DNA of 64,000 nt, from NCBI RefSeq assembly GCF_900176145.1, contig NZ_FWWY01000001.1:1287819-1351818 (forward strand), written 5' to 3'. The position numbers and the translations under genes were made by a program. Origin of the DNA: Sulfobacillus thermosulfidooxidans DSM 9293. GTDB taxonomy: Bacteria > Bacillota > Sulfobacillia > Sulfobacillales > Sulfobacillaceae. Below the pieces are notes generated by a model that saw only the letters and a program-made list of their open reading frames with translations, made no database searches and was not told where the DNA came from. Below, piece after piece: positions 1 to 64,000 of this stretch. How positions within the stretch are numbered: the first letter of the stretch is position 1; each line of letters opens with the position of its first letter.

Positions 1-33
1 TTTCATGTTGTCTTGTAATTAACAAAACTACCG

Positions 34-837
34 CTAAGTACCATTTAAAACTAAAGGGATCTCCGTGTCTTCACGCAATGTGACGGAACGGTGAAAGGAG
101 CCAAAGGAGATATGATAGGGTTCGACACGAATGCCGGGTTGTTTTTGAATCCATAGAGAGGTCATCGGCAAGGTCTTTGGCAAGAGGTACGTGAAGGTCA
201 TGCTGCCTCGCCGAGCAGGTTGACTTAGGGATGTGCGTCCGGGTAAGGAGATGTGACGGCCAAAGACGGTCTTGTTCACGGTCAGGTTATTGTAATCAAA
301 AATGGGACCATTGCCCGCTGTAATGGAAATGAGCTGCGATCCCAAGGGAACATAGACTCTCACATAGGCTTGATAGGGTACGACTAACCACCCGTTATCT
401 AAAGCGGGGTTATACCAGGTGATCGTATCCGTTTGGACATAGCGGTCGTGCTGTCGAATAATGCGGACATCGACCACTTCATGCATGAAAAAATTGTCTT
501 TATGCCCGCCTAAATTCATATCAACCACTTCGAGATAATCACTAGGCACATGAGGGCGAATGCGTCCCGCCCAGTGATAGTGAACGGCTAATTCTTCGGA
601 CTTGGTATTCGCAAACCATAAGAGCAAATATTTGCGCTGTAATCCGTGATAAAGGGTGTCCAGAATGTGAACCAGGGCGCTGCCCCGTGCTTTGAGAGCT
701 TGAGTGAGGAGTTCTTGCATCATCACCCCAATAAAAGCCTTGCGGGTCGCCTGGGGGAGATGTGAATGCTCGGCAATCGTCTCCATGGTCATATTGGCAT
801 TTTGCCAGGTTATGGTCAGATGATGATACGAGAATCC
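34..837 (-). pseudogene. DUF4012 protein, C-terminal fragment (split by IS)
   Basis: This is the C-terminal 267 residues of a DUF4012-type protein whose N-terminal part lies at 2468-3553. The frame is open on the minus strand back to 837, beginning with codons for GFSYHHLTITW, so the methionine at 792 is not a true start. Joining codon TAC at 2470-2468 to codon GGA at 837-835 gives LPAYGFSYHH, which fits the usual DUF4012 pattern of 'GPxxLPxYG' followed by an Asn/Met-rich segment and then RKAF. Both pieces are whole codons (268 with stop, plus 362), giving a 629-residue protein, close to family length. DUF4012 proteins are membrane-anchored extracellular proteins often found near polysaccharide genes; their function is unknown. 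Confidence 0.8.
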
Positions 838-940
838 TGTAATAAAGTGTCCGGGGCGTATTTAGGGATTGAGTAAAGAATGGCCCCTCTGATAGGGTTG
901 GAGTAGCGAACAACAACCAAATTCAGGGGGGCACAGTTCA

Positions 941-2194
941 ATGGCTAAGCACAGTGTAGAGCAGAGCGACGGAAGAAAGCAAGGACTGGGGGTGGGCGGC
1001 ATCGACGTGGCGAAGGACTGGCATTATGTGCAATGGCTGGACACGAACGGGCGGCCTGTCGGTAAAGCCTTTCGGTTCGCCAATACCCGTGCGGGATTTG
1101 AGGCGATGTGGGAGCGGCGGCCGTCCGAGGAGGTCCGCGTTGGCATGGAGTCCACCGGGCACTATTGGGTTGGGTTGGCCCATTGGCTCCGTGCGCACGG
1201 CGCGGAGGTGGTGCTGGTGCAGCCGGCTCACGTCCATCGACTCAAGGAATTGGATGACAATACCCCGACCAAGACCGACGCCAAGGATGCCCGGGTTATC
1301 GCCCGACTCGTCTATGATGGCCGGTGGTTCCGGTGGGAGCCGCGCGGCGGCGCGCTGGCCCAGCTGGCCACGTTGGCGGTGACGCGTCGGCAGCACCACC
1401 AGGACGTCATGCGATGGCGAGCGCGCATTGCCGGCTGGATCCATCAATACTTTCCGGAATTCTTCACGGTCTTCAAGGCGTGGGATGGGAAAGCGGCGCT
1501 GACGACGCTGGATACGCTCCCGACGCCGGACTTGGTGTTAGCGCAGTCCGTGGATGCGATAGCGGACCAGTTTAAGGCCGCCACCACACATCGCGTCGGC
1601 GCTAAACGCGCCCACGCCTTGCACCAGGCCGCCGTGGACTCCATTGGGATTCCCGTAGGCCGGGCGACTGCGCGTCTCCAACTCGCCTCCTATCTTCGGA
1701 GTTGGCGCGCGGCGCTCGCCGCGCAAACGGCCATTGAAGCCGCGCAAGCCGCCATTTTAGAGGACTGGACTCCTGCTCAGCCGTTATTCAGCATTCCGGG
1801 ATTCGGGCCCCAGGTCATTGCCACGGTGTTGGGCGAGTTGGGGGACTTGTCCCGATTCGCCGATGCGCGCCAAGCGCAGAAAATGGCGGGACTCAATCTC
1901 ACCCAAACCAGCTCGGGACACCGCCAAGGCCCAACGCATATTGCCAAACGGGGACGTCCCGCCGCGCGTGCCGTGCTGTATCAGGCCGCGTGCGTCGCGG
2001 TGGCCAAGGATCCCCAGTGGAAGGCCTGGTATCAGTCGCTCACCCGACGGGCGGCGCATCCGCTCGCCCCGAAAGCCGCCATGGTGGCGGTCGCGACGAA
2101 GCTCCTCCGGGTGGCCTGGGCGTGCATGAAGCACGGACAGGCGTATGATGCGGCGCGACTGTTCCCCCTGGGGGAGGTGTCGACCGCCGCGTAA
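941..2194 (+). CDS. IS110-family transposase (DEDD)
   Basis: This 417-residue protein catalyses movement of the insertion sequence. The N-terminal DEDD/RuvC-like domain (about 15-170) shows GGIDVAKDWH with the first acidic residue, VGMESTGHYW with the second, and TKTDAKDARVIARLV with the last two. The C-terminal Transposase_20 domain (about 275-365) shows IPGFGPQVIATVLGELGD and the AGLNLTQTSSGH stretch that carries the catalytic serine in this family. The ATG at 941 follows a G-run at 926-931. The frame is intact, so the element may still be active. Family members are known to use a non-coding bridge RNA to choose targets. Confidence 0.95.
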   Translation: MAKHSVEQSDGRKQGLGVGGIDVAKDWHYVQWLDTNGRPVGKAFRFANTRAGFEAMWERRPSEEVRVGMESTGHYWVGLAHWLRAHGAEVVLVQPAHVHRLKELDDNTPTKTDAKDARVIARLVYDGRWFRWEPRGGALAQLATLAVTRRQHHQDVMRWRARIAGWIHQYFPEFFTVFKAWDGKAALTTLDTLPTPDLVLAQSVDAIADQFKAATTHRVGAKRAHALHQAAVDSIGIPVGRATARLQLASYLRSWRAALAAQTAIEAAQAAILEDWTPAQPLFSIPGFGPQVIATVLGELGDLSRFADARQAQKMAGLNLTQTSSGHRQGPTHIAKRGRPAARAVLYQAACVAVAKDPQWKAWYQSLTRRAAHPLAPKAAMVAVATKLLRVAWACMKHGQAYDAARLFPLGEVSTAA

Positions 2195-2467
2195 CGATGG
2201 AGGGGCTTCGGTTCTGTCTCGGGCGTGGGAAGTCGTCTCCCTCCTGTTGGGCTTTCACTCGGTGAAATGACCCCGTATACGAGTCCGGCTCCCACGTCAT
2301 TACTACCGCACGTCAAGCTGAACGAAGGATTGGTCGGGCATAGACCCTGTGAGACATGGTAGGGTTCGCTAACGTGGTCACGGTAATGAAAGACCGTTCG
2401 AGAGGGAACCGAAGCGAAATCCCTTGAAAGATTGTGAAAGGGTTAGGAAACAGGACAAAACATTGAG
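2195..2467 (+). ncRNA. Candidate bridge-RNA region of the IS110 element
   Basis: The 273-nt non-coding right flank is much longer than the left one (103 nt). In the IS1111 subgroup the bridge RNA lies downstream of the transposase, so this is the likelier location. I did not identify target- or donor-binding loops; the call rests on position and length only. Confidence 0.25.
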
Positions 2468-3553
2468 GTAGGCAGGTAACCGAAGCGGTCCCATGACTTT
2501 GAGCAGATCATCGACGAGCCAGGTATTCACGAAAATCATCCCATTAATATGCGGAGCTCCCTTAATGGACGAATAAAATCGCTGGATATAGCCTACGGTT
2601 GTGGGGAGGTTAGGTGATATATTCGCATCGCGCAGGTGCCAGTGCTGAGTATAGACATAATGTAAGATGGATGGGGCTAAGGGACGGTAAGTGACCTGAT
2701 TTTGTAACGAATAAATGTTATGGGAAGCTCCTATCTGAATCTGCCCATCTTTGACTGTAATCACACTATATGCCGTGATAAAACCCCCGGTGGGTCGCAG
2801 TTCCCCGCTGTTTTGAAATAACACTAAATAGGTTTGGGACAGAGGAATGCCAAGAATCTGCTGCAATACTTGGCTAGAGTGGGTCAAAACGGGGATGGCA
2901 GCCACGACTTGGTCAAAAACATGGCTGGTTGACCTAAGCTGGGATAGAGTGTGTGGGCTCAATATCCCTTCAAATGCGCTCCAGTTCACATGTTTTAATG
3001 CGGTAGCCGCCTGTTGCCAGTGGGGTTGGGAACGGATCAGAGCGGGTGACAGCATTTTTATTGCCTGAATCATGGACTCTAGAGGTGAGGAATGCAAATG
3101 CCTGGGACTGTCCGCAAATTGAGATGGGCGGGAGGGAAAGTCAAGGGCCCGGCTGCTTAACTCAATGGCTGGGGACATTTCGGATAACGCTTGGCTGATA
3201 TTTTGTGTGGCTATTTGGAGATCGACAAGATTTTGATAGGGTATCTGTACAGAGGGAAGAAAATGGGCATAGGCTGTGAAGATCAGTGCCCGTTTAAGAT
3301 GCACGCTGCTCTCTGAAAGGTCGCGTAGCGCTTGGGGGAATTGGCGCAGCTGGTGATGCCTCAGATCGGTACGGATAATCTGTTGGGCCATACGAAGTTG
3401 CTGGTAACCTTGAGAAGCTTGATACAGGGGAACACCGATACCAAAGCTTAAGGCTGCCAAAAACATGACCAAAATTCCCAGGCGCAACCAGCGTTTCAAT
3501 CTGCGGCGCTTATTATGTCGAGATTGATGGGACTGTAATGGCTGCGGTTTCAT
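2468..3553 (-). pseudogene. DUF4012 protein, N-terminal fragment (split by IS)
   Basis: This is the first 362 residues of the same DUF4012 protein. After a basic N-terminus (about 1-23) a single membrane helix (about 24-45, WLRLGILVMFLAALSFGIGV) anchors it. The central part carries the family hallmark NSGELRPTGGFITAY and later NTWLVDDLLKVMGPLRLPAY. Beyond 2468 the frame runs into the insertion and picks up about 29 unrelated residues before a stop at 2378. The inferred native product was a membrane-anchored extracellular protein, probably linked to surface-polymer handling given the EPS locus nearby. It is now probably inactive. Confidence 0.85.
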
Positions 3554-3846
3554 CGTCCGTCCCCTTTTTCTTCAAAATCCTGCAGAAGTCACAAATGATC
3601 CAATTCCCGTTAAGCATGGGTTCAAGAGCAAGTCTCGCTCCCCTGCTTTCATCATTTTGGGCAAGCTCTCAACACCATGACGTGGGAATGTGGGTGCTGA
3701 GGTGTGCCGACCCTCTTATCAGGAAGGATGCGCCAAAGTCTTAGGGGATCCCAGAATCTTTTAAGGGGATCTGTTACAGGTCTTTGAGGCCTTTTTGAAA
3801 GGGTAAGGGAACATATCACCCTTTTCTCGTCACAAAGAGCTGAGGG

Positions 3847-5169
3847 TCAAGAGGTTATCACCGTTGGGGGATTCGTTCCTCCGTGTTTATAGCGGGCAAC
3901 AAGTTCCCTGCGGTTGGCGGTATCGGTTTTGCGGTAAATATTGCGTAAATGCGTCTTTAAAGTATTAATCGATATATAGAGTTCATGGGTAATTTCTTTA
4001 TTGGACAACCCCTCTAGCAGCAACTGGGTAATCTTTTTTTCTTGCGGGGTTAAACAACATTGACGTAACCACTCTTCAGCCCGGTGTTGATGCTCATCGT
4101 TTCTTTCTTCATCATCTAAAGGAGAAAAAGGGGAAGAGATAGGCAGCGTCTTTGGGGATTCTTCTTGGTGCCTGGCTGTAGACCATGATAACGGAAGGAT
4201 ACTCATAAATAATAGGGTTAAGATGACCTGGGGCAAAATACGAGGATTGATCCACCAAGCCGCGGTATAGGAAGTGCCTAAGAGGATGACCCTAGCCAGA
4301 TTCATGCCAGCTGGGATTCGTAAAAAAGGACTCTCGCTGCCTTCCCATCCCATCAGGAAAGCCCACAGGGTGCCAGCCAAAAGAAGAAGAAGCAGCCATG
4401 GCCTTATGTCGGCATGCCAAATGAGCACAAAGCCCATGGTCGAAATAGCGAGATAGGCGACTAATGGGGAGCGAAGAAGCGATGGAGGATAAGGCCACCC
4501 TAAGATGCCCACGATCACAAGAGGTAAAGAAATGGCCTGCATCACCCAAGGGATATAGGGTTCTTTTAAGAATAAGCCCAAGGCAATGGTCATGAGCCAA
4601 GGACTCATCCTGTCCGAATGAGGTATGGTCAGAAGAGATGTTTCCATCTGAAACTTTCCGGATTTTTCTTCCTGGCCGGGAGGGTAAAACACAAGAAAGC
4701 CATAAGTCAAGCCCGTTCCTGCCATGAGTATGGGTGTGAGATGTGTTAACCGGTGTAAAAATGCGGTTAATGACAAAGAACCGATGACCGTGCTAAAACT
4801 CCATAAAGGTGACCTCGATGCGTATTGGCTGGAATAAACTGCAAAACGGTGCCATAAAGGTAACAGACTTACGACAATCCAAAGAATTTGAACGGCCTGA
4901 GGTGCCTCGTACAGAATGAGCACCGATATGCTGAGGTATCCAAGCATTAGGGTGCCAGGATGCCACCGCTTTAGACGGGAAGACATTGGTGAGGAGCGCA
5001 AGAGAACGAAGTACCCCATAAGAGCTATGAACATCACGCCTGAAATCCAGGACCCTTGGTTATTCCTGTCGAGAACGAAGATGCCCATGACGGCGATGGA
5101 CCAGATGAATACCGCCAACCTCATGACGCTTTGGGTCATCTGGCTTGAGACCATAAAGGTTTTGAACAC
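3847..5169 (-). CDS. Membrane-anchored LuxR-family transcriptional regulator
   Basis: A multi-spanning membrane protein (roughly ten hydrophobic segments over the first 300 residues) ends in a LuxR/FixJ-type helix-turn-helix (last 70 residues). The HTH shows the sequence LTPQEKKITQLLLEGLSNKE and then ISINTLKTHLRNIYRK. I chose GTG at 5169 because AGGAGGTG lies 9 nt upstream. An ATG at 5214 is in frame but has no good ribosome binding site. The fusion suggests a sensor that binds DNA from the membrane. It stands alone between the DUF4012 gene and the EPS locus, so control of those genes is a reasonable inference. No receiver domain is visible. Confidence 0.8.
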   Translation of the reverse strand: MFKTFMVSSQMTQSVMRLAVFIWSIAVMGIFVLDRNNQGSWISGVMFIALMGYFVLLRSSPMSSRLKRWHPGTLMLGYLSISVLILYEAPQAVQILWIVVSLLPLWHRFAVYSSQYASRSPLWSFSTVIGSLSLTAFLHRLTHLTPILMAGTGLTYGFLVFYPPGQEEKSGKFQMETSLLTIPHSDRMSPWLMTIALGLFLKEPYIPWVMQAISLPLVIVGILGWPYPPSLLRSPLVAYLAISTMGFVLIWHADIRPWLLLLLLAGTLWAFLMGWEGSESPFLRIPAGMNLARVILLGTSYTAAWWINPRILPQVILTLLFMSILPLSWSTARHQEESPKTLPISSPFSPLDDEERNDEHQHRAEEWLRQCCLTPQEKKITQLLLEGLSNKEITHELYISINTLKTHLRNIYRKTDTANRRELVARYKHGGTNPPTVITS

Positions 5170-5494
5170 CGAAGATCGCACCTCCTGATCTACGTTTTGA
5201 AATCTCAAGCTCATTAAACCGTCTTTGGCCTGGGCAAACCAGTTGGTTTACCCATGATGGTCCTAGGGGCTACTCCCTGTATCTGGACGGGAATAGCTCC
5301 TAGGTATTCGTGCCGGGTGAGAGGAAAGCCAGAAGGGCATAGGGACATCAACAGCTTATTTCATCCCCTTTTTCATCCTCTATGGGTGATGGTCTTAGAG
5401 CTTGGCATGATGCTAGCCTCAAGAATAATGACAATCATATGGCGCCCTGGTTAAGAACAGCATGACCGATGGGGGAAGAAAGGTAGAGACCAAG
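5170..5494. other. Intergenic region, divergent promoters expected
   Basis: This lies between a leftward regulator gene and a rightward gene, so both promoters should be here. I found no convincing -35/-10 pair, terminator or small ORF. The 13-bp sequence ATGACAATCATAT at 5428-5440 recurs at 6221-6233, just past the next gene. Confidence 0.4.
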
Positions 5495-6214
5495 ATGAAT
5501 GTGTCCTGGCCCGTATTACTAACCGCAACCATTGCACCCGCTCCCTTACCTTATTTAAAGATGGTTGATCCGGAAGAAAGGTGGTATCAATACCAACATG
5601 CTTTGATGTTTTGGCTGCAAAGACCGAAGGTGCAGCAAATCGTATTTTGTGATAATAGTGGCTATCACGCGGATTTTTCCCCCTTTTATCACTGGGCCGA
5701 AAAGCATCATAAGACGCTTGAAGTCTTAAGCTATGCGGGCAACGATCACGCACTCATCAAAGGACGCGGATTTGGTGAAGGGGAATTGATGCGTCATGCG
5801 CTTTACACCTCGCAAATTTTAACTCGGGCTCCTGGCTTCTTTAAAGTGACAGGGCGATTAATCGTGGAAAATTTCGACCAGTTAGAGGCGTTAACAACGC
5901 ATCAACCTGTGGTAATGTCACGGCGTTCACTTAGGCGACAAGGATGGGCTGATACCCGCTTTTTTAAGATGGATCGATCTTTTTATTGCCAGTATTTAAT
6001 CGATGTGCACGAGAAGGCCGAGCGTGATGACTGGATTTTAGGCGAAGCCTATGCCAAAGTCCTAGCGCCCTTTAGAATTCCTTCGTTTCCGAGGTCCTTG
6101 CGCATTCACGGGATAGCGGGCAATGGCGCCACTTACGACGACAAGATGTGGCGTTATATGCTGAAGTCTTTATGCGCCCAAGCCGGACTCTACCGTATCC
6201 GGGCTACGTCGTAA
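5495..6214 (+). CDS. Putative polysaccharide-biosynthesis protein, glycosyltransferase-like
   Basis: This 239-residue cytoplasmic protein has no signal peptide or membrane helix. Its layout (VFCDNSGYHADF, then RGFGEGELMRHAL, then KVTGRLIVENF) resembles small capsule or LPS proteins that handle nucleotide-linked sugars, but I cannot name the family and no DxD motif is clear. I chose ATG 5495 because an AAAGG sequence lies about a dozen bases upstream. An in-frame ATG at 5462 lacks a ribosome binding site. It converges with the kinase-like gene at 6254, and an EPS role is inferred from position. Confidence 0.55.
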   Translation: MNVSWPVLLTATIAPAPLPYLKMVDPEERWYQYQHALMFWLQRPKVQQIVFCDNSGYHADFSPFYHWAEKHHKTLEVLSYAGNDHALIKGRGFGEGELMRHALYTSQILTRAPGFFKVTGRLIVENFDQLEALTTHQPVVMSRRSLRRQGWADTRFFKMDRSFYCQYLIDVHEKAERDDWILGEAYAKVLAPFRIPSFPRSLRIHGIAGNGATYDDKMWRYMLKSLCAQAGLYRIRATS

Positions 6215-6253
6215 CGTCGGATGACAATCATATAAAGCCAGGGATAATCTGTC

Positions 6254-6889
6254 TTACTCTGAAAACTGGGTAAGAATACTCCCAATCACCGGGGCATGGG
6301 CTTGTTGTAATGCGTGAATGGCCTTGAGGTGTACGGACCGGGGATGAGTTCCCGAGGGAATGATGAGCAAGACGCCATCAACGAGGGCTGAGAGGATGAG
6401 GGTATCCGCAGAATCTAAAACCGGTGGAGCATCAATCAAAATCAAATCATATCGGCGTTTTAAGGCGGTGAAAAGTTCGTTGATTAGCAATGGTTCAAAC
6501 AATTCCGCGGCATTCGCCGATAACGGACCACTAGGTAAGAGCCAGACATTGGGGATGGGAGTGTCCATAATCACGGCATCCCACCCGGTACTTTGTGTGC
6601 CTTGAGCAAGAATCGTCGTGAGACCCTGGACATTTAAGATCCGAAAGTTGCGGTGTAATTGCGGATGCTTGAAACAGGCATCGATCAGTAGCACACGGTA
6701 GCCGCTATGGGCTAATAGAACCGCCAGATTACTGAGGGCAGTTGTGGTCCCGGATTCGCGTTCGGCGCTGGTCAACAACAAGGTTTTAGGCTCTTGATGC
6801 ATCCAAAACATCACGTGGGCTTTGAGATGGAGATATTGATCAAGGGCTTTGGCGACGTTCGGGCGCGGATGAGAGAGAATTTTTGGCAT
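6254..6889 (-). CDS. BY-kinase/CpsD-like ATPase with degenerate P-loop
   Basis: This 211-residue protein matches the cytoplasmic ATPase part of bacterial tyrosine kinases that control EPS chain length together with Wzz. Motifs are altered. The P-loop reads ERESGTTT (residues 43-50), with Thr48 where the nucleotide-binding lysine normally stands (PGEGKST). Walker A' reads LLIDACFKHP (68-76), with Cys72 replacing the second Asp of DxD. Walker B (LILIDAPP, 149-156) looks normal. There is no C-terminal tyrosine cluster. It overlaps the Wzz gene by 50 nt, and GAGG lies 9 nt before the ATG. It is probably a pseudokinase partner of Wzz, which is an inference from the missing residues. Confidence 0.8.
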   Translation of the reverse strand: MPKILSHPRPNVAKALDQYLHLKAHVMFWMHQEPKTLLLTSAERESGTTTALSNLAVLLAHSGYRVLLIDACFKHPQLHRNFRILNVQGLTTILAQGTQSTGWDAVIMDTPIPNVWLLPSGPLSANAAELFEPLLINELFTALKRRYDLILIDAPPVLDSADTLILSALVDGVLLIIPSGTHPRSVHLKAIHALQQAHAPVIGSILTQFSE

Positions 6890-7607
6890 CGATGCGGGCC
6901 TCCTTCAAAGAGATTGAGGGGGATTGGTGAGATACCATATCCTCTGGAAAGATAATTGGATGATTTTTAATCCACTTCGGTTTAAGCCGAGGAATCATTG
7001 CCCAAACCGGTAGGTGAAGCCACTGTTGAATATCCTCTTCGGTTTGCAAACTGGTATCAAAGTGCTCCCTGAGCACGGCGAGAAAAATCGCTCCCATGGC
7101 AGACAACAGAAACGCGAGCAGTTCTATTTTTTTCATATCGGGAAATGATGGTTGCGTAGCGATTGCCGCCGGTGAGGAAAGTTGCAATTCGGACGATCCG
7201 GTCAGCTCAGTGGCGGCGTTCATTGTCGCCAAAGCCACCTGGGTGGCTTCTTCTGAAGCCAGCACGGCACTGGGAGCGGTCGCTTGGATGGTGATAAGAT
7301 CGGTATTGGTAATCGCGCTGACTTTGGTGTGAGACTCCAGTGCGGCGGCGGATATATGGTCCGCTAAGGCCTCAGCGGCGGTATTCCACACCCGGTTAGA
7401 CGTCGCTAAGTCCGCGTAGGTTTGGGTCAGCTGTAAGGCTGATATTAAAGAATTCGCATTGTGCGAGGGAATGACTAATAACGTGGCGGTACTCGTATAA
7501 GACTTGTGTAGCACAAAATGCGCGATACCAAAGGCCATGCTACTGGTTAAGACGACAAGACTGACACTGATCCCCATATGACGTTTAATTCGCCGAGATA
7601 GCTTCAT
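6840..7607 (-). CDS. Wzz/CapA-type chain-length (co-polymerase) protein
   Basis: This 255-residue membrane protein sets EPS chain length in families of this type. It has an N-terminal helix (about 12-34, ISVSLVVLTSSMAFGIAHFV), an extracellular middle region, a second helix (about 160-180, IELLAFLLSAMGAIFLAVL) and a cytoplasmic tail with EEDIQQWLHLPVWAMIPRLK, typical of the contact region with the kinase. ATG 7607 has GAGG six bases upstream; an in-frame GTG lies at 7619. Its start lies inside the 47-aa ORF upstream, suggesting coupled translation. Confidence 0.85.
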   Translation of the reverse strand: MKLSRRIKRHMGISVSLVVLTSSMAFGIAHFVLHKSYTSTATLLVIPSHNANSLISALQLTQTYADLATSNRVWNTAAEALADHISAAALESHTKVSAITNTDLITIQATAPSAVLASEEATQVALATMNAATELTGSSELQLSSPAAIATQPSFPDMKKIELLAFLLSAMGAIFLAVLREHFDTSLQTEEDIQQWLHLPVWAMIPRLKPKWIKNHPIIFPEDMVSHQSPSISLKEARIDAKNSLSSAPERRQSP

Positions 7608-7728
7608 GATATTCCTCACTTTCCCGTCTCTTTCGCATCTGCTCTTTCAGCCAAAATTGTTTGAGCATTTCTGCCATTGCGCATTTTTCACAAACGATTA
7701 GCTCTAGGCTATCTGCTTGTGCGATCAC
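7585..7728 (-). CDS. Small CxxC protein, 47 aa, ahead of wzz-like gene
   Basis: A GTG at 7728 follows GGGAGG at good spacing and opens a 47-residue frame ending at 7585, overlapping the start of the Wzz gene. The product begins MIAQADSLELIVCEKCAMAE and continues into a basic/acidic helix (LKQFWLKEQMRKRRESEEY). It has one CxxC pair and no signal peptide or membrane helix. The ribosome binding site and the overlap are the evidence. It could be a metal- or redox-sensitive small regulator of the EPS genes, or just a leader ORF for coupling. I do not recognise a family. Confidence 0.5.
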   Translation of the reverse strand: MIAQADSLELIVCEKCAMAEMLKQFWLKEQMRKRRESEEYHEAISAN

Positions 7729-7775
7729 AAGGAATCCTCCCTCTAGGGTGAAATCCTTGCGGTCTTAAGGGATTA

Positions 7776-7817
7776 CGCCCTTAACGGGTGAAATCGGGTT
7801 TTCACCCGTTAAGGGCG
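7776..7817. promoter_or_regulatory. Perfect 18-bp hairpin between divergent EPS operons
   Basis: CGCCCTTAACGGGTGAAA (7776-7793), a 6-nt loop and its exact complement (7800-7817) form a perfect stem. No T-run follows on either strand, so it is not a standard intrinsic terminator. The sequence GGGTGAAATC also occurs once more at 7746-7755. It lies between the leftward and rightward EPS transcription units and could be an operator for a dimeric regulator or a 5'-UTR structure. Confidence 0.6.
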
Positions 7818-7957
7818 ATAGTCGTGACCCAGATCTTTTTGAATAATCAGGAACAACTCTAAGGCCATGACGACAAAAAGAGGGAAGAACGTCATGAAAG
7901 AGTTCGGTCAGAACAATGGCTAAGAGTTGAATATGCGTAACAAGCGAGGTGATAACA

Positions 7958-8743
7958 GTGCGCCAACGGGTTTTAGGATGTCCCGTCGATGACTTCGATT
8001 TGACCGAATTGTTAGATCATGTGCGGGAGTATATGGCTCAAGGCGTTAAACAATGGTATACCTCCATCAATGTGGCCAATTGGTACGCCTATACGCATTT
8101 TCCTGATGTGGCCGCGTTATTTGATAAGGCCACCTTTATTACCGCTGATGGCTGGCCTATTGCCTGGGCCAGTCGTGTCATTCACCATGCTCCCGTTCCC
8201 CGCATTCCGGCGATGAACTTTCTTGAGGCCTTATTATCGGAACCGTGGACAACGCCCCTCAGTGTGTTTCTCCTCGGTGGAAAACCGGGAATTGCTGAAC
8301 AAGCCGGTGAGCATCTCACTAAACAATATGCCCATATTCGGGTCGTCGGTCATTTTCATGGTTACTTCGATTCGGTGCAGGAAGAAGACAAAGCCTTGCA
8401 AGCGATCCAGAAGACCCAGCCTACGGTTCTGATTTTGGGGATGGGGACACCTTATGAGCAAGCGTGGCTCTCGCGTCACTTCGCAGAGATTCCTTCAGTA
8501 TTGGCGGTGGGCATTGGCGGTGGTATGGATATTTTGGCGGGCATTAAAAAACGCGCGCCCGAATGGATGCAGAACAGCGGAATGGAATGGCTATACCGCT
8601 TAATCCAAGAACCCCGTCGGTTGTCGGGGCGTTATGTCAAAACCACATCGTCCTTTGCCTGGCATGTCTTCCGGGTCTTCTGGCCATTACCCTCGTTATC
8701 CTCTCACCGGGCGAATTCGTATTCGGAGAAAAAAGGAGCGTAA
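7958..8743 (+). CDS. WecG/TagA/CpsF-family glycosyltransferase
   Basis: This 261-residue family GT26 enzyme usually adds N-acetylmannosamine(-uronate) or a related sugar to a lipid-PP-sugar on the inner face of the membrane. Recognisable blocks are the N-terminal ITADGWPIAWASR, the central SVFLLGGKPGIAEQA, then LILGMGTPYEQAW and the C-terminal AGIKKRAPEWMQNSGMEWLY. GTG 7958 is preferred because GAGGTG lies 6 nt upstream; a GTG at 7949 lies inside that site. It starts the rightward EPS operon, with only 3 nt to the next gene. No initiating sugar-phosphate transferase is visible in the window. Confidence 0.9.
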   Translation: MRQRVLGCPVDDFDLTELLDHVREYMAQGVKQWYTSINVANWYAYTHFPDVAALFDKATFITADGWPIAWASRVIHHAPVPRIPAMNFLEALLSEPWTTPLSVFLLGGKPGIAEQAGEHLTKQYAHIRVVGHFHGYFDSVQEEDKALQAIQKTQPTVLILGMGTPYEQAWLSRHFAEIPSVLAVGIGGGMDILAGIKKRAPEWMQNSGMEWLYRLIQEPRRLSGRYVKTTSSFAWHVFRVFWPLPSLSSHRANSYSEKKGA

Positions 8744-8746
8744 GCC

Positions 8747-9691
8747 ATGCATGTCTTAGTGACTGGAGGGGCAGGATTCATCGGTGCCAATCTCGTGCGT
8801 GAGGCGCTGGAACAAGGACATGAGGTCTGTGTTATTGATAACTTGTCCTCCGGATATATCGAGAATTTACAGGAAGTGCAACATGATGTCCGCTTCGTGG
8901 AAGGCGATATCCGCAATGCGGATTTGCTGGCACAGATTGTCTGTGGGATGGACATTATCTATCACATGGCGGCATCGGTCGGTAACCAGCGCAGCATCGA
9001 TAATCCTTACGGAGATGCCGACATTAACCTCATGGGAACCATTCGGATTTTGGAAGCGGCTCGTATGGCCGGAGTCAAAAAAGTGGTCTTGGCATCGTCA
9101 GCGGGGATCTTAGGAGAGCCCGCGGAACTTCCCGTCACCGAGACACACGCTAAAAATCCTGATTCGCCCTATGGGGTGAGTAAAATGGCGGCGGAAGCTA
9201 TGGCCCTTGTCTATGAGCAAATCTATGAACTGCCCACGGTGGCGCTGCGGTATTTTAATGCCTACGGTCCTTTGCAACGCTATGACGCTTATGGCAATGT
9301 CATTCCCATCTTTGCCCGCCGGATTTTACGTCATGAACCCTTAAATATTTTTGGGGACGGGGAACAGACCCGCGATTTCATTCACGTTGCCGATCTGGTT
9401 AAGGTCACTTTGAAGGCCGGTACTCTGGATCATGCCCGCGGAATTTATCACATTGGCAGTGGACAGGCGGTGAGCATCAATACGTTAGTCCAGCTGATGG
9501 AGCAAATCTTTTATCAAGAGGTGAGGGTGCGGTATTTGCCCCCACGGCCGGGTGATGTAAGACATTCGCTAGCAGGGATCAGCCGGGCTGTCACCGATCT
9601 CGGCTACCAGGTGAGCTATTCGCTGGAGGAGGGTCTTAAAGATTATCGGGACTGGTTACTCGAGGAGGCATTTGGCGCATGCGGGTCATGA
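8747..9691 (+). CDS. NAD-dependent sugar epimerase/dehydratase (extended SDR)
   Basis: This 314-residue extended SDR of the GalE/WcaG group acts on nucleotide sugars. The Rossmann motif GGAGFIGANL is at residues 7-16, the catalytic serine lies in VVLASSAGILGE, and the YxxxK pair in SPYGVSKMAAE. The C-terminal RPGDVRHSLAGISRA is typical of UDP-glucose 4-epimerase-like enzymes. It overlaps the next gene by 13 nt. The exact sugar substrate cannot be read from the sequence; UDP-Glc/UDP-Gal or the GlcNAc pair are the usual ones. Confidence 0.88.
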   Translation: MHVLVTGGAGFIGANLVREALEQGHEVCVIDNLSSGYIENLQEVQHDVRFVEGDIRNADLLAQIVCGMDIIYHMAASVGNQRSIDNPYGDADINLMGTIRILEAARMAGVKKVVLASSAGILGEPAELPVTETHAKNPDSPYGVSKMAAEAMALVYEQIYELPTVALRYFNAYGPLQRYDAYGNVIPIFARRILRHEPLNIFGDGEQTRDFIHVADLVKVTLKAGTLDHARGIYHIGSGQAVSINTLVQLMEQIFYQEVRVRYLPPRPGDVRHSLAGISRAVTDLGYQVSYSLEEGLKDYRDWLLEEAFGACGS

Positions 9692-10554
9692 TCTTTGGCC
9701 CCACAGGCATGTTGGGCCATCAACTGCTCAAAGAAGCGATTAACCGCGATTATCAAATCTGGGCCCTATCGCGTTCCAAGCCCGTCTCCAGCTTTGTGGC
9801 TGAAGCCCTAAGCCATGTCAATGTGCAGTGGATCACACCCGTTGATGCTATTAAGCATCGTGATGTCATTGATGAATGGATAGGCGAGATTCATCCCGAT
9901 GTGATGGTGAATGCTGCGGGACTGGTGAAACAAGCGCCAGGCGGGGAGGACATGGCCGAGCTCTTGCCCATTAATGCGCTCTTTCCTCGGGCTCTTCAGA
10001 TTATGGCATTGAAGTGGAAGACCAAATTGATTCACGTCAGTTCTGACTGTGTGTTTGATGGGCAACGGGGATTTTATCACGAAAAAGATGTCCCCAATGC
10101 GCACGATGCTTACGGCCAGTCTAAAATTTTGGGCGAAGTGCTAGGTCCCTATTGTCTCACGTTACGGACATCCATTGTGGGACCGGAACTGTCCACCAAG
10201 CGAGGACTTTATGAATGGTTTCGGCACCAGGCTCCCGGGCGGGTCTATGGCTTTACCCAGTCCATTTTTTCCGGTGTGAGTACCGTCTATCTCGCCAATC
10301 TGATCTGGGACGTGGCGGAACAATATCCCCATTTAGAAGGGCTCTTTCATGTCGCCACGGAACCGATTAGCAAATATGATTTGCTGGTGCTGATTCGCGA
10401 TACGCTGAATCTCAAGATTCGCATTATCCCGGATTCCAGCGTTTTTTGCAATCGTTCCTTGAATCCGAGAAAGTTTTTCGAAGCCACCGGCATTATGCCC
10501 CCACCGTGGCAAGAAATGGTTTATGACTTAGCCCGCTCATCTCTTATCCGTTAG
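9679..10554 (+). CDS. RmlD-like SDR reductase
   Basis: This 291-residue RmlD-superfamily reductase has GPTGMLGHQLL at the N-terminus, an SSDCVFDG block and YGQSKILGE with the catalytic YxxxK. It overlaps the upstream epimerase. Downstream genes encode CapE/FnlA-like and WecB-like enzymes. This trio (FnlA, RmlD-type reductase, WecB type) is the known route from UDP-GlcNAc to UDP-L-FucNAc or UDP-L-QuiNAc. The cupin domain found in CapF is absent, so the RmlD-type reductase of the L-QuiNAc route is the closer parallel. The product sugar remains an inference. Confidence 0.82.
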   Translation: MRVMIFGPTGMLGHQLLKEAINRDYQIWALSRSKPVSSFVAEALSHVNVQWITPVDAIKHRDVIDEWIGEIHPDVMVNAAGLVKQAPGGEDMAELLPINALFPRALQIMALKWKTKLIHVSSDCVFDGQRGFYHEKDVPNAHDAYGQSKILGEVLGPYCLTLRTSIVGPELSTKRGLYEWFRHQAPGRVYGFTQSIFSGVSTVYLANLIWDVAEQYPHLEGLFHVATEPISKYDLLVLIRDTLNLKIRIIPDSSVFCNRSLNPRKFFEATGIMPPPWQEMVYDLARSSLIR

Positions 10555-10779
10555 CCAAGGATTTTCTTCTGGGCCTAAATGATTGGATCTTGTGTGATTC
10601 ACATCATGGCGATAAAACACCGAGCCAAAGACAAGATTTCACCGTTTAGGACATACAGCGAAGATGTTTTGCTGACAGCAGATGCCAGAAAAAATCCTGC
10701 GATGCTTTTGAGTTTTACTGACAAGCCCGGATGAACCTGATTCAGAGGAACTGTATCAACAAACAAGGAGGAAGAGACC

Positions 10780-11838
10780 ATGGAGGATTTAACAGGAGCC
10801 CGGGTTCTGGTGACCGGAGGAACCGGATCATTAGGCCACGCGATTGTGCGCAGACTCATGGCAGGAGACTGGGGACTGCCCCAGTATGTGACCATATTTT
10901 CGCGGGATGAAGCCAAGCAGCATTATATGCGGCTTTGGTATGCCAAGCGCCTTAAAGCCACCGATGACATTGTTTATGAACAGCACGAAGAACGCCCTCC
11001 CTTGCGATTTATCATTGGTGATGTGCGCGATTACCGGGCCTTATCACGGGCCGTCCCAGGCCATGACGTCATTATTCATGCGGCTGCGATGAAACAAGTG
11101 CCGATTTGTGAATATTTTCCTGCGGAAGCGGTCGCCACCAATGTGGATGGCACCAAAAATTTGGTTCGTGCGGTTCATGAACATGGCCACGATGTGAAAG
11201 TGGTCGTGGGCATTTCCACAGATAAGGCGTGTAAACCCGTTAATGTCTTAGGGATGACCAAAGGGATTATGGAGCGCATTTTAACAGAGGCGAACTTGCT
11301 GCCGGGTTCCACGCGTTATATTAGTGTGCGGTACGGGAATGTGGTGGCCTCACGGGGATCGGTGGTGCCGTTATTGCAATCCCAGATTATGCGGGGAGGT
11401 CCTGTGACTATTACCACGCCGGATATGACGCGCTTTTTGCTGAGCCTGGATCAAGCCGTAGATGTGGTCTTTGAAGCGCTCCATCACGCAGGTCCCGGTG
11501 AGTGTTATATTCCCCGAGTACCCTCCGCCAAAATTGTGGATGTGGCCAAGGCGCTGATTGGCGATCAGGATATCCCCATGATCTTTACCGGGATTCGGCC
11601 TGGAGAAAAAATCCATGAAATTTTGGTATCAGAAGAAGAACGATACCGGACTATTGAGCGAGGCAACTATTACGTGATTCGGCCCATGCTGCCGGAATTA
11701 ACCGAAGATGACCTAGGTTCTTGTGGATTACCCCGGGCCTATTCCTCGGAACACACCTCACTGAATGTCGAGGAATTAACACGTTTGCTCCAGGAATTTG
11801 TGGCGCGTGAAAAAGAATTGGATGACATGTTGGCATGA
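10780..11838 (+). CDS. fnlA: CapE/FnlA-like UDP-GlcNAc 4,6-dehydratase/epimerase
   Basis: This 352-residue SDR of the CapD/CapE group has TGGTGSLGHAIV near the N-terminus, then HAAAMKQVPICEYFP and STDKACKPVNVLGMTKG, followed by VRYGNVVASRGSVVPLL and TPDMTRFLLSL. Those last blocks mark the short FnlA/CapE form rather than membrane-bound CapD. It has lost the YxxxK tyrosine in the usual place (MTKG), as is normal for this subgroup. AGGAGG precedes the ATG. A 225-nt gap before it may hold an internal promoter. It overlaps wecB by 4 nt (ATGA). Confidence 0.88.
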   Translation: MEDLTGARVLVTGGTGSLGHAIVRRLMAGDWGLPQYVTIFSRDEAKQHYMRLWYAKRLKATDDIVYEQHEERPPLRFIIGDVRDYRALSRAVPGHDVIIHAAAMKQVPICEYFPAEAVATNVDGTKNLVRAVHEHGHDVKVVVGISTDKACKPVNVLGMTKGIMERILTEANLLPGSTRYISVRYGNVVASRGSVVPLLQSQIMRGGPVTITTPDMTRFLLSLDQAVDVVFEALHHAGPGECYIPRVPSAKIVDVAKALIGDQDIPMIFTGIRPGEKIHEILVSEEERYRTIERGNYYVIRPMLPELTEDDLGSCGLPRAYSSEHTSLNVEELTRLLQEFVAREKELDDMLA

Positions 11839-12920
11839 AAATCCTCACCGTTCTGGGAACGCGGCCCGAAATTATTCGACTCAGCTGTATCATTCGGCAG
11901 ATCGATGAATATGCTGACCAGATTTTAGTGTTTACCGGGCAGAATTTTGAACCGGGTCTGGGCCGTGCATTTTTCGATGAATTAAAACTCCGCCCTCCCG
12001 ACGAATCCTGGGGGATTCGTTCGGTCAGTGCCCATGCCCAAATCGCAAGGATGTATGAACAGATGGGCGAGACGTTGGCCCGCGTGAACCCCGATCGGGT
12101 GTTGATCTTAGGAGATACCAATAGTGGGCTCACCGCGCTCATGGCAGCCCGCAACCAGATTCCGGTTTATCATTTGGAAGCGGGAAACCGTGCTTATGAT
12201 CTTCGGGTCCCCGAAGAAGTGAACCGCCGGGTGATTGATCATGTCAGCCGGGTCCTCATGCCCTATACCTACCGCAGTCAAGAGAATCTGGTCAAGGAAG
12301 GAATCGAACGGCAACGAATTGTGGTGGTGGGGAATCCCATCTATGAAGTCATGCAGTGCTATCACGCCTTAATCGTCGGTTCTCATGCCTTAAATGAATT
12401 CGGGGTACATCCTTCTCAGTATTTTTTGGCGACTCTCCACCGGGCCGAAACCGTGGATAATCCTAGGCTTTTACGCCAGGTCATTTCAGCTTTATTTCAA
12501 GTGGTGGATACTTGGGAATTGCCCTTGGTGTTAAGTTTGCACCCGAGAACTCGCGCTAGGCTTCAGGAGCTGGGGTTGTCATTGCAGCGCGAGGGCATTA
12601 TCGTGACCGACCCTTTAAGTTTTGGGGATTTTGTGCGACTCGAACAAGATGCGCGCATGGTACTGACCGATAGCGGTACGGTGCAGGAGGAGTGTGCGAT
12701 CTTGCGTGTGCCCAATATTACCTTGCGGCACGTCACGGAAAGGCCTGAGACCTTAGAATGTGGCAGCAACATTTTGGCGGGGACCGAGTCTTCGAGTATT
12801 CTCCGGGCAGCGCGCCTGGCTCTTTCGCCCGCTCGGAGCAACTGGACACCGCCTCCAGAATATCTCATTCCCGATGTCTCCCATATTGTCAGTGGCGTGC
12901 TTTTAGGAGAAGCCTTATGA
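11835..12920 (+). CDS. wecB: UDP-GlcNAc 2-epimerase family (WecB/FnlC)
   Basis: This 361-residue epimerase has the family start KILTVLGTRPEIIRLSCIIR, an N-terminal domain with LGDTNSGLTALMAARNQIPVYHLEAGNR, and a C-terminal domain with TLHRAETVDN, VLSLHPRTRARL and LTDSGTVQEECAILRVPNITLRHVTERPE. The enzyme inverts C2 of UDP-GlcNAc, or in FnlC its 6-deoxy-talose derivative. Overlapping ATGA junctions at both ends show tight coupling with the FnlA-like and Wzy-like genes. If it acts alone, UDP-ManNAc would also suit the TagA/WecG-type transferase. Confidence 0.9.
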   Translation: MKILTVLGTRPEIIRLSCIIRQIDEYADQILVFTGQNFEPGLGRAFFDELKLRPPDESWGIRSVSAHAQIARMYEQMGETLARVNPDRVLILGDTNSGLTALMAARNQIPVYHLEAGNRAYDLRVPEEVNRRVIDHVSRVLMPYTYRSQENLVKEGIERQRIVVVGNPIYEVMQCYHALIVGSHALNEFGVHPSQYFLATLHRAETVDNPRLLRQVISALFQVVDTWELPLVLSLHPRTRARLQELGLSLQREGIIVTDPLSFGDFVRLEQDARMVLTDSGTVQEECAILRVPNITLRHVTERPETLECGSNILAGTESSSILRAARLALSPARSNWTPPPEYLIPDVSHIVSGVLLGEAL

Positions 12921-14314
12921 GGACAGATGCGATGGACAAGCCGTGGGATTTGCTGGGAAATACTCTGAAAATGGCCACCTTTGCCCTCATCTTGGCCGCT
13001 TTGGCCGTGAGTCGAAATCATCTCATTATCTGGGGCAGTGTTGGCGTGTTGGGACTGTTGATTGTGCTGGTTTTGTTTAGCCATTATGGGGAGAAAGTAC
13101 CCATGCTGATTTTTTTCCTGTTTATGGCTTTAACCATTTTATTTAACCGTTCTTTTTCCCATATGGCTTTACCCAAACCGCCCTTTTACGTCACGGAGAT
13201 GACCATGGCACTTCTCACCGTCATGCTCTGGTATAAAGGGCAATTGGTTATTCCAAGGGCCATGCGCCCCTGGCTTCTTTGGGTCGGGGCAGTGATGATG
13301 ATTGGCCTCATATTTAATGGGCCCCGCTTTGGATGGCTGGCGGTGATCCGTGATAGTGCCGAGCTGTACTATATTTGGTTTGTTCCCCTCAGTTATTCCC
13401 TTTACCGCTTAGCCCTGCCGCTGTTAAGCCGCAGAACCGTAGAATGGGGTTTGGCGACAGCCTTATGGTTGGTGCCTTTGGTCTATTTAGCCACCGCTTC
13501 TATCCAGCTGCCTTCAACGGCGGAGAGTGTTTCCGCCATGCTTATTTTGACCCTCTTTATTTGGGAATGGCATGATGTCCCCCCTGCCATGATATGGCCT
13601 GCTTTAATCCTTAATATGGTCAGTCTCATGCGCTGGGGCGCGAGGGGGCCTTGGGTGGGGTTTGGCTTTGCGGTCATGGTGCTCCTCATCCTTGCCCCAA
13701 AAGTCAAAGGTCAATTTCTCGCACGTCTAAAACTTGAAACCATGGTCAGTGTCGGCGTGTGCTTATGGCTACTTGGGGTACTGTGGCTGGTTGATCAACC
13801 CTTACTCGCCCATATCCTTCAAGATCTCAAAAGCTTAACCACGTTTCATGGGCATTATAGTCAAATTGCGAATAACCGCTGGCGGCTCATCATTTGGGAA
13901 GAAGCGGCCAAACAAATACTGTCCAATCCCTATGCCATTCGGGTGGGGCAGCCTTGGATTCCAGAAAAATTGGTGAGTCTCGGTTATGGGGGTTGGAATG
14001 CCACTCAAGGCTTTGCCCAAAATACCGTCGCCTTGTCCAATTCCTATTTGCAAATGATGCAGTGGTACGGCATTTGGGCCATCATCCCGGTGGGAATGAT
14101 TGTCTATCACAGCCTAAAGCGCCTGTTCCAAGTTCGCCCATTAGGACCGAATCAGGTCCTCATCAGCACATTCTTAGCCATTTGGGCGGTGGTCACCGGG
14201 GTAGAAGTGGTGCTCGAAGGCCCCTATATGTCGGCGATTGTCTGGAGTGTGATGGGCTTGGCCTGGTATTTTCCTCAGTGGCACTCTGTTCACAAAAAGG
14301 AGGGGGCAGCATGA
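12917..14314 (+). CDS. Wzy-like O-antigen/EPS polymerase (membrane protein)
   Basis: This 465-residue protein has about eleven to twelve hydrophobic helices and one larger loop (about 330-395), as in O-antigen polymerases and ligases. ATG 12917 overlaps the wecB stop and is preceded by AGGAG. Position between sugar-nucleotide enzymes and glycosyltransferases supports polymerisation of lipid-linked repeat units. Primary sequence identity among Wzy proteins is low, so the call rests on topology and context. It ends in ATGA shared with the next gene. Confidence 0.75.
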   Translation: MRTDAMDKPWDLLGNTLKMATFALILAALAVSRNHLIIWGSVGVLGLLIVLVLFSHYGEKVPMLIFFLFMALTILFNRSFSHMALPKPPFYVTEMTMALLTVMLWYKGQLVIPRAMRPWLLWVGAVMMIGLIFNGPRFGWLAVIRDSAELYYIWFVPLSYSLYRLALPLLSRRTVEWGLATALWLVPLVYLATASIQLPSTAESVSAMLILTLFIWEWHDVPPAMIWPALILNMVSLMRWGARGPWVGFGFAVMVLLILAPKVKGQFLARLKLETMVSVGVCLWLLGVLWLVDQPLLAHILQDLKSLTTFHGHYSQIANNRWRLIIWEEAAKQILSNPYAIRVGQPWIPEKLVSLGYGGWNATQGFAQNTVALSNSYLQMMQWYGIWAIIPVGMIVYHSLKRLFQVRPLGPNQVLISTFLAIWAVVTGVEVVLEGPYMSAIVWSVMGLAWYFPQWHSVHKKEGAA

Positions 14315-15516
14315 AGGTCATTTTGGTGGGCCCTTTGCCTCCACCCTATTCAGGACCGGAAATGGTCACCCAAACCTTGCTTGAAACCGATAAACCCCTT
14401 GGCCAGTATATTCATGTCAATATCTCCTCCCCCAGTAATGCCACGAAAGGCCACTGGAGTATCGCCGCATTATGGCGGGTCTTGCGACAGACGAGCTTGT
14501 TTGCCTGGGTCCTATGGACCCAGCGCAAACAGAGTCACATTGTACATCTTCCTTTATCGCAATCCACGACCGGTACCCTGCGTGATGTATTGTTTATTCG
14601 CCTGGCCAAGGGCTTTGGCTACCTGGTTGTGGGGCAATTTCATGGCGGTGACTTTTTACGGTTTTACTGGGCGTCACGATTTCAAAAACTGATTGCCAGG
14701 GCCCTGGCCCAACTCGATTGCTTATTGGTTTTTGATTCGTCTTTATTTAAACAGTTTCCTTTTGTGAAACGGGAAATCTTACAAGTACTCGTCAATCCTG
14801 TGCCCATGAAGTGGGTGAAACACTGGTCCTCTTTACGCACTGTGCCAAGGCCGTCATCTAGGACTCTCGTGATTTTGTTTATGAGCCACCTCTCGGTAGC
14901 CAAGGGACTTGTCGATTTGATTGAGGCCCTTTCACGGCTACCGTCAAAAGAGCAGTGGGAACTCAACTTGGCTGGTGAAATTTTGGACGAGGAACGCAAT
15001 GTGTTGTGGACAGGCCGCGATATGAATAAGGGCTGGGATAAAGCCCAAGCGATCATTCACCGCCATCACTTGGCCGAGCGCATTCATTATCACGGGGTGG
15101 TGACAGGTGAGGATAAAGTGCGCTTGTTCCAACACAGTCATGTCCTCGTGCTTCCTTCCTATTCGGAGGGCCTTCCCATCGTGATTTTAGAGGCCATGTA
15201 TGCCGGATTGGCGGTGATTGCGAGCGACGTCGGGGCCATTTCGTCGGTGGTGCCCCGCTCATTTTTGCACAAACCTGGGGATGTGAACAAGCTTGCTGAC
15301 CTCCTAAGGGAGATGACGGTAGAAAAGGCCCAGAACATTGGGCAAAACAACCGCCAAATCGTGGAGCAGGGCTATTTACCCGAACAGGTGATGTCCCAGC
15401 TGCAGCGCATTTATCACAATTTATATCCCCCACGTAATTATCGCTCACCCAAGGGCTTACGGGTTGTAAGACCCCATAGAATGGCGCCAGGCAAACCATT
15501 TCCGAGGAGGAGTTAA
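14311..15516 (+). CDS. Glycosyltransferase family 4
   Basis: This 401-residue GT-B enzyme starts MKVILVGPLPPPYSGPEMVT, with the nucleotide-proximal loop typical of GT4. The C-terminal domain holds HVLVLPSYSEGLPIVILEAM (about 285-305) with the E(x7)E pair, followed by AGLAVIASDVGAI. The true start is the ATG that overlaps the polymerase stop, not the longer upstream frame. GGAGG precedes it. It adds a sugar to the EPS repeat unit; donor and acceptor are unknown. Confidence 0.88.
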   Translation: MKVILVGPLPPPYSGPEMVTQTLLETDKPLGQYIHVNISSPSNATKGHWSIAALWRVLRQTSLFAWVLWTQRKQSHIVHLPLSQSTTGTLRDVLFIRLAKGFGYLVVGQFHGGDFLRFYWASRFQKLIARALAQLDCLLVFDSSLFKQFPFVKREILQVLVNPVPMKWVKHWSSLRTVPRPSSRTLVILFMSHLSVAKGLVDLIEALSRLPSKEQWELNLAGEILDEERNVLWTGRDMNKGWDKAQAIIHRHHLAERIHYHGVVTGEDKVRLFQHSHVLVLPSYSEGLPIVILEAMYAGLAVIASDVGAISSVVPRSFLHKPGDVNKLADLLREMTVEKAQNIGQNNRQIVEQGYLPEQVMSQLQRIYHNLYPPRNYRSPKGLRVVRPHRMAPGKPFPRRS

Positions 15517-15517
15517 T

Positions 15518-16399
15518 ATGGCATCGTCAAAACACTTGTCATTCTGCATTAGTACCAAAGGCCGTGACCACGACGTTCTTCGTTTGTGTGAATCGTTAAG
15601 CCAGCTGGTCTCATTAGGATTTGAGGATTGGGAGATCATTTTTGTCGATCAAAATGCCGATAGCCGGATTCAGCCGATTGCTGAAACGTACAGAAAACGC
15701 CTTCCCCAAGTCGATTACGTATCGACTCCCCATGAGCAAGGAGCATCAAAAGGACGCAATGTGGCTGCTGAGATAGCGAGGGGCCGCTGGCTCTTGTTTG
15801 TCGATGATGATGCCTGGATGATCCCAGGCGTCTTCAGCTTGATTACCCAACAGATTATCCCGGGTGATGAGGATATTCTGTGGCTTGGGCGCATGGTGGA
15901 TCACAAGGGGCACCCTATCAAAAAGGAGTATCCCACAACATCCCGCTTTATCACAGATTCCAGGGACTTGTGGGCCGTGAGTGGCTTTATCCTGATCGCG
16001 CGCCGAGTCTGGAATCAAGTAGGCCCCTATGACGAACATTTGGGGGTTGGTACCCATTTTGGCGGCGATGAAGATACGGATTTGGTGTTACGGGCGATGG
16101 CACAAGGGTGCCGGATCCTTTTTGATCCCGAGCTGTGTTATGGTCATGTGCCCAATCCGCACCCATCTGATGAGAAGGTGCTCGGGTTAGCGCGCGGCCG
16201 GGGGGCGTTATTAAGAAAGTATGAAACCACGGCGTTCGGTCCTGGACTGAAGCAGGCACTTCGCAGCTACCTGTGGGAAATGAGGTGGAAGCGCCCTGTG
16301 GTCAGGGTCTTGGGGCAAAAAGAATCGGCTCATCATAAGGCCCTCATTTTATCCGGGGTGCCTCAAGGATACCGGGATTGGAGGGGGATCTATGGATAA
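15518..16399 (+). CDS. Glycosyltransferase family 2
   Basis: This 293-residue GT-A enzyme has the N-terminal SFCISTKGRDHDVLRLCESL, EQGASKGRNVAAEIARGRW and the metal-binding FVDDDAWM (about 92-99). A second acidic block, FGGDEDTDLVLRAMAQG, follows. AGGAGG lies upstream of the ATG. It is soluble, with no C-terminal membrane segments. It overlaps the next gene by 8 nt, so the three transferases are likely co-translated. Confidence 0.88.
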   Translation: MASSKHLSFCISTKGRDHDVLRLCESLSQLVSLGFEDWEIIFVDQNADSRIQPIAETYRKRLPQVDYVSTPHEQGASKGRNVAAEIARGRWLLFVDDDAWMIPGVFSLITQQIIPGDEDILWLGRMVDHKGHPIKKEYPTTSRFITDSRDLWAVSGFILIARRVWNQVGPYDEHLGVGTHFGGDEDTDLVLRAMAQGCRILFDPELCYGHVPNPHPSDEKVLGLARGRGALLRKYETTAFGPGLKQALRSYLWEMRWKRPVVRVLGQKESAHHKALILSGVPQGYRDWRGIYG

Positions 16400-17483
16400 G
16401 CCAAGGGTTATCATGCAAATCGCGGGATCATTAGGGATCGGAGGGGCGGAACGGGTGGCTATGGCACTCGCCCAATATGGACGTCAGCAAGGCTTAAAAT
16501 CCGTTTATGTGGCCGCAACAAACCACCGCAATCGCGCGGCTTTTCGCCAACAATTGCGAGAGAAAGGGGTGTTGGTGTTTGAACTCGGGGGATCACTCAG
16601 AACAAAGTGGCGGGTGATGCGATCCATTGCGGCTCTCACCCGTCCTGATTTGATTCATGCCCATACGGAATTACCCGAACTTTTAAGTCTTGCGGCCAAA
16701 ATGGCGGTGCCCGAAGCACAACTGGTGCGGACCTTGCATAATTCGGTGCACTGGCCAGGACACAAACTCCTAGGGCAAGGCGTTGATTTTTTGTACCAGT
16801 GGTGGGACGGTCATCAATTCGCCTGTTCTTCTGAGGTGGCCAAGGTGGGGGATGAGGTGATTCTCAACGGGATTCCCTGGTCTTGGTGCTACCCCCGCAA
16901 AAAGACGGGAGCGGTGGTTTTTGTCGGGCGCATGGAACCGCAAAAAAATCCGGGTGCAGTGATTCAGATTGTGGATCACGCACGAAAACAAGGCTATCCT
17001 CTTGAGCTCACCATGATCGGTGATGGCCAGTTAAAAGATGCGTTGATGGCGCATTATCAGGATTCCTGGATTCACTGGCTAGGAGCGGTGGATGATCCAA
17101 GACCCTACTTAGCCCAGGCCCAAGTGGTCCTCTTTGCCTCACATTTTGAGGGCTTTCCTTTGGTGGTGCTGGAAGCGTTAACGACATTGACATGGGTCTT
17201 AGCCCCCGACATGGCCGGATTCAGACATTTACCCTGGGTTTTCTGTTATCCCCGAAACGACCTGACACAAGCAGCCCTTGGCCTTGTATCCTTGCTGAAT
17301 CAAGACCTGGGGCCCCTTTATGACTGGCGCCAAGTTTACCGGGACCAGTACGCCGACGAGGTGATGCTGGCCCGGTATTTTCACGCCTATGGCCAGTTAC
17401 TGGCCACGCGACGGTCACACACGTCACAAGGAGGAAGATTAGCCCATGAACAAAATGCCGTCTCCTTTAGGTCTAGGAAGTGA
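16392..17483 (+). CDS. Glycosyltransferase family 4
   Basis: This 363-residue GT-B enzyme starts with VIMQIAGSLGIGGAERVAMA and has VVFVGRMEPQKNPGAVIQIVDHA as the start of the C-terminal Rossmann domain. The donor-binding block FASHFEGFPLVVLEAL (about 240-255) keeps both glutamates. The last 30 residues lie over the start of the next gene and are polar. It is the last intact gene of the rightward EPS operon. Confidence 0.88.
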   Translation: MDKPRVIMQIAGSLGIGGAERVAMALAQYGRQQGLKSVYVAATNHRNRAAFRQQLREKGVLVFELGGSLRTKWRVMRSIAALTRPDLIHAHTELPELLSLAAKMAVPEAQLVRTLHNSVHWPGHKLLGQGVDFLYQWWDGHQFACSSEVAKVGDEVILNGIPWSWCYPRKKTGAVVFVGRMEPQKNPGAVIQIVDHARKQGYPLELTMIGDGQLKDALMAHYQDSWIHWLGAVDDPRPYLAQAQVVLFASHFEGFPLVVLEALTTLTWVLAPDMAGFRHLPWVFCYPRNDLTQAALGLVSLLNQDLGPLYDWRQVYRDQYADEVMLARYFHAYGQLLATRRSHTSQGGRLAHEQNAVSFRSRK

Positions 17484-17596
17484 TTACCGGATTTATCTCA
17501 TTGGTGCCCCAGGCAGTGGCAAATCATTTTTAGCCGAGCGCCTATCCCATGCTCTTCATATTGCCTGGCATGATTTAGATGGGGAGGATATTGATG
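17446..17596 (+). pseudogene. P-loop kinase (FlaR/adenylate-kinase-like), N-terminal part
   Basis: The frame starts at ATG 17446 (after AGGAGGAAGAT) and holds IYLIGAPGSGKSFLAERLSH with a normal Walker A motif (GAPGSGKS, 20-27) and WHDLDGEDID. IS256 then interrupts it at the 8-bp duplicated target. Removing the element and one target copy restores DGEDIDALPLLERITYRKAL and a continuous 180-residue protein. Such small P-loop kinases are annotated as topology modulation or adenylate kinase-like proteins of unclear substrate. Its overlap with the GT4 gene places it in the EPS operon. Confidence 0.8.
17589..17596. repeat. Target site duplication, left copy (TATTGATG)
   Basis: TATTGATG here is repeated exactly at 19010-19017 on the other side of the element. 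IS256-family elements typically duplicate 8-9 bp. Confidence 0.9.
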
Positions 17597-19009
17597 GAGG
17601 TTGTCCCAAGCTTCGTGGAATTTCGCTAGCGCATCCTTTCTCGTGATTTATCCGATTTGCTCGGTTTTTTGTTCCGGCGTTTTGGAACACGTGGCTTTTA
17701 AGGCCGTTTGCAACACGGGAATCTCGCGATAGCCGGGGATCCGCGTCAACGTGTCTTCGATAAAAAAGCTCGCCGACGCCAACCAGCGTAAGACTTGTTG
17801 CCCATTGGTCCAATGTTTGACATTTTGCGCATGGGTCCGAAATTGACTGTTGATGGATTCCATGGCATTGGTGTTCGCCAACGTTTGGCGTAAGAGGCCC
17901 GGCAGGCCCAATCGATGGACGGTTAACGTTTCCGCCAGTCCTTCCCGGAGACTCCCAGCGGCGCCGGGATGATCCCGTTCGAGCTCTTTCGCGAGCGCTT
18001 CTAATGCCTGCGCGGCCCTGTCCGCATCCGGTTCTTGATACGCTTTCCGTAAGCGCTGGCGGACCCGATTTTCGGCCGATTTCGGCAGGTGGTCGAGCAC
18101 ATTCCGTTGCTTGTGGATTTGGCAGCGTTGGATGAGGACTTGGTCTCCCCAGACGTCGTGCACGGCTTTGGCTAAGGCCTTGGCCCCATCGATGACCACG
18201 AGTAATCCCTGCGCGGCCGTCAGGCCGCGAGTGATGAGATCCTGCAATAAGGCCATGACTACGGTATGATTTTCTGTCGCCCCTTCGACCAATCCCAAGA
18301 CACGCTTGTGACCGTCCGCATCAATCCCTAAGGCGCCCACCACCAGATGGTCCGCTACACGCAAACCATCGATCATCACCACCACCCACGTCCGGTCATC
18401 CAACCGGCGCTGGAGAAAGCGGTCAAGGGCCTGTTGGGTGGCTTGGATAAAGCGGCGGCTCACCGTGCTTTTGCTGGGGCCTGGCTGCTCCATCGCGGCT
18501 TCAAAGGCTGCATCGGCATGGCGCTGTTGGCGGCTCGCTAAGCCATACAGCATGCGTTCCAGTACGGCTTGTGTCGCCAGCGTCGGGTCCTGAAACTGAT
18601 GGTAGGTGTCTAACGGAATTTCCTCCGAGCCATCAGCGGCCCGCACCCGGGGGTGCGGAACGGAGATTTTGCGATCCCCCAAAAAGACGCTCCCGACTTC
18701 GGTCCCGTGTCGGACCGCTTGGCGTTGCGGATCATGACGGCCTTTAGGTCCCGCTAACTGCTCCACCTCGGCCGCCATCATCTGTTGCAAAACCTGCAAT
18801 CCGACCCGGATCGACAGCGCCAATAACCCGTCTTCGGCATCCTGGAGGATGTCCACCCACGGCACCGTCACCGGCTGTTCGGGAAGCGATTTTTTCTTTA
18901 TACTGGTACTCACTAGCGATTCCTCCTTATGATGGATCAGACCTCTCTAGTAAACCAGAGAGCCATCAGGATCGCTAGTTTCAATTTCCACGAAAAATGG
19001 GGCATTCTC
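17597..19009 (-). mobile_element. IS256-family insertion sequence, 1413 bp
   Basis: The ends are fixed by the 8-bp target duplication. The terminal 24 bases on each side (17597-17620 and the complement of 18986-19009) match at 18 positions, both starting GAG and sharing TTCGTGGAA. The only gene is a full-length mutator-type transposase on the minus strand. Identical duplicated targets and an intact frame suggest a recent insertion. Confidence 0.92.
17648..18913 (-). CDS. IS256-family (mutator) transposase
   Basis: This 421-residue DDE transposase has the first Asp in WVVVMIDGLRVADH, the second in LLVVIDGAKALAKAV followed by the family hallmark CQIHKQRNVLDHLP, and the catalytic Glu in NTNAMESINSQFR. 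The N-terminal portion (about 25-75) holds the conserved LLQQMMAAEVEQLAG helix and an RHG block. The start at 18913 follows AGGAGG. Length is normal for the family and no frameshift is seen. Confidence 0.95.
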   Translation of the reverse strand: MSTSIKKKSLPEQPVTVPWVDILQDAEDGLLALSIRVGLQVLQQMMAAEVEQLAGPKGRHDPQRQAVRHGTEVGSVFLGDRKISVPHPRVRAADGSEEIPLDTYHQFQDPTLATQAVLERMLYGLASRQQRHADAAFEAAMEQPGPSKSTVSRRFIQATQQALDRFLQRRLDDRTWVVVMIDGLRVADHLVVGALGIDADGHKRVLGLVEGATENHTVVMALLQDLITRGLTAAQGLLVVIDGAKALAKAVHDVWGDQVLIQRCQIHKQRNVLDHLPKSAENRVRQRLRKAYQEPDADRAAQALEALAKELERDHPGAAGSLREGLAETLTVHRLGLPGLLRQTLANTNAMESINSQFRTHAQNVKHWTNGQQVLRWLASASFFIEDTLTRIPGYREIPVLQTALKATCSKTPEQKTEQIG

Positions 19010-19017
19010 TATTGATG
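19010..19017. repeat. Target site duplication, right copy (TATTGATG)
   Basis: This is the second copy of the 8-bp target of the IS256 element, in the same orientation as the one at 17589-17596. Confidence 0.9.
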
Positions 19018-19409
19018 CCCTACCTCTTTTAGAACGCATCACCTACCGTAAAGCATTACAACAACAAAAAGGTTGGATCTGTGAAGCCGTCAGCCAAAGT
19101 ATTGGACGAGACTGGATTCAAGCGGCGGATATCACGATTGTCTTGACGACGCCTAGGATCGTGCGAATTTGGCGGGTGCTGTTTCGAGCCCTCTTAAAAA
19201 CATTGGGATGCCAGTTCAAAGGCCAATGGGGAAAAGAAACCTGGGCTAGCTTGCGTTTTCGCCTTGGCATGACCTGGCGTTATGACAAAACGATTCTCTA
19301 TCCTTTCTTGGAGGAGATACAAAGACTCGGATTGCCGGTTGTGGTTTTTGCTGATAACCAGGCAGCCTATGCGGCCGTGTTGGAGCGACTCACACAGCCG
19401 CTCGATTAA
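19018..19409 (+). pseudogene. P-loop kinase, C-terminal part (split by IS256)
   Basis: This continues the kinase frame after the element: ALPLLERITYRKALQQQKGW, then IQAADITIVLTTPRIVRIWR and RLGMTWRYDKTILYPFLEEI. 'Aromatic-acidic ... PR..RIWRV' is typical of FlaR-like kinases, where an aliphatic DxTI strand is followed by an Arg-rich lid. Only the last 88 residues follow an in-frame start codon, so without a promoter in the element no complete protein can form. Confidence 0.8.
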
Positions 19410-19466
19410 AAACAAGAGGCTCGAGACTGTTGGAAATCTCCGGCAAGATATTATAAGACCTGTTTA

Positions 19467-20231
19467 TCACGAAGAACCGGACGGAGGATCCGCTGGAGGG
19501 TGCAAAATGCGTTCCGTGAGGTCAATCGTGCGCTCAATGCTTTGGATCACGACCTGCGTAATGGGAAGGTCATCTCCCATATCGGCTGCTTGTAGGGCGC
19601 TGTAATAGGCTCCACGCTGATCAGGCTCTAATAACGCCGGGGGATAGTGATGCCGCAATAACCAAAGATTCAGCAGGAGGCGTCCCGTTCGACCGTTCCC
19701 ATCGACAAAGGGATGGATTGCCATCAGCTGCGCGTGTATCATGGCGCCCACTGAAACGGGATGACCTTTAGTGTGATCCCATTTATGAAAAAGAGATTCG
19801 ACGAGCTCGGGTACCCGAATGGGATCTGGTGGGACCAAGTTGCTGCCGTGAATTGCTACGGGAACCGTACGAAATTGTCCAGCAATATCGGGACGGGAAC
19901 GGCGCATCACGACGGCATGCAATGATCTTAACAGCCATGGGGTGATGGGGTCATCTCCACGTGCCCAAGTCTGCATGGCATCCCACGCCTCGGCGTGATC
20001 GATAGCTTCCAAATGATCCCGCAAGGGCTTGCCACCGACTGTAAATCCTTGTAAGACGAGATGGGTTTCGGCCAGTGTAAGGGTATTGCCTTCAATCGCG
20101 TTGGAGGCATAGGTTATGCGAATCCGCATGTCTTCGTCGATCGACTGCTGGGTATCAGGAGGCAGCGGATTAAAGTGGCGCCACACCGCGACTCGCTGAT
20201 CCAGTAAGGCAAGAGATAGAGGCAAGTCCAC
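19467..20231 (-). CDS. Fic-domain protein (class II, self-inhibited)
   Basis: This 254-residue Fic protein transfers AMP or another nucleotide-derived group to target proteins. The core motif is HPFVDGNGRTGR (about 173-184) with all key residues. The N-terminal inhibitory helix motif (S/T)xxxE(G/N) is present as SNAIEG (about 43-48), so the protein blocks its own ATP site and needs no separate antitoxin. GTG 20231 is preferred because AAGGAG lies 8 nt upstream. There is no obvious target or partner nearby; it sits between the interrupted kinase and the flippase gene. Confidence 0.9.
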   Translation of the reverse strand: MDLPLSLALLDQRVAVWRHFNPLPPDTQQSIDEDMRIRITYASNAIEGNTLTLAETHLVLQGFTVGGKPLRDHLEAIDHAEAWDAMQTWARGDDPITPWLLRSLHAVVMRRSRPDIAGQFRTVPVAIHGSNLVPPDPIRVPELVESLFHKWDHTKGHPVSVGAMIHAQLMAIHPFVDGNGRTGRLLLNLWLLRHHYPPALLEPDQRGAYYSALQAADMGDDLPITQVVIQSIERTIDLTERILHPPADPPSGSS

Positions 20232-20388
20232 CAGGAGCACTCCTTTTCGATGACGATATTCTCAATATTACCATTTTCAATGGTCTTTTTAAGGGGTGAT
20301 GGTAGCGGCATGGGCTGTATAGGAACAGCGGAACAATTGGCTACCGGAATCCTTGAGTTTTTCTAAAAAAGCTAATGGTTCGTAGCCA

Positions 20389-21840
20389 TTACGGCATAGA
20401 GGATGGAGGACTTGGCGTGTGATTTCTCACGAGTTGAGATAACGTGTACCAATCCTTTCGGGTGAGAGCTTTGGTCATGACCAACATGAGCGCGTATACC
20501 ATCATCGCCAAAGGGATGCTAACAAACACGGAGCGGTAGGGGTTAACCCACCGCAAAAACCCGCCCATGAAAAGAGCACTCAATATGGTACGAAAAAGCC
20601 GTGAGATATTGGGGTAATAGGGTCCGAGAACTCGGAAAATTTTTGTCATCAGATACACGAGAATAAACAGTTCTGTGAACAAAATCGCCAGGGCCGATCC
20701 GATCTGGCCCCAGATGGGAATCAATATCACATTGAGCGTGAGATTGATCACAGCTCCCCACAAGACACCATGGGCAAAGGCTTTTTCGTGCCGGATAGCA
20801 ATGAGAATATTGCCATAGTGCAAGGTGGTAAACACCGTGGCCCATGCCCATAGCAAAATCGCGAAGGGGACGGTCGCGGGTTGAAAATGATGTTGATAGA
20901 TGGCCGCAATGATGGGACCTGCCAAGACACTGCCGCCTACCGCGGTGGGAATGACGACTATGGCCGCATAACTCAGGCTCTCACTGAGACGGTTGGTGAG
21001 AGCCTCAGGATGCTGTTCATACAAACGGGTCGCACTAGGCAGCAAGATTTGGCTGTAAACCGTAGTAAAGCTGGCGAGAAACAAGGGAATCCGGTAAGCC
21101 GCGTTATAATAGCCAACGGTTTGCATATTTATCCAATAACCGAGCAAAATGGTATCCACGCTATTATAAATTTGGGTCATAACACTTGAGGCGCTCAGGG
21201 GTAGCGCTTGTTTTATCATACGCCATGTCTTATGCCAAGACATCTGCCACAATATCTGGGTTCTTTGTCTTACTCCAATCCATTGCCACAAAACGGTTAT
21301 GCCTGCACCAAATAGGGTGAGAAAGGGTACAATCGTCAGATTTCTTTGTGAATGAATGAATAAGATGATCAGGGCCACACGAAAACTCGTGCCCGTAATA
21401 TAGGCCCACGCCGAAATATTGGTGAGACCCGCGGCAGAAAGAGCCCACGACAGGCTCAAGGCATTGATGATAATTTGCCATCCTAAAATCTTAACCACCA
21501 CTTCTTGTGTTCCCAGAAGATGTAACGCGGGGAGCAGGGCGAGTAAAAGCAAATAACTAAGAACGGCTAATGTCATCATCACAGGAATCATTTGTCCAAT
21601 GCTCGCCCCCAGCTCCCGACTTAACGCGCTTTCGCGCATGGCTAAAAGAGGGAGACCTAAACTTCCCAACAGCACAAAATAGGATACCAAGGAGGTGGCA
21701 AATCCTAATATGCCAAAGGATGTGGGACCTAAGACCCGAGCTAAATAGGAGATGGCGACAAAACTCATCAGGCTTTGAAGCAGTTTGCTCAGGGATAACC
21801 ATCCGAGGCGCCCTAGTGTGGAGGAATGTTTTCTGGTCAT
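20389..21840 (-). CDS. Wzx-like polysaccharide flippase
   Basis: This 483-residue membrane protein of the MATE/PST group has about fourteen helices and the N-terminal signature SYLARVLGPTSFGILGFATS seen in oligosaccharide flippases. It would move lipid-linked EPS units across the membrane to the Wzy-like polymerase encoded at 12917-14314. It lies on the opposite strand from that operon and has its own ribosome binding site (AAGGCGG). With Wzz, Wzy and transferases present, the locus has most parts of a Wzx/Wzy pathway. Confidence 0.88.
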   Translation of the reverse strand: MTRKHSSTLGRLGWLSLSKLLQSLMSFVAISYLARVLGPTSFGILGFATSLVSYFVLLGSLGLPLLAMRESALSRELGASIGQMIPVMMTLAVLSYLLLLALLPALHLLGTQEVVVKILGWQIIINALSLSWALSAAGLTNISAWAYITGTSFRVALIILFIHSQRNLTIVPFLTLFGAGITVLWQWIGVRQRTQILWQMSWHKTWRMIKQALPLSASSVMTQIYNSVDTILLGYWINMQTVGYYNAAYRIPLFLASFTTVYSQILLPSATRLYEQHPEALTNRLSESLSYAAIVVIPTAVGGSVLAGPIIAAIYQHHFQPATVPFAILLWAWATVFTTLHYGNILIAIRHEKAFAHGVLWGAVINLTLNVILIPIWGQIGSALAILFTELFILVYLMTKIFRVLGPYYPNISRLFRTILSALFMGGFLRWVNPYRSVFVSIPLAMMVYALMLVMTKALTRKDWYTLSQLVRNHTPSPPSSMP

Positions 21841-22274
21841 GCCGTTCCGCCTTTCCTACACATGATTCCAGTGTAAAAAAAGCGAAAGGGACTCACATCA
21901 TCCTTTGTAGGTGAACTGCGCTCTCACCCCTGAAATCATCCTCCCTGCTGGTGGGTGAATCCTTTTACAATGAAAGAGATAGACAAAGAACTTATTGCCA
22001 GCGGCTTTTCATATACACACACGAAATAGTCTCTGGAAGTTCTTCGGTGACTCTATCAAGTCTTTTGGATCATGCGGTTAAGACCTACAAAACAGGTATC
22101 AAGGGGTTCAGGTCACAAAGAGATCAACATGCCATCCCAACCACAACAGGACGGCGCAATCTTTAAGCATCATCCGCAATCTATCGTGTGTCTTAAAGAG
22201 ATTCCCTTCCAAGAGGTTGTGCAATGTGAAGAGGAAAACGGACAAGGTAGCTCAAAAAGGTTTCAGGGCATCCT
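21841..22274. other. Intergenic region, no convincing gene
   Basis: This is 434 nt between a leftward flippase gene and the end of a leftward receiver gene. A rightward 56-codon frame from ATG 22129 to 22299 has only a weak ribosome binding site and runs into the receiver gene, so I do not call it. The flippase promoter must lie at the left end. No clear terminator was seen. Confidence 0.4.
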
Positions 22275-22634
22275 TTACAGGGATGAAGTGGTGGTATGAG
22301 AAAAGATTTGGGTGAGTGCGGCACGATTTTTAAGAGAAGATTTGTTTAAGAAGCTCAAGCGGTCATGGGACGGAAGAAAGTCTTGGATTTCTTTGTCCCA
22401 ACTCATCACAATGACGTGAAGTGAAGGATAGGCCCTGAGCCATGCGGGCACCTGTTCTAACCCGAAAGACGCATCCAGTAATAACCACTGGGCTTCAGAG
22501 ATTTGGGAATTGGTGAGCGTCTTGACTGGGTCCACTAATTCCCAAGCCAGTCCCAGCGCATTCAGTTGAGACGCCCACAGATCGTGTAGCATCAATTGGG
22601 GTTCTGCGATTAGGACGAGACCTGGTATTGCCAA
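22275..22634 (-). CDS. Stand-alone receiver-like domain protein, 119 aa
   Basis: The protein follows the response-regulator receiver fold pattern with no output domain. LVLIAEPQLMLHD is strand 1 with one acidic residue, WLLLDAS carries a candidate phospho-acceptor Asp54, VIVMSW carries Ser78, and FLNKSS carries Lys98. The acidic pair is reduced to a single Glu, so phosphorylation is uncertain. The start codon is TTG with GAGGAAAA upstream. It is divergent from the histidine kinase operon at 22864-24180 and could act as a phosphate sink or allosteric partner, which is an inference. Confidence 0.6.
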   Translation of the reverse strand: MAIPGLVLIAEPQLMLHDLWASQLNALGLAWELVDPVKTLTNSQISEAQWLLLDASFGLEQVPAWLRAYPSLHVIVMSWDKEIQDFLPSHDRLSFLNKSSLKNRAALTQIFSHTTTSSL

Positions 22635-22863
22635 CAGTTTTCCTCTTTTCTTTAGAACCGATTAAAGTCAAGTCTCATTTTGCGTCTCATGAATATGGTC
22701 ATTATGTCACAGACGATCGATAGACGCCAAGAATTTTTCGTCGAAAATTTACGCAAACATCAGGCAAACATTATGACTTTGTGAGGGGATAGCAAAATAC
22801 CTTTTTTCCATTTTAGTTCTTTGACGACAGAATGAGTCATATCCCGTCATAGGATAGGAAGCA

Positions 22864-23034
22864 ATGGTTGAAATAACCAAAAATGGCGTTGGATTTCGTC
22901 ACAATGCTAGAGAATTCGTCGAACAATTTTTCCGCAATGAGGCAGGAATGGCGATTAATGATCGAGAAGGATCTGGATACCATATTTTTCTAGCGGTCCA
23001 CGGTGCGACAATTTTGTATCTCGATCCGGTCTAA
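22864..23034 (+). CDS. Small ORF, 56 aa, upstream of histidine kinase
   Basis: ATG 22864 follows AGGAAG closely and opens a 56-residue frame that stops 18 nt before the histidine kinase start. The product begins MVEITKNGVGFRHNAREFVE and ends in HIFLAVHGATILYLDPV. It is soluble, with mixed charge and no known motif. The ribosome binding site and close coupling to the kinase support a real gene; I do not recognise a family. It could be a small modulator of the kinase. Confidence 0.5.
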   Translation: MVEITKNGVGFRHNAREFVEQFFRNEAGMAINDREGSGYHIFLAVHGATILYLDPV

Positions 23035-23052
23035 GAGAGGAGGTCGGAAAAC

Positions 23053-24180
23053 ATGACCTCAAATGTTTGGAACAGCCTTGTGCATAGCGCGCGCGATGCG
23101 GTGCACGTTGAGCGCGTATCCCTCTGGGAAGCCGATATGAATCAAGGACTCGCGCGGTTACTGGCTTCAAGTCACCATTCCGAAAAGATGGTGAAAGGTC
23201 AGGAAGTCAGGTTAAGCCAGCATGACCCTATCATCACCGGATTATGGCAAGAGGGGCAGTATCACGGGCCGGTTACGGATCACCGGGGATATCTTTATGC
23301 CTGCGCCATCAGATACCGGAAAAAGGCGACCTCTTACTACATACTAAGTTTCTATCAAAGTAAGGATCCGGTGAGTGCAGGACAAGTACACAAAGCGGGT
23401 CATTTTGTCGAACTGGTACAGGCATTGACGAAAGGATATACCGTGCGCCTTGGTCGGTTGCCCGTGAACCGTTATGCTTGGGCTTTTTGGCGCACGGAGG
23501 AACGCGTCCGCCAAGAAATTGCTGAAATCTTGCATGGACCGGTCCAAAGCCGCTTGCTCATATTGGAGAAGCAAGTGGCCGATGTGAAAAGACGCTATGA
23601 ACAAGTCTTTGGACAGTCTTTGAGCGAACTGGCTGTGATCGAAGAACAATTACAACGTTTACGGGAAGATGATGTGCGCCAATTAAGTCACCGGTTGCAT
23701 CCGGATTTGATTCGGGTGGGTCTGGGTCCCGCCTTACGCGTTTTGCAATCTTCCTACGAGTTGTGCTTGGATGTCCGTTTGGCAATGAGTCCAAGATTTT
23801 TGCAACTCGACTCGCTCGTCGATAACCGGATTTCCCCGTCTTTGCGTCTTGGTCTTTACCGCATTGTTGAAGAAGCTCTCAATAATGTGGTTCGTCACGG
23901 CAAGGCGCAACATGTGGTGATTTTCTTGGACTATGATCCGGATCAAGGCCTTTGGATGAAGATTCAAGATGATGGCGATGGGTTTGTAATATGGAAAAAT
24001 GAGGGAGAAGGGATGGGCATGCGCATGATGAAGATGCGGGCCAAACACTGGGGCGGTTCTCTCAGTATTGTCTCGAAGCCGTTAGAAGGGACAAGCATTT
24101 GTGTAACGATTCCACCCGCCTGTTTTCTCATTGATAATGCTGCCGCGGCATCTTATGAATCCCATCTTGGCGAGTCATGA
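23053..24180 (+). CDS. NarX/DegS-type sensor histidine kinase (soluble)
   Basis: This 375-residue kinase has no membrane helix. Residues 1-130 look like a GAF-type input domain. The dimerisation helix carries the phospho-acceptor in EEILHGPVQ-like form (His161 in IAEILHGPVQSRLL), the HisKA_3 pattern. A coiled region follows. The HATPase domain shows EEALNNVVRHGKA, DDGDGF and GEGMGMRMMKMRA. AGGAGG lies upstream of the ATG. Its 3' end overlaps that of the facing response regulator gene by 28 nt, so the pair is tail to tail instead of in one operon. Partnership is inferred from adjacency. Confidence 0.9.
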   Translation: MTSNVWNSLVHSARDAVHVERVSLWEADMNQGLARLLASSHHSEKMVKGQEVRLSQHDPIITGLWQEGQYHGPVTDHRGYLYACAIRYRKKATSYYILSFYQSKDPVSAGQVHKAGHFVELVQALTKGYTVRLGRLPVNRYAWAFWRTEERVRQEIAEILHGPVQSRLLILEKQVADVKRRYEQVFGQSLSELAVIEEQLQRLREDDVRQLSHRLHPDLIRVGLGPALRVLQSSYELCLDVRLAMSPRFLQLDSLVDNRISPSLRLGLYRIVEEALNNVVRHGKAQHVVIFLDYDPDQGLWMKIQDDGDGFVIWKNEGEGMGMRMMKMRAKHWGGSLSIVSKPLEGTSICVTIPPACFLIDNAAAASYESHLGES

Positions 24181-24836
24181 TCTGAAGACAAGAACAAGAG
24201 AACGGCTTTGACACGGGCATGTTGTTCGGGATTGCTGCTTTCGATATGTAAGGTGGAATAGATGGTGGTTAGGTGATTTTCTACGGACTTTTCGGAGAGA
24301 AACAGAGCTTTGGCGATAGCGAGATTGGTGTATCCTTGGGCCACCAGGGCCAAAATTTGCGATTGTCTTGGTGTGAGGTCCTTTAAATGACTACTGCGGC
24401 GGCTTTGTGCCATTTTCACGAGTTCGGGATCGAGGACCATTAAGCCGGCGGCAGCTCCTTCAATGGCCCGTGTCAGTGTCGAAAGATCGCGTACTGAGCG
24501 TTTGAGCAAGTAAGACCAACCATGTAAGGAGGACTCTGGAAGGCTGCTTAAGAGTTCGGGGCGGGCATAATTGGACAACAGGACAATGCCGATATCGGGA
24601 TTTAAGGTACGAAAGCGCATGGCGGTCTCGACTCCTGTCCATCCAGGTCCCAAGTTAATGTCGAGCAGGGCAACATCGGGTTGATCTTGAGAAAAGTGTT
24701 GGGTGGCTGTTTGCCCATCCGCGTAGGCACCGATGACGCGCACCGGGGAGATGTTCTCGAGCGATACGACCAACAAATCCCGGAGTAAATCTTCATCTTC
24801 CACGACAATGAGGCGTAATGCTTTGTGTTCGGTCAT
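24153..24836 (-). CDS. NarL/FixJ-family response regulator
   Basis: This 227-residue protein has a receiver domain (about 8-125) with VVEDED, phospho-acceptor Asp59 in LLDINLGPG, then VLLSNYA and LLKRSV. A LuxR-type HTH (about 158-222) has LTPRQSQILALVAQGYTNLA and LSEKSVENHLTTIYSTL. ATG 24836 is the likely start; an upstream in-frame ATG at 24923 adds residues unlike a receiver. It probably receives phosphate from the kinase at 23053. No target sites were identified. Confidence 0.9.
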   Translation of the reverse strand: MTEHKALRLIVVEDEDLLRDLLVVSLENISPVRVIGAYADGQTATQHFSQDQPDVALLDINLGPGWTGVETAMRFRTLNPDIGIVLLSNYARPELLSSLPESSLHGWSYLLKRSVRDLSTLTRAIEGAAAGLMVLDPELVKMAQSRRSSHLKDLTPRQSQILALVAQGYTNLAIAKALFLSEKSVENHLTTIYSTLHIESSNPEQHARVKAVLLFLSSDHDSPRWDS

Positions 24837-25390
24837 ATAAAGGGACCCTGCCTTTCTTATACCAATACTCTCGTTGTACGGCTCCACGGCATCTTTCCAA
24901 CCATGGACCACAGAGTCGATCATGATACCCGTGAAGTCCTAAAGTAGAAGCCATGATGAATTCTTTCTGAAAATATCTTTCTACCAGCATCTGCCTAACA
25001 ATTTCTTCCTGACAACTTCTAGCATATATTAGACCTTATCCTTAAGGAAATGTCATGCTACGACAACGTCTCAAATTTTATTCTGCTGGGACCACTGACT
25101 TTATTGACTCTTTTTGGGGAGTAGAATGGCCTTTTGGACCAGCGCATCAACTTCCAATGCGGAGCGGATCATTTATCTTATTTAGCGTTTGGCGCCCTTG
25201 CTCTTAACTGGGGATAGTTCAGGGAATGACGGTTGCCGAATTGAACTTTGGGTTTAAAGATTTCATTGGGATGTCTTGTTATTTCGCGTATGATGAAAGA
25301 ACGCGGGGATTTCAGAAAACTCATTCATCATGGCCGAAAAAACCCCTTCGATGGCGATATGCCTGATCGTTATGAAGCATTGGGAGGGAG
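24837..25390. other. Intergenic region with one doubtful small frame
   Basis: This is 554 nt between divergent regulator and methyltransferase genes. A 50-codon frame starts at ATG 25055 after AAGGA and stops at 25207 (MLRQRLKFYSAGTTDF...). It is too weak to call. No hairpin or repeat stands out; promoters for both flanking genes are expected here. Confidence 0.35.
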
Positions 25391-26137
25391 ATGAGAACGG
25401 TGAATTCCTCAGATGAATCGGTGCAGGAATACTTTGGGAGATATCATGAGGCCTACCGGAACAGTGAGTCCCATGCCCGGGGACAGGATTTAGCGCGCCT
25501 GATTGAGATATTGCATTTAGCGCCGAAAAGTCTGGTTCTTGATGCGGCTTGTGGAACCGGTCACACAGCTTTAGAGCTCGCACGGCAAGGACACCATGTG
25601 ATAGGGCTTGATGTGACTCGAGAAATGCTCGAGGAAGCAGAAAGCTTGGCTCAACAAAGCCATCTGTCTATCCAGTGGGTCCAAGGCAATGTTCACCATT
25701 TACCATGGGAGCCTGATACCTTCGATGCGATCACGTGTCGACGGGCCGCCCATCATTTTTCCGATCTGGCCCATTTTTTACGCGAAGCTAAGCGGGTTCT
25801 TAAGCCTGGGGGACACTTGGGCATTTCCGATATGACGGCGCCATCAGATGCTATTGAGTGGCTTAATCAATTGGAACGCTACCGGGATGGGTCGCATGAG
25901 GCCGCCCGTTCGGCTAATGAATGGGCTCACCTTATTGCCGAAGCGGGTTTGGACCTGGTGACACTTAACGTTAGTGCCGAAATCATGACGGCCGAACAAT
26001 GGCTCGCCCCTATTCCTCCGGATTCTCACGAAGGGCACCAGGCCTTGATGTTTTTGGCGGATCATCCTCCCGCGACGATTTTTAGGAACGGACAGTTTTA
26101 TAAATACCGGCTTATTCTGGCTGCTGTGAAAACATAA
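25391..26137 (+). CDS. SAM-dependent methyltransferase (UbiE-like class I)
   Basis: This 248-residue enzyme has motif I LVLDAACGTGHTALELA (about 48-64), the acidic end of strand 2 in VIGLDVTREMLEEA, motif II in TFDAITCRRAAHHF and post-motif LKPGGHLGISDM. The order is that of Methyltransf_11 proteins. GGGAGG precedes the ATG. The substrate cannot be inferred; it is monocistronic and no cofactor-pathway gene lies next to it. Confidence 0.88.
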   Translation: MRTVNSSDESVQEYFGRYHEAYRNSESHARGQDLARLIEILHLAPKSLVLDAACGTGHTALELARQGHHVIGLDVTREMLEEAESLAQQSHLSIQWVQGNVHHLPWEPDTFDAITCRRAAHHFSDLAHFLREAKRVLKPGGHLGISDMTAPSDAIEWLNQLERYRDGSHEAARSANEWAHLIAEAGLDLVTLNVSAEIMTAEQWLAPIPPDSHEGHQALMFLADHPPATIFRNGQFYKYRLILAAVKT

Positions 26138-26223
26138 CCCTCGTGGCCATCAGCTATGATGGGAAAAGACCTTTCCTTACCGAGTGACGGGCTGGTCTTG
26201 GATATTGTTACCGAATGCTGCAA

Positions 26224-26721
26224 TTAGATGGGGGGTCTCATTGTTGTCGGAGCCAAAACCGCAACCACTTCGCTTTTGGCACACAACGTGTCCCCAGCAT
26301 AGACATCACTATGCACAATGACTTTACGTCGGCCGATTTCCACAATGCGGCCGCGGACCGTGAGTCGTTGCCCGAGCGGGGTCGGTTTTACAAAGTCAAT
26401 TTTTAAAGACGCGGTCACGCAGCGGGGAACAGGGGCGGCATCTCCTAATTCATGACCGTCTTGGCGGTATAAGGCTAAGGCGGCCGATCCCGTACTATGA
26501 CAATCCACTAAAGAGGCTAGTAGTCCTCCATAGACAAAACCGGGAACCGCGATATGTTGTGGGAGTGGGATATATTCGGTGAGAGTTTCTTCATTGTTCC
26601 ACCGAGTACGAAAATGGTGGCCATGGTCATTTAAGCGGCCACAGCCGTAACACCAGGCAAAGTCATCGGGGTAAAAATCTTGTACGGCAAAAAACGATTT
26701 TTGATTGTTGGTATCTTCCAC
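26224..26721 (-). CDS. PaaI-type hotdog-fold thioesterase
   Basis: This 165-residue single hotdog domain has GFVYGGLLASLVDCHSTGSAA, where the central helix carries the acidic residue used in PaaI-like enzymes, and SLKIDFVKPTPLGQRLTVRG as the following strand. An N-terminal CYGCGRLNDHG with a CxxC-like pair is typical of the 4HBT/PaaI subgroup. It hydrolyses acyl-CoA thioesters of unknown kind. It converges with the methyltransferase gene. Confidence 0.85.
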   Translation of the reverse strand: MEDTNNQKSFFAVQDFYPDDFAWCYGCGRLNDHGHHFRTRWNNEETLTEYIPLPQHIAVPGFVYGGLLASLVDCHSTGSAALALYRQDGHELGDAAPVPRCVTASLKIDFVKPTPLGQRLTVRGRIVEIGRRKVIVHSDVYAGDTLCAKSEVVAVLAPTTMRPPI

Positions 26722-26932
26722 AGTTTATGGCCTCCGCTGTCGGGATTTTGGATCTATGGTACGGGATCATCCGAACATCTATCAACAAAAAGTTGCTCTT
26801 TTGTGATAATAGAGGAAAATGCCCGAAATATTGGTGATAAATGAGCTTTTTGTATGGCGTTGGTGTGGGTGTAAGGGCTGTCCTGCAAGTATCAATGAAC
26901 CTTGAGGAGCCAGTGCAAAGGAAGGCAAAAAC

Positions 26933-27511
26933 GTGTATACAGTATTATGGTCGTCATTTGATGGTGCTCAAAAAGAATATTGTCTGGTGAAAGATGATCC
27001 GGTCCTTGGTCTAAGGGGTCAAATTATCAGCTCGGGTACGGCAGATAACCCCGAACCCTTATGGGTCTCCTATGAGGTAGAATGTTTTGAAAACGGTATG
27101 ACGCGTCTCGTGAAAGTCTTTTCCCGAGGTGCTGAAGGTCAAGGACATACACTTCACTTAACGCATTATCCAAATGGCCCATGGTTTGCCAATTCCCAAT
27201 TACTGCCAGACTGTGATGGATTGGATGATGTCGACTTGGGTATTACTCCCTCAACCAATATGTTGGCCATTCGGCGCCTTGATTTAGCGCTGGAACAAAG
27301 CCGAGATATTTCGGTACTTTGGATACGATTTCCTGATTTGCACATCGAAATTCTAAGACAGCGTTATACCAGCATAGGGACATATACTTACCGTTACGAA
27401 TCGTTAAATAGTGGCTATCAAGCAGATTTGGTTCTGAGCCCTCTTGGCATTATCACGCAGTATGGGAACCTGTGGACAGGTCGTATTTGGCCGGATTTTC
27501 CCCACTCTTAA
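26933..27511 (+). CDS. Putative glycolipid-binding protein (PF06475-like)
   Basis: This 192-residue protein has the family features VDLGITPSTNMLAIRRLDL, WIRFPDLHIEILRQRYTSIG, YRYESLNSGYQADL and a final LGIITQYGNLW. The family was named from a structure resembling lipoprotein-localisation proteins, but its role is not established. No signal peptide is seen, so it is probably cytoplasmic. GTG 26933 follows AAGGAAGG. It could form a unit with the small membrane protein after it (gap about 80 nt). Confidence 0.78.
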   Translation: MYTVLWSSFDGAQKEYCLVKDDPVLGLRGQIISSGTADNPEPLWVSYEVECFENGMTRLVKVFSRGAEGQGHTLHLTHYPNGPWFANSQLLPDCDGLDDVDLGITPSTNMLAIRRLDLALEQSRDISVLWIRFPDLHIEILRQRYTSIGTYTYRYESLNSGYQADLVLSPLGIITQYGNLWTGRIWPDFPHS

Positions 27512-27590
27512 TTAGTGACGGTTATTTAATGACGCTCCGGAAATTTTCGACGAGTTGGGACGGGAACTTTTGATCTGCCAATCCAAATTG

Positions 27591-27998
27591 ATGGAACAGG
27601 TAACCTTTGAGCTTTGGCAAGCGTGTTACGTGTATAAGAAGTTTTTGGGAGGCAACGAAAGAAGGCGACGGATCGTGCGGCGTATGGTGGTTCCGGGACT
27701 TTTGGGCCTTGGTTTGGTGTTGGCTATAGGAGGATGGGTGACCGTCTCTAAAATGAATGCCTCGTCCTTGTCTTTTCGGTGGGGTCCGTTGGTGGTTACC
27801 CCAACACCCCCGTCGCCCGGATTTAATCCTTTAACGGCGACTAATGCGGAACTGCGTGCTAACGGTTTTCCTGAACGTCCTCTTGGTCCTGTGCCTAAAT
27901 GGTGGTTAAACGCGGTTGAGCATGCCCATCATTGGGTTTATCCCCACTTTACCTCTCATCCTTCGACTACTGGGGGAAGCATGGCCACGAAAAAATAA
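27591..27998 (+). CDS. Small single-pass membrane protein, 135 aa
   Basis: A basic stretch (ERRRRIVRRMV) precedes one membrane helix (VPGLLGLGLVLAIGGWV) and an outside tail rich in Pro. The tail carries FNPLTATNAELRANGFPERP, a motif I associate with the start of secreted Gram-positive proteins of the peptidase G1/neprosin kind, here without any enzyme domain after it. The start is uncertain: ATG 27591, TTG 27555 and GTG 27675 are all possible, and none has an ideal ribosome binding site. Confidence 0.5.
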   Translation: MEQVTFELWQACYVYKKFLGGNERRRRIVRRMVVPGLLGLGLVLAIGGWVTVSKMNASSLSFRWGPLVVTPTPPSPGFNPLTATNAELRANGFPERPLGPVPKWWLNAVEHAHHWVYPHFTSHPSTTGGSMATKK

Positions 27999-28000
27999 CA

Positions 28001-28024
28001 GATCACGCCGTGCGGGGCGTGATC
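28001..28024. terminator. Hairpin terminator, likely for the leftward gene
   Basis: GATCACGCC (28001-28009) pairs perfectly with GGCGTGATC (28016-28024) across a 6-nt loop. On the minus strand a T-run (complement of the A-run at 27990-27995) follows shortly after, so it fits an intrinsic terminator for the collagen-like gene ending at 28330. It could also stop rightward transcripts. Confidence 0.65.
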
Positions 28025-28329
28025 CCAATAAAAAATACCCGGGCGAAAAAGGGTCCTCATACGTTATTGCGATGGGCCTCATTTTAACGTTCTCATCGTT
28101 TGATTGGCTGCAGGGATCGCTTCAGCGCCGTGCAGGCTTTCAATAATCACTCGGTGGTGTGCCATTGTGTGAATCAGCTTACGGTGAAGTGGTTGGGGGT
28201 ATGAATGTCGGCACACATTGCGAACAACGAGGAGCGTGTATGGTGCTGTTCCTCATATTTAGTAAAACTTCCATTTAGTTTAAAACTCGAACCACAACCC
28301 GACACGCCCTTCGCTGATGGTGTTCGTGG
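28025..28329. other. Intergenic, convergent 3' region
   Basis: This is 305 nt between two convergent genes, holding no supported ORF. The leftward gene would be transcribed through it to the hairpin at 28001-28024. Confidence 0.4.
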
Positions 28330-29643
28330 TTAGTTTCCTACTACCCATGCATTCAATGAACCGGCAGTTAAAGTTCCTGTTCCTGCTGCTTGCACAGAAA
28401 CCGTATATGTTTGTCCTTTTACGACAGAAAACGATCCTACCGGTGTCACACTAGTATATCCCCCACTGATGGGGATATCATTAATAAACTCTTGAAAGGG
28501 TTGAGTACTGCCTTTTGCGGCTGGGAGACCGTGGCCGTTGACCAAAAACCATCCTTGAAGCGCGTCACCGACCGCTCCACTATCTGTTAAGGAACTCTCC
28601 ATCATGAGGGTACCCGAGAACTGTGGCGTGATCGTGACCGACATGACCGTTGTGCCTGATGTTCCGAGTGCTACCGTGTTGGTTAACAGTGTAGCTGCGC
28701 CTGCTGTAGGTCCTGGCGGTCCTGCGGGTCCTTGAGGACCGGTTGGTCCCTGGGGTCCTTCGGGCCCACTGGGTCCCTGGGGCCCTTGCGGGCCGGGTGG
28801 GCCGACTAATTTGGTTCCTTGCGTGGGCCAGCCATGAGCCGTCTTAGGACCATAGAGCGTTTCGTTAGCTGTATCGAGATAAAAATCGCCCACAACACCT
28901 AGCGTATTTTGGGGAAGGGTACTTCCGCTTAACACTGAGGTGCCATTTCGTCCTGCGGGGCCTTGCGGGAGACTGACCGAAATCTTAAGCGGTGAACTGA
29001 AGACGGCACCGTACATTGTGGCAGGTGCCGCCGGTGACTTGGCATACGCAATGATTTTGTATGTCCCAACATCCCGCGGTACCAGGGTAAATGTATTCGC
29101 CGTACTGTAATGTTGCCCAAGTCGCCACTGTCCTTTCGGACTCCAATACCAAAATTGATATACCGGATGATAAATATGCTGCGAAGATGCGCGAATCGTT
29201 ATGGGCTGATCTACCCAAGATGATAATGCCGAAGACGAGAGCTTGACACCACTTTCAACAAACACACTGGCAGTTGACGAAGATTGTACTAGTGACCATT
29301 GATGAGCTTGAACTTCATTGGCGCTTAAAACATCGGCCAGAACTAGGTAGTTTCCTTGCTGAACGGGGCCTAACGTGAACGTGGGACGCTGACTATAGTT
29401 TTGCATTGCTATCCATGTTCCGTTCGGTTTTTCAACCCAAAATTGGTACAAGGGATCAGGCATGTCCTGTGCGCTGGCGCGAAAAGTCACAGTCGCCCCT
29501 GATTGAACGATACTGCGTTGCGGAGTTAAGGTCACGTATGGCATTTTTGGGGTATCAAAGGCAGTTACTGATTTTTCCCTTAACAATCCTAGGCTAGTGA
29601 CGATTATTCCCAAGGTGCTGATTTCTACGATACGACGAATCAT
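28330..29643 (-). CDS. Exported collagen-like protein with two YQFW repeats
   Basis: This 437-residue surface protein starts with a hydrophobic signal/anchor (about 1-22). Two repeats follow, each opening at YQFW (residues 66 and 162, 96 apart) and carrying the pattern P.G.W...NYS, FTL, G.Y...AYA. A linker with [18 protein letters not shown], a type often seen before bacterial collagen stalks, leads to eleven perfect Gly-X-Y triplets (about 281-313). The C-terminal domain of about 120 residues (ending SLNAWVVGN) may be a trimeric head, by analogy with Bacillus collagen-like exosporium proteins. It probably has an adhesin or matrix role. The repeats match those at 59616-62864 and 63164-64000. 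Confidence 0.82.
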
Positions 29644-29876
29644 CTAAACGTTTTCCTCCTACATGATTCACAAAATTATCGGGTACGTAAGGTCCGCGTC
29701 ACGAATCTTTTGGGTAGACATTTGTTCAAATGTAGCAAAAGAACCTAAAGATGCCGATGGCTATGAATGAGGCCTGACACATTGGTTACCTATGGTTTAA
29801 GTTGCTATTTTCTCGTTTGATTACTGACTTCTATGGTGTGTACCAGGATAGACCCTCAGAAATAGACACATTCCAC

Positions 29877-30587
29877 TCATACGTCTATCAGTGAAGCATC
29901 TTGCCACGTGGCGGCAGGTTGAGGTTTTCCCATGGCATAACCTTGGACTGCGTCAACCCCTTCAGCTGCTAAGGTTGATAACCAGGCCCGGTCTTCCACT
30001 CCTTCGGCTACGACCGTCGCGCCAATAGAATGGGCAGCACGAACCCAAGATTGGAGCGATTGGACATGTCCGCGGTGCCATTGATGCACCATGTTAAGGC
30101 TTAGCTTCACCACCTGGGGTTGCAGAGCATACAGTTGGTGTGGTGTAGCATAACCTGTCCCCGCATCGTCCAATGCAAAGGCATAGCCACAGTCTTTTAG
30201 TCGCCCAACGATGGTGACGGCGTCGGTTGTCAAGGGATATGTTTCCGTAATTTCCCAGATGATGCGAGCAGGGTCGATGCCATGCTTCCACCGCATGACC
30301 CACGACAAGTATGGCGCTCCAATGTTGAGAAACAGTTTTCCCGGAAGTGTCGCTGCATCTTGAATTGCGGCGGTGAGCGCCACTGCGTCTAATTGTTCGA
30401 CGAGCCCCTGTTCCTCGGCCAACGCCCACACACGGTCCGGCGGACTACCATTCGGAAATCGGGTCAGCGCTTCAAATCCGAGGAACGTTCCATCGACGGT
30501 CCAAATGGGTTGAAAAACGGGCTGAATTTGTCTCTCTTCAATGGCCGCGACGAGAGCGGTGCGCCAATTGACGTGTTCGATCATCAT
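29877..30587 (-). CDS. EAL-domain cyclic-di-GMP phosphodiesterase
   Basis: This 236-residue protein is a bare EAL domain. The EAL signature is at 39-41 (GFEALTRF), followed by FLNIGAPYL, IIWEITET, ALDDAGTGYA, VVKLSLNMV, VVAEGVED and QGYAMGKP. The metal- and base-related Glu, Asn, Asp-Asp, Lys, Glu and Gln positions are all kept, so hydrolysis of cyclic di-GMP is likely. Loop 6 has DDAGTG instead of DDFGTG. ATG 30587 follows GGAGGG. It is divergent from the response-regulator operon, so shared control is plausible. Confidence 0.88.
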   Translation of the reverse strand: MMIEHVNWRTALVAAIEERQIQPVFQPIWTVDGTFLGFEALTRFPNGSPPDRVWALAEEQGLVEQLDAVALTAAIQDAATLPGKLFLNIGAPYLSWVMRWKHGIDPARIIWEITETYPLTTDAVTIVGRLKDCGYAFALDDAGTGYATPHQLYALQPQVVKLSLNMVHQWHRGHVQSLQSWVRAAHSIGATVVAEGVEDRAWLSTLAAEGVDAVQGYAMGKPQPAATWQDASLIDV

Positions 30588-30895
30588 TGTTCCCTCCTTG
30601 GAACGAGATATCTTCCTTGAATCGTCATCATAGGCATTCGCGATAATCTGAAGAAACCCTTTTTTAATATCGACATTTCGACGCCGAGGTTCGACAAAAA
30701 ATGGTGATGGAAAAAAGGAGTTTCGATCATGATGCCGAATATCCCACACATCATCGAGATGATGAGGCCAACCGATTCGCACGGGATAGTGGAGACGAGT
30801 CATTGACCGGACCGGAAAGAAGCGTGTCTGTTGCGATCGCGGAGATCAGGGCTGCTTTCAATGGGCGAACACACGCGAAAGGGAGGGAGTCGGCA
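30588..30895. other. Divergent promoter region of the signalling module
   Basis: This is 308 nt between the EAL gene and the response-regulator operon. Frames of some length cross it on both strands but lack ribosome binding sites. No operator could be picked out by eye. Confidence 0.35.
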
Positions 30896-31354
30896 ATGGA
30901 TCACAATGACCGATCAGATACGGGGGCTCCCCGTGTCCTCATCGTGGATGATACCCCTGAAACACGAGATATCTTACGCCACATGGTAACCATCGCTGGA
31001 GGCACGGTCGTCGCGACCCTTGATTCGGGATCCCAAGCGGCCGCGGTGATCCAGCAGACCCCTGTTGATCTGGTGTTCTTGGATTATCAAATGGCTGGGT
31101 GGTCGGGCCTGACCACGGCTCAGCATTTGCACACCCAGTGGCCCTTACTTCCCCTTGTCATGATTACGGTCATGGCGGATCCGGCGACACGCCAAGCAGC
31201 GTTTGATGCCGGGGTCCGTCACTTTCTCGGGAAACCCGTCACGGTGGACGAAATCCGGACCGTTTTGCGGACGGTGAAAGCGACTGCTGCGCGAGGCACA
31301 CCGGATGAGTGGGCAGCGTGGGTTCGACCTTTTGAAAGCGAGGAGACGCCATGA
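30896..31354 (+). CDS. CheY-like response regulator, single receiver domain
   Basis: This 152-residue protein has VLIVDDTPE at the N-terminus, Asp63 in LVFLDYQMAGW as phospho-acceptor, Thr in VMITVMAD and Lys in FLGKPV. After the receiver only about 30 residues remain (ATAARGTPDEWAAWVRPFE), so there is no DNA-binding output; it must work through protein contacts. ATG 30896 follows GGGAGGG. It overlaps the FapA gene by 4 nt (ATGA). The likely phosphate donor is the kinase at 33407. Confidence 0.88.
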   Translation: MDHNDRSDTGAPRVLIVDDTPETRDILRHMVTIAGGTVVATLDSGSQAAAVIQQTPVDLVFLDYQMAGWSGLTTAQHLHTQWPLLPLVMITVMADPATRQAAFDAGVRHFLGKPVTVDEIRTVLRTVKATAARGTPDEWAAWVRPFESEETP

Positions 31355-33147
31355 GCCTGTCTGGGTGGCGCACGGTCTGGACATGGCTCAAGGCTCTCCC
31401 CCGAAAAGCGCCGCGAGCAGGGGCTTACCAAGAGCCAGCTCTCCCTGCGCCATCCGGGGATCCGGGAATGGTGTGGATTGATGCGGAGGGTGTCATTCGC
31501 GTGCGAAACCCGGGACCGCAAGGGAAAACCTATGCAGTTTTGGAGGTTCCCGAAGATGCCCCTATTACGGTAATGGTCAATGGACAGACCGTTGACGGAT
31601 TACAGGTGGTAACAGAACAGGATGAAATTCGGTACACCCTGCATGAACAACGTCCCGTTCATGCCTGGACGGTGGAGGTGGATGAGCACGCATTAACGGC
31701 CGATGTGGTTGTGCACTATGCGTCCGGCTGGCGTGCACGTTTGCAACCGTGTTTGCCCTGCCCACATCTGGTGCTTCACCCCGAACAGATTCTGTGGGAA
31801 CCGGAAGACATTCCCGTATCTGCTATTGAGACCGCGCTGAACCAGCGTCATATTGTGGAGGGCCGGCTGCCAGAGGGGGAGCTCGCAGCATTTTTGCAGC
31901 AACGCCAATCCGGACGCCTGCAGGTGGCGCGCGGTATTCCGCCGCAACCGGGTGAACCGGCGCCAGTGGCTTGGACTGTGGAAATGGGGTCATCGGACGA
32001 ATCCCCTCTGCGTGTGGCTGCTGGCACAGTGCTAGGCCGCATTTTGCCTGCGCAACCCGGGAAAATGGGGCGTACGGTTTTTGGGACGCCCATTGCTCCA
32101 CCAGAGCTACCCCGTCCGGTGCATGCATGGGGAACTGGAGTGATGCATACTGATACCGGGGATCTCGTTGCCCGGCATGCGGGCCGGGTTCGCCGCACCG
32201 AGACCGTTCTTGACGTTATCCCAGAAACGGTGTTAACGCAATCGACGGATACCCCTGGTGTTTTACTGGTTACCGGAGATGTTGCTCTTGTGGGTCCATG
32301 GCATCATGCTACGATTCTGGCCACAGGACGGGTGCGCAGCACTGATCCGGTCGACCATTGTGTTATTCGTGCTCAAGAGGGCGTGGATCTCTCCGGCCGG
32401 CTGACACATAGCCAGGTGTTCATCGGCCCCACGGTCCTGGAGGACCATTTACGAGGGCTTATTGAACAGATCCTTCAGGATGTGGCAAGTCTTGACCGCA
32501 CGATGCAGGCGCTTCAGGCTCATGCCCCGGTAACGGTGCGCCTCCATTATGGTGCCCTCCTCGTGCAGGTACTCCATGACAAATTTCCCAATTTGCTCTC
32601 TGCATTGGATTTGGCCCATAGACTGCTCGCGGTGGTTGACGTGCCCGTGATGATCCGCGATACCCTCGCGACATTGACCCGCCTGACATCGGAAGCCGCC
32701 TTACGGCAATACACGGAGTTTACGGAATTGAGGGCATGCCAGGTCCGAATGGACGAAGCATTGGCTCTTTGGACCCCCGGTCCGTGTCCGAATGAGGCGA
32801 CTACCTCGGAATTGGGTCGTTTACGCGATTGTATTGTGCGGGGAGCGGGAACGCTCGTTATGACAGCCGCAGAGGCTTGCGAAATCGACGGGGCAGATGT
32901 TCTGCGCGTTCGCGACAGTATCATCGGAGGATTTTGTCGGATTCGCCACCGCGTGCAGTCTCGACAACTTGGTCATCCTCGTGGAACCGAAACTGTGGTT
33001 CAAACGCTGGAGTCTACGGGGGTCGTCGAAGTCGACCACCTCTATCCCGGCACGGTTATTGTGGTTGGAACGCAACGCCACTTCATTCGCAGTGTCTTAC
33101 AACATGTCGTGGTGGACGGCGATCCGGAACAGGTCGAAATGCTGTAG
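31351..33147 (+). CDS. FapA/DUF342-domain protein
   Basis: This 598-residue protein has the FapA architecture. An N-terminal portion is followed by LRVAAGTVLGRILPAQPGKMGRTVFGTPI (about 221-250), the characteristic 'PG..G.tvfG' step. Next come short beta repeats (VLLVTGDVALVGPW, ATILATGRVRST, CVIRAQEGVDLSGRL), a helical region with QILQDVASLDRTMQAL, and a further beta stretch near the end. Family members act in flagellar or polar protein placement and are often linked to signalling; the reaction is unknown. It is translationally coupled to the response regulator, suggesting direct partnership. Confidence 0.82.
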   Translation: MSLSGWRTVWTWLKALPRKAPRAGAYQEPALPAPSGDPGMVWIDAEGVIRVRNPGPQGKTYAVLEVPEDAPITVMVNGQTVDGLQVVTEQDEIRYTLHEQRPVHAWTVEVDEHALTADVVVHYASGWRARLQPCLPCPHLVLHPEQILWEPEDIPVSAIETALNQRHIVEGRLPEGELAAFLQQRQSGRLQVARGIPPQPGEPAPVAWTVEMGSSDESPLRVAAGTVLGRILPAQPGKMGRTVFGTPIAPPELPRPVHAWGTGVMHTDTGDLVARHAGRVRRTETVLDVIPETVLTQSTDTPGVLLVTGDVALVGPWHHATILATGRVRSTDPVDHCVIRAQEGVDLSGRLTHSQVFIGPTVLEDHLRGLIEQILQDVASLDRTMQALQAHAPVTVRLHYGALLVQVLHDKFPNLLSALDLAHRLLAVVDVPVMIRDTLATLTRLTSEAALRQYTEFTELRACQVRMDEALALWTPGPCPNEATTSELGRLRDCIVRGAGTLVMTAAEACEIDGADVLRVRDSIIGGFCRIRHRVQSRQLGHPRGTETVVQTLESTGVVEVDHLYPGTVIVVGTQRHFIRSVLQHVVVDGDPEQVEML

Positions 33148-33190
33148 CGAGGACTTACCAATCATCATACCTGGTTAAGGAGAGGATCAT

Positions 33191-33403
33191 ATGCGTATTT
33201 GGGGTTGGGTCATTATGGCCGCCATGATTTTCGGCAGTACTGTTCCTACGTATGCCGACGTGGTGCGAAGCGGGTCAGCGACGACGGGAAAACCAGTGTA
33301 CGCGCAATCAAATCCTGGGAGTCCCCAAGGTCAAACCCACCGGTCATCAACGGGTACGAACAATAAATTTACTCATGACGGTGTAGTGTATGTGTGGGAT
33401 TAA
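33191..33403 (+). CDS. Exported small peptide, 70 aa
   Basis: AAGGAGAGG precedes ATG 33191. The product has a clean signal peptide (MRIWGWVIMAAMIFGSTVPT, then YA) with a likely cut after residue 22 or 23. A mature part of about 47 residues is rich in Ser, Gly and Thr and ends FTHDGVVYVWD. There is no cysteine. It lies between the FapA and kinase genes, 3 nt before the kinase, so an extracellular signal or surface part linked to the pathway is plausible. I do not recognise a family. Confidence 0.7.
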   Translation: MRIWGWVIMAAMIFGSTVPTYADVVRSGSATTGKPVYAQSNPGSPQGQTHRSSTGTNNKFTHDGVVYVWD

Positions 33404-33406
33404 CGA

Positions 33407-34102
33407 ATGACCCCGTATGGGGCAGGACGATTCCCGTCGACGGGCAACGGGGATCGTCGCCCCTTCTCTAGCGCGTTGACGCTGATCGAACATGAACGAC
33501 AGCGTTTGGCCCGTGACTTGCATGATGGACCCGTTCAATTACTCACCAACTTAAGTATGCGGCTAAGCATGATGAACCGGTTATTGACTGTAGATCCGGA
33601 GTTAGCCAGCGAGGAATGGGCCCGGATGAACGAGCGCCTCCGGGAAGCCATCAATTTATTGCGACAAGTGTTGTACGATTTGCAGCCGATTGTGCTGGAT
33701 GAGGCCGGATTGGCCGGCGGTGTAGACATGCTTGTCCGTCGATGGACCGAGGAGACGGGGATTGCCTGTACGCTGACATGGACGATTCCTGAGGCGTTAT
33801 GGCCGCTGTCGGCGGATGACAAGATTGGCGTGTTTCGAATTCTGCAAGAAGCGTTGGCTAATATTCACAAGCATGCCCAGGCCACACAGGTAACCTTGAC
33901 CGCCGAATTGACTTCAGAGGCATTAATCATCACGCTCCGGGACAATGGTCGGGGCTTTGATCCTTCCGCCATGCACCCCGGACACTATGGTCTGAGCACG
34001 ATGGCGCAACGTGCGGCACTGGTCGGTGCCACATGGCTGCTCGAAACCTCCCCCGGGGCGGGCACGGTTTGCCGCTTGCGGTGGGAGCGTCCCACGCTAT
34101 GA
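33407..34102 (+). CDS. Minimal NarX/DesK-type histidine kinase
   Basis: This 231-residue kinase consists almost only of the core. HisKA_3 helix LARDLHDGPVQLLTNLS has phospho-acceptor His39, and the HATPase motifs are ILQEALANIHKHAQA, DNGRGF and YGLSTMAQRA. Only about 25 residues precede the dimerisation helix, so there is no sensor domain or membrane segment and the stimulus must come through a partner. The best candidate is the TPR protein encoded by the overlapping gene (ATGA at 34099). Confidence 0.9.
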   Translation: MTPYGAGRFPSTGNGDRRPFSSALTLIEHERQRLARDLHDGPVQLLTNLSMRLSMMNRLLTVDPELASEEWARMNERLREAINLLRQVLYDLQPIVLDEAGLAGGVDMLVRRWTEETGIACTLTWTIPEALWPLSADDKIGVFRILQEALANIHKHAQATQVTLTAELTSEALIITLRDNGRGFDPSAMHPGHYGLSTMAQRAALVGATWLLETSPGAGTVCRLRWERPTL

Positions 34103-35550
34103 CGGCTGATGAGGCCCTGGCCCGTGGCGAGCAATGGTTTGCCCACGGCTGGATGGATGCAGCGAGCGAATTTTGGCAGCAGGTTGTGGCCATGGATAGC
34201 GGTGCGGTCCAACAGGCCGTGGCTTGGGATAATCTCGGCAAGGTCGCGGCCCGCCGCGGCCGGTGGGAGGACGCCGCCGATGCTTTTCAAAGGGCGCTGG
34301 CAATACTCCCCAGTGGCTACCCGGAAGGGCGCTTGCGGATTGCCATGCACCAGGCTCTGATATGGACGCAAACTGGCCAAACTGATCTCGCATATCGCCA
34401 ATTATGGCGTCTCACGCATGAGGCGACAACAGTGTCCCCGCGCCTTCGCACGTTATTGGGACTCAACCTCGCGGCGGTCCAAATTGATTACGATTATTAT
34501 AGTCAGGCCATTGCCACCCTGAATTCGGTGGCGCAACACTGGAGGCCGGATGATCAGGATCGATACGGCTATTTTTGGCATACCAATTTGGGCGTCTGCC
34601 ATGTGGCCTTGCGTCAATGGGATGACGCAAACCGTCATCTTGAGGCGGCTTTGGCGTGTGCACCTAGTACCGATCGTCAAGGACCTGTATGGGTGGAGCG
34701 AGCATTGGCGGCTTTTTACCGGGGGGATGTCCTAGCCAGCATAGCTGATGCCCAGCGCGCCTTGCAGATCATGTGGGACCACTGGCTAACGCTCGAACCT
34801 GCTGAATTAGCCCGACTTAGCGTCGTCTTTGCGCGTACTGCGGACACGCTGGGAGAATCTATGCTGGCACGGCGTTTTGAAGATGTAGCCCATACGCTTT
34901 ATGGGCAATTGGGACGATGGCAAGCTTGGAGACGAGTCCATAGCGTTGAGTTTGTTCCACGGGAAGTCGTGCTTCCTTCCGACCATACGGCGTTGGTCGC
35001 GGATTTGCGGCGGGCTGTGCAGTGGATTGAAACCTTGTTCGCATTGGATATTGTGTGGCCACAAGCGAGCTACATCGCCGAAGTTCGGAATCATGCAGCG
35101 CAAGCCTTGGCTGAGCATGAACAGTGGTCTGCCGACCAACGAGGGGCTTTAGCGACAGCCTGCCGTCTTGCAGATTTTGGACTGACAGCAATCGATCCTC
35201 TCGCGCGGGACAACCCGCATCGGTCGCCAGCCGCCTGGCAGCAATATCGACAACACCCGTGGCTTAGTTGTCAATTGTTGGCACCGTTGGGCTTGAATCA
35301 AGACGTGCTGGACACGATTGCCTATCACCACGAACAACCCGACGGAAAAGGGTTTCCAACGGGGCGCACGGCCACCGATATTCCTGCGGCGGCAGCGATT
35401 TATGCCGTGGCGGATGTATATGCCCAAGGGACATTGGTGACCGGGCATACACCAACATGGGAGCGGATTCAATCGCTGGCGGGAACGCAATTAGACTCTC
35501 ATTGGGTTTCGGTACTCGAACGTATTTTTGCATCGTTTGCAAACCCGTAG
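34099..35550 (+). CDS. TPR protein with degenerate HD-GYP domain
   Basis: This 483-residue protein has TPR-like helical repeats over about 1-270 (for example WDNLGKVAARRGRWEDAADAF and TNLGVCHVALRQWDDANRHL) and an HD-GYP-like C-terminus (about 320-483). The latter keeps HP, then HHEQPDGKGFP, close to the consensus HHExxDGxGYP. The HD dyad, however, reads AD (RLADFGLTAI) and the following GK is GL. With metal ligands missing, cyclic-di-GMP hydrolysis is unlikely; binding or a scaffold role is more plausible. ATG 34099 overlaps the kinase stop. Confidence 0.75.
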   Translation: MTADEALARGEQWFAHGWMDAASEFWQQVVAMDSGAVQQAVAWDNLGKVAARRGRWEDAADAFQRALAILPSGYPEGRLRIAMHQALIWTQTGQTDLAYRQLWRLTHEATTVSPRLRTLLGLNLAAVQIDYDYYSQAIATLNSVAQHWRPDDQDRYGYFWHTNLGVCHVALRQWDDANRHLEAALACAPSTDRQGPVWVERALAAFYRGDVLASIADAQRALQIMWDHWLTLEPAELARLSVVFARTADTLGESMLARRFEDVAHTLYGQLGRWQAWRRVHSVEFVPREVVLPSDHTALVADLRRAVQWIETLFALDIVWPQASYIAEVRNHAAQALAEHEQWSADQRGALATACRLADFGLTAIDPLARDNPHRSPAAWQQYRQHPWLSCQLLAPLGLNQDVLDTIAYHHEQPDGKGFPTGRTATDIPAAAAIYAVADVYAQGTLVTGHTPTWERIQSLAGTQLDSHWVSVLERIFASFANP

Positions 35551-35746
35551 TGCCGGTTTTTCCGGAAGATTTCATCGGATCCTCGGTCCGCACTGTGCGG
35601 TTCCAATTGGGTATGGTTTTGCACTTTGATACCAAATCACGACATGTTCACGAAAACTCATTACACTATTATGAGAATAATCTCAACACATTTTGTGAGA
35701 TGATGGAGGTAGGGGAAGTACAAATTGTTTGGGAGGATTTGAATCT

Positions 35747-35974
35747 ATGATTTCGATTAAGAGTCTAGTGGAAGAATTGCAGCATCGTCGGCCAGATTTT
35801 CTTAAACGGTTAGCTAAGCAGCCGTTAGTCATCGAAGATGATGGTCATTACGTTGCGGTCTTGCTCTCCTATCAAGAATGGCAGAAAATCCAGCGGATGC
35901 AAGATGAATTGTGGAAAGCACAGACTGCGGAAGCTGCCTGTGAAGGCCCGCTTATTGAAGATGACAAAAAATAG
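35747..35974 (+). CDS. Phd/YefM-like antitoxin, orphan
   Basis: This 75-residue protein has the N-terminal MISIKSLVEELQHRRPDFLK and then VIEDDGHYVAVLLSYQEWQK, the pattern of Phd/YefM antitoxins whose N-terminus binds DNA. ATG 35747 follows GGGAGG. No RelE/ParE/Doc toxin frame adjoins it on either side, so it is either a solo regulator or a leftover. The acidic tail (EGPLIEDDKK) is where toxin contact normally occurs. Confidence 0.65.
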   Translation: MISIKSLVEELQHRRPDFLKRLAKQPLVIEDDGHYVAVLLSYQEWQKIQRMQDELWKAQTAEAACEGPLIEDDKK

Positions 35975-36045
35975 CTGGGTCAAAAAAGCGTCGCAATAAA
36001 GATTCGAGCAAGGGTCATCACGTCACAAAAGGATGAGTCTGACCA

Positions 36046-36933
36046 ATGAATATTGTTGTGCTGGGTGCAAGCGGACGAATTGGTCGAGCAATTCTTCAGG
36101 AATTTAATGATCAGAGCTCAGTGCTTACCGCGGTCAGCCGTTTTGTGAAACAATCATCACCGGTACATTCCCAAATCCGGTGGGTGTCTTTGGATCCCCA
36201 CGATGTATCCGGTCATCATGCCCTGTTTCTAAATGCAGACATTGTCATTGATGCGCGCAATCAGCGCTATGATGACTGGAGTGGTTATCCCGCCATGATT
36301 GATGCAACATTGGCGGCCTTAGAAACCACAAAAGCCCATTATGTATATATTGATAACATCTATGTATATGGACGGCCCGCTTCATCGTCTCGGGTTGCAG
36401 AAGACATTGTCCGTCACCCCATTAGTGTTAAAGGGAAGATTCGCCTAGACATTGAAAATCGTCTTCGCGATTTAATGGCGCAAGGACAACCCATCATGAT
36501 TGTACGCTTTCCTGATTTTTACGACATTAGCACAGATCCTTTGCCGCGATTTCTCCGCTGGTTTGGTCCTCCGCATTTGCCCCATCAATTTATCTCGACA
36601 CGGGACGGGGCTCAAGCTCTTTATCGTCTGGTTATGGATCCGGATGCATACCGAAAAATTTGGCATGTGGCCGGAGATGAGCCCATTACTGGCCTCGGCC
36701 TTCAAAAAATTGCCCAGGAGATTTTAGGCCGCAAGCTGCCTCTTTGGGTCTTCGGCCCTCGCCTTGTCAAATTATTAGGATTCGTTAATGCGCCGGCGCG
36801 CGGTCTTCAAGAAACGCAATATTTGTGGCAGTATCCTGTGATATTGAATACGGACAAATTTGTTAACCGGTATGGATCGGCATTTATTCATTCGCATCAG
36901 GCCGTGATTAGAGAACTTCTTAACAGGCAATGA
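36046..36933 (+). CDS. NAD(P)-binding SDR/epimerase-family protein
   Basis: This 295-residue protein starts MNIVVLGASGRIGRAILQEF, a clear Rossmann GxxGxxG. It has YVYIDNIYVYGRPAS and a KGKIRLDIENRL block where the usual YxxxK is not obvious. The middle portion (IMIVRFPDFY, then HVAGDEPITGLGLQKIAQEI) matches atypical extended SDRs. The substrate is unknown. It is monocistronic and convergent with the MMPL gene. Confidence 0.75.
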   Translation: MNIVVLGASGRIGRAILQEFNDQSSVLTAVSRFVKQSSPVHSQIRWVSLDPHDVSGHHALFLNADIVIDARNQRYDDWSGYPAMIDATLAALETTKAHYVYIDNIYVYGRPASSSRVAEDIVRHPISVKGKIRLDIENRLRDLMAQGQPIMIVRFPDFYDISTDPLPRFLRWFGPPHLPHQFISTRDGAQALYRLVMDPDAYRKIWHVAGDEPITGLGLQKIAQEILGRKLPLWVFGPRLVKLLGFVNAPARGLQETQYLWQYPVILNTDKFVNRYGSAFIHSHQAVIRELLNRQ

Positions 36934-37004
36934 GGGACATGAACTGCCTGGACAGGTCCTCAAATAGAAACCGTCACCGGGGCGGGGAATCTTCTCACAG
37001 ATCT

Positions 37005-39356
37005 TTAATGGGTGCGCGGAATAGACCAACTGGGAATTGGATGGGGGATAATCGTGGTGTGCCTGATACTGGCGACTAATAAGGACGCGAGTACGATGAC
37101 TGTGGAAAACACCACAAGCTTGGCAATGAGGTGATTGATATTGTTCCACTGAAAAAATTCGGGGGAAAAGGATGGCCAAGGTTCATAAATGAGCATCAAT
37201 GTGGTGGGAATCAGCAAGGAGCGGACAATGAGTGTATCGACCAAGAGACTCACCCCAATAATTAAACCCGTTAACTGCAAAAAGGGTACGGGCGTCATCA
37301 TCAGTGTGAAAAATGTTGTGGCGATAATGATGCCGGCTCCCGTAATACTGCCTCCCGTCTCATGAAGTGCTTTACCGATAGAAAACCTGGTGATTTCCGA
37401 TCCGATATCATGAACAAGAAGTATTTCATAATCGAGGGATAAGGCCATAAGAAGACTGACGACAACAATAATCATCGGAAAGAGTAAAATGGATTGTGAT
37501 AAAAGGGCCCAGTGCTGCGCAATACGCAAACCGGCTAGCAAAATGGTCAAATCAAACGCTGAGGCTAATAGACCTGCCAGCCAGCCTTTGGTCAGATACT
37601 TCATCGCCACCACCGTACCCAAAATTCCCAGAGCCAACACGCCGATTATTCCGTGGACCAATCCCGTATTGGCAGTAGCGGTATAGGCATGATTTCCGCC
37701 GCTGATGCCAAATTGCCATGGGGTGGGTAAGTGCTCCTTTAAGACGTCAATTAGCGAGGAACGGGGAAGTGGGGAAGGGCCGTTGATGGCAATGAGAATG
37801 ACATGTTGCTTCGAGTTTATGAGACCCGCGAGAGGAGATGATCCTGGAGAAATGTTATGAGCCTCTTTTGCCAAAACTTGTGGAGACGCGAACGAAGTCG
37901 GGCTGGAGAAATGATCATGCGGAGCTTTGCGGGAAACTAGTGTTGTAATATTTGCTATCGTCTGCCAAGTACTAACGGCATTAAACGAACTGGTGGGTTG
38001 AATGACAATAGCATCTTGAACATTTTTCCTCGGTGGTGGGGAGGTGAGTTTTAGGGCTTGATATAGAGCACTATGTTGCGGCAACAGTTCGAGGGAATTG
38101 ACCGGCGTCGTGAGCGTAAATGGCGGATAGGGTTTGGCTAATGCGAAAATTGTGATGGCCATTAAGGCGAGAAGGATCCCTTGAGGAGCTTTTTGTAAAA
38201 TGGCCTGTAAAGTCTCGTAAGCATGATCGAGTCCGTCGGAAAGGGATGTTTTCCATGATGCCCAGGAAATTAGCGCGGGCCATGACGCTAATAAAGGATA
38301 TGTCACCCAGCGGATAGTCAGATATGTGACGAGCACAGCAATCCATGCGCTCATTACAAGAGAAATACTCAAAGAATGCGGAAGAAATAACAGACCGCTC
38401 AAAACCGCAATCAATACGGTAGCGGATAGGGAGATGGCTCCTAACACACGGCGACGGGTTCTGGCGTCGGCTTGTTGTTTAGCTTCTGATGGGGATAATC
38501 CTTGCTTGTTTGCGATGAAATACTCACGACGAAATCGTAAACTTAAAAACACACTATAATCGATGCTCAAACCCAACGTTAAGAGTTCCACAATGTTTAC
38601 GGAGAATTCCGATAAATGTCCATGAATAGTGAAGAGCACCATGAATGCGGATGCATATAGTGTCGCTAATGCCCCGCCAATTAAAGACAACAACGTGAGG
38701 GGTAAGGAACCCAAAATTGCCATCAGTAATAGGGCTGCAAGTCCTAACGCATCCACTTCGGTGGTGGATAAACTGTGCTCGACGGCATGATTTAGCCAAC
38801 GGTTGGCGGTATTAGCGTTGAGCACGGTAGGGTCATCTTGGGAAGGTAGATGCACAATCCATTGCGTGGCAGCCAAGGCATATTGCGGATGCACAATCTG
38901 GATCAAGGTCGCACCATCAGTTAAAGCATAAAACTTTAGATTGGCAACTGGGATAGCACCATGTGTATTGTGCCATTGCTCTAGCAGCTGAGTTTTTGAT
39001 GCTGTTACTAACCAACTGCTGGCTTGATCATAATTCAGGGGTCCTGCGTCTACCCCTTGGGCGGCGATGGCGCTTAAATGATCGGCCCATAGCAAAGAAT
39101 TTTGAGAACTGAGTAATTGACTGCTCTGAGTATGGCTTCCTAACTGCCTCGCGGCGGGCCACAACCAAACTGCCAACAAACAAGCCAAGACAAAGACCAA
39201 TGGCGCTCGGAGAAAGCGAAGCGGACCAAATAGTTGCGAAATCCCGATAAACAAAATGAGCCCAAGCAATATAAAACTGATGTCTATTGCCAAGATACTC
39301 GAATGTGCACCTGTAAGATGCAAGGTAATGCCCCATAAATGGATCGTTGGGATCAA
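37005..39356 (-). CDS. MMPL/RND-family transporter
   Basis: This 783-residue membrane protein has two blocks of five to six helices separated by an extracellular loop (about 430-560), as in MMPL exporters of lipids and hydrophobic compounds. The hallmark LGLSIDYSVFLSLRFRREY (first block) and ALSLDYEILLVHDIGSEI (second block) carry the Asp-Tyr pair used for proton coupling. The N-terminal helix pair before the first loop is shorter than in mycobacterial MmpL. The substrate is unknown; no regulator or adaptor lies beside it. Confidence 0.85.
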   Translation of the reverse strand: MIPTIHLWGITLHLTGAHSSILAIDISFILLGLILFIGISQLFGPLRFLRAPLVFVLACLLAVWLWPAARQLGSHTQSSQLLSSQNSLLWADHLSAIAAQGVDAGPLNYDQASSWLVTASKTQLLEQWHNTHGAIPVANLKFYALTDGATLIQIVHPQYALAATQWIVHLPSQDDPTVLNANTANRWLNHAVEHSLSTTEVDALGLAALLLMAILGSLPLTLLSLIGGALATLYASAFMVLFTIHGHLSEFSVNIVELLTLGLSIDYSVFLSLRFRREYFIANKQGLSPSEAKQQADARTRRRVLGAISLSATVLIAVLSGLLFLPHSLSISLVMSAWIAVLVTYLTIRWVTYPLLASWPALISWASWKTSLSDGLDHAYETLQAILQKAPQGILLALMAITIFALAKPYPPFTLTTPVNSLELLPQHSALYQALKLTSPPPRKNVQDAIVIQPTSSFNAVSTWQTIANITTLVSRKAPHDHFSSPTSFASPQVLAKEAHNISPGSSPLAGLINSKQHVILIAINGPSPLPRSSLIDVLKEHLPTPWQFGISGGNHAYTATANTGLVHGIIGVLALGILGTVVAMKYLTKGWLAGLLASAFDLTILLAGLRIAQHWALLSQSILLFPMIIVVVSLLMALSLDYEILLVHDIGSEITRFSIGKALHETGGSITGAGIIIATTFFTLMMTPVPFLQLTGLIIGVSLLVDTLIVRSLLIPTTLMLIYEPWPSFSPEFFQWNNINHLIAKLVVFSTVIVLASLLVASIRHTTIIPHPIPSWSIPRTH

Positions 39357-39531
39357 ATCGCGGAAAGGTTTCGTTCTGGGTTCTCCCTTCGTTTTCCTCG
39401 CATAACTATTTTGACAATCCAGGCTAATAGGTCTTCTGACAACGTATAGGATGACTATTTTAGTGATATAATAACAAAATATTCCAATGTGAGAGTGGTT
39501 GACTCTATATTAATTAAATGGGAGGCGTATT

Positions 39532-39825
39532 ATGGCTCACGAAGGCTTACACGAAGATCCTCAGGTTCTCAGTTCGGCAGTGCTTAACCAACATCGGGCG
39601 ATTCTCTCTTTAATGGAAGAACTGGAGGCAATCGATTGGTACGCACAGCGCGCTGCCGCGTGTGATGATGGGGAACTTCAAGCAATTCTACTTCACAATA
39701 TGAATGACGAAATGGAACATGCCGCCATGCTTATGGAATGGTTGCGGCGGACGATGCCTCATTTCGATAAAGAAATGAAGAAATTTTTATTCACAAAAGA
39801 ACCTATTGCGGTACGTGGTGACTGA
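39532..39825 (+). CDS. Encapsulated-ferritin-like (EncFtn) protein, orphan
   Basis: This 97-residue protein matches EncFtn, a two-helix ferritin relative that forms annular decamers and oxidises Fe(II). Key residues are in place: the EELEAIDWY run (Glu29, Glu30, Glu32, Trp36, Tyr37) and DEMEH (Glu60, His63), which correspond to the metal-entry and ferroxidase ligands. It ends FLFTKEPIAVRGD without the C-terminal targeting peptide that EncFtn proteins use to enter encapsulin, and no encapsulin gene follows. GGGAGG lies upstream of ATG 39532. It may work free in the cytosol in iron handling, relevant to an iron-rich acidic habitat. Confidence 0.85.
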   Translation: MAHEGLHEDPQVLSSAVLNQHRAILSLMEELEAIDWYAQRAAACDDGELQAILLHNMNDEMEHAAMLMEWLRRTMPHFDKEMKKFLFTKEPIAVRGD

Positions 39826-40585
39826 TCAATTCATGGCATCCTGTATTGCGATTTGCCACGGCCCCATTTAAAGGACTAAATTTTTGCGTACAGGGTTCGC
39901 ACAGGAATTTTAGGAGAGTCAAGATCTGGGCTTGGACCATAGCACTTGGCAAAGTATTTCCAGATCATTTTGAGCTCATCATCAGACTGTCTCGGAGCTT
40001 CTGTCGTGGTGAAAATATCACTGTCCCATGAAATCAACTTTCATTGTTCGGCTAATTACTAGGGTGCTCTATCGAATAGCAGAGTGCCCTGTTTTTGATG
40101 AGCAAAAGAGCTCTCTTTGCCCAAAATGCACAAAACATCTCAAAATGTTTTTGGCATGTCCCCAGCGCAACAATGAACGATACGACCATCGAATCCCGGT
40201 CATTGTCCGTAGTCTTCACCTCACGAATATTACCATCCTATTATGAATGTTGTTCCGAATCTTTGGGATCATATGGAGTCAGGGCTTGTCGATCCTAGAG
40301 TCTTAGAATACGGTAGTCAGCTCCCTTTGCGCTATGGCAACCTCCCAATCCTGTATCAAGTATTCAACGATACGATAAGCAATAACTGACCGTTTCAGTT
40401 AATTCGCATTTCCGCCACCAGATGTCCCTATATCTCTAATATTTGTCGCTAGCTTTCTTTGGCATAAACAAAATTCGATAAAAAAGCAATCCTGATAAAT
40501 TTGGACACATTGACATTGCGAAGCGAGAATTTTGCGCTAATATTGATTAAATCAAGACTCTTACTATCAAAGGGGTGAACATCTG
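39826..40585. other. 760-nt gap without a supported gene
   Basis: Short frames here (for example 40028-40246, which has a CxxC) have no ribosome binding site and no family features. This is where an encapsulin gene would be expected after EncFtn, but none is present in any frame. No clear hairpin. It may be decayed sequence. Confidence 0.45.
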
Positions 40586-42007
40586 GTGTGGGACCGAGAG
40601 TCTCTTGACGAGAGCATTTTGAGTTCACTGCGTGCATTGGTGGCATCTCAAGAAGATGTTGACTATATCGAAATACGTCTCGAATATAACGAATCCACAA
40701 ATCTCGAGACGTTAAATGATCATGTGCGCCACCAAGCCCATGTGGTGGAAATAGGGGGCAATGTTCGCGTATTTCATCAAGGGGCAGTAGGATTTGTCCA
40801 TTTTGACGGATGGGATGACTTGCCTCGCCATATCAACGATGCGAAACTGCTTGCCAAATGGGAAAATTCGTCCAGTTTCCCCTGGGGATCTCAAGACTCG
40901 CCGGCCCCAGCCGATCCTGTCTATTCGGTTCAGCGATTGGTGACCTTAGAAAACCCGCTTAAGGTGCCTTTGGAAGACAAAATTCATCTCTTATTAGGTT
41001 ATGCCGAACTGGCCCATATAACGCATCCTTTGGTGAAATCTGTCACCGGGCGTTATTTTGACCGGTACCGCCACTTGTGGTTTGCCGATAACCGGGGCAG
41101 TGCCATCGAGCAAGAGAAACTGGATCTGGGCGGTAACATCGTGGTCATGGCGCGGAATTCAAACGGGACCGCACAACGCGGGGTGTCTTTTGGATCATCG
41201 AACGATTTCGGGGTATTACGCAATTTGGACGATCAAATTAAAGACGCGGCCAGGTCAGCGGTGGCGTTATTGGATGCGCCTGAAGTGGAAGGCGGGGAAT
41301 ATACCGTTGTGGTCGACCCGTATCTTGCCGGGGTCTTCGCGCATGAAGCATTTGGCCACTTGAGTGAAGCCGATGGCCAAGTGGGAGACGAAGGACTGTT
41401 GGAACAGATGGTCTTGGGTCGAAAATTCGGACCACCCAATCTCCATATTTATGACACGGGCAAGGATATGGGAAGCCGGGGCTATCTGCCTTTTGACGAT
41501 GAGGGCGTGCCGGCACAAGATGTTGATTTGATTAAAGACGGAGTTCTTGTGGGTCGGTTGCATTCTCGAGAAACAGCGGCCCACTTGGGGGAACGGCCAA
41601 CAGGAAATGCGCGGGCTTTGCATTACCGTTTTCCGCCTATTGTGCGCATGCGCAATACCGTCATTGCTCCTGGAGATACGGCCTTTGCGGATCTTTTTCA
41701 GGGTATCAAGCGAGGCATCTATGCCAAAGGAACCCATGGGGGACAGACCAATGGGGAACTCTTCACGTTTTTAGCCGCAGAAGCCTATCTCATTGAGGAC
41801 GGGAAAATTACACGGCCTGTCCGAAATGCCGTGCTGACCGGCAATGTGTTTAGTACACTTCAGCAAATTACCGCGATTGGCAATGATTTTACCCGCTATG
41901 AAGGCGGGGGAGGATGTGGTAAGGCAGGGCAAATGCCGTTGCCGGTGAGTCATCATGCGCCATCTCTGCGGATTGAACGGTGTGTGGTAGGAGGTCGGGG
42001 ACGATGA
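40586..42007 (+). CDS. tldD: TldD-family metalloprotease
   Basis: This 473-residue TldD/PmbA family protein contains the zinc motif HEAFGH (residues 253-258, in VFAHEAFGHLSEADGQ), which defines the catalytic TldD partner. The C-terminal part has NAVLTGNVFSTLQQITAIGND. TldD works with TldE to cleave unfolded peptides. The start is GTG 40586, spaced behind AAAGGGG. It is coupled to the TldE-like gene by an ATGA overlap at 42004. Confidence 0.9.
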   Translation: MWDRESLDESILSSLRALVASQEDVDYIEIRLEYNESTNLETLNDHVRHQAHVVEIGGNVRVFHQGAVGFVHFDGWDDLPRHINDAKLLAKWENSSSFPWGSQDSPAPADPVYSVQRLVTLENPLKVPLEDKIHLLLGYAELAHITHPLVKSVTGRYFDRYRHLWFADNRGSAIEQEKLDLGGNIVVMARNSNGTAQRGVSFGSSNDFGVLRNLDDQIKDAARSAVALLDAPEVEGGEYTVVVDPYLAGVFAHEAFGHLSEADGQVGDEGLLEQMVLGRKFGPPNLHIYDTGKDMGSRGYLPFDDEGVPAQDVDLIKDGVLVGRLHSRETAAHLGERPTGNARALHYRFPPIVRMRNTVIAPGDTAFADLFQGIKRGIYAKGTHGGQTNGELFTFLAAEAYLIEDGKITRPVRNAVLTGNVFSTLQQITAIGNDFTRYEGGGGCGKAGQMPLPVSHHAPSLRIERCVVGGRGR

Positions 42008-43347
42008 TAGACAAGCTGACAGCGAAAGAAGACCATGGCGGTCCCTTATCGTGGAATGCGGGGGAAGTAGGAGACGGCGCGAAAATAAAGCGGTCGACAT
42101 GGACTGTCGAAATCAAGCGGGGACAGAATCCTTTCGTTCAGCATGGCACAGAACAGGTTCGTGCGGTACGTGTTATAGACCACGGTCGGCTGGGGTACGC
42201 CACCTCGAGAACTCAACCTTGGGCACAACTTAAAGAGGAAGCCTATGCAGCTACCCCGTTTGGTCCAGAAACTTATATGGATGAACCTGTGTTGGAGGAA
42301 AACGAATCTGAGCCTGTGAGTTCTCAATGGGATCCCTCTTTGATGCCCTCCATGATGGCTGCAGCCAAGACGTTATACCACAAGCTAGAAGACGTGGATC
42401 CGCGGTTTCGTCCCACTGTGTCCATATCCTATGAGGAAATCGAAACGCACCTTAGCAATTCGTTAGGAGGGCACGTGGCCTTTATCCGGGGATATTGGGC
42501 GATATCCGCTGGGGGCCGCCTGGTTACCGATACAGATTTTCACGCCATCAGTGAGACGCGCCTTGGGCCGAGTGCATTGTCCCAGGCTTCCGAGTTAGGA
42601 GATATGGTGGTTGAACGTTTTAAGATGGGACAACCCATTCGTTCTGTAACCCCTGGACGCTATCCCGTCGTATTCCTGCCGCCGGTGGTGATGAATCTTT
42701 TAACCCCCGTCTTGACACGGTTGTCCGGTCCGAGCCTTTTGGCTGGGAGTTCGCCGTGGGATGATCAAGCGGGAAAGCCCGTTCTTTCGCCGTTATTCAC
42801 CCTCATTAGCGATCCGACGATTCCTGGTGCCCCGCGTACGGGCCGGTGGGATGATGAGGGAACCGTAACCCAACGCACTCCATTAGTTGAGAAAGGGATC
42901 TTACAGCACTTCATTCTCGACCGTGACAGCGCGAGACGACGAGGTCAGGAACCTCAGGGGATGGGCTTTCGGCGAACTCCAGGTACGCTACCTGCGGCAC
43001 TGCCAGCCAATTTGGTCCTCTCTCCAGGAACGGGGGAATTAGCCGAGTGGGGAGCACGCTTTCCTTTTCTGCTGATTTTAGGGGGGTGGATTGGTGCGCG
43101 GCCAACTAATCCTATTCGGGGCGATATCGCGGGCAATGCGAGTGAGCTCTATGTCATGGAAAACGGCGTGATCACCGGCCGTGCCAAAAATGTCGTGGTC
43201 AGCCTCAATGCTCTGGACGCATTAAGCCATCAATTATTAGACATTGGCCAAGATAGCCACTGGGTTCCCCAAGGAATGATGACGGTGGCCCCGGGTTTGT
43301 TGCCTCCTGTCTTGATTGATGCCGTGGATATTCAAGTCCGGCGATAA
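42004..43347 (+). CDS. TldE/PmbA-like partner protein
   Basis: This 447-residue TldD/PmbA-fold protein lacks the HExxxH zinc motif, so it is the non-catalytic partner. Family features are RTPLVEKGILQHFILDRDSA, then PGTGELAEWGARFPFLLILG and PIRGDIAGNASELYVMENGVITGRAKNVV. ATG 42004 overlaps the tldD stop. The N-terminus is divergent from Proteobacterial PmbA. A peptide-import operon follows after a 190-nt gap, consistent with peptide turnover. Confidence 0.85.
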   Translation: MIDKLTAKEDHGGPLSWNAGEVGDGAKIKRSTWTVEIKRGQNPFVQHGTEQVRAVRVIDHGRLGYATSRTQPWAQLKEEAYAATPFGPETYMDEPVLEENESEPVSSQWDPSLMPSMMAAAKTLYHKLEDVDPRFRPTVSISYEEIETHLSNSLGGHVAFIRGYWAISAGGRLVTDTDFHAISETRLGPSALSQASELGDMVVERFKMGQPIRSVTPGRYPVVFLPPVVMNLLTPVLTRLSGPSLLAGSSPWDDQAGKPVLSPLFTLISDPTIPGAPRTGRWDDEGTVTQRTPLVEKGILQHFILDRDSARRRGQEPQGMGFRRTPGTLPAALPANLVLSPGTGELAEWGARFPFLLILGGWIGARPTNPIRGDIAGNASELYVMENGVITGRAKNVVVSLNALDALSHQLLDIGQDSHWVPQGMMTVAPGLLPPVLIDAVDIQVRR

Positions 43348-43536
43348 CAAGATCAGTCAGAATATTGGGACACAAATCGCCAAAACTTTTAAATTTCATG
43401 GCCCCCGTCTGAACAGTTCTTCGTTTCCAGCTAATTTGCCTTAGTGAGAAAACATTTTTCATGACGGCATCCATGACAACGAACCCATCAGGGTAAAAGG
43501 AAACTAATTAATCTAACTGATCTAGAGGAGGAATTT

Positions 43537-45315
43537 TTGAGGATGAAAAATAACCGTCGTCACATGTCTTTATGGGGTGCAGGAACGGTAATGGCGCTTG
43601 CCCCACTGCTGTTAGCCGGGTGCGGATCATCGAGCACCAATGCGTCGTCATCACCGTCTTCAACGAGTAGTAGTCCCCCTGCGGCTTCGGCCACGACCAC
43701 AGCATTAAAACCTGTCAAGGGCGGAACGATTATTCAGGCGCTTGGTCCTTTGGTCTCTATTAACTGGTATCTTCCGCTGAGGCCTGTCGCCTATAACAGT
43801 TTATATGATGCGTGGGCGGCCAGTTTGATGTATAAAGGCTTGTTCCACATCGCTCCCAATGGGAAAATTGATTTTTCTCGGAGTATAGCGAGCTCGATCA
43901 CCTGGAATAAATCCGGCACCGTATACACGGTGAAAATGAATCCGAAATGGCACTGGTCCGATGGAACCCCCGTTACGGCCAATGACGTGGCCTTCACCTG
44001 GAAGCTCATTCAGGCCGCCAGTGCTCCGAATGCTCCAGCTCCTTGGCCCTATGCGGGAGCCGACTCAGGCGGTGTACCCCAGTTGATTAAGAGTTTTCGG
44101 GTTTTAAATTCTCACGAGTTTCAAATTACCTTGACACAGCCCGTTAACCAGATGTGGTTTGAGTATGATGGGCTCAGTGATTTTATGCCCCTTCCCGAAC
44201 AAGCCTGGAACCGCTATCCCAACAATGTCGACCAGGAACTCAGTTATTTAGCTAGTAACGGCACCAATGTCAATTTCTTTAAGGTCGTGGACGGGCCATT
44301 TCGCTTGACAAACGCCATTCAGAACGTATCTTGGACCTTCACGCCGAATGCGCATTATGATGGACATAAGCCTTACATCAACAAATTTGTCTTGGCTTAT
44401 GAAACCTCAGAGACGTCCGAGGTCAATGGCCTGCAAACGGGTACCGTCCAAGTCGGTTATCTTCCCCTGTCCATGTATGACAAGAGAAACGAGTTAACCA
44501 ACGACACCTTAGTCCCGTCTTATGGCTACAGCATTGCGCGGACCATCTTGAATTTTAGGAGTCCTTCCGTGGGCAGTATCCTTCGGCAATTACCCGTTCG
44601 CCAGGCTATGCAAATGGGGATCGACCAACAGGCCATTATTGATGCCCTATATAATGGCATGGGCGTTCCCGGTACAGGTCCCGTTCCCTTACATCCCAAG
44701 ACATTCTTGGCGCCACAGCTCATCCACCCGCTGTATAACTACAACATTCCCGCCGCGATTCACTTGTTGGAGAAAAATGGGTGGCATATGGTCAATGGTG
44801 TGATGACGAATAACAAAGGTCAAAAGCTGGAGTTCAACGTGGAATATGATGCGGGCAGTAGTACGACGCTCGCTATGGTACAAATTCTGCAACAAGACTG
44901 GGCGAAGGAAGGCATAAAGGTGTCGTTGACCCCCTTGCCCTTTGCGACCATGTTGCAATATCAACATCAACCGACCAAATGGGAAATCCAAACGGGTCTT
45001 GGGTGGAGCTATGGAGGGAGTTACCCAACAGGCGGAGGAATGTATGAAACAAATGGCGGCTACAACTTCTATGGCTATTCCAACCCGACGATGAACACTT
45101 TAATTGCGGCGACACATGCCCCGCAACCCTCTGCTGCAGCATCGCAAAAGGCGTTAGATGCCTACGAACTCTTTGCCGCAAAACACCTGCCTAATCTCTG
45201 GATGCCGGTACCAGAAGGACTATCCGAAGTGGCCAAGAATGTGCATGGGGTGCGGTCATCGGCCAACCACTTTACCGATTCTATCTCACCGCAATATTGG
45301 TGGATCAGTCCGTAA
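43537..45315 (+). CDS. Peptide ABC transporter, substrate-binding lipoprotein
   Basis: This 592-residue family-5 solute-binding protein (OppA/DppA type) has a lipoprotein signal ending LLLAGC (lipobox), then a Ser-rich linker and the binding domain. Family blocks include KWHWSDGTPVTANDVAFTWK and VRQAMQMGIDQQAIIDALYN. The start is TTG 43537, five bases after AGGAGG, or ATG 43543. It feeds the two permeases downstream. Binding of di- or oligopeptides is inferred from the neighbours; nickel or glutathione binders share the fold. Confidence 0.9.
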   Translation: MRMKNNRRHMSLWGAGTVMALAPLLLAGCGSSSTNASSSPSSTSSSPPAASATTTALKPVKGGTIIQALGPLVSINWYLPLRPVAYNSLYDAWAASLMYKGLFHIAPNGKIDFSRSIASSITWNKSGTVYTVKMNPKWHWSDGTPVTANDVAFTWKLIQAASAPNAPAPWPYAGADSGGVPQLIKSFRVLNSHEFQITLTQPVNQMWFEYDGLSDFMPLPEQAWNRYPNNVDQELSYLASNGTNVNFFKVVDGPFRLTNAIQNVSWTFTPNAHYDGHKPYINKFVLAYETSETSEVNGLQTGTVQVGYLPLSMYDKRNELTNDTLVPSYGYSIARTILNFRSPSVGSILRQLPVRQAMQMGIDQQAIIDALYNGMGVPGTGPVPLHPKTFLAPQLIHPLYNYNIPAAIHLLEKNGWHMVNGVMTNNKGQKLEFNVEYDAGSSTTLAMVQILQQDWAKEGIKVSLTPLPFATMLQYQHQPTKWEIQTGLGWSYGGSYPTGGGMYETNGGYNFYGYSNPTMNTLIAATHAPQPSAAASQKALDAYELFAAKHLPNLWMPVPEGLSEVAKNVHGVRSSANHFTDSISPQYWWISP

Positions 45316-45375
45316 GCGGGAATCAGCTCCAAAGCTTAAGCGTCTTAAAGCGTCACAGAAAGGAGGGATTTGACA

Positions 45376-46296
45376 ATGTCTGTGACATATTCCGAAGTTG
45401 CAATCGAAACGCAAGAAGAGGAATGGGAGCATCCTGGACCGTCTCGGTTTCGGCGCATTTTTTGGCACCATCCCTTGGCCTGGATGGGCATTATCGGGCT
45501 CGTGATTCTTGTCGGCTTCTCCTTTGTCGGCCCTTTGATTTACCGGGCGAATCCTTATACGCTGCATCTCACCGCAATCTTAAAGCCGCCATCGGCCGAG
45601 TTTCCTCTTGGCACTAACAATCTCGGACGAAACATGCTGGCGCGGTTGATGTTAGGAGGGCAGATGTCCCTGGAAGTGGGATTTGCCGCCGCGATTTCAG
45701 CCATGGGGATCGGGATTATCTATGGCATGGTGGCCGGATATGTGGGAGGTTGGCTGGATGCGATCATGATGCGGCTGGTGGATTTGCTGCGTGCCATTCC
45801 GGGTCTTTTCCTTCTGATCTTTCTGGATTCTTTGGTCACCCCAAGTGCCGGGCTTTTGGTGGTATTGATTGCACTGACCTCGTGGCACGGTGTCAGTCGC
45901 CTCGTGCGGGCAGAAGTCTTGTCTTTAAAACATCGTCTCTATGTCGAAGCCTCGCGTGCTATGGGAGGGAGCCTCGGACACATTGCCCTGCGCCATTTGT
46001 TCCCCAACATTTTAGGCACGGTCATTGTGGCGACGACATTTATGGTGGCCGATTCAGTGCTCGTTATTGCCTCTTTGAGCTTTTTAGGCATGGGCTTGCC
46101 TCCGCCTACACCAAATTGGGGCGCTATGCTGGCGGATGCCATGACCTATTTGCCCCAACACACCTGGTGGTTGATTTATCCACCCGGACTGGCCGTGTTA
46201 TGGACGGTACTGTCCATCAGTTTTATCGGGGATGCATTTCGGGCGGCTTTGGATACCCGAATGGATGCAAAAGTGCGAGGAGGTGGTTCCGAATGA
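45376..46296 (+). CDS. ABC transporter permease, DppC type
   Basis: This 306-residue permease has an N-terminal cytoplasmic tail (EEEWEHPGPSRFRRIFWHHP) and helix, the OppC_N pattern with FPLGTNNLGRNMLARLMLGG, and the inner-membrane EAA loop EASRAMGGSLGHIALRHLFPN that docks the ATPase. ATG 45376 is preferred (AGGAGGG eight bases upstream) over TTG 45370. It overlaps the next permease. The order binding protein, DppC, DppB is unusual; DppB normally precedes DppC. Confidence 0.9.
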   Translation: MSVTYSEVAIETQEEEWEHPGPSRFRRIFWHHPLAWMGIIGLVILVGFSFVGPLIYRANPYTLHLTAILKPPSAEFPLGTNNLGRNMLARLMLGGQMSLEVGFAAAISAMGIGIIYGMVAGYVGGWLDAIMMRLVDLLRAIPGLFLLIFLDSLVTPSAGLLVVLIALTSWHGVSRLVRAEVLSLKHRLYVEASRAMGGSLGHIALRHLFPNILGTVIVATTFMVADSVLVIASLSFLGMGLPPPTPNWGAMLADAMTYLPQHTWWLIYPPGLAVLWTVLSISFIGDAFRAALDTRMDAKVRGGGSE

Positions 46297-47246
46297 TGCG
46301 ATACAGTCTGGAACGGGTCTTGCAGGCTGTACCGACGTTACTTCTGCTATCGATCATTAGTTTTGTGCTGATTCACGTGGTTCCCGGTGGCCCGGCCGTG
46401 ATGATGCTGGGCGACAAGGCCACCCCGGCCTTGATTGCCCAGATCAATCGATCATTGGGACTGAATAAGCCGTTGTGGATGCAGTATGTGATTTGGTTAG
46501 GGCAGTTATTGCGAGGCCATCTCGGCTATGCGTACACCTATCACCAGAGTGTCGTGAGCCTTATTCTTACTAACCTGCCCCGTACCCTCATTCTGGTGGT
46601 GACAGCCATTGCCATTTCCCATGTATTAGCCGTGATTGTCGGAATTTATCAGGCCGTGCATCGCGATCAAGTCATAGACCACATTTTAACCGCGCTGTTG
46701 TACTTCTTGTACGCGATGCCGACATTTTGGCTGGGAGTCCTGATGGTGTCCACCTTTTCGATTACGCTGGGATGGTTTCCTTCGGGAGGACTCTACAACC
46801 CCTTGTTAACGCATCCGACCGTGGGCTCCTACCTAGATCATATGGTCTTGCCTGCGACGGTCTTGATCATTGGTTCGGTCGCCGGATGGGGTCGTTACAT
46901 GCGCTCAACCATGGCCGAGACGCTCGTCCAAGACTATATTCGCACCGCACGAGCCAAGGGTCTTAGCGAACGGGCCGTGTTGGTTCATCACGCCTTAAAA
47001 AATTCCCTGCTGCCGCTCATTACCCTTGTGGGCATGTCCTTACCCAGCCTCTTTAGTGGGGCGTTGATTATTGAAATTATTTTTGATTACCCCGGTATGG
47101 GCTTATTATTCTGGAACGCGGCCCAACAGCGGGACTATCCGATCTTGTTAGGAATTGTCATGATGGTGGGTGTGTTGACCATATTAGGCAACCTTTTGGC
47201 CGATATTCTGTATGCGGTGGTTGATCCCCGGATTCAATATCACTAG
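46293..47246 (+). CDS. ABC transporter permease, DppB type
   Basis: This 317-residue permease has six helices and the OppB-type start MMRYSLERVLQAVPTLLLLS, then HVVPGGPAVMMLG. The EAA loop reads YIRTARAKGLSERAVLVHHALKN. The true start is ATG 46293, which overlaps the DppC stop; the longer frame upstream is a shadow. No ATPase genes follow in the window, so they must be elsewhere or shared with another transporter. Confidence 0.9.
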   Translation: MMRYSLERVLQAVPTLLLLSIISFVLIHVVPGGPAVMMLGDKATPALIAQINRSLGLNKPLWMQYVIWLGQLLRGHLGYAYTYHQSVVSLILTNLPRTLILVVTAIAISHVLAVIVGIYQAVHRDQVIDHILTALLYFLYAMPTFWLGVLMVSTFSITLGWFPSGGLYNPLLTHPTVGSYLDHMVLPATVLIIGSVAGWGRYMRSTMAETLVQDYIRTARAKGLSERAVLVHHALKNSLLPLITLVGMSLPSLFSGALIIEIIFDYPGMGLLFWNAAQQRDYPILLGIVMMVGVLTILGNLLADILYAVVDPRIQYH

Positions 47247-47261
47247 TCTCTTCAAAAATCT

Positions 47262-47315
47262 ATGCGTACCGGGGATGTGTCCCAAGACGTCGGCTGTTCA
47301 TCCCCGGTGACGCAT
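47262..47315 (+). terminator. Long hairpin after permease operon
   Basis: ATGCGTACCGGGGATG (47262-47277) pairs with CATCCCCGGTGACGCAT (47299-47315) with one bulged G, around a loop of about 21 nt. It lies 16 nt after the permease stop. The downstream T-run is weak, so it may act as an attenuator or RNA-stabilising end between the permeases and the racemase gene. Confidence 0.55.
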
Positions 47316-47349
47316 CTTGTAACTTTATTGCTGTAAGGAGTACACCGGG

Positions 47350-48045
47350 ATGACAAAAACGTTGGGAATTTTAGCGGGTCTTGGCCCTTTGGCAGGGGCT
47401 CATTTTTATCGCCGGGTTATCGAATTGACTCCCGCTGTGAACGATCATGAGCATCTTTCCGTGGTATTAATTGCGGAAAATTCGATTCCAAGTCGCCTCG
47501 ATCATTTGATCGGGCAGGGTCCTTCGCCTCTGCCAAGCTTGATTGAGGCAGCACAGCGGTTAATCACGGCAGGGGCTGAGATTCTGGCGATTCCCTCGAC
47601 TACTACGCATGCCTATTACCAGGAGATTGCTACGAGTGTACCGGTTTCCGTGTTAAATCTCATCGAACTGGTAGCCCGGGATATTGCTCGATCATCCTCT
47701 CGCCGGGTAGGCATCATCGCGACCACGCCGACATGTACCTTGGGACTCTATGACCAGGCTCTAGCACAACGGGGAATTACCGCTGTGTATCCTGATTCAC
47801 AAACTCAAGACGAAATTATGGCGGTGATTAGGGGTGTTAAAGCCGAGGGCAACCGTCCACAGTGGGGAGAACGCCTCGAAGAGGCTATGGCAAAAGCGTG
47901 GGCACGGGAAACGGACGGTATGCTGTTAGCTTGCACAGAAACTTCTGTTGTCTTTGCCGGTATTTCGCATCCCCGCTTTCCTGGCCCTCTTTTTAATGCC
48001 ACAGATATTTTGGCCCGTGCGGCGATTGCCGCTTGTCAAGGATGA
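47350..48045 (+). CDS. Asp/Glu racemase family protein with Ser for Cys
   Basis: This 231-residue protein has the family fold markers TLGILAGLGPLAGAHFYRRV, then EILAIPSTTTHAYY and GMLLACTETSVVF. In typical racemases two cysteines act as acid and base. Here the first is Ser83 and only the second, Cys195, remains. Homologues with Thr in the first place and Cys in the second are known among Asp/Glu racemases, so some activity is possible. AGGAG precedes the ATG. The position between peptide permeases and an aminopeptidase suggests D-amino acid or peptide-derived amino acid turnover. Confidence 0.85.
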   Translation: MTKTLGILAGLGPLAGAHFYRRVIELTPAVNDHEHLSVVLIAENSIPSRLDHLIGQGPSPLPSLIEAAQRLITAGAEILAIPSTTTHAYYQEIATSVPVSVLNLIELVARDIARSSSRRVGIIATTPTCTLGLYDQALAQRGITAVYPDSQTQDEIMAVIRGVKAEGNRPQWGERLEEAMAKAWARETDGMLLACTETSVVFAGISHPRFPGPLFNATDILARAAIAACQG

Positions 48046-48164
48046 TCGCTCACAATGACAAAAAACCGGGGATTTAACTCCCTTTTATTGGGCATGCCGT
48101 GACCATGCCAAGCTCTATGCTAAAGCGTTTATTACCCATTTGAACCTGGAAAAGGAGAATCGTC

Positions 48165-49556
48165 ATGAGAACATGGATTGTGACAGATAATCTACTTGAA
48201 AAACCCCCCGTATGGATTGTGCCCCGGGAGTTATGGGACGGTGCCCAAATCTTCTTTGGTCTAAATGCCAACAGCCTTCCCGTGCTGCCGCAAGGAGCTC
48301 CTGTGATCACCTGTGGGACCCAGGGCGCTATCATCGTAGTTGATACACCTCCGGTTCGGCAAAAGCGCTACCGGGCCTATAGTGAGGCTGCGCGTTTGGC
48401 TGAAAAACAAGGGGCCCCGGTGGTGGGTGTTTATATTAGAGGACTCGATGAGACGATATTACCCTCTGTGATTTTTGGTCTTGAGCAAGGATTTTATCAT
48501 TATCAAGGCCAACAGGATACGGTAGAACGGGTGAGCGTGGTTGCAGAGGCCAAGGTGATGGACCGCATCCGGTATTTAACCCGTATTGCCGGGGCGCAGT
48601 CATGGGTTAGGGAATGGGTGAACACTCCGGCGAACGAAAAGCCCCCGCACCATTTAGCCGAGGAATATCAAAAGGGGGCACCGGATACCATTTCCTATCA
48701 TCTTTATACGCAAGACGATTTGAAGGATTTAGGGGCCGGAGGAATTCTTGCTGTCGGGTCAGGGAGCACACGACCTCCTGTACTCCTTAAAGGATACTAT
48801 CAAGGCAATGGCGATGGGCCTTGGCTTGCGTTGGTGGGAAAGGGCATTGTGTTTGATAGCGGAGGCATTTCGTTGAAAGCGCGGGAGGGGATGGGACGCA
48901 TGAAAGGCGACATGGCGGGATCGGCGGCCGTCATGGCAGCCTTGCGGGTTGTTGCGGAGAACCAGTGGCCGGTTAACATTACAGCATGGGCTCCGTTAGC
49001 GGAAAATTTACCAGATGGTGCAGCCTATCGCCCTGGCGATGTGATCAAGATGCTGGATAATACACGCGTTGAGATTATTTCGACAGATGCAGAAGGGCGC
49101 CTGGTTTTGGCGGATGCGGTGACGATGGCAATCCGGGACGGTGCATCCTTAGTTGTGGATATGGCAACGTTGACCGGTTCCAATGTTGTGGCCTTAGGAG
49201 GGGTCCGTGCAACTTTGATCGGCAATGACGACTCATTGGCAAAAGTGGTGATGGAATCCGCTCAGGATATGGAGGAACCGGTCTGGGAGATGCCACATGA
49301 CCAGGAATATGCCCTGATGAACCATAGCGGGATTGCCGATTTGAAAAACAGCGGAGGCCGGGCAGGAGGAACCATTTCTGCAGGGTTGTTTATTGGTCAT
49401 TTTGCCGCTAACGTGCCGTGGGCCCATGTCGATATCGCAGGTCTTGCGTATAACGAAAGTGAATCCGGTTTAGGGGCGACCGGTTATGGGGTGGCGCTAT
49501 TAGTGGAGCTTTGCCGACGTTGGGCGACTAAGTCTCAAGAGAAATCTTTGCGATGA
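48165..49556 (+). CDS. pepA: Leucyl aminopeptidase, M17 family
   Basis: This 463-residue cytosolic metallo-aminopeptidase has VGKGIVFDSGGISLK (metal-binding Lys and Asp), MKGDMAGSAAVMAAL (Lys and Asp), then ISTDAEGRLVLADAV, where the usual NTDAEGRL begins with Ser. The C-terminal WAHVDIAGLAYN follows. It removes N-terminal residues from imported or TldD-derived peptides. It has its own ribosome binding site (AAAGGAG). The long N-terminal domain is more divergent, as usual for M17. Confidence 0.93.
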   Translation: MRTWIVTDNLLEKPPVWIVPRELWDGAQIFFGLNANSLPVLPQGAPVITCGTQGAIIVVDTPPVRQKRYRAYSEAARLAEKQGAPVVGVYIRGLDETILPSVIFGLEQGFYHYQGQQDTVERVSVVAEAKVMDRIRYLTRIAGAQSWVREWVNTPANEKPPHHLAEEYQKGAPDTISYHLYTQDDLKDLGAGGILAVGSGSTRPPVLLKGYYQGNGDGPWLALVGKGIVFDSGGISLKAREGMGRMKGDMAGSAAVMAALRVVAENQWPVNITAWAPLAENLPDGAAYRPGDVIKMLDNTRVEIISTDAEGRLVLADAVTMAIRDGASLVVDMATLTGSNVVALGGVRATLIGNDDSLAKVVMESAQDMEEPVWEMPHDQEYALMNHSGIADLKNSGGRAGGTISAGLFIGHFAANVPWAHVDIAGLAYNESESGLGATGYGVALLVELCRRWATKSQEKSLR

Positions 49557-49580
49557 GATGACGCCAGTAAAGAGGTTTCG

Positions 49581-49772
49581 GTGGATACGCACGGGAAAAG
49601 AGGCGAGCTCAAACATCATAGCAGCAGGATTTCTCGCTTAAATCGATATGGGAAAGAACATGGCCGGAGGAGTTTTTTGCTTTCGAACGATCCCGACTTT
49701 GTGGCCTATGTGATGACACCACATGGTAATCTGAATGGGATGATGATTTTACCGGGAATTCGCCCGATATAG
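49581..49772 (+). CDS. Doubtful small ORF, 63 aa
   Basis: A GTG start at 49581 with AGAGG upstream opens a basic 63-residue frame that stops 31 nt before the acetyltransferase gene. It has no recognised motif or signal. It may be translated as a leader or be chance; confidence is low. Confidence 0.25.
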   Translation: MDTHGKRGELKHHSSRISRLNRYGKEHGRRSFLLSNDPDFVAYVMTPHGNLNGMMILPGIRPI

Positions 49773-49803
49773 GGGTGTATCGCCCGTAAAAAGGAGTCAT
49801 GCC

Positions 49804-50202
49804 ATGAATCCGATTCTTCTGGATTTTCCCCATGAATTCGAAACAGAACGGTTGGTCATCCGGTGTCCGTTACCTGGTGATGGCACCATGGTCTATGAGG
49901 CCATGGTGGAGTCTCACGCCGAAGTGAGGAAATGGATGCCGTGGGCCATTAACCTGCCAGTGGTCGAAGAGGTAGAAGAAAATGTGCGCCGGGCGCACGT
50001 CAACTTCATCCTCCGTGAGGATTTGCGCCTTCATCTGTTTCTCAAAGCATCTGGACGTTTTGTGGGCAGCACCGGACTGCACCGCATCAATTGGGACGTG
50101 AGACGGTTTGAGATCGGTTACTGGATTCGCACTGCGGAATCTGGCCGGGGCTTGGCGACAGAAGCTGTGCACGGTCTTGTACGATGGGCTTCAGAATATT
50201 TG
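49804..50202 (+). pseudogene. GNAT acetyltransferase, N-terminal part (split by IS605)
   Basis: The frame starts at ATG 49804 (AAGGAG upstream) and holds a RimJ/RimL-like N-terminus: FETERLVIRCPLPGDG, then FVGSTGLHRINWDVRRFEIG and RGLATEAVHGLVRWASEYL. The IS605 element then breaks it near 50202. Joining TTG (50200-50202) to ATT (52230) restores WASEYLIARRLEIRCDARN, which fits the family (W-A-x-E-x-L-x-A-x-R-x-E-I-R). The restored protein would be 195 residues, a normal length. Confidence 0.85.
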
Positions 50203-50250
50203 AACACAATGCCCGCGCATTTCCCTTCTTAGGCGATAGCCAAGAGGGGG

Positions 50251-50699
50251 TCAAGCGGGCGGCGGCCTCTTGGCCGCCTTGCGGGGTTTTTCTTGCGTCC
50301 CTTGGGCTTCGACGTAACGTTTCACCGTCTCCAGCGAGGCTTCACCGACGCTCCCGACATAATATGCGCGATGCCAGAAGTATGGCTTCCAATAGAATTT
50401 CGCTAAATGATCGGCAAATCGATTGCGCATCCGCCGCGCACTGGCGGATTTAAGATTGTTAATCAAGGTAGACAGGTTCAGCGCAGGATGGATACCCACC
50501 AGCAAATGGACATGATCTGCTTCCCCCCGAACTCAATCAGGGTACAGCGCCAGTCGTTCAGGATTTCTGCGAACGCCTCTCGCAAGGCCGCGAGGAGTTC
50601 TGACGTTAATGTCTTCCTTCGATATTTGGTCACGAAGACGATATGTAGCCGAAGAGAGTACACTGCATGTGAGGCAGACATCATTTCTGTGTCATTCAT
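50251..50699 (-). pseudogene. IS200/IS605 TnpA (Y1 HUH) transposase, frameshifted
   Basis: The N-terminal part (to about 50523; SLRLHIVFVTKYRRKTL) and the C-terminal part (LLVGIHPALNLSTLINNLKS, then YVGSVGEASLETVKRYVEAQ) lie in different minus frames. They join as EFGG-EADHVHLLVG if one more G is put in the six-base C run at 50523-50528 (plus strand). The HUH motif (HVH) lies right after that run and the tyrosine in the C-terminal helix. A one-base loss in a homopolymer could be a true mutation, a sequencing error or slippage. Confidence 0.85.
50261..50278. repeat. Left-end hairpin of the IS605 element
   Basis: GGCGGCC (50261-50267) pairs with GGCCGCC (50272-50278) around a TCTT loop, within the last codons of tnpA. 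An alternative 9-bp pairing (GCCAAGAGG at 50240-50248 with CCTCTTGGC at 50266-50274) is also possible. TnpA recognises such hairpins near element ends; a terminator role is also possible. Confidence 0.45.
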
Positions 50700-50712
50700 A
50701 GTAGCTTAATGA

Positions 50713-50718
50713 TATAAT
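50713..50718 (+). promoter_or_regulatory. Likely -10 box (TATAAT) of tnpB
   Basis: A perfect TATAAT lies 32 nt before the tnpB ATG, with a weak -35 (TGTCAT) about 17 nt upstream. It sits in the divergent gap between tnpA and tnpB. Confidence 0.5.
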
Positions 50719-50750
50719 AGACGTCCGAATCAACGCAAGGAGGTGAGGGC

Positions 50751-52208
50751 ATGCTGAACGGGTATAAGTTTCGCCTGTATCCGAGTCCAGAGCAGGAGCC
50801 GATCTTGCTCCAGTGGATCGGGTGTCAACGCCTCATCTACAACGCCAAAGTGCAAGAAGATCGCTATTTTCGCCGATTTCAGCGGCGGATGGTCGGGACT
50901 GTGGGCGAAGACATTCCTGTCGACCAACAGTACAGCCGCTTCATTACGGCAAAGACCGCATTCCTCCGCCAAGTGCCCTCCCCAGTGTTGCGCAATGGCG
51001 CGGTGCGCTGGCGACAAGCCTATCAACGGTTTTTTCAGAAACTGAGTGGTCGCCCAAAGATGAAGCGGAAATCCGGGCGACAAAGTGTCTGGCTGACCTC
51101 GGAGTTGTTCGACTTTCGTCCGATAGTCGATGACACCCCCGGCGCGGTGTGCGGGTATCACCTGCATGTCGGTACCGACAAATTTCCCGTCGGGATCATC
51201 CCGTATGTGGCCCATCGGCCGCACGCTGTGCCGGCTTCGATATATCTTGCCATCGAAGGGGGGCAGTGGTGGCTCTCGTTTGCGGCGGAGGATCTGACCG
51301 TCACGATTCCCGGCAAGGAGGGAGACGCGGCAACCGAACGCATCGCCGAGGATTTACGGCACCTCTCTGCTGACCAACTCGCCGAGCGCACGCTCGGCGG
51401 AGATCGCGGGATTGCCAAGCCCCTCATGACCTCCGACGGTCACGTGTTTGATCTCCTACCGGTGCAGCAAACCCGAATCCAGAAAGCGCGGCGGCAGCAC
51501 CGACGCTGGCAACGACGGGCTGCCCGCAGAAAAAAAGGATCGCAAAATCAGAAGAAAGCCTACCGAAAAGTGGCTCACTACCCCCAGTACGAAAAGAACG
51601 TCCGACACGAGTATGCGCATCAGACCAGTCACGCGCTTGTGGTCCACGCAGCCTACGACCTGTACGTCTTTGAGAATCTGCCTATCCAGCAGATGACCAA
51701 ACGGCCCAAAGCAAAAAAAGACGCCCAAGGCCATTTTCTGCCCAACGGGCGGGCCGCGAAAGCGGGCCTGAACCGGGCTATTCTCGCCTCGGCATGGGGC
51801 CAGGTGGTCATGTTCACGCGCTATAAAGCACGGCGCCGAGGCAAACTCGTCATCACGGTTCCGCCCCAACACAGTTCGCAGGAATGTGCTGAGTGTACAT
51901 TCACTGCCCCGGACAATCGGCCTTCCCAGGCTGCGTTTGTCTGTCAACGCTGCGGACACAGGGACAATGCGGACCACAATGCCGCCCGCGTGATCAAAAA
52001 ACGCGGGATTCAGAAACTCCTGTCCGGAGAACCGCTTACGACATCGCGTAAAACGACGCGGATTTTTCGGACACTAGGGCCGGAACGGTCCGAAGTCACG
52101 CCTGGGGAGACTCACATAAGACGTGCTCCGTCAAAGACGGACATGCACAGGTCGCAGAACCAGGAACTTCGCGGAGTGATCCGGGAAACCCCCACCTCAA
52201 CCCGATAG
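50751..52208 (+). CDS. tnpB: TnpB RNA-guided nuclease (IS605 OrfB)
   Basis: This 485-residue TnpB is longer than the usual ~400. The N-terminus (YKFRLYPSPEQEPILLQWIG) is typical. RuvC residues are in place: Asp in LGGDRGIAKPL, Glu in LYVFENLPIQ and Asp in HRDNADHNAARVI. The zinc finger (SSQECAECTF ... VCQRCGHRD) has both CxxC pairs. TnpB proteins cut DNA guided by an omega RNA read from the 3' end of tnpB and the right end of the element. Here that would lie near 52100-52230. A strong AGGAGGTGA lies upstream of ATG 50751. Confidence 0.95.
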   Translation: MLNGYKFRLYPSPEQEPILLQWIGCQRLIYNAKVQEDRYFRRFQRRMVGTVGEDIPVDQQYSRFITAKTAFLRQVPSPVLRNGAVRWRQAYQRFFQKLSGRPKMKRKSGRQSVWLTSELFDFRPIVDDTPGAVCGYHLHVGTDKFPVGIIPYVAHRPHAVPASIYLAIEGGQWWLSFAAEDLTVTIPGKEGDAATERIAEDLRHLSADQLAERTLGGDRGIAKPLMTSDGHVFDLLPVQQTRIQKARRQHRRWQRRAARRKKGSQNQKKAYRKVAHYPQYEKNVRHEYAHQTSHALVVHAAYDLYVFENLPIQQMTKRPKAKKDAQGHFLPNGRAAKAGLNRAILASAWGQVVMFTRYKARRRGKLVITVPPQHSSQECAECTFTAPDNRPSQAAFVCQRCGHRDNADHNAARVIKKRGIQKLLSGEPLTTSRKTTRIFRTLGPERSEVTPGETHIRRAPSKTDMHRSQNQELRGVIRETPTSTR

Positions 52209-52218
52209 GGTTAGGTGG
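52192..52218 (+). repeat. Right-end hairpin of IS605, possible omega-RNA part
   Basis: CCACCT plus AACCC (52192-52203, one bulged C) pairs with GGGTT plus AGGTGG (52208-52218) around a GATA loop. It lies across the tnpB stop and about 11 nt from the inferred right end. Such hairpins guide TnpA cleavage, and in this family the same region forms the TnpB guide RNA scaffold. Confidence 0.6.
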
Positions 52219-52229
52219 CGGGAGAGTTC

Positions 52230-52418
52230 ATTGCACGGCGCCTTGAGATCCGTTGCGATGCTCGCAATCTCAGGAGTCGGAAAGTTGCCGAGCGTGCGGG
52301 ATTTCATCTCGAAGCGGTCTTGCGTCAAGAGGAACCAGGTGTTGACGGACTGCCTAGAGACTCGGTCGTTTATGTGAAGTTACGTTTGCCAGGTGGTGAG
52401 TGGGGATATCCATCCTGA
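52230..52418 (+). pseudogene. GNAT acetyltransferase, C-terminal part
   Basis: This continues the acetyltransferase after the IS605 element: IARRLEIRCDARNLRSRKVAERAGF, then HLEAVLRQEEPGVDGLPRDS and VVYVKLRL. The CDARNxxSRKVAERAGF block is the acetyl-CoA-linked C-terminal part of RimJ/RimL-like enzymes. It has no start of its own with a ribosome binding site, so it is probably not translated. Confidence 0.85.
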
Positions 52419-52709
52419 TCGCATTTTTGAGATAGGTACGGCTTTTGGTGCGTTGCCATGGGTTTGCGCTTCAACGCAATATACCAACACGATTCAATAT
52501 CTTGTTACTATAAGATGTGGGTATTGTTTTTAGATGGAAAAGCGTTAATCCATCACAAAAATTTCTATTCCCTATTCCCATCTTTCCGTTGAGAGAAACC
52601 TTTTGACTAGATAGAAAGGAGGACCAAGAAACCTCGACTTGTCAAGATTTGTGGTAACCGCTATAGTCGAAGTACAAAATCGACGCACCCACTAGAAGGA
52701 CGTTGCAGC

Positions 52710-53819
52710 GTGGATATCCACTTTATGGCAGAATCTCATGCGGCAGTGTTGGAACGCACACGGAAGAATTTCGCGCTCTCTCCCTTGCGGGAAGTGGCAT
52801 GGGCACTGCATGTTCTGGCCCGTCCCACGGATCACGGAATATTTCAACGGTGGATTTTGGCTGCACGGCAACGCATGGGCCCAAGTTGGACAGATCAACT
52901 TGAAGAACATGCCCTCATTTTTCAGGGATGGCTACAAGCTTTGATTCCCATTCCTTCCGCGGATGACCTGACCCCACACTTTGACGATGAATGGGAACGC
53001 TTTATGGGTCTTAGTGTGATGGACCTCGAGTCCACTTATGAAAGAATCCGTAATCGCTGGACGGAAGATTTTGACAAACGTATGGCACGGAACTCGGAAT
53101 GGATTCGGGTTGCCCTGTTAACGAAGGGATCCTGGTGGTCGCCATGGCGTGGAAATCTTGAAGCGCTGCGCGATCAGCTGGGATATTTTATGCGCGAATT
53201 CTGGAACCGAGAATTTCAGACTGTCTGGGAAGAAAATTATCCCTACCTGGAAGATGATGTCAAGAACCTGGGTTCAGCACGGGGGAGCCCTGGGTTGTGG
53301 TGGCAGAATATGTCGCCACGGTTGCGCCTCGAGCGTGATCTTGACACGGTCAAAGTGCATGTCCCGTGGAAAACTACGTTATTGGTTAAGCACAATACAA
53401 TCGTCCGGTTTTTTCCTAGCGTCTTTTGCTGGCCCCATCTATGGGTTGATGGCGATGAACATCAAGTGAATATCACGTATCAATCACTCGCGGTGCGCAA
53501 TTGGGCGATGCCAGTGCCCGTTCCCGCTCAGATGGAAACACTGCTGGAAGCCATCAGTGAACCCACGCGCTTATTGATTATACGGCACCTTGTGGGCTCG
53601 ATGAGAACGACGAGTGCAATCAGTCATGCCCTGCGTCTGAGTGCTGGGACGGTATCGCGACACTTAACTTTTTTGCATTCGGTGGGACTGGTTGAGAGGA
53701 TTGCGGATGGTCATTACGTATTTTATCGTACCAGTGATAAAGGATTGGCAAGACTGGCTGCAGATTTGCAAAACCTTCGTCGCGATCCAGTCCCCAGATA
53801 TTTGGGTTGGCATGAATAG
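52710..53819 (+). CDS. ArsR-type HTH regulator with DUF5937-like N-terminus
   Basis: This 369-residue protein has a long N-terminal domain (about 1-255) like the DUF5937 helical domain. A winged HTH follows (about 272-350), with METLLEAISEPTRLLIIRHL, TSAISHALRLSAGTVSRHLT and a wing ending HYVFYRTSD. This layout is known for regulators in Gram-positive bacteria whose ligand is unknown. No metal-binding cysteines are visible. The start is GTG 52710 with a weak ribosome binding site. It is convergent with the glycosyltransferase gene. Confidence 0.8.
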   Translation: MDIHFMAESHAAVLERTRKNFALSPLREVAWALHVLARPTDHGIFQRWILAARQRMGPSWTDQLEEHALIFQGWLQALIPIPSADDLTPHFDDEWERFMGLSVMDLESTYERIRNRWTEDFDKRMARNSEWIRVALLTKGSWWSPWRGNLEALRDQLGYFMREFWNREFQTVWEENYPYLEDDVKNLGSARGSPGLWWQNMSPRLRLERDLDTVKVHVPWKTTLLVKHNTIVRFFPSVFCWPHLWVDGDEHQVNITYQSLAVRNWAMPVPVPAQMETLLEAISEPTRLLIIRHLVGSMRTTSAISHALRLSAGTVSRHLTFLHSVGLVERIADGHYVFYRTSDKGLARLAADLQNLRRDPVPRYLGWHE

Positions 53820-54044
53820 CCGTTCAGTTCATTTTCACCGGCCTCATGTCTGGTCCATATCACGTTTCCGAGATTATCCAAGCATTTTTAGGGATGAAAC
53901 ATAGGGGGGATGGAACAAGGACAAGGATCTGCATCACATACATGGCGAAATAACGAACCCAAGTCAGACATTTTCTAGGCTGGTCGCTAATCATTCCTCT
54001 AATCATCAATCATCTAAATATTTTGATCTCAATCTTTTCCTACG

Positions 54045-56084
54045 TCAGCTAAATTCTGACTGATCATTAGGTTCAATAGGCTCAATAGGCTCCATGTCTT
54101 TTCGTTCGAATTGCTCCGAAATAAAATCCTCGGGGGGACATAATGGTGAATTAATCCGGTATTGGGGACCGTTGGCATTAAGCAGTCCGATGACGTCTTC
54201 GGCGTACTGGGCAAAAATGCCAGCATGATGCTCACGAATAATGTCATATAAATAAATCCAGCGGGCATCATGACGGTGAGTCTTGGAACGTGAATTCGCG
54301 CGTACCCGGTAATAGAACAGCGGCTCGGGAATGACTACACCCCGGTATCCCTTGGCAATCAAATGGACAATCGTTTCGTAATCTTCAAGTCCGTAAGCCA
54401 TGTCTTGATGGCTTAACCCCGCATCGATCAGGGCACAGCGGCGAATGACAATGCCACTGCTGTTAACCGTGTTATGGTATAGCACATAGGGGGGCTCAGC
54501 ATTCCATCCTGGCCAAATTCCCTCGCTGTCTTCAAAATACTGAACCCATGAGCCGACAAACGCCACATTCGGATAGGTCTTTAGAATGTCGCAGCAGCGT
54601 GCTAAATAGTTAGGGTGGTACCGGTCATCAGCATCTAGTAAGGCCACAAAGTTTCCGCTGGCTTTTTTGACCCCTAGGTTGCGGGCATGAACGATGCCGC
54701 GATTGGGAGTGCGAATGACTTGAACCACGGGATAGCGGTGGGCAATCCCATGAAGAGCTTCAATACTTTCTGGTGTATCGCTGCCGTCATCTACGACGAT
54801 GACTTCATCAGGAATTAGCCGGGATTGAAAGACGCTGTCTAAGGCGTCGAATATTAAAAATCCCAAATTATAATAGGGGATGACGACAGATAATGTGCCA
54901 TTATCATGATCTTTCGTGATCTCCGCCATTTGATGACTTGCGCGCTCACTAACTCGTACAAAAGGAAACATTTTTACAGCGCTTTTAGGGGCTGCTATGC
55001 CTGATAGAATGGCCTTGCTGGTGGGCTGCGCCAGTTTTTTGGGAGCAAATGTTTGGGTGACTTTTTCTTGCATCCTGTCTCTTATTACGGCGGGAATAGA
55101 CGGAACTAATGCATCCTCGTCGCCTACGATTTCCCGGGACCGGGGCGAGTCAACGGCCAGAACGGGCGTCCTCGCCTGGGATGCTAATATCAGCGGCCAC
55201 GCCAATACGGGCGAGGAGGTTCCATATAACAACAAAGAAGAGACCAAGAGTTCCTCGTTAAGCGGATTTTTGGCGTCCATTTCAACCATCTTAACCCAGT
55301 GGTTGGCAAAGGCCTTCGGAAATTTCTTTTCGAGCCACTCCTGGTAAGGCCGTTGGGTCAGGCTAAACAGGCGTTGTGAACCCATGACCTCTAACCTATA
55401 GGGAAAGCCTTGTTCCCACAAAGGCAACAAAGCACTTAACCAGAGTTCTAAACGTGATGCGGGCTCAATAGGTCCGAGGATTAATAGGCGGTCAATGGTG
55501 TCCGGCACATCCTTTGGGATAACGGGCTCTAGTAGGTCAGAAGGGTCTATCTCATTTGATTGGGATAAGCCTAAAGCCTCATTCATCACAGAGGATAGGG
55601 AGAGTACCGTGCTTGAAGCTTGGAGCGTAAAACGCTCCATTTCCGTGGCCCACCAATAATCAAGACGGTAGGGGGAGGTAATGTTGTCCTTGAGCGTCAA
55701 TAGTAGCGGCCTGGCCGGTATCGTGATGACCTCGATATCTTTCAAGAGAGGATGCAATGTCCACATGTGTTGAAGCAGCACATGACCTAAGCCCCAATCC
55801 GTCAAAACATAAATGATGTCAGGGCCCGTTCCCATTTCCCGGGCATGAAGAATTGCCTGGGCCATATGCCATGACCAATAGGATGTGCTATGTAAATATG
55901 GCGTTGAAGACAACCGGGGTCTTTCACAAATTGGCATGCCAGTCACTGTCGGGCCACAGCAAATCGCTAATACTCTCACGTTATGACCTTGCTGCTGTAG
56001 GGTGCGGGCCAATTGCCAGGTCAAAATGGCCGTGTCATCGGTGATGTCTTGGGCATAGCGCGGACTAAGGATCCAAATATTCAT
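54045..56084 (-). CDS. Two-domain glycosyltransferase (GT4-like plus GT2)
   Basis: This 679-residue protein has an N-terminal GT-B-like domain (about 1-390) starting MNIWILSPRY with an AILTWQLARTLQQQGHNVRV block. Its C-terminal GT2 domain (about 405-640) has LSVVIPYYNLGFLIFDALDS, VVDDGSD and VALLDADDRYHPNYLARC (the metal-binding motif). ATG 56084 follows GGAGG and overlaps the previous gene by 4 nt; a longer frame to 56147 is less likely. The tail holds a short EPIEPIEP repeat. Two domains suggest two successive sugar additions. It is away from the main EPS operon. Confidence 0.82.
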   Translation of the reverse strand: MNIWILSPRYAQDITDDTAILTWQLARTLQQQGHNVRVLAICCGPTVTGMPICERPRLSSTPYLHSTSYWSWHMAQAILHAREMGTGPDIIYVLTDWGLGHVLLQHMWTLHPLLKDIEVITIPARPLLLTLKDNITSPYRLDYWWATEMERFTLQASSTVLSLSSVMNEALGLSQSNEIDPSDLLEPVIPKDVPDTIDRLLILGPIEPASRLELWLSALLPLWEQGFPYRLEVMGSQRLFSLTQRPYQEWLEKKFPKAFANHWVKMVEMDAKNPLNEELLVSSLLLYGTSSPVLAWPLILASQARTPVLAVDSPRSREIVGDEDALVPSIPAVIRDRMQEKVTQTFAPKKLAQPTSKAILSGIAAPKSAVKMFPFVRVSERASHQMAEITKDHDNGTLSVVIPYYNLGFLIFDALDSVFQSRLIPDEVIVVDDGSDTPESIEALHGIAHRYPVVQVIRTPNRGIVHARNLGVKKASGNFVALLDADDRYHPNYLARCCDILKTYPNVAFVGSWVQYFEDSEGIWPGWNAEPPYVLYHNTVNSSGIVIRRCALIDAGLSHQDMAYGLEDYETIVHLIAKGYRGVVIPEPLFYYRVRANSRSKTHRHDARWIYLYDIIREHHAGIFAQYAEDVIGLLNANGPQYRINSPLCPPEDFISEQFERKDMEPIEPIEPNDQSEFS

Positions 56085-56935
56085 ACGGACCTCCGGTTGC
56101 CTTTCACGGCTGCCATGATCCGCCAAATCTTGGATAAGAGTCTCCACGAAGGAGAATTATGAATTGCCCTCAGATCATTTTGTAGATGGTCAATCTGCAT
56201 GTAAAGCGATTTGACTTGATCGGAATACTGACGGTTTTCTTCTAGTGCCCGGTCTTTTTCTTGCTGGCACTCCTCAAGACGTCCCGTGAGGATGCTGTTT
56301 TCTTGTTGTAATCCAGTTATTTGGACATCCTGTTGTTTTTGAACCTGCTGCAAAGTCTGGTTTTGCTCAGTTAACAGGGTGATGGTGTGTTTTTGATCCT
56401 CAAGGTGGCTCAACAGGGGCTGGCGTTCAGCAAGCAAAATCTCGAGATCTTGCTGAATACGAGCCATGTTATGCTCAGCACTATGAAGCACACGCAAATA
56501 TTCAGCCAGTAAATCCCTTGGTCCCCATCCTAACAGGTATCCCACCGATTGGTTTTTGGGATGGCTGTCATATCCAGGTGTTTCCAGATCGGCTACGTCT
56601 TCAAAATGAAATGAGTAATGGATTGTGATGTTTATGACGGCATCAGCGTTGAAATCCTTGGGCGATGAGGTCAGCAAAAACCGCACCGGAACAGCATGGT
56701 GTTCCGAGAATTCGGTGAGCACCTCACGGCTTAGGCTGATTACGACATCCCAGGATTCCCGGTTAGACGGTGAAATATAGGGAATTTGGCCAAGATATTC
56801 TCTATCAAAGACATCTTGGGGGGACGAAAGCCACGCTATAGCACGCTTTGGAAAAAATCGAAACCAAGCCCTGATGATTTCCCGGGCCAGAAGTGGTGTT
56901 AGTGATATCCCATTAGCTTTTGGGTATACAGTCAT
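56081..56935 (-). CDS. Coiled-coil protein partner of glycosyltransferase
   Basis: This 284-residue protein has an N-terminal domain (about 1-155) of unknown fold. A long coiled coil (about 155-265; heptads such as LLTEQNQTLQQVQKQQDVQI) follows. The end HNSPSWRLLSKIWRIMAAV matches the 'SxSWR' tail often found after coiled coils in surface-glycan proteins. It is coupled to the next gene by an ATGA overlap, so it probably holds or places that transferase. No membrane helix is clear. Confidence 0.6.
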   Translation of the reverse strand: MTVYPKANGISLTPLLAREIIRAWFRFFPKRAIAWLSSPQDVFDREYLGQIPYISPSNRESWDVVISLSREVLTEFSEHHAVPVRFLLTSSPKDFNADAVINITIHYSFHFEDVADLETPGYDSHPKNQSVGYLLGWGPRDLLAEYLRVLHSAEHNMARIQQDLEILLAERQPLLSHLEDQKHTITLLTEQNQTLQQVQKQQDVQITGLQQENSILTGRLEECQQEKDRALEENRQYSDQVKSLYMQIDHLQNDLRAIHNSPSWRLLSKIWRIMAAVKGNRRSV

Positions 56936-57172
56936 TGTGTGTTTATTATACGAATTGCCTGATTACAGGGTCAAGCTCTCACCTGGCTGGCCCCAGGGGC
57001 GATGGGGATGTTCATTGCTGTAGAAAGGTTGGATGTATCCGTAGATTTTCCTGTATTTATTTTTCTATCAGGAATCATTTCCCATATAATTAATCATACA
57101 GAGTTGTGCGACGATTAGATGAAATAGATCGTGCTTTCTTTTCATGAATTGTGAAAGGGGTTTATCCAATCC

Positions 57173-57913
57173 TTGCCACCGGCACTGCTGCAGGTTAGCC
57201 ATTTGTCACGAACTTTTGGTACGATGACAGCCGTAGATGATATCAATCTGAGCCTCGAACCCGGACAGTTACTCGGGCTGTTAGGGCCCAACGGAGCGGG
57301 CAAAAGCACGACGATCCGAATGTTAGCCGGCTTGCTTGAGCCCTCATCGGGAACCATTAGATATCAAGAGTGGTCATTAGCCGAGCATCCTACCGAGGCC
57401 AAACGCCTGTTTGGCTATGTGGCCGACCAGCCCTTAATCTTTCCATTATTGACCGGATGGGAATATGTCCAGTTTGTGGGTGGACTTTATGGGTTCTCTT
57501 CGGATGAGATTAAGCGAAAAGCCTGGCCCCTATTGGAACGATTTCACTTAATACCGGCTATTCACCGCCGGGCTGATCATTATTCGCATGGCATGCAGCA
57601 AAAACTGGCACTAGTCGCCCAATTGGTCCATGAACCCCAAGTCTTATTGGCGGATGAGCCGACTGTCGGTTTAGATCCCGCCAGTGCCGCAGAAATGTCC
57701 CATATCTTTCGCGAATTTTGTCAGGCGGGGCATGCGATTTTAATTTCCACGCATCTTTTGAACATGGCTCAGGAACTCTGCGATACCGTGGTGATTCTGT
57801 CCAAAGGTCGTCTCATTGCCGAAGGTTCGCCGCAAGCGTTAGTGGACAATGCTGGGGATTCCTTGCAAGAACTTTTCTTGCGATTAACTCGTGAAGAGGA
57901 TACCGGATCATGA
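57173..57913 (+). CDS. ABC transporter ATP-binding protein
   Basis: This 246-residue ATPase has Walker A GPNGAGKSTT, the Q-loop, the signature-like YSHGMQQKLALVAQLVHEPQ and Walker B VLLADEPTVGLDP. The usual LSGGQ is replaced by YSHGMQQK, as in many CcmA/drug-export types. The start is TTG 57173, behind GAAAGGGG; a TATAAT lies at 57085-57090. It overlaps the permease gene by 4 nt (ATGA). Substrate unknown. Confidence 0.92.
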   Translation: MPPALLQVSHLSRTFGTMTAVDDINLSLEPGQLLGLLGPNGAGKSTTIRMLAGLLEPSSGTIRYQEWSLAEHPTEAKRLFGYVADQPLIFPLLTGWEYVQFVGGLYGFSSDEIKRKAWPLLERFHLIPAIHRRADHYSHGMQQKLALVAQLVHEPQVLLADEPTVGLDPASAAEMSHIFREFCQAGHAILISTHLLNMAQELCDTVVILSKGRLIAEGSPQALVDNAGDSLQELFLRLTREEDTGS

Positions 57914-59328
57914 CGCGATATCTTCTTCGTTGGCAACTCGTTATCATGAAACGGCAACTCTTAACCTTTCAAGGACTATTTCCCCTGCTGATGGGAGTCG
58001 CTTTACAAATCCTTTTCATAGTGCTTTTGAGTACACATACCTCGCAGCCTATTGTTCCCTATATCACGGCCATAGTTCTTTATCTTACAATATTTGGGAT
58101 TATTCAAGTCACGAATTCTTTTGTTCAAGTGATGCTAAGCAGCTCATCAGGTCTTTTAGGAATTGCCCCAGTTATACCCCAGGCCAAAGTTATCATGGCT
58201 TTAGTCAGTTTGCTTATCGTTGCGGGGCTGAATGTGGGGATATTGGCGGGGGGTACCGGCATTTTACTGGGATTACGCTACGGCTTTATGGGTGGGCTGC
58301 TGGTGGCTGTGGTCTTGTTTATCACCGTATTTTTTCTTTTCCTCGGTCTAGGAAGTGGTTTTGCCAGTGCCGTTATTGCCTATTTGCCCGAGAAAAAGCG
58401 CAAAAACGGTGGCGGTCTACTGGGCTTAATTTATGTATGCATTATCCCGGGATTTCTCTATTTATCTCATCACGATCCCCATGTGGCGTTTATGCCCGGG
58501 CGGTGGCTTGTTGGCATCAGCACCGAGCACATCCCTCTAAGCCATATCATTGCATGGCTTTTTGGCATGGTCGTGATTTTTGGCAGTATGACTTTGTTGC
58601 CACTACGACAACGTTTAGCTGGGTCGCTGACCACATTAGAGAAAGGGGCGACATACCAGAACAAAACGTACCGGTCCCCGGACGTCCCCCAAGGGTTGGT
58701 TCGTCTCTTTCTGTGGTGGGACATGATTTTCTTTCGGCGGCAGATGATGACGGTGGTTTTTGGAGTGCTGGGATTGGCCTTTATGATGCGCCTTATTCCT
58801 GGACAACTGGTCTTATGGTGGTTTGGGATTTTAGGTTCTGAAATGGGCGCTATGGTTCTAGGAGTGGGGACTAGTAAAGTGTTGCCGCTTTTATCCATAG
58901 CGCCCATTTCCATTGGGCGGCTGTGGTATTCTCGTCTTCCCTCTCTCACCCTATTTTCCTTGCTAGGGGCATTTGTATTCACCGTGGTCTTGTTATTAAC
59001 TGGTTATCAAGAGCCTAGTTTGGAAATCCTCGATGGATTTCTGTTAGCACTTCTTGGCATGGTGTTAACATCTTCTGTCATCATATCCAATCGCTCTTCG
59101 GATTCGTCATTTTCCCTCCGCAAACGGCAAGTCGTAGGAAAGACGCTGACGATGATTTCGGTAATGATGGCGCCTGCAGTTTTTGCAGAACTAGACCAAG
59201 GCTTGCCGCTGTTAGGAAGTGTGGTGACCATCGCTACCGTAGGCATGATATTAACTGCAGGCGGGATTTTTCTTCAGCGAAAGCATCCCAGGCGCTATCG
59301 ATTTGCGAAAGAGGCTGCGCGGAAATAA
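57910..59328 (+). CDS. ABC transporter permease (ABC-2-like)
   Basis: This 472-residue protein has about twelve hydrophobic helices in two halves, separated by a cytoplasmic stretch (about 230-270; LPLRQRLAGSLTTLEKGATY). With the ATPase it would form an exporter. The long single permease resembles large ABC-2 types of Firmicutes. ATG 57910 overlaps the ATPase stop. Confidence 0.82.
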   Translation: MTRYLLRWQLVIMKRQLLTFQGLFPLLMGVALQILFIVLLSTHTSQPIVPYITAIVLYLTIFGIIQVTNSFVQVMLSSSSGLLGIAPVIPQAKVIMALVSLLIVAGLNVGILAGGTGILLGLRYGFMGGLLVAVVLFITVFFLFLGLGSGFASAVIAYLPEKKRKNGGGLLGLIYVCIIPGFLYLSHHDPHVAFMPGRWLVGISTEHIPLSHIIAWLFGMVVIFGSMTLLPLRQRLAGSLTTLEKGATYQNKTYRSPDVPQGLVRLFLWWDMIFFRRQMMTVVFGVLGLAFMMRLIPGQLVLWWFGILGSEMGAMVLGVGTSKVLPLLSIAPISIGRLWYSRLPSLTLFSLLGAFVFTVVLLLTGYQEPSLEILDGFLLALLGMVLTSSVIISNRSSDSSFSLRKRQVVGKTLTMISVMMAPAVFAELDQGLPLLGSVVTIATVGMILTAGGIFLQRKHPRRYRFAKEAARK

Positions 59329-59458
59329 CTATTGATGTGATTCAAACCGCTCATGTTCACCTGATCCATTGAGTATCACGCTTCATGGTTTTTGAAAGGG
59401 CCATCAAGCTGGTGGTAAGAGAGCAGATTATCCACGGCCTATATTTTTGCCCTAATGG

Positions 59459-59499
59459 ACTCCGCAGAGGCTTGTGGGGAACCCTCAGCCCTGCGGAGT
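59459..59499. terminator. Strong hairpin between convergent genes
   Basis: ACTCCGCAG (59459-59467) pairs with CTGCGGAGT (59491-59499). Inner pairs GGCT/AGCC and GGG/CCC extend the stem. It lies between the end of the ABC permease gene (rightward) and the protease gene (leftward) and probably serves both as a bidirectional terminator, although the T-runs are weak. Confidence 0.65.
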
Positions 59500-59615
59500 G
59501 TAATTGTCTCTTCCTACCCACACGTTACGATGCTTCCCCCATTTACCGTGTTTCCATAGACTTGTCTCTTTTCTCCCGTCTTGCCCTTCTTTTCTTGGTT
59601 GCGTGATTTATGACC

Positions 59616-62600
59616 TTACGAGATGGTGACCATGCTCTCAGCGGTGACGGCATAAGCTGCCGTCGCTGGTGCATAAGGATCTTTGGCGTATACGATGACG
59701 TGGTAAGTTCCGCTTTGAGATGGGGTGAATGTAAAGGTGGCTTGACTCTGGTAGTTGCCACTGGCTACCCATTGCCCGCTTGGTGTCTCATACCAAAATT
59801 GGTAAACAGGATTAGTAATCCCAAAGGACGCGGCGGTGACGGTGAGAGGATTTTGAACCGCCCCCGTGTTGGGAGCATTGAGTGTGGCATGGCTATTCAC
59901 GTCAATCACAGTGGAAGACCGGTATGCCTCATTGAATAGCCTTTGAGCGACTTGTGTTTTGTCAAGCGCATAGACAGCAATGACATAACTCCCAGAGGCA
60001 AGTTGCGTTAACGACAACACATTGTTGGGCGAATAATTTTGCACCATTTTCCACTGGTTAGCGGGTCCGTGGATCCAAAATTGGTACTCTGCCACGCCCC
60101 CTGGATCTTGAGCGCTTGCCGTAATTGTGGTGGACGCCCCTTGTGCAAACTGCGTGTTAGGGCTGTTTACAGTCAAACCCGACACCATGGGCGTAGAGCT
60201 ATGATTCACAAAGTGGACCTGCCCTGTTGCTGCCAACAAGGTGCCCTGGGAGGTTTTGACATAAAGAAGAACCGGATAAACCCCAGGGACGACTTCTTTC
60301 ACTATCCAGTCAGGCTGCGAACTAAAGGGACCTGATGACGTCCACTGGGATGTGGCCGGGTTTTGCATCCAGAACTGGTATTCCGTGGTGCTACTACCAC
60401 CAAGGGCTTTTATTTCAACGGAGCTCAACGTTGGAGGATTACTTGGCACCGATAGACTAATATCACTGACCTGGACCGAGGTGGTCGCCTGAAAGAGGGT
60501 TTGCCCATTGTTTTCAATGGATACGGTGATGCTTTGGGTACCCGGTGTATTGAACACGGCGGAGAATTGTCCCGTTCCCCCGCTTAAGTTGAGGGTCGAA
60601 GGTAGCGTTGCCTGGGTATCTGTTGAGGTAATCACAATGGAACCGGGAAGGTTGCCGGTGACAGCTCCCTTGGCATTTAATGCCGTGACATTGACGGTTA
60701 CGGGCTGGCCGATATTGACATGAGATGGAGTCGCTTGAATGACAAGCTTTGTGGCGATATTGGTTGAGAGCGATAAGGCGAGCTGGTACCAATTGGGGAG
60801 TCCCAACCCCGTCACGGGATTCCATGTTCCATCTTGCGAAGAACTCACTTGGTACACCCCGTTGCTTCCCCACTGAGCCTGGGTAAAATCGCTGGGATGA
60901 GTACCTGCCATATGATAAAGCCATGGATTAATATTGCCGAGGCCTTCTGATTGGCCAGAAAAATTTTCCAGCAATGATAGCCAACCTGCAGTCAAGGGGG
61001 CGGCTAAACTAGTGCCACCCATGGCGACTTGTTGACCCCCAGTAATTCCAAGAAATCCAGGGATGCCAGCTAACGCGGCAATGTCCGGCGCTCCAATGCC
61101 TGGGGCAGTGGCTGGCAGGAAAGGGGCTTGCCAGGAAGGAATGGGACTTGTTCCGAATCCCCCGCTGGATGCGGCATTGGGTGCGGTATAGGCCTCAGCA
61201 ATGGCCGTGGGCAATCCATTCAGGTAATTTCCTCCCCATGCCTTGGCAAGGGGTGGGGGGCTGACCGACGTCATATTGCCTGACTGGTCAAATTGTGCAG
61301 GGGAGGCTAGATCTAAGCCTCCAACAGATAGCACGCCCGCTTGAGCATCCATCAGATCAATGCCGACCGGTCCTGGATCGGATCCACTGTCCCAAGCGCC
61401 TTGGTCGCCACTAGCGTTGACGATGGTTATCCCTTCAGCAATACAGGCATCAACCAGTGGGGTAATACTCGAGGGATCAATTCCAAAGAAGCCGTAGGAT
61501 ATGGAGGCAATTTTGGCGGTGGATTGCCCTGCTAAATCATTCAGAAACGACGCTAAAGGATCCGTCGGGTCGTTGGCTGGAAAGACATATTCATCAATAG
61601 GAGCACCGGGATCAATGGACGCCACGGCTTGAATGTCGATATTCGATTCGGGCAAGTCTTGCGTGCTGGTCATGGCGGAAGTGGCTCCATCTTCGTAATA
61701 AAAATGGACTGGTGGCATCGGCAAATTTTCTTGGTTCATCAGCTGGTTGAGATCAGTTAAGCTGGGAATTTGTCCTTGAACATATAGCGCAACCGGAGAC
61801 GGTGTACCTTGTGCCCGGCTAAACGCGGCGTTGCCAGTTAGGGTATTCAATTCGGGACCGGTTAAAGTGTTTAATACTGAAGCATTTCCGGTAAATGGTG
61901 GAAGGGTACCTTGAATGGTTTCTGTCTGCCCATCACTTAATGTCACTGTCATCGAAATGCTGCTAGACGAAGACGAGGCCGTGTAACCTGATAGCTCAAT
62001 TTGCCAAAGACTGCCGTTCGATGCGGGTAAGGCGGTTGCTGAGCCATAGATGGCGACATTGCTGGATGCTGAAATGTTACTCACATGGGTAATGCTTACC
62101 GGAGTTCCCTGGCTATTTTGGGCTGCGACAAACATGTTAAAAGGCAAACCCGCGGGAATAGCATGGGTGATATCTGGATTCCAGCTGAGCAAGCTAATGA
62201 GATCCCCGGAACCCGAAGGAAATTGTTGCAGATATGTGGGCGTCTCGTTGAATTGAAAGGCACTGAGGGATCCTGCTTGCCCTGAACTTTCTGGATGGGC
62301 CGTCACCGTGGGACGGGAGTGGGGCAACAGGTGCACTTTGGTCAAGGTCATTTGATGGACAATGTGAATAGGCGTAAGCCCATTCACACTCCAAATATTG
62401 GGGGAGACCGGGATGGCTGGATTATTGACATGGGCAGGCACATTCACCGTGACTAAAAATCCCTGCACACGCTGAATATGCCAACCAGCGGCTTTAAGGC
62501 TTTTAAATGCCTCGTGCCACTGTGTAGGAGACGGGCCAAAACGCTTCATCAGCGCACGAGGACTCAAAAAATGATGGTATAAGGGACTTCCAACTTGGCT

Positions 62601-62864
62601 GACGGCTTGGCTATATTGTTCAAGGGCCTTGATTTTACTGGGACTGTCAATCAAAACAAACAGGGTTTTGGGCCGGGACAAATCTTTTAAGTGGTGCATT
62701 TCGGCCACGAGCGATGATGTTTGGTAAAAATTGGTTCTCGGTAATTGTTTGACCATCTTGGCATTAAGACTGTTCAGGTGAACGACTGGCAGCGGGGGCG
62801 AAGAGGAAGGCGTGAGAGAACCTGCAACTGTCGATAAGAGAATGAGTAGCGAATGAGCAAGCAC
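59616..62864 (-). CDS. Secreted sedolisin (S53) protease with YQFW repeats
   Basis: This 1082-residue exported acid protease has a signal peptide (about 1-16), a pro-domain (about 40-170), an uncommon Ser/Thr-rich segment (about 200-345) and the catalytic domain (about 350-700). Catalytic residues are Glu406 and Asp410 (ESNID), Asp487 (ASGDQGAW) and Ser619 (GGTSLAAP), with the calcium region near WNPVTGLG. A bacterial Ig-like domain (about 705-805) follows, then three YQFW repeats starting at 829, 927 and 1021. Sedolisins work at low pH, in line with an acidophile. The start is GTG 62864 after AAGGAGG. The repeats probably bind the protease to a cell-surface polymer. Confidence 0.92.
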   Translation of the reverse strand: MLAHSLLILLSTVAGSLTPSSSPPLPVVHLNSLNAKMVKQLPRTNFYQTSSLVAEMHHLKDLSRPKTLFVLIDSPSKIKALEQYSQAVSQVGSPLYHHFLSPRALMKRFGPSPTQWHEAFKSLKAAGWHIQRVQGFLVTVNVPAHVNNPAIPVSPNIWSVNGLTPIHIVHQMTLTKVHLLPHSRPTVTAHPESSGQAGSLSAFQFNETPTYLQQFPSGSGDLISLLSWNPDITHAIPAGLPFNMFVAAQNSQGTPVSITHVSNISASSNVAIYGSATALPASNGSLWQIELSGYTASSSSSSISMTVTLSDGQTETIQGTLPPFTGNASVLNTLTGPELNTLTGNAAFSRAQGTPSPVALYVQGQIPSLTDLNQLMNQENLPMPPVHFYYEDGATSAMTSTQDLPESNIDIQAVASIDPGAPIDEYVFPANDPTDPLASFLNDLAGQSTAKIASISYGFFGIDPSSITPLVDACIAEGITIVNASGDQGAWDSGSDPGPVGIDLMDAQAGVLSVGGLDLASPAQFDQSGNMTSVSPPPLAKAWGGNYLNGLPTAIAEAYTAPNAASSGGFGTSPIPSWQAPFLPATAPGIGAPDIAALAGIPGFLGITGGQQVAMGGTSLAAPLTAGWLSLLENFSGQSEGLGNINPWLYHMAGTHPSDFTQAQWGSNGVYQVSSSQDGTWNPVTGLGLPNWYQLALSLSTNIATKLVIQATPSHVNIGQPVTVNVTALNAKGAVTGNLPGSIVITSTDTQATLPSTLNLSGGTGQFSAVFNTPGTQSITVSIENNGQTLFQATTSVQVSDISLSVPSNPPTLSSVEIKALGGSSTTEYQFWMQNPATSQWTSSGPFSSQPDWIVKEVVPGVYPVLLYVKTSQGTLLAATGQVHFVNHSSTPMVSGLTVNSPNTQFAQGASTTITASAQDPGGVAEYQFWIHGPANQWKMVQNYSPNNVLSLTQLASGSYVIAVYALDKTQVAQRLFNEAYRSSTVIDVNSHATLNAPNTGAVQNPLTVTAASFGITNPVYQFWYETPSGQWVASGNYQSQATFTFTPSQSGTYHVIVYAKDPYAPATAAYAVTAESMVTIS

Positions 62865-63163
62865 GAAGATGTCCTCCTTGAAATTCCACGAAACACACTG
62901 AAGGAACCGTCAATTGTTATCCGTAAATATTCGCCACAATGACGCAAAGTCCTCTTTTGACGCGATAGCAGTTCACCATGGTCACCGCGATAAAAAAGCA
63001 AAAACGATAAAATGAGCAAAAAACCAGTGTCTAAATATTTATTTTATTTTTCTGCAGCAATAGTGCATCCGTATTGGAAAATATTTCGTATTTGTTAATA
63101 GAAGATATGATTTTGTCTTCAAGGCGTCATGATATGGGTCAATGGATTGTGGGAGGCGTTTTT

Positions 63164-64000
63164 ATGACATTGAAAAAAAGTTCTGGGCTGGCGTTAGCAT
63201 CCGCAACGGCAGCATTAGCATTGTTTCCGCTGACAGCATTTGCGGCATCGAGTACCCCAGTACTCATGGCAAGCACGAAATTAGCCAGTGCCGGTCAATC
63301 AGTAACCTATACGGTCGAAGATCCCTCTGCTACCGCATCAACTGAGTATCAATTTTGGGTGGAGACTCCTGCTGGACAATGGATGGTTTCACAAAATTAT
63401 TCTGCGTCAAATCACTTAACCCTCAATAATGTGAAAGCTGGTACCTATGAAGTGGTGGCCTATGCTCTCAACCAAAGCGAGGTGCAGGCTCGCGACTGGT
63501 CGATGGCGATGCCAACTACTCCAGACAGTTTATATGTGAATGCTTCGGTATCCCTTAATGTGACATCGACAACCTCCTCATCAGGCTCGGTGACCGCGAC
63601 GGTCACGGTTAACGCGGTCAATATTGGAAATGCCGTGTATCAATTGTGGTGGAAAACTCCAACGGGAAACTGGCATGCAAGTGGTAACTATCAATCCTCG
63701 AATACTTTCACATTACCTTTAACAGAAAATGGTAGTTATCAATTCGTCGCGTTTGCGAAACCGCCTGCCGCGGTATCAAGTTACGTCGGTGCATTAGCGA
63801 GTAGTGCCAAAACCATATCTGTTTCCGCTCCCGCGGCTATGGTGATGCTCTCGCCTGCTGTTAGCAGCTTGCACACATCAAGTGGTGGTCTTGACCCCGT
63901 GATGGTCACTGTGCTTAACGCTAAAGGCGAACAGGTAATGAACTTCAATGGGAGTGTCACCGTTACCGATACCGAAGGTCTCTTAATGAATGCGTCAGGA
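63164..64000 (+). CDS. Exported protein with YQFW repeats (partial, runs off window)
   Basis: The frame is open to the end of the window (279 codons). ATG 63164 follows GGGAGG. A signal peptide (MTLKKSSGLALASATAALAL, cut probably after AFA at 25-27) precedes two repeats, YQFW at 62 and YQLW at 159 (97 apart). An Ig-like segment starts at about 230 (VMVTVLNAKGEQVMNFNGSV), similar to that of the sedolisin. It is divergent from the protease gene across a 299-nt gap and probably shares its control. The C-terminal end is beyond the window, so its final domain is unknown. Confidence 0.8.
   Translation, partial: MTLKKSSGLALASATAALALFPLTAFAASSTPVLMASTKLASAGQSVTYTVEDPSATASTEYQFWVETPAGQWMVSQNYSASNHLTLNNVKAGTYEVVAYALNQSEVQARDWSMAMPTTPDSLYVNASVSLNVTSTTSSSGSVTATVTVNAVNIGNAVYQLWWKTPTGNWHASGNYQSSNTFTLPLTENGSYQFVAFAKPPAAVSSYVGALASSAKTISVSAPAAMVMLSPAVSSLHTSSGGLDPVMVTVLNAKGEQVMNFNGSVTVTDTEGLLMNASG

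What the first reader, a model, noticed from the sequence alone, without database searches (positions are those of the whole stretch)
39532..39825. Orphan encapsulated-ferritin-like protein without encapsulin or targeting tag
Ferroxidase and entry-site residues are all kept (EELEAIDWY, DEMEH), but the C-terminus lacks a targeting peptide and no encapsulin shell gene follows in the next 760 nt. It may store or detoxify iron in another way, relevant for an iron oxidiser.
Basis: partly seen in the sequence, partly recalled or inferred. Interest (0 to 1): 0.6.

Follow-up and report, generated by a model that had tools for sequence, protein, structure and literature searches.

The report
Shell-less EncFtn ferritin in Sulfobacillus
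A small iron-oxidising protein that normally works inside a protein shell is here encoded without the shell or its address tag, in a bacterium whose relatives still have a shell system and which itself keeps only a decayed remnant of one.

Summary
Window 39532-39825 (+) encodes a 97-aa EncFtn-fold protein (PF22277, 1e-37) with the ferroxidase residues kept and no targeting peptide. Its closest solved relative is NE0167/3k6c. The 99.92%-complete genome has no Family-1 encapsulin and no second EncFtn. A congener contig matches the S. thermotolerans chromosome length exactly, so the genus is Sulfobacillus. The kind is known: a 2024 review names tagless short FLPs ("s-FLP") and leaves open whether they are encapsulated. 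My data speak against it. Of 80 related genomes, all 6 with a tagged EncFtn have an encapsulin. Of 74 with a tagless one, 1 has, and that shell sits beside its own tagged EncFtn. In Sulfobacillus, 6 of 8 genomes carry an encapsulin with a different, tandem-ferritin cargo. The window's species and its sister lack both genes but keep the flanking genes; a decayed remnant of cargo and shell lies between them. Most likely: a free cytosolic ferroxidase that oxidises Fe2+ without storing it. New member of a known but uncharacterised kind.

The parts
39532..39825 (+). tagless EncFtn-like (s-FLP type) gene, 97 aa
39520..39525 (+). ribosome-binding site GGGAGG
   Evidence: read; the sister copy has AAGGAGG at a similar distance
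39616..39642 (+). codons of EELEAIDWY (residues 29-37): entry-site E29/E32, ferroxidase E30 and Y37
   Evidence: residue roles from the legend in PMC5012862; conservation
39706..39720 (+). codons of DEMEH (residues 59-63): ferroxidase E60 and H63
39784..39822 (+). codons of the C-terminal tail FLFTKEPIAVRGD, no targeting peptide
   Evidence: contrast the tags
37005..39356 (-). divergent MMPL-family membrane protein; also next to the sister's EncFtn (there broken into three frames)
   Evidence: PF03176 3.2e-24
39826..40585 (.). downstream interval without an encapsulin or any ORF of 75 aa or more lying wholly inside it
40586..43347 (+). two overlapping TldD/PmbA genes; not next to EncFtn in the sister genome
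   Evidence: PF19289/PF19290

Best explanation
The gene makes a free-standing, non-encapsulated EncFtn (s-FLP): a two-helix subunit that pairs with a second one to form a di-iron ferroxidase centre and, by homology, assembles into an open ring of ten in the cytosol. It oxidises Fe2+ with O2 or H2O2 and hands Fe3+ on (to phosphate, Dps or the soluble pool) instead of storing it, so it serves iron and peroxide detoxification, not storage. In this Sulfobacillus lineage it is present while the ancestral encapsulin with its tandem-ferritin cargo has decayed. Shown: family, fold (predicted model), residues, absence of tag and Family-1 shell, remnant of the old operon. Inferred: ring, ferroxidase activity, cytosolic role, fate of Fe3+, and that it took over any job of the lost system.
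For: Family and fold: pLDDT 89.3; best PDB match 3k6c. No Family-1 shell in the genome; control genomes with encapsulin rang. Tag and shell go together: of 80 loci, 6 of 6 genomes with a tagged EncFtn have an encapsulin and 1 of 74 with a tagless one; that one, G098, keeps both forms, and the shell lies beside the tagged form. In a phylum sample 17 of 17 other strong EncFtn loci read are tagged with an encapsulin in the same locus. Lost shell: flanks conserved in order in G000 and G003, cargo and shell missing, remnants of both in G000 at 35.8 and 32.0 bits against at most 22.7 in 500 shuffles. Purifying selection. Biochemistry of a relative: EncFtn alone is a ferroxidase that cannot mineralise. 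Stress-gene context of tagless relatives: beside RFO and/or DUF3501 genes of the rubrerythrin cluster in 7 of 74 loci.
Against: No activity, oligomer or expression data exist for this protein in what I searched. The stress-gene context is not found at the window locus, whose neighbours (MMPL, TldD/PmbA) say nothing about iron. The window lineage lies outside the large proteobacterial s-FLP clade, so transfer of function from it is weak. Most of the 80 related genomes are MAGs, in which absence of a shell is weaker evidence, and the loci are not independent. A Family-2 shell was not excluded: the PF19307 search found nothing but its controls were silent too.
Confidence: 0.72

Rival explanations
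1. It works as a rubrerythrin-like peroxide reductase or other di-iron redox enzyme, fed with electrons by an Fe-S oxidoreductase (RFO) and DUF3501, and bulk Fe2+ oxidation is secondary.
For: In 7 of 74 tagless loci the gene lies directly beside RFO and/or DUF3501, in 4 of them between the two, and a rubrerythrin precedes in 3. These genes are the published aerobic rubrerythrin cluster. A flavoprotein that reads like glutathione reductase lies within 5.5 kb in 5 loci. The window's genome has a DUF3501 gene next to RFO-like and Fur-like ORFs.
Against: In the window genome that cluster lies about 960 kb away, and 67 of 74 tagless loci showed no such direct neighbour by this method. The R. rubrum relative is a proven ferroxidase.
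Confidence: 0.18
2. It is encapsulated after all, by a cryptic C-terminal signal or by a shell of another family, as the 2024 review leaves open for s-FLPs.
For: The review points out that the short tail could hold an undefined signal. Family 2 was not properly excluded (silent controls).
Against: No PF04454 in the own genome. 73 of 74 genomes with a tagless form lack it, and the one with both forms has the shell beside the tagged one. Family-2 shells are said to load cargo by N-terminal domains (passage), and this protein has none.
Confidence: 0.05
3. It is the left-behind cargo of the encapsulin that this lineage lost, drifting without function.
For: A decayed encapsulin operon exists in the same genome.
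Against: The lost operon's cargo was a tandem-ferritin protein (PF00210/PF02915), not EncFtn. EncFtn sits about 592 kb away, is intact in both sister species and evolves under purifying selection.
Confidence: 0.03

Closest known systems
NE0167 of Nitrosomonas europaea, PDB 3k6c ('s-FLP' class)
   Same: 95 aa, no targeting peptide, 59% identity, best PDB hit by sequence and by fold
   Different: NE0167 groups with the proteobacterial s-FLP clade; the window's protein forms a separate lineage with its sister and an actinobacterial MAG (99/82)
Encapsulated EncFtn of Rhodospirillum rubrum (5da5) and Haliangium ochraceum (5n5f)
   Same: fold and ferroxidase residues; 51-52% identity
   Different: those have a C-terminal extension with a targeting peptide and act with an encapsulin; this has neither
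Two-bundle ferritin (Bfr-type) encapsulin cargo described in PMC8346489 (passage)
   Same: the system found in 6 of 8 Sulfobacillus genomes and, decayed, in this one; my match to that cargo type rests on architecture and tag
   Different: another ferritin-like family (PF00210/PF02915, about 280 aa, tags such as TVGSLK), not EncFtn
Dps
   Same: iron detoxification; the genome has one PF00210 protein of 161 aa that reads like Dps
   Different: Dps forms a closed 12-mer cage that stores iron; the sister G003 has no PF00210 match at all

Membership tests
EncFtn-like fold family (PF22277) | profile match above the curated cut-off | tested here: met
   128.2 against 27 bits
EncFtn-like fold family (PF22277) | ferroxidase residues (R. 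rubrum E32, Y39, E62, H65) | tested here: met
   E30, Y37, E60, H63. The conservation counts are biased, because the retrieval patterns contained part of these motifs.
EncFtn-like fold family (PF22277) | two long antiparallel helices plus a short third | tested here: met
   model helices 15-43, 47-74, 78-87; Foldseek to 3k6c 1.2e-7
EncFtn-like fold family (PF22277) | decamer and ferroxidase activity | not testable with these tools
   needs purified protein
Encapsulated EncFtn cargo (FLP-TP) | C-terminal targeting peptide | tested here: not met
   97 aa, tail FLFTKEPIAVRGD
Encapsulated EncFtn cargo (FLP-TP) | encapsulin gene next to it or in the genome | tested here: not met
Encapsulated EncFtn cargo (FLP-TP) | NCBIfam TIGR04535 cut-off | tested here: not met
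   114.2 against 125 bits
s-FLP (tagless short EncFtn, type 3k6c) | about 95 aa, EncFtn domain, no targeting peptide | tested here: met
s-FLP (tagless short EncFtn, type 3k6c) | one clade with the proteobacterial s-FLPs | tested here: inconclusive
   best tree places it outside the large clade; a tree holding 8 tagged rows together on one side is not rejected (p-AU 0.585)
Family-2 encapsulin system | SrpI-like shell gene (PF19307; the link of this accession to Family 2 is recalled) | tested here: inconclusive
   0 of 8 genomes of the genus, but no control genome rang

The most novel reading that the evidence does not exclude
Shell-less EncFtns are a separate, widespread class of free cytosolic di-iron enzymes tied to the rubrerythrin/RFO/DUF3501 peroxide defence. 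One Sulfobacillus lineage exchanged its encapsulin iron store for such a free enzyme, leaving a decayed shell operon behind, so in a habitat loaded with iron, oxidation without storage was enough.
Probability: 0.25. Interest if true: 0.65.

Novelty: new member of a known kind. Interest (0 to 1): 0.45.

Why it matters
EncFtn is regarded as a protein that needs its shell to store iron. A conserved class kept without any shell implies that oxidation without storage is useful by itself. The 2024 review leaves open whether the tagless class is encapsulated; the genome-wide tag-shell association found here answers that largely in the negative. Two closely related Sulfobacillus groups, one with a shell and one with a free EncFtn, make the question testable in related organisms.

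Tried and rejected
Rejected: encapsulin elsewhere in the genome; relic cargo of the lost shell (its cargo was another family); pseudogene (intact in two species, purifying selection); a conserved promoter or operator (the upstream regions of the window and its sister show no clear conserved block outside the ribosome-binding site, and the promoter scan is at chance level).

Led nowhere: Family-2 search (controls silent); the second contig against plasmids (one transposase match of 84% to a Sulfobacillus acidophilus plasmid); paper searches 'encapsulin' with 'Sulfobacillus' (one paper, a review on recycling of metals by its listing) and three tag/orphan phrases (none). Giessen and Silver 2017, cited by the review where it says these proteins were first classified as non-encapsulated, is not held, so I have not seen it. 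Of the papers cited I saw: PMC11202242 passages, section 5 and part of the reference list; PMC5012862, PMC5114695, PMC8346489, PMC6934571, PMC6803676 and PMC4378227 passages only.

Dropped before a count: of 398 phylum genomes 47 were over the PF22277 cut-off; I read only the 17 strong matches outside the window's genome that came with loci. A second copy in G392 and the weaker matches (27-38 bits) were not examined. G026 (same order) also carries a tagless EncFtn, split over two reading frames, and no encapsulin; it was left out of the tree. A first neighbour listing missed nine of the 17 phylum loci because its motif was too strict and was redone.

Full report
What is there. Window 39532-39825 (+) is a 97-aa ORF with a good ribosome-binding site. 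It matches the Pfam family EncFtn-like (1e-37). Its best solved relative by sequence is NE0167 of Nitrosomonas europaea (3k6c, E 6.4e-31), and an AlphaFold2 model (pLDDT 89.3, 26-sequence alignment) finds the same entry first by fold. Ferroxidase residues E30, Y37, E60, H63 and entry residues E29, E32 correspond to the R. rubrum set named in PMC5012862. The protein ends FLFTKEPIAVRGD with no targeting peptide. Against the copy in the sister genome G003 there are 15 nonsynonymous and 49 synonymous differences, with synonymous sites saturated, so it is a maintained gene.

Where it is. The window is part of a 3.86-Mb, 99.92%-complete genome. A congener in the same search set, G004, has a single contig of 3,317,203 bases. 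That is exactly the chromosome length printed for Sulfobacillus thermotolerans Kr1 (abstract and passages of PMC6803676), so the genus is Sulfobacillus. Many Sulfobacillus isolates oxidise iron (passage, PMC4378227); for this species itself I did not test it.

No shell. PF04454 gives no match in the genome while three control genomes ring; there is no second EncFtn. A Family-2 search found nothing, but its controls were silent, so it proves little. The only PF00210 protein of the genome is a 161-aa one that reads like Dps; the sister G003 has none.

Tag and shell go together. A scan of one genome per species gave 80 loci closest to the query (535 relatives before the cap). Seventy-four are tagless, 94-102 aa, and six carry a tagged extension. 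All 80 genomes were searched for PF04454 in two calls. Encapsulin over the cut-off was found in 6 of 6 with a tagged EncFtn and 1 of 74 with a tagless one; one further weak hit of 23.6 bits in G053 lies in a 107-aa frame and is below the cut-off. The single exception, a Thiohalocapsa MAG, has a separate tagged EncFtn immediately beside its encapsulin, so both forms coexist and only the tagged one travels with the shell. Caveats: the loci were ranked by likeness to a tagless query, so 74 of 80 is not a frequency; tags were judged by length and by eye (the script's pattern alone misses two of them); most records are MAGs; rows are related to each other (Fisher p 2e-8 without correction for relatedness). 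In a 398-genome sample of the window's phylum, 17 other genomes have a strong EncFtn (127 bits or more), and in 17 of 17 loci read the protein is tagged and an encapsulin lies in the same locus. Within that sample the window's protein is the only tagless strong match.

The lost shell. Of 8 Sulfobacillus genomes, 6 have an encapsulin and the same 6 have, directly before it, a tandem ferritin-like protein of about 280 aa, ending in tag-like WTVGSLKD or WTVGPLKD where I read it (PF00210/PF02915). The two without, the window's genome G000 and G003, are the two with the tagless EncFtn and are sisters: 93.8% and 95.8% identity in two proteins, against 68-81% to the two other congeners compared. So this is one lineage, not two independent cases. 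In both, the genes on either side of the encapsulin operon are kept in order, but cargo and shell are missing between a ~200-aa gene and a Nudix gene (G000:C1 about 735398-735628). In G000 the gap holds a 30-residue match to the cargo (35.8 bits, interrupted by a stop) followed by a match to the encapsulin C-terminus (32.0 bits; the two alignments overlap at their edge); G003 has a shorter encapsulin match (26.9 bits). The best scores in 500 dinucleotide shuffles of the G000 gap were 21.2 and 22.7 bits. The same gene order (Nudix, encapsulin, tandem ferritin) occurs in another genus of the family (G018). So the shell system was lost by decay in this lineage. Its cargo was not EncFtn; EncFtn lies about 592 kb away beside an MMPL gene that also neighbours the sister's copy. 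Whether EncFtn took over any task of the lost system is inference.

Origin. In the tree, window and sister group with an actinobacterial MAG protein (99/82) and lie outside the large proteobacterial tagless clade (74 rows, 94/92). Long branches and only 95 columns make this uncertain. A tree that holds eight tagged rows together on one side is not rejected (p-AU 0.585). One tagged protein, L101, falls inside the tagless clade.

How it most likely works. EncFtn alone oxidises Fe2+ but cannot mineralise it, and yields precipitates in vitro (PMC5012862). By homology the window's protein is a shell-free ferroxidase that lowers free Fe2+ and consumes O2 or peroxide. In tagless relatives the gene lies directly beside RFO and/or DUF3501, genes of the published aerobic rubrerythrin cluster (PMC5114695), in 7 of 74 loci, in 4 of them between the two. 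I did not see EncFtn mentioned in the passages read of that paper. The window's genome has a DUF3501 gene with RFO-like and Fur-like neighbours (by profile, by reading), but about 960 kb away. This supports a link to oxidative stress for the class, not directly for this gene.

Known or new. The class is named s-FLP in a 2024 review, which notes that it was first called non-encapsulated and leaves the question open. This is therefore a new member of a known, biochemically uncharacterised kind. What I did not find in print, within the searches, is the tag-shell association test, the encapsulin remnant in Sulfobacillus, or the EncFtn-RFO-DUF3501 arrangement.

Noticed in passing
outside the window: G000:C1 about 735398-735628 (L173): Decayed remnant of an encapsulin operon (tandem-ferritin cargo, then shell C-terminus) between conserved flanking genes.
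   Followed up: yes
L010, L011, L012 and congeners: Sulfobacillus encapsulins are preceded by a tandem ferritin-like cargo tagged like TVGSLK/TVGPLK, resembling the two-bundle Bfr cargo reported in PMC8346489.
   Followed up: partly
L044, L061, L092, L097 (also L071, L076, L114): Tagless EncFtn lies in the rubrerythrin - Fe-S oxidoreductase - DUF3501 cluster of Proteobacteria.
   Followed up: partly
L003 / G026:C1:268545-268782: A tagless EncFtn gene split over two reading frames in a single-contig genome of the same order, without encapsulin: decaying gene or sequencing error.
   Followed up: no
L101 and L123 (G080): A tagged EncFtn nested in the tagless clade, with its genome's encapsulin on another contig: possible regain of a tag.
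   Followed up: no
L156 (G003), 4196-6723: The MMPL gene next to EncFtn is broken into three frames in the sister genome but intact in the window (37005-39356).
   Followed up: no
L039, 6552-7190: An ORF that reads like superoxide dismutase lies 3 kb upstream of the nearest non-Sulfobacillus tagless relative, in an actinobacterial MAG.
   Followed up: no

Follow-up and report, generated by a model that had tools for sequence, protein, structure and literature searches.

An ordered pair of Y_Y_Y-type repeats as a probable non-covalent surface anchor of exported proteins in Sulfobacillaceae

The window, i.e. the whole stretch of 64 000 nt of the Sulfobacillus thermosulfidooxidans genome analyzed here, encodes three proteins which carry a repeat of ~96 residues opening with YQFW or YQLW (Table 1). 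A preliminary description of the region had reported seven such copies in three exported proteins, and translation confirmed every position and gene: the repeats open at residues 66 and 162 of a protein with a collagen-like stalk, at residues 829, 927 and 1021 of a protease and at residues 62 and 159 of a propeller protein. Followed beyond the window end, the gene of the last has a full open frame of 711 residues and encodes an NHL/SGL-like propeller. The protease sequence contains a GGTS-AAP serine motif, an ASGDQG aspartate and an E-x-x-x-D pair, which we take to be the catalytic motifs known for sedolisins, and the enzyme looks catalytically intact from its sequence; a PDB sequence search with it gave no match. 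The collagen-stalk gene is adjoined by a gene for an EAL-domain protein of the c-di-GMP phosphodiesterase type (29877-30803), with response regulator and kinase genes beyond it, and a link to surface or biofilm control is possible.

Table 1. Repeat domains and repeat-bearing genes of the window
Feature	Position (nt)	Strand	Basis or remark
Exported protein: hydrophobic N-terminus, A-B pair, short collagen-like Gly-X-Y stretch, C-terminal tail	28330..29643	-	
A domain, collagen-stalk protein	29257..29538	-	alignment, HMM
B domain, collagen-stalk protein	28969..29256	-	alignment, HMM
Exported kumamolisin/sedolisin-type protease: Pro-kumamolisin activation domain, C-terminal repeat block	59616..62864	-	
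Extra divergent repeat preceding the pair, kumamolisin-type protease	60183..60470	-	found in nearly all protease relatives
A domain, protease	59895..60182	-	alignment; AlphaFold2 pLDDT 94 for A-B pair
B domain, protease, C-terminal end	59619..59894	-	alignment; pLDDT 97, B alone
Exported propeller protein, runs off window end	63164..64000	+	
A domain, propeller protein	63248..63538	+	alignment, HMM
B domain, propeller protein	63539..63829	+	alignment, HMM

We trained a hidden Markov model (HMM) on 177 repeats from other genomes, leaving out the window's genome and a near-identical sister. This model recovered all seven window repeats with domain E-values between 4.8e-14 and 2.9e-32, while 1000 shuffles of the three proteins reached a maximum of 12.5 bits. 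From these E-values and the ceiling set by the shuffled controls we conclude that the repeats are neither a chance finding nor merely a short motif, and the seven copies indeed align across the whole ~96 residues. Among the 366 frames of the window the same model gave no other convincing match.

The mobile unit is not the single repeat but an ordered pair of two domains, A and B, of ~190 residues. A domains are marked by EYQFW, G-W, QNYS, GSY and YAL, and B domains by PVYQFW, P-G-W, SG-Y, GTY and YAKDP-AP. We placed 234 repeats from many genomes in a tree: of 103 second copies, 97 group in a single clade, and of 106 first copies, 92 fall elsewhere. The remaining 14 first copies, inside the clade, belong to proteins that have two copies of B type. 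Exactly two copies are present in 90 of the 120 pair proteins of the family and three in a further 20, mostly the protease, in which one additional divergent copy precedes the A-B pair. Two weak third repeats from the first search (big1_3 and gh18_3) were discarded as false. Two B-type copies take the place of A-B at L017:10673-11734, L118:2443-4434 and L159:3128-4330; the latter two proteins have an N-terminal membrane-like segment and may bridge membrane and wall.

The suspected resemblance to the Y_Y_Y domain was borne out by a Pfam profile search, in which PF07495 scored above its curated cut-off of 26.6 bits in two of the three window proteins (P0003, 51.1 bits; P0001, 29.0 bits) and in most relatives, with the collagen protein under the cut-off at 19.4 bits. 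The proposed likeness to clostridial triple-tyrosine proteins held in part: the NCBI model PRK14081 (NF010681) matches all three window proteins weakly, but the best score of 48 bits covers the repeat region only and compares with a cut-off of 842 bits for a full-length equivalog. The pair thus shares with PF07495 and PRK14081 the sequence family, the Ig-like fold and the conserved tyrosines. These are conserved to 78-96% in the consensus of A and B, with a lower value for the NYS tyrosine of A, and sit in the YQFW, NYS/SGxY and GxY strands. AlphaFold2 models the pair as two Ig-like beta sandwiches (pLDDT 94 for the A-B pair, 97 for B alone), for which Foldseek returned generic Ig/FN3 folds. 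Near the top of the list for the B domain, among many Ig folds, we observed the carbohydrate-binding protein Sas6 (TM 0.72) and a porphyran-binding module; these were set aside as proof of a ligand, the fold match being generic. The described function of Y_Y_Y concerns Bacteroides sensor kinases, where the domain of BT4663 is a spacer engaged in dimerisation (PMC5121618), whereas in Sulfobacillus it forms ordered A-B pairs, which are fused to many exported cargoes. The domain family is already known, but in the open-access literature we found no paper that gives a Y_Y_Y or triple-tyrosine pair an anchoring role.

The window's genome encodes 11 A-B pair proteins, eight of them outside the window, and most of the 11 genes lie in other parts of the chromosome or on a second contig. 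Their cargo comprises the kumamolisin-type protease, a GH18 chitinase-like enzyme, a beta-helix with a GDSL esterase, the propeller, the collagen stalk, long Ig proteins of Big_1 and invasin type and several regions of unknown kind. By eye or in a simple hydropathy scan, the pair proteins start with a hydrophobic export-type segment, and they are predicted to be exported by an N-terminal signal. We matched the pair in 32 of 34 Sulfobacillaceae genomes, several of which are draft assemblies where an absence is less certain; a query with a single pair returned six loci only. The pair loci include Sulfobacillus benefaciens. The 120 pair proteins of the family fall into 26 cargo clusters. The pair is located N-terminally in 66 proteins and C-terminally in 29, and some proteins consist of little beyond it. 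The largest cluster (cluster 0) holds 28 long Ig-rich A-B proteins from many genomes of the family. One of its members, L016:11531-15487 (genome C1:1357530-1361486), is a candidate Sulfobacillus S-layer protein.

We searched the family for known anchors. None of the 120 pair proteins combines an LPxTG motif with a short C-terminal tail, sortase genes are sporadic in the family with one in the window's genome, and SLH domains (PF00395) were absent from all 34 Sulfobacillaceae genomes. SLH anchors have the same general job as the one considered here, the non-covalent attachment of diverse exported proteins, but the A-B pair shows no sequence match to them. CWB2 (PF04122) gave no match in any A-B protein scanned and none in the window's genome. 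In Clostridium difficile, CWB2 triplets anchor protease, hydrolase and S-layer proteins by binding PSII, an anionic polymer of the wall; the repeats are non-identical and their order matters, and one wall-binding module serves both the S-layer protein and accessory proteins (PMC4973711). The A-B pair resembles the CWB2 module of this Cwp family in its tandem non-identical repeats of fixed order, its position at either protein end and its S-layer-like, protease and hydrolase cargo, and homologous cargo occurs in related genomes; it differs in having no PF04122 sequence match and in consisting of two Ig-like domains, each of ~96 residues, where the CWB2 module has three repeats.

Homologous cargo was observed with either module. 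A long surface protein of genome G399 carries CWB2 three times at residues ~42-353, and its residues 379-1182 align to residues 267-939 of a long protein of G328 (31% over 819 aa, E 4e-63), in which A-B occupies residues 63-256 and the homology begins at 267, directly after the pair. GH18 enzymes that share the same PG_binding_1 domain (E 3e-27) bear either CWB2 or A-B, depending on the clade, and the two modules sit at opposite chain ends. In the kumamolisin-type proteases of G399 and G400, CWB2 is found at the C-terminus, the site of the repeat block in the others (E 5e-45); the CWB2 protease also matches PDB kumamolisins with E 4e-39, and the former match could partly reflect general kumamolisin homology. 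In genus g273 one and the same tail follows three A-like repeats in one case and CWB2 in another (53% over 197 aa). A comparison of CWB2-bearing loci with the window region matched only the protease and generic regulators and so gave no sign of a conserved gene order.

On the level of genomes the two modules are distributed in a nearly complementary way. CWB2 gave 11-47 matches in seven of the 34 genomes and 0-2 in the other 27, and CWB2 is most abundant in the two genomes that lack the pair. A strong pair match was found in 24 of the 27 CWB2-poor genomes compared with one of the seven CWB2-rich ones (Fisher p 4e-4). Because the seven CWB2-rich genomes form a single clade in the rpoB tree (support 0.998), this distribution amounts to about one change, in either direction, on the species tree, so that the p-value overstates the association and the genomes are not independent evidence. 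The exchange on the level of genes is the stronger evidence. The modules are not mutually exclusive, as G404, G406 and G407 have CWB2 and pair-like repeats together. In these CWB2-bearing genomes we observed long surface proteins with divergent A-like repeats (L128:862-4512 of G406, with three repeats, and relatives in G404 and G407), which are perhaps an intermediate form.

Since A-B stands where CWB2 stands on homologous cargo and has fixed, ordered repeats of its own, the same job as that of CWB2 is the most likely one. We therefore favor, with a probability of about 0.68 and judging from sequence comparison, the reading that the A-B pair anchors proteins non-covalently to the cell surface. 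Each pair protein would be exported by its N-terminal signal, and the pair would fold into its two beta sandwiches. The unlike A and B, in their fixed order, would jointly hold the protein to a cell-wall component, most likely a wall-linked glycopolymer, and the attached protease, GH18 enzyme, esterase, propeller, collagen stalk or long Ig-rich protein would thereby be displayed at the surface. In Sulfobacillaceae the pair would thus fill the role for which clostridia, and one clade of this family, use three tandem CWB2 repeats. We infer that the pair alone would be sufficient for retention. The common surface role assumed for the repeats in the preliminary description gains strong support from the exchange with CWB2 anchors.

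A different reading takes the pair as a rigid Ig-like spacer, which holds the cargo off the surface or chain while something else provides retention. Such a function would agree with the Ig/FN3-type fold and with the spacer described for BT4663, but spacers usually vary in length, and the number of copies here is almost constant at two, while A and B are not equivalent and keep their order. In addition, some proteins comprise little except the pair, no other anchor was found (LPxTG tails on the pair proteins, SLH in the family, CWB2 in the window's genome), and on homologous cargo it is CWB2, a true anchor, that occupies the place of the pair. We consider a spacer improbable.

We judge it similarly doubtful that the pair is an adhesion or matrix module instead of a wall anchor, with a secreted exopolysaccharide, an external glycan or a mineral surface as its target. 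The carbohydrate-binding neighbors of the B fold and the sugar-polymer genes of the window would fit, and a glycosyltransferase gene adjoins one repeat gene outside the window (L017). However, the fold match is unspecific, the pair copies are scattered over the chromosome and the second contig, and the exchange with CWB2 points to the wall. The more specific suggestion that the exopolysaccharide of this locus is the ligand found no specific support: the sugar-polymer genes (7.9-17.5 kb) are separated from the repeat genes by ~11 kb and ~42 kb, and the majority of the eleven pairs are encoded in other parts of the genome. By analogy with CWB2, a wall glycopolymer appears the likelier ligand. 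Docking of the pair as an assembly module on an S-layer or other surface protein, which may even be the long A-B protein, is very unlikely, for although an S-layer has been reported for a Sulfobacillus species and long Ig-rich A-B proteins make up the largest cargo cluster, these long proteins bear the same pair and hence also need a partner, and the S-layer and accessory proteins of C. difficile use one wall-binding module.

If the anchor reading is correct, the Y_Y_Y family, so far mainly described as a spacer of sensor proteins, would gain a cell-surface role, and the exchange would be an example of one wall anchor substituting for another on conserved cargo. Sulfobacillus is a bacterium of bioleaching and acid mine drainage for which few S-layer proteins are annotated, and the module supplies a candidate anchor, a candidate surface proteome (11 proteins in the window's genome) and candidate S-layer proteins. 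The wider proposition has in our view slightly less than an even chance: that SLH, CWB2 and peptidoglycan-binding modules are joined in Bacillota by A-B as one more general type of non-covalent wall anchor, and that A-B recognizes a wall glycopolymer of its own and has replaced CWB2, or the reverse, across entire surface proteomes of acidophiles.

In a phylum-wide sample the pair was rare and weak outside Sulfobacillaceae, and PF07495 itself was found in 8 of 300 genomes. Two clostridial genomes outside the family, Pelotomaculum and a Desulfotomaculaceae bacterium, carry the pair on long proteins alongside SLH domains, and Ig-like domains were confirmed in the Pelotomaculum protein. Their A-B pairs (L061:5887-10035 and L062:5872-8967, respectively) are 44-45% identical to that of the window, and a transfer between lineages is possible. 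A second protein that combines a collagen-like stretch with an A-B pair was observed in another genus (L109:3879-5213 of G425); its glycine-rich tail is a different one. Finally, two closely related paralogues, in which the pair is combined with a C-terminal region of unknown kind, are encoded at L018:6740-8650 and L022:7534-9516; one gene lies on the main contig, the other on the 249-kb second contig.
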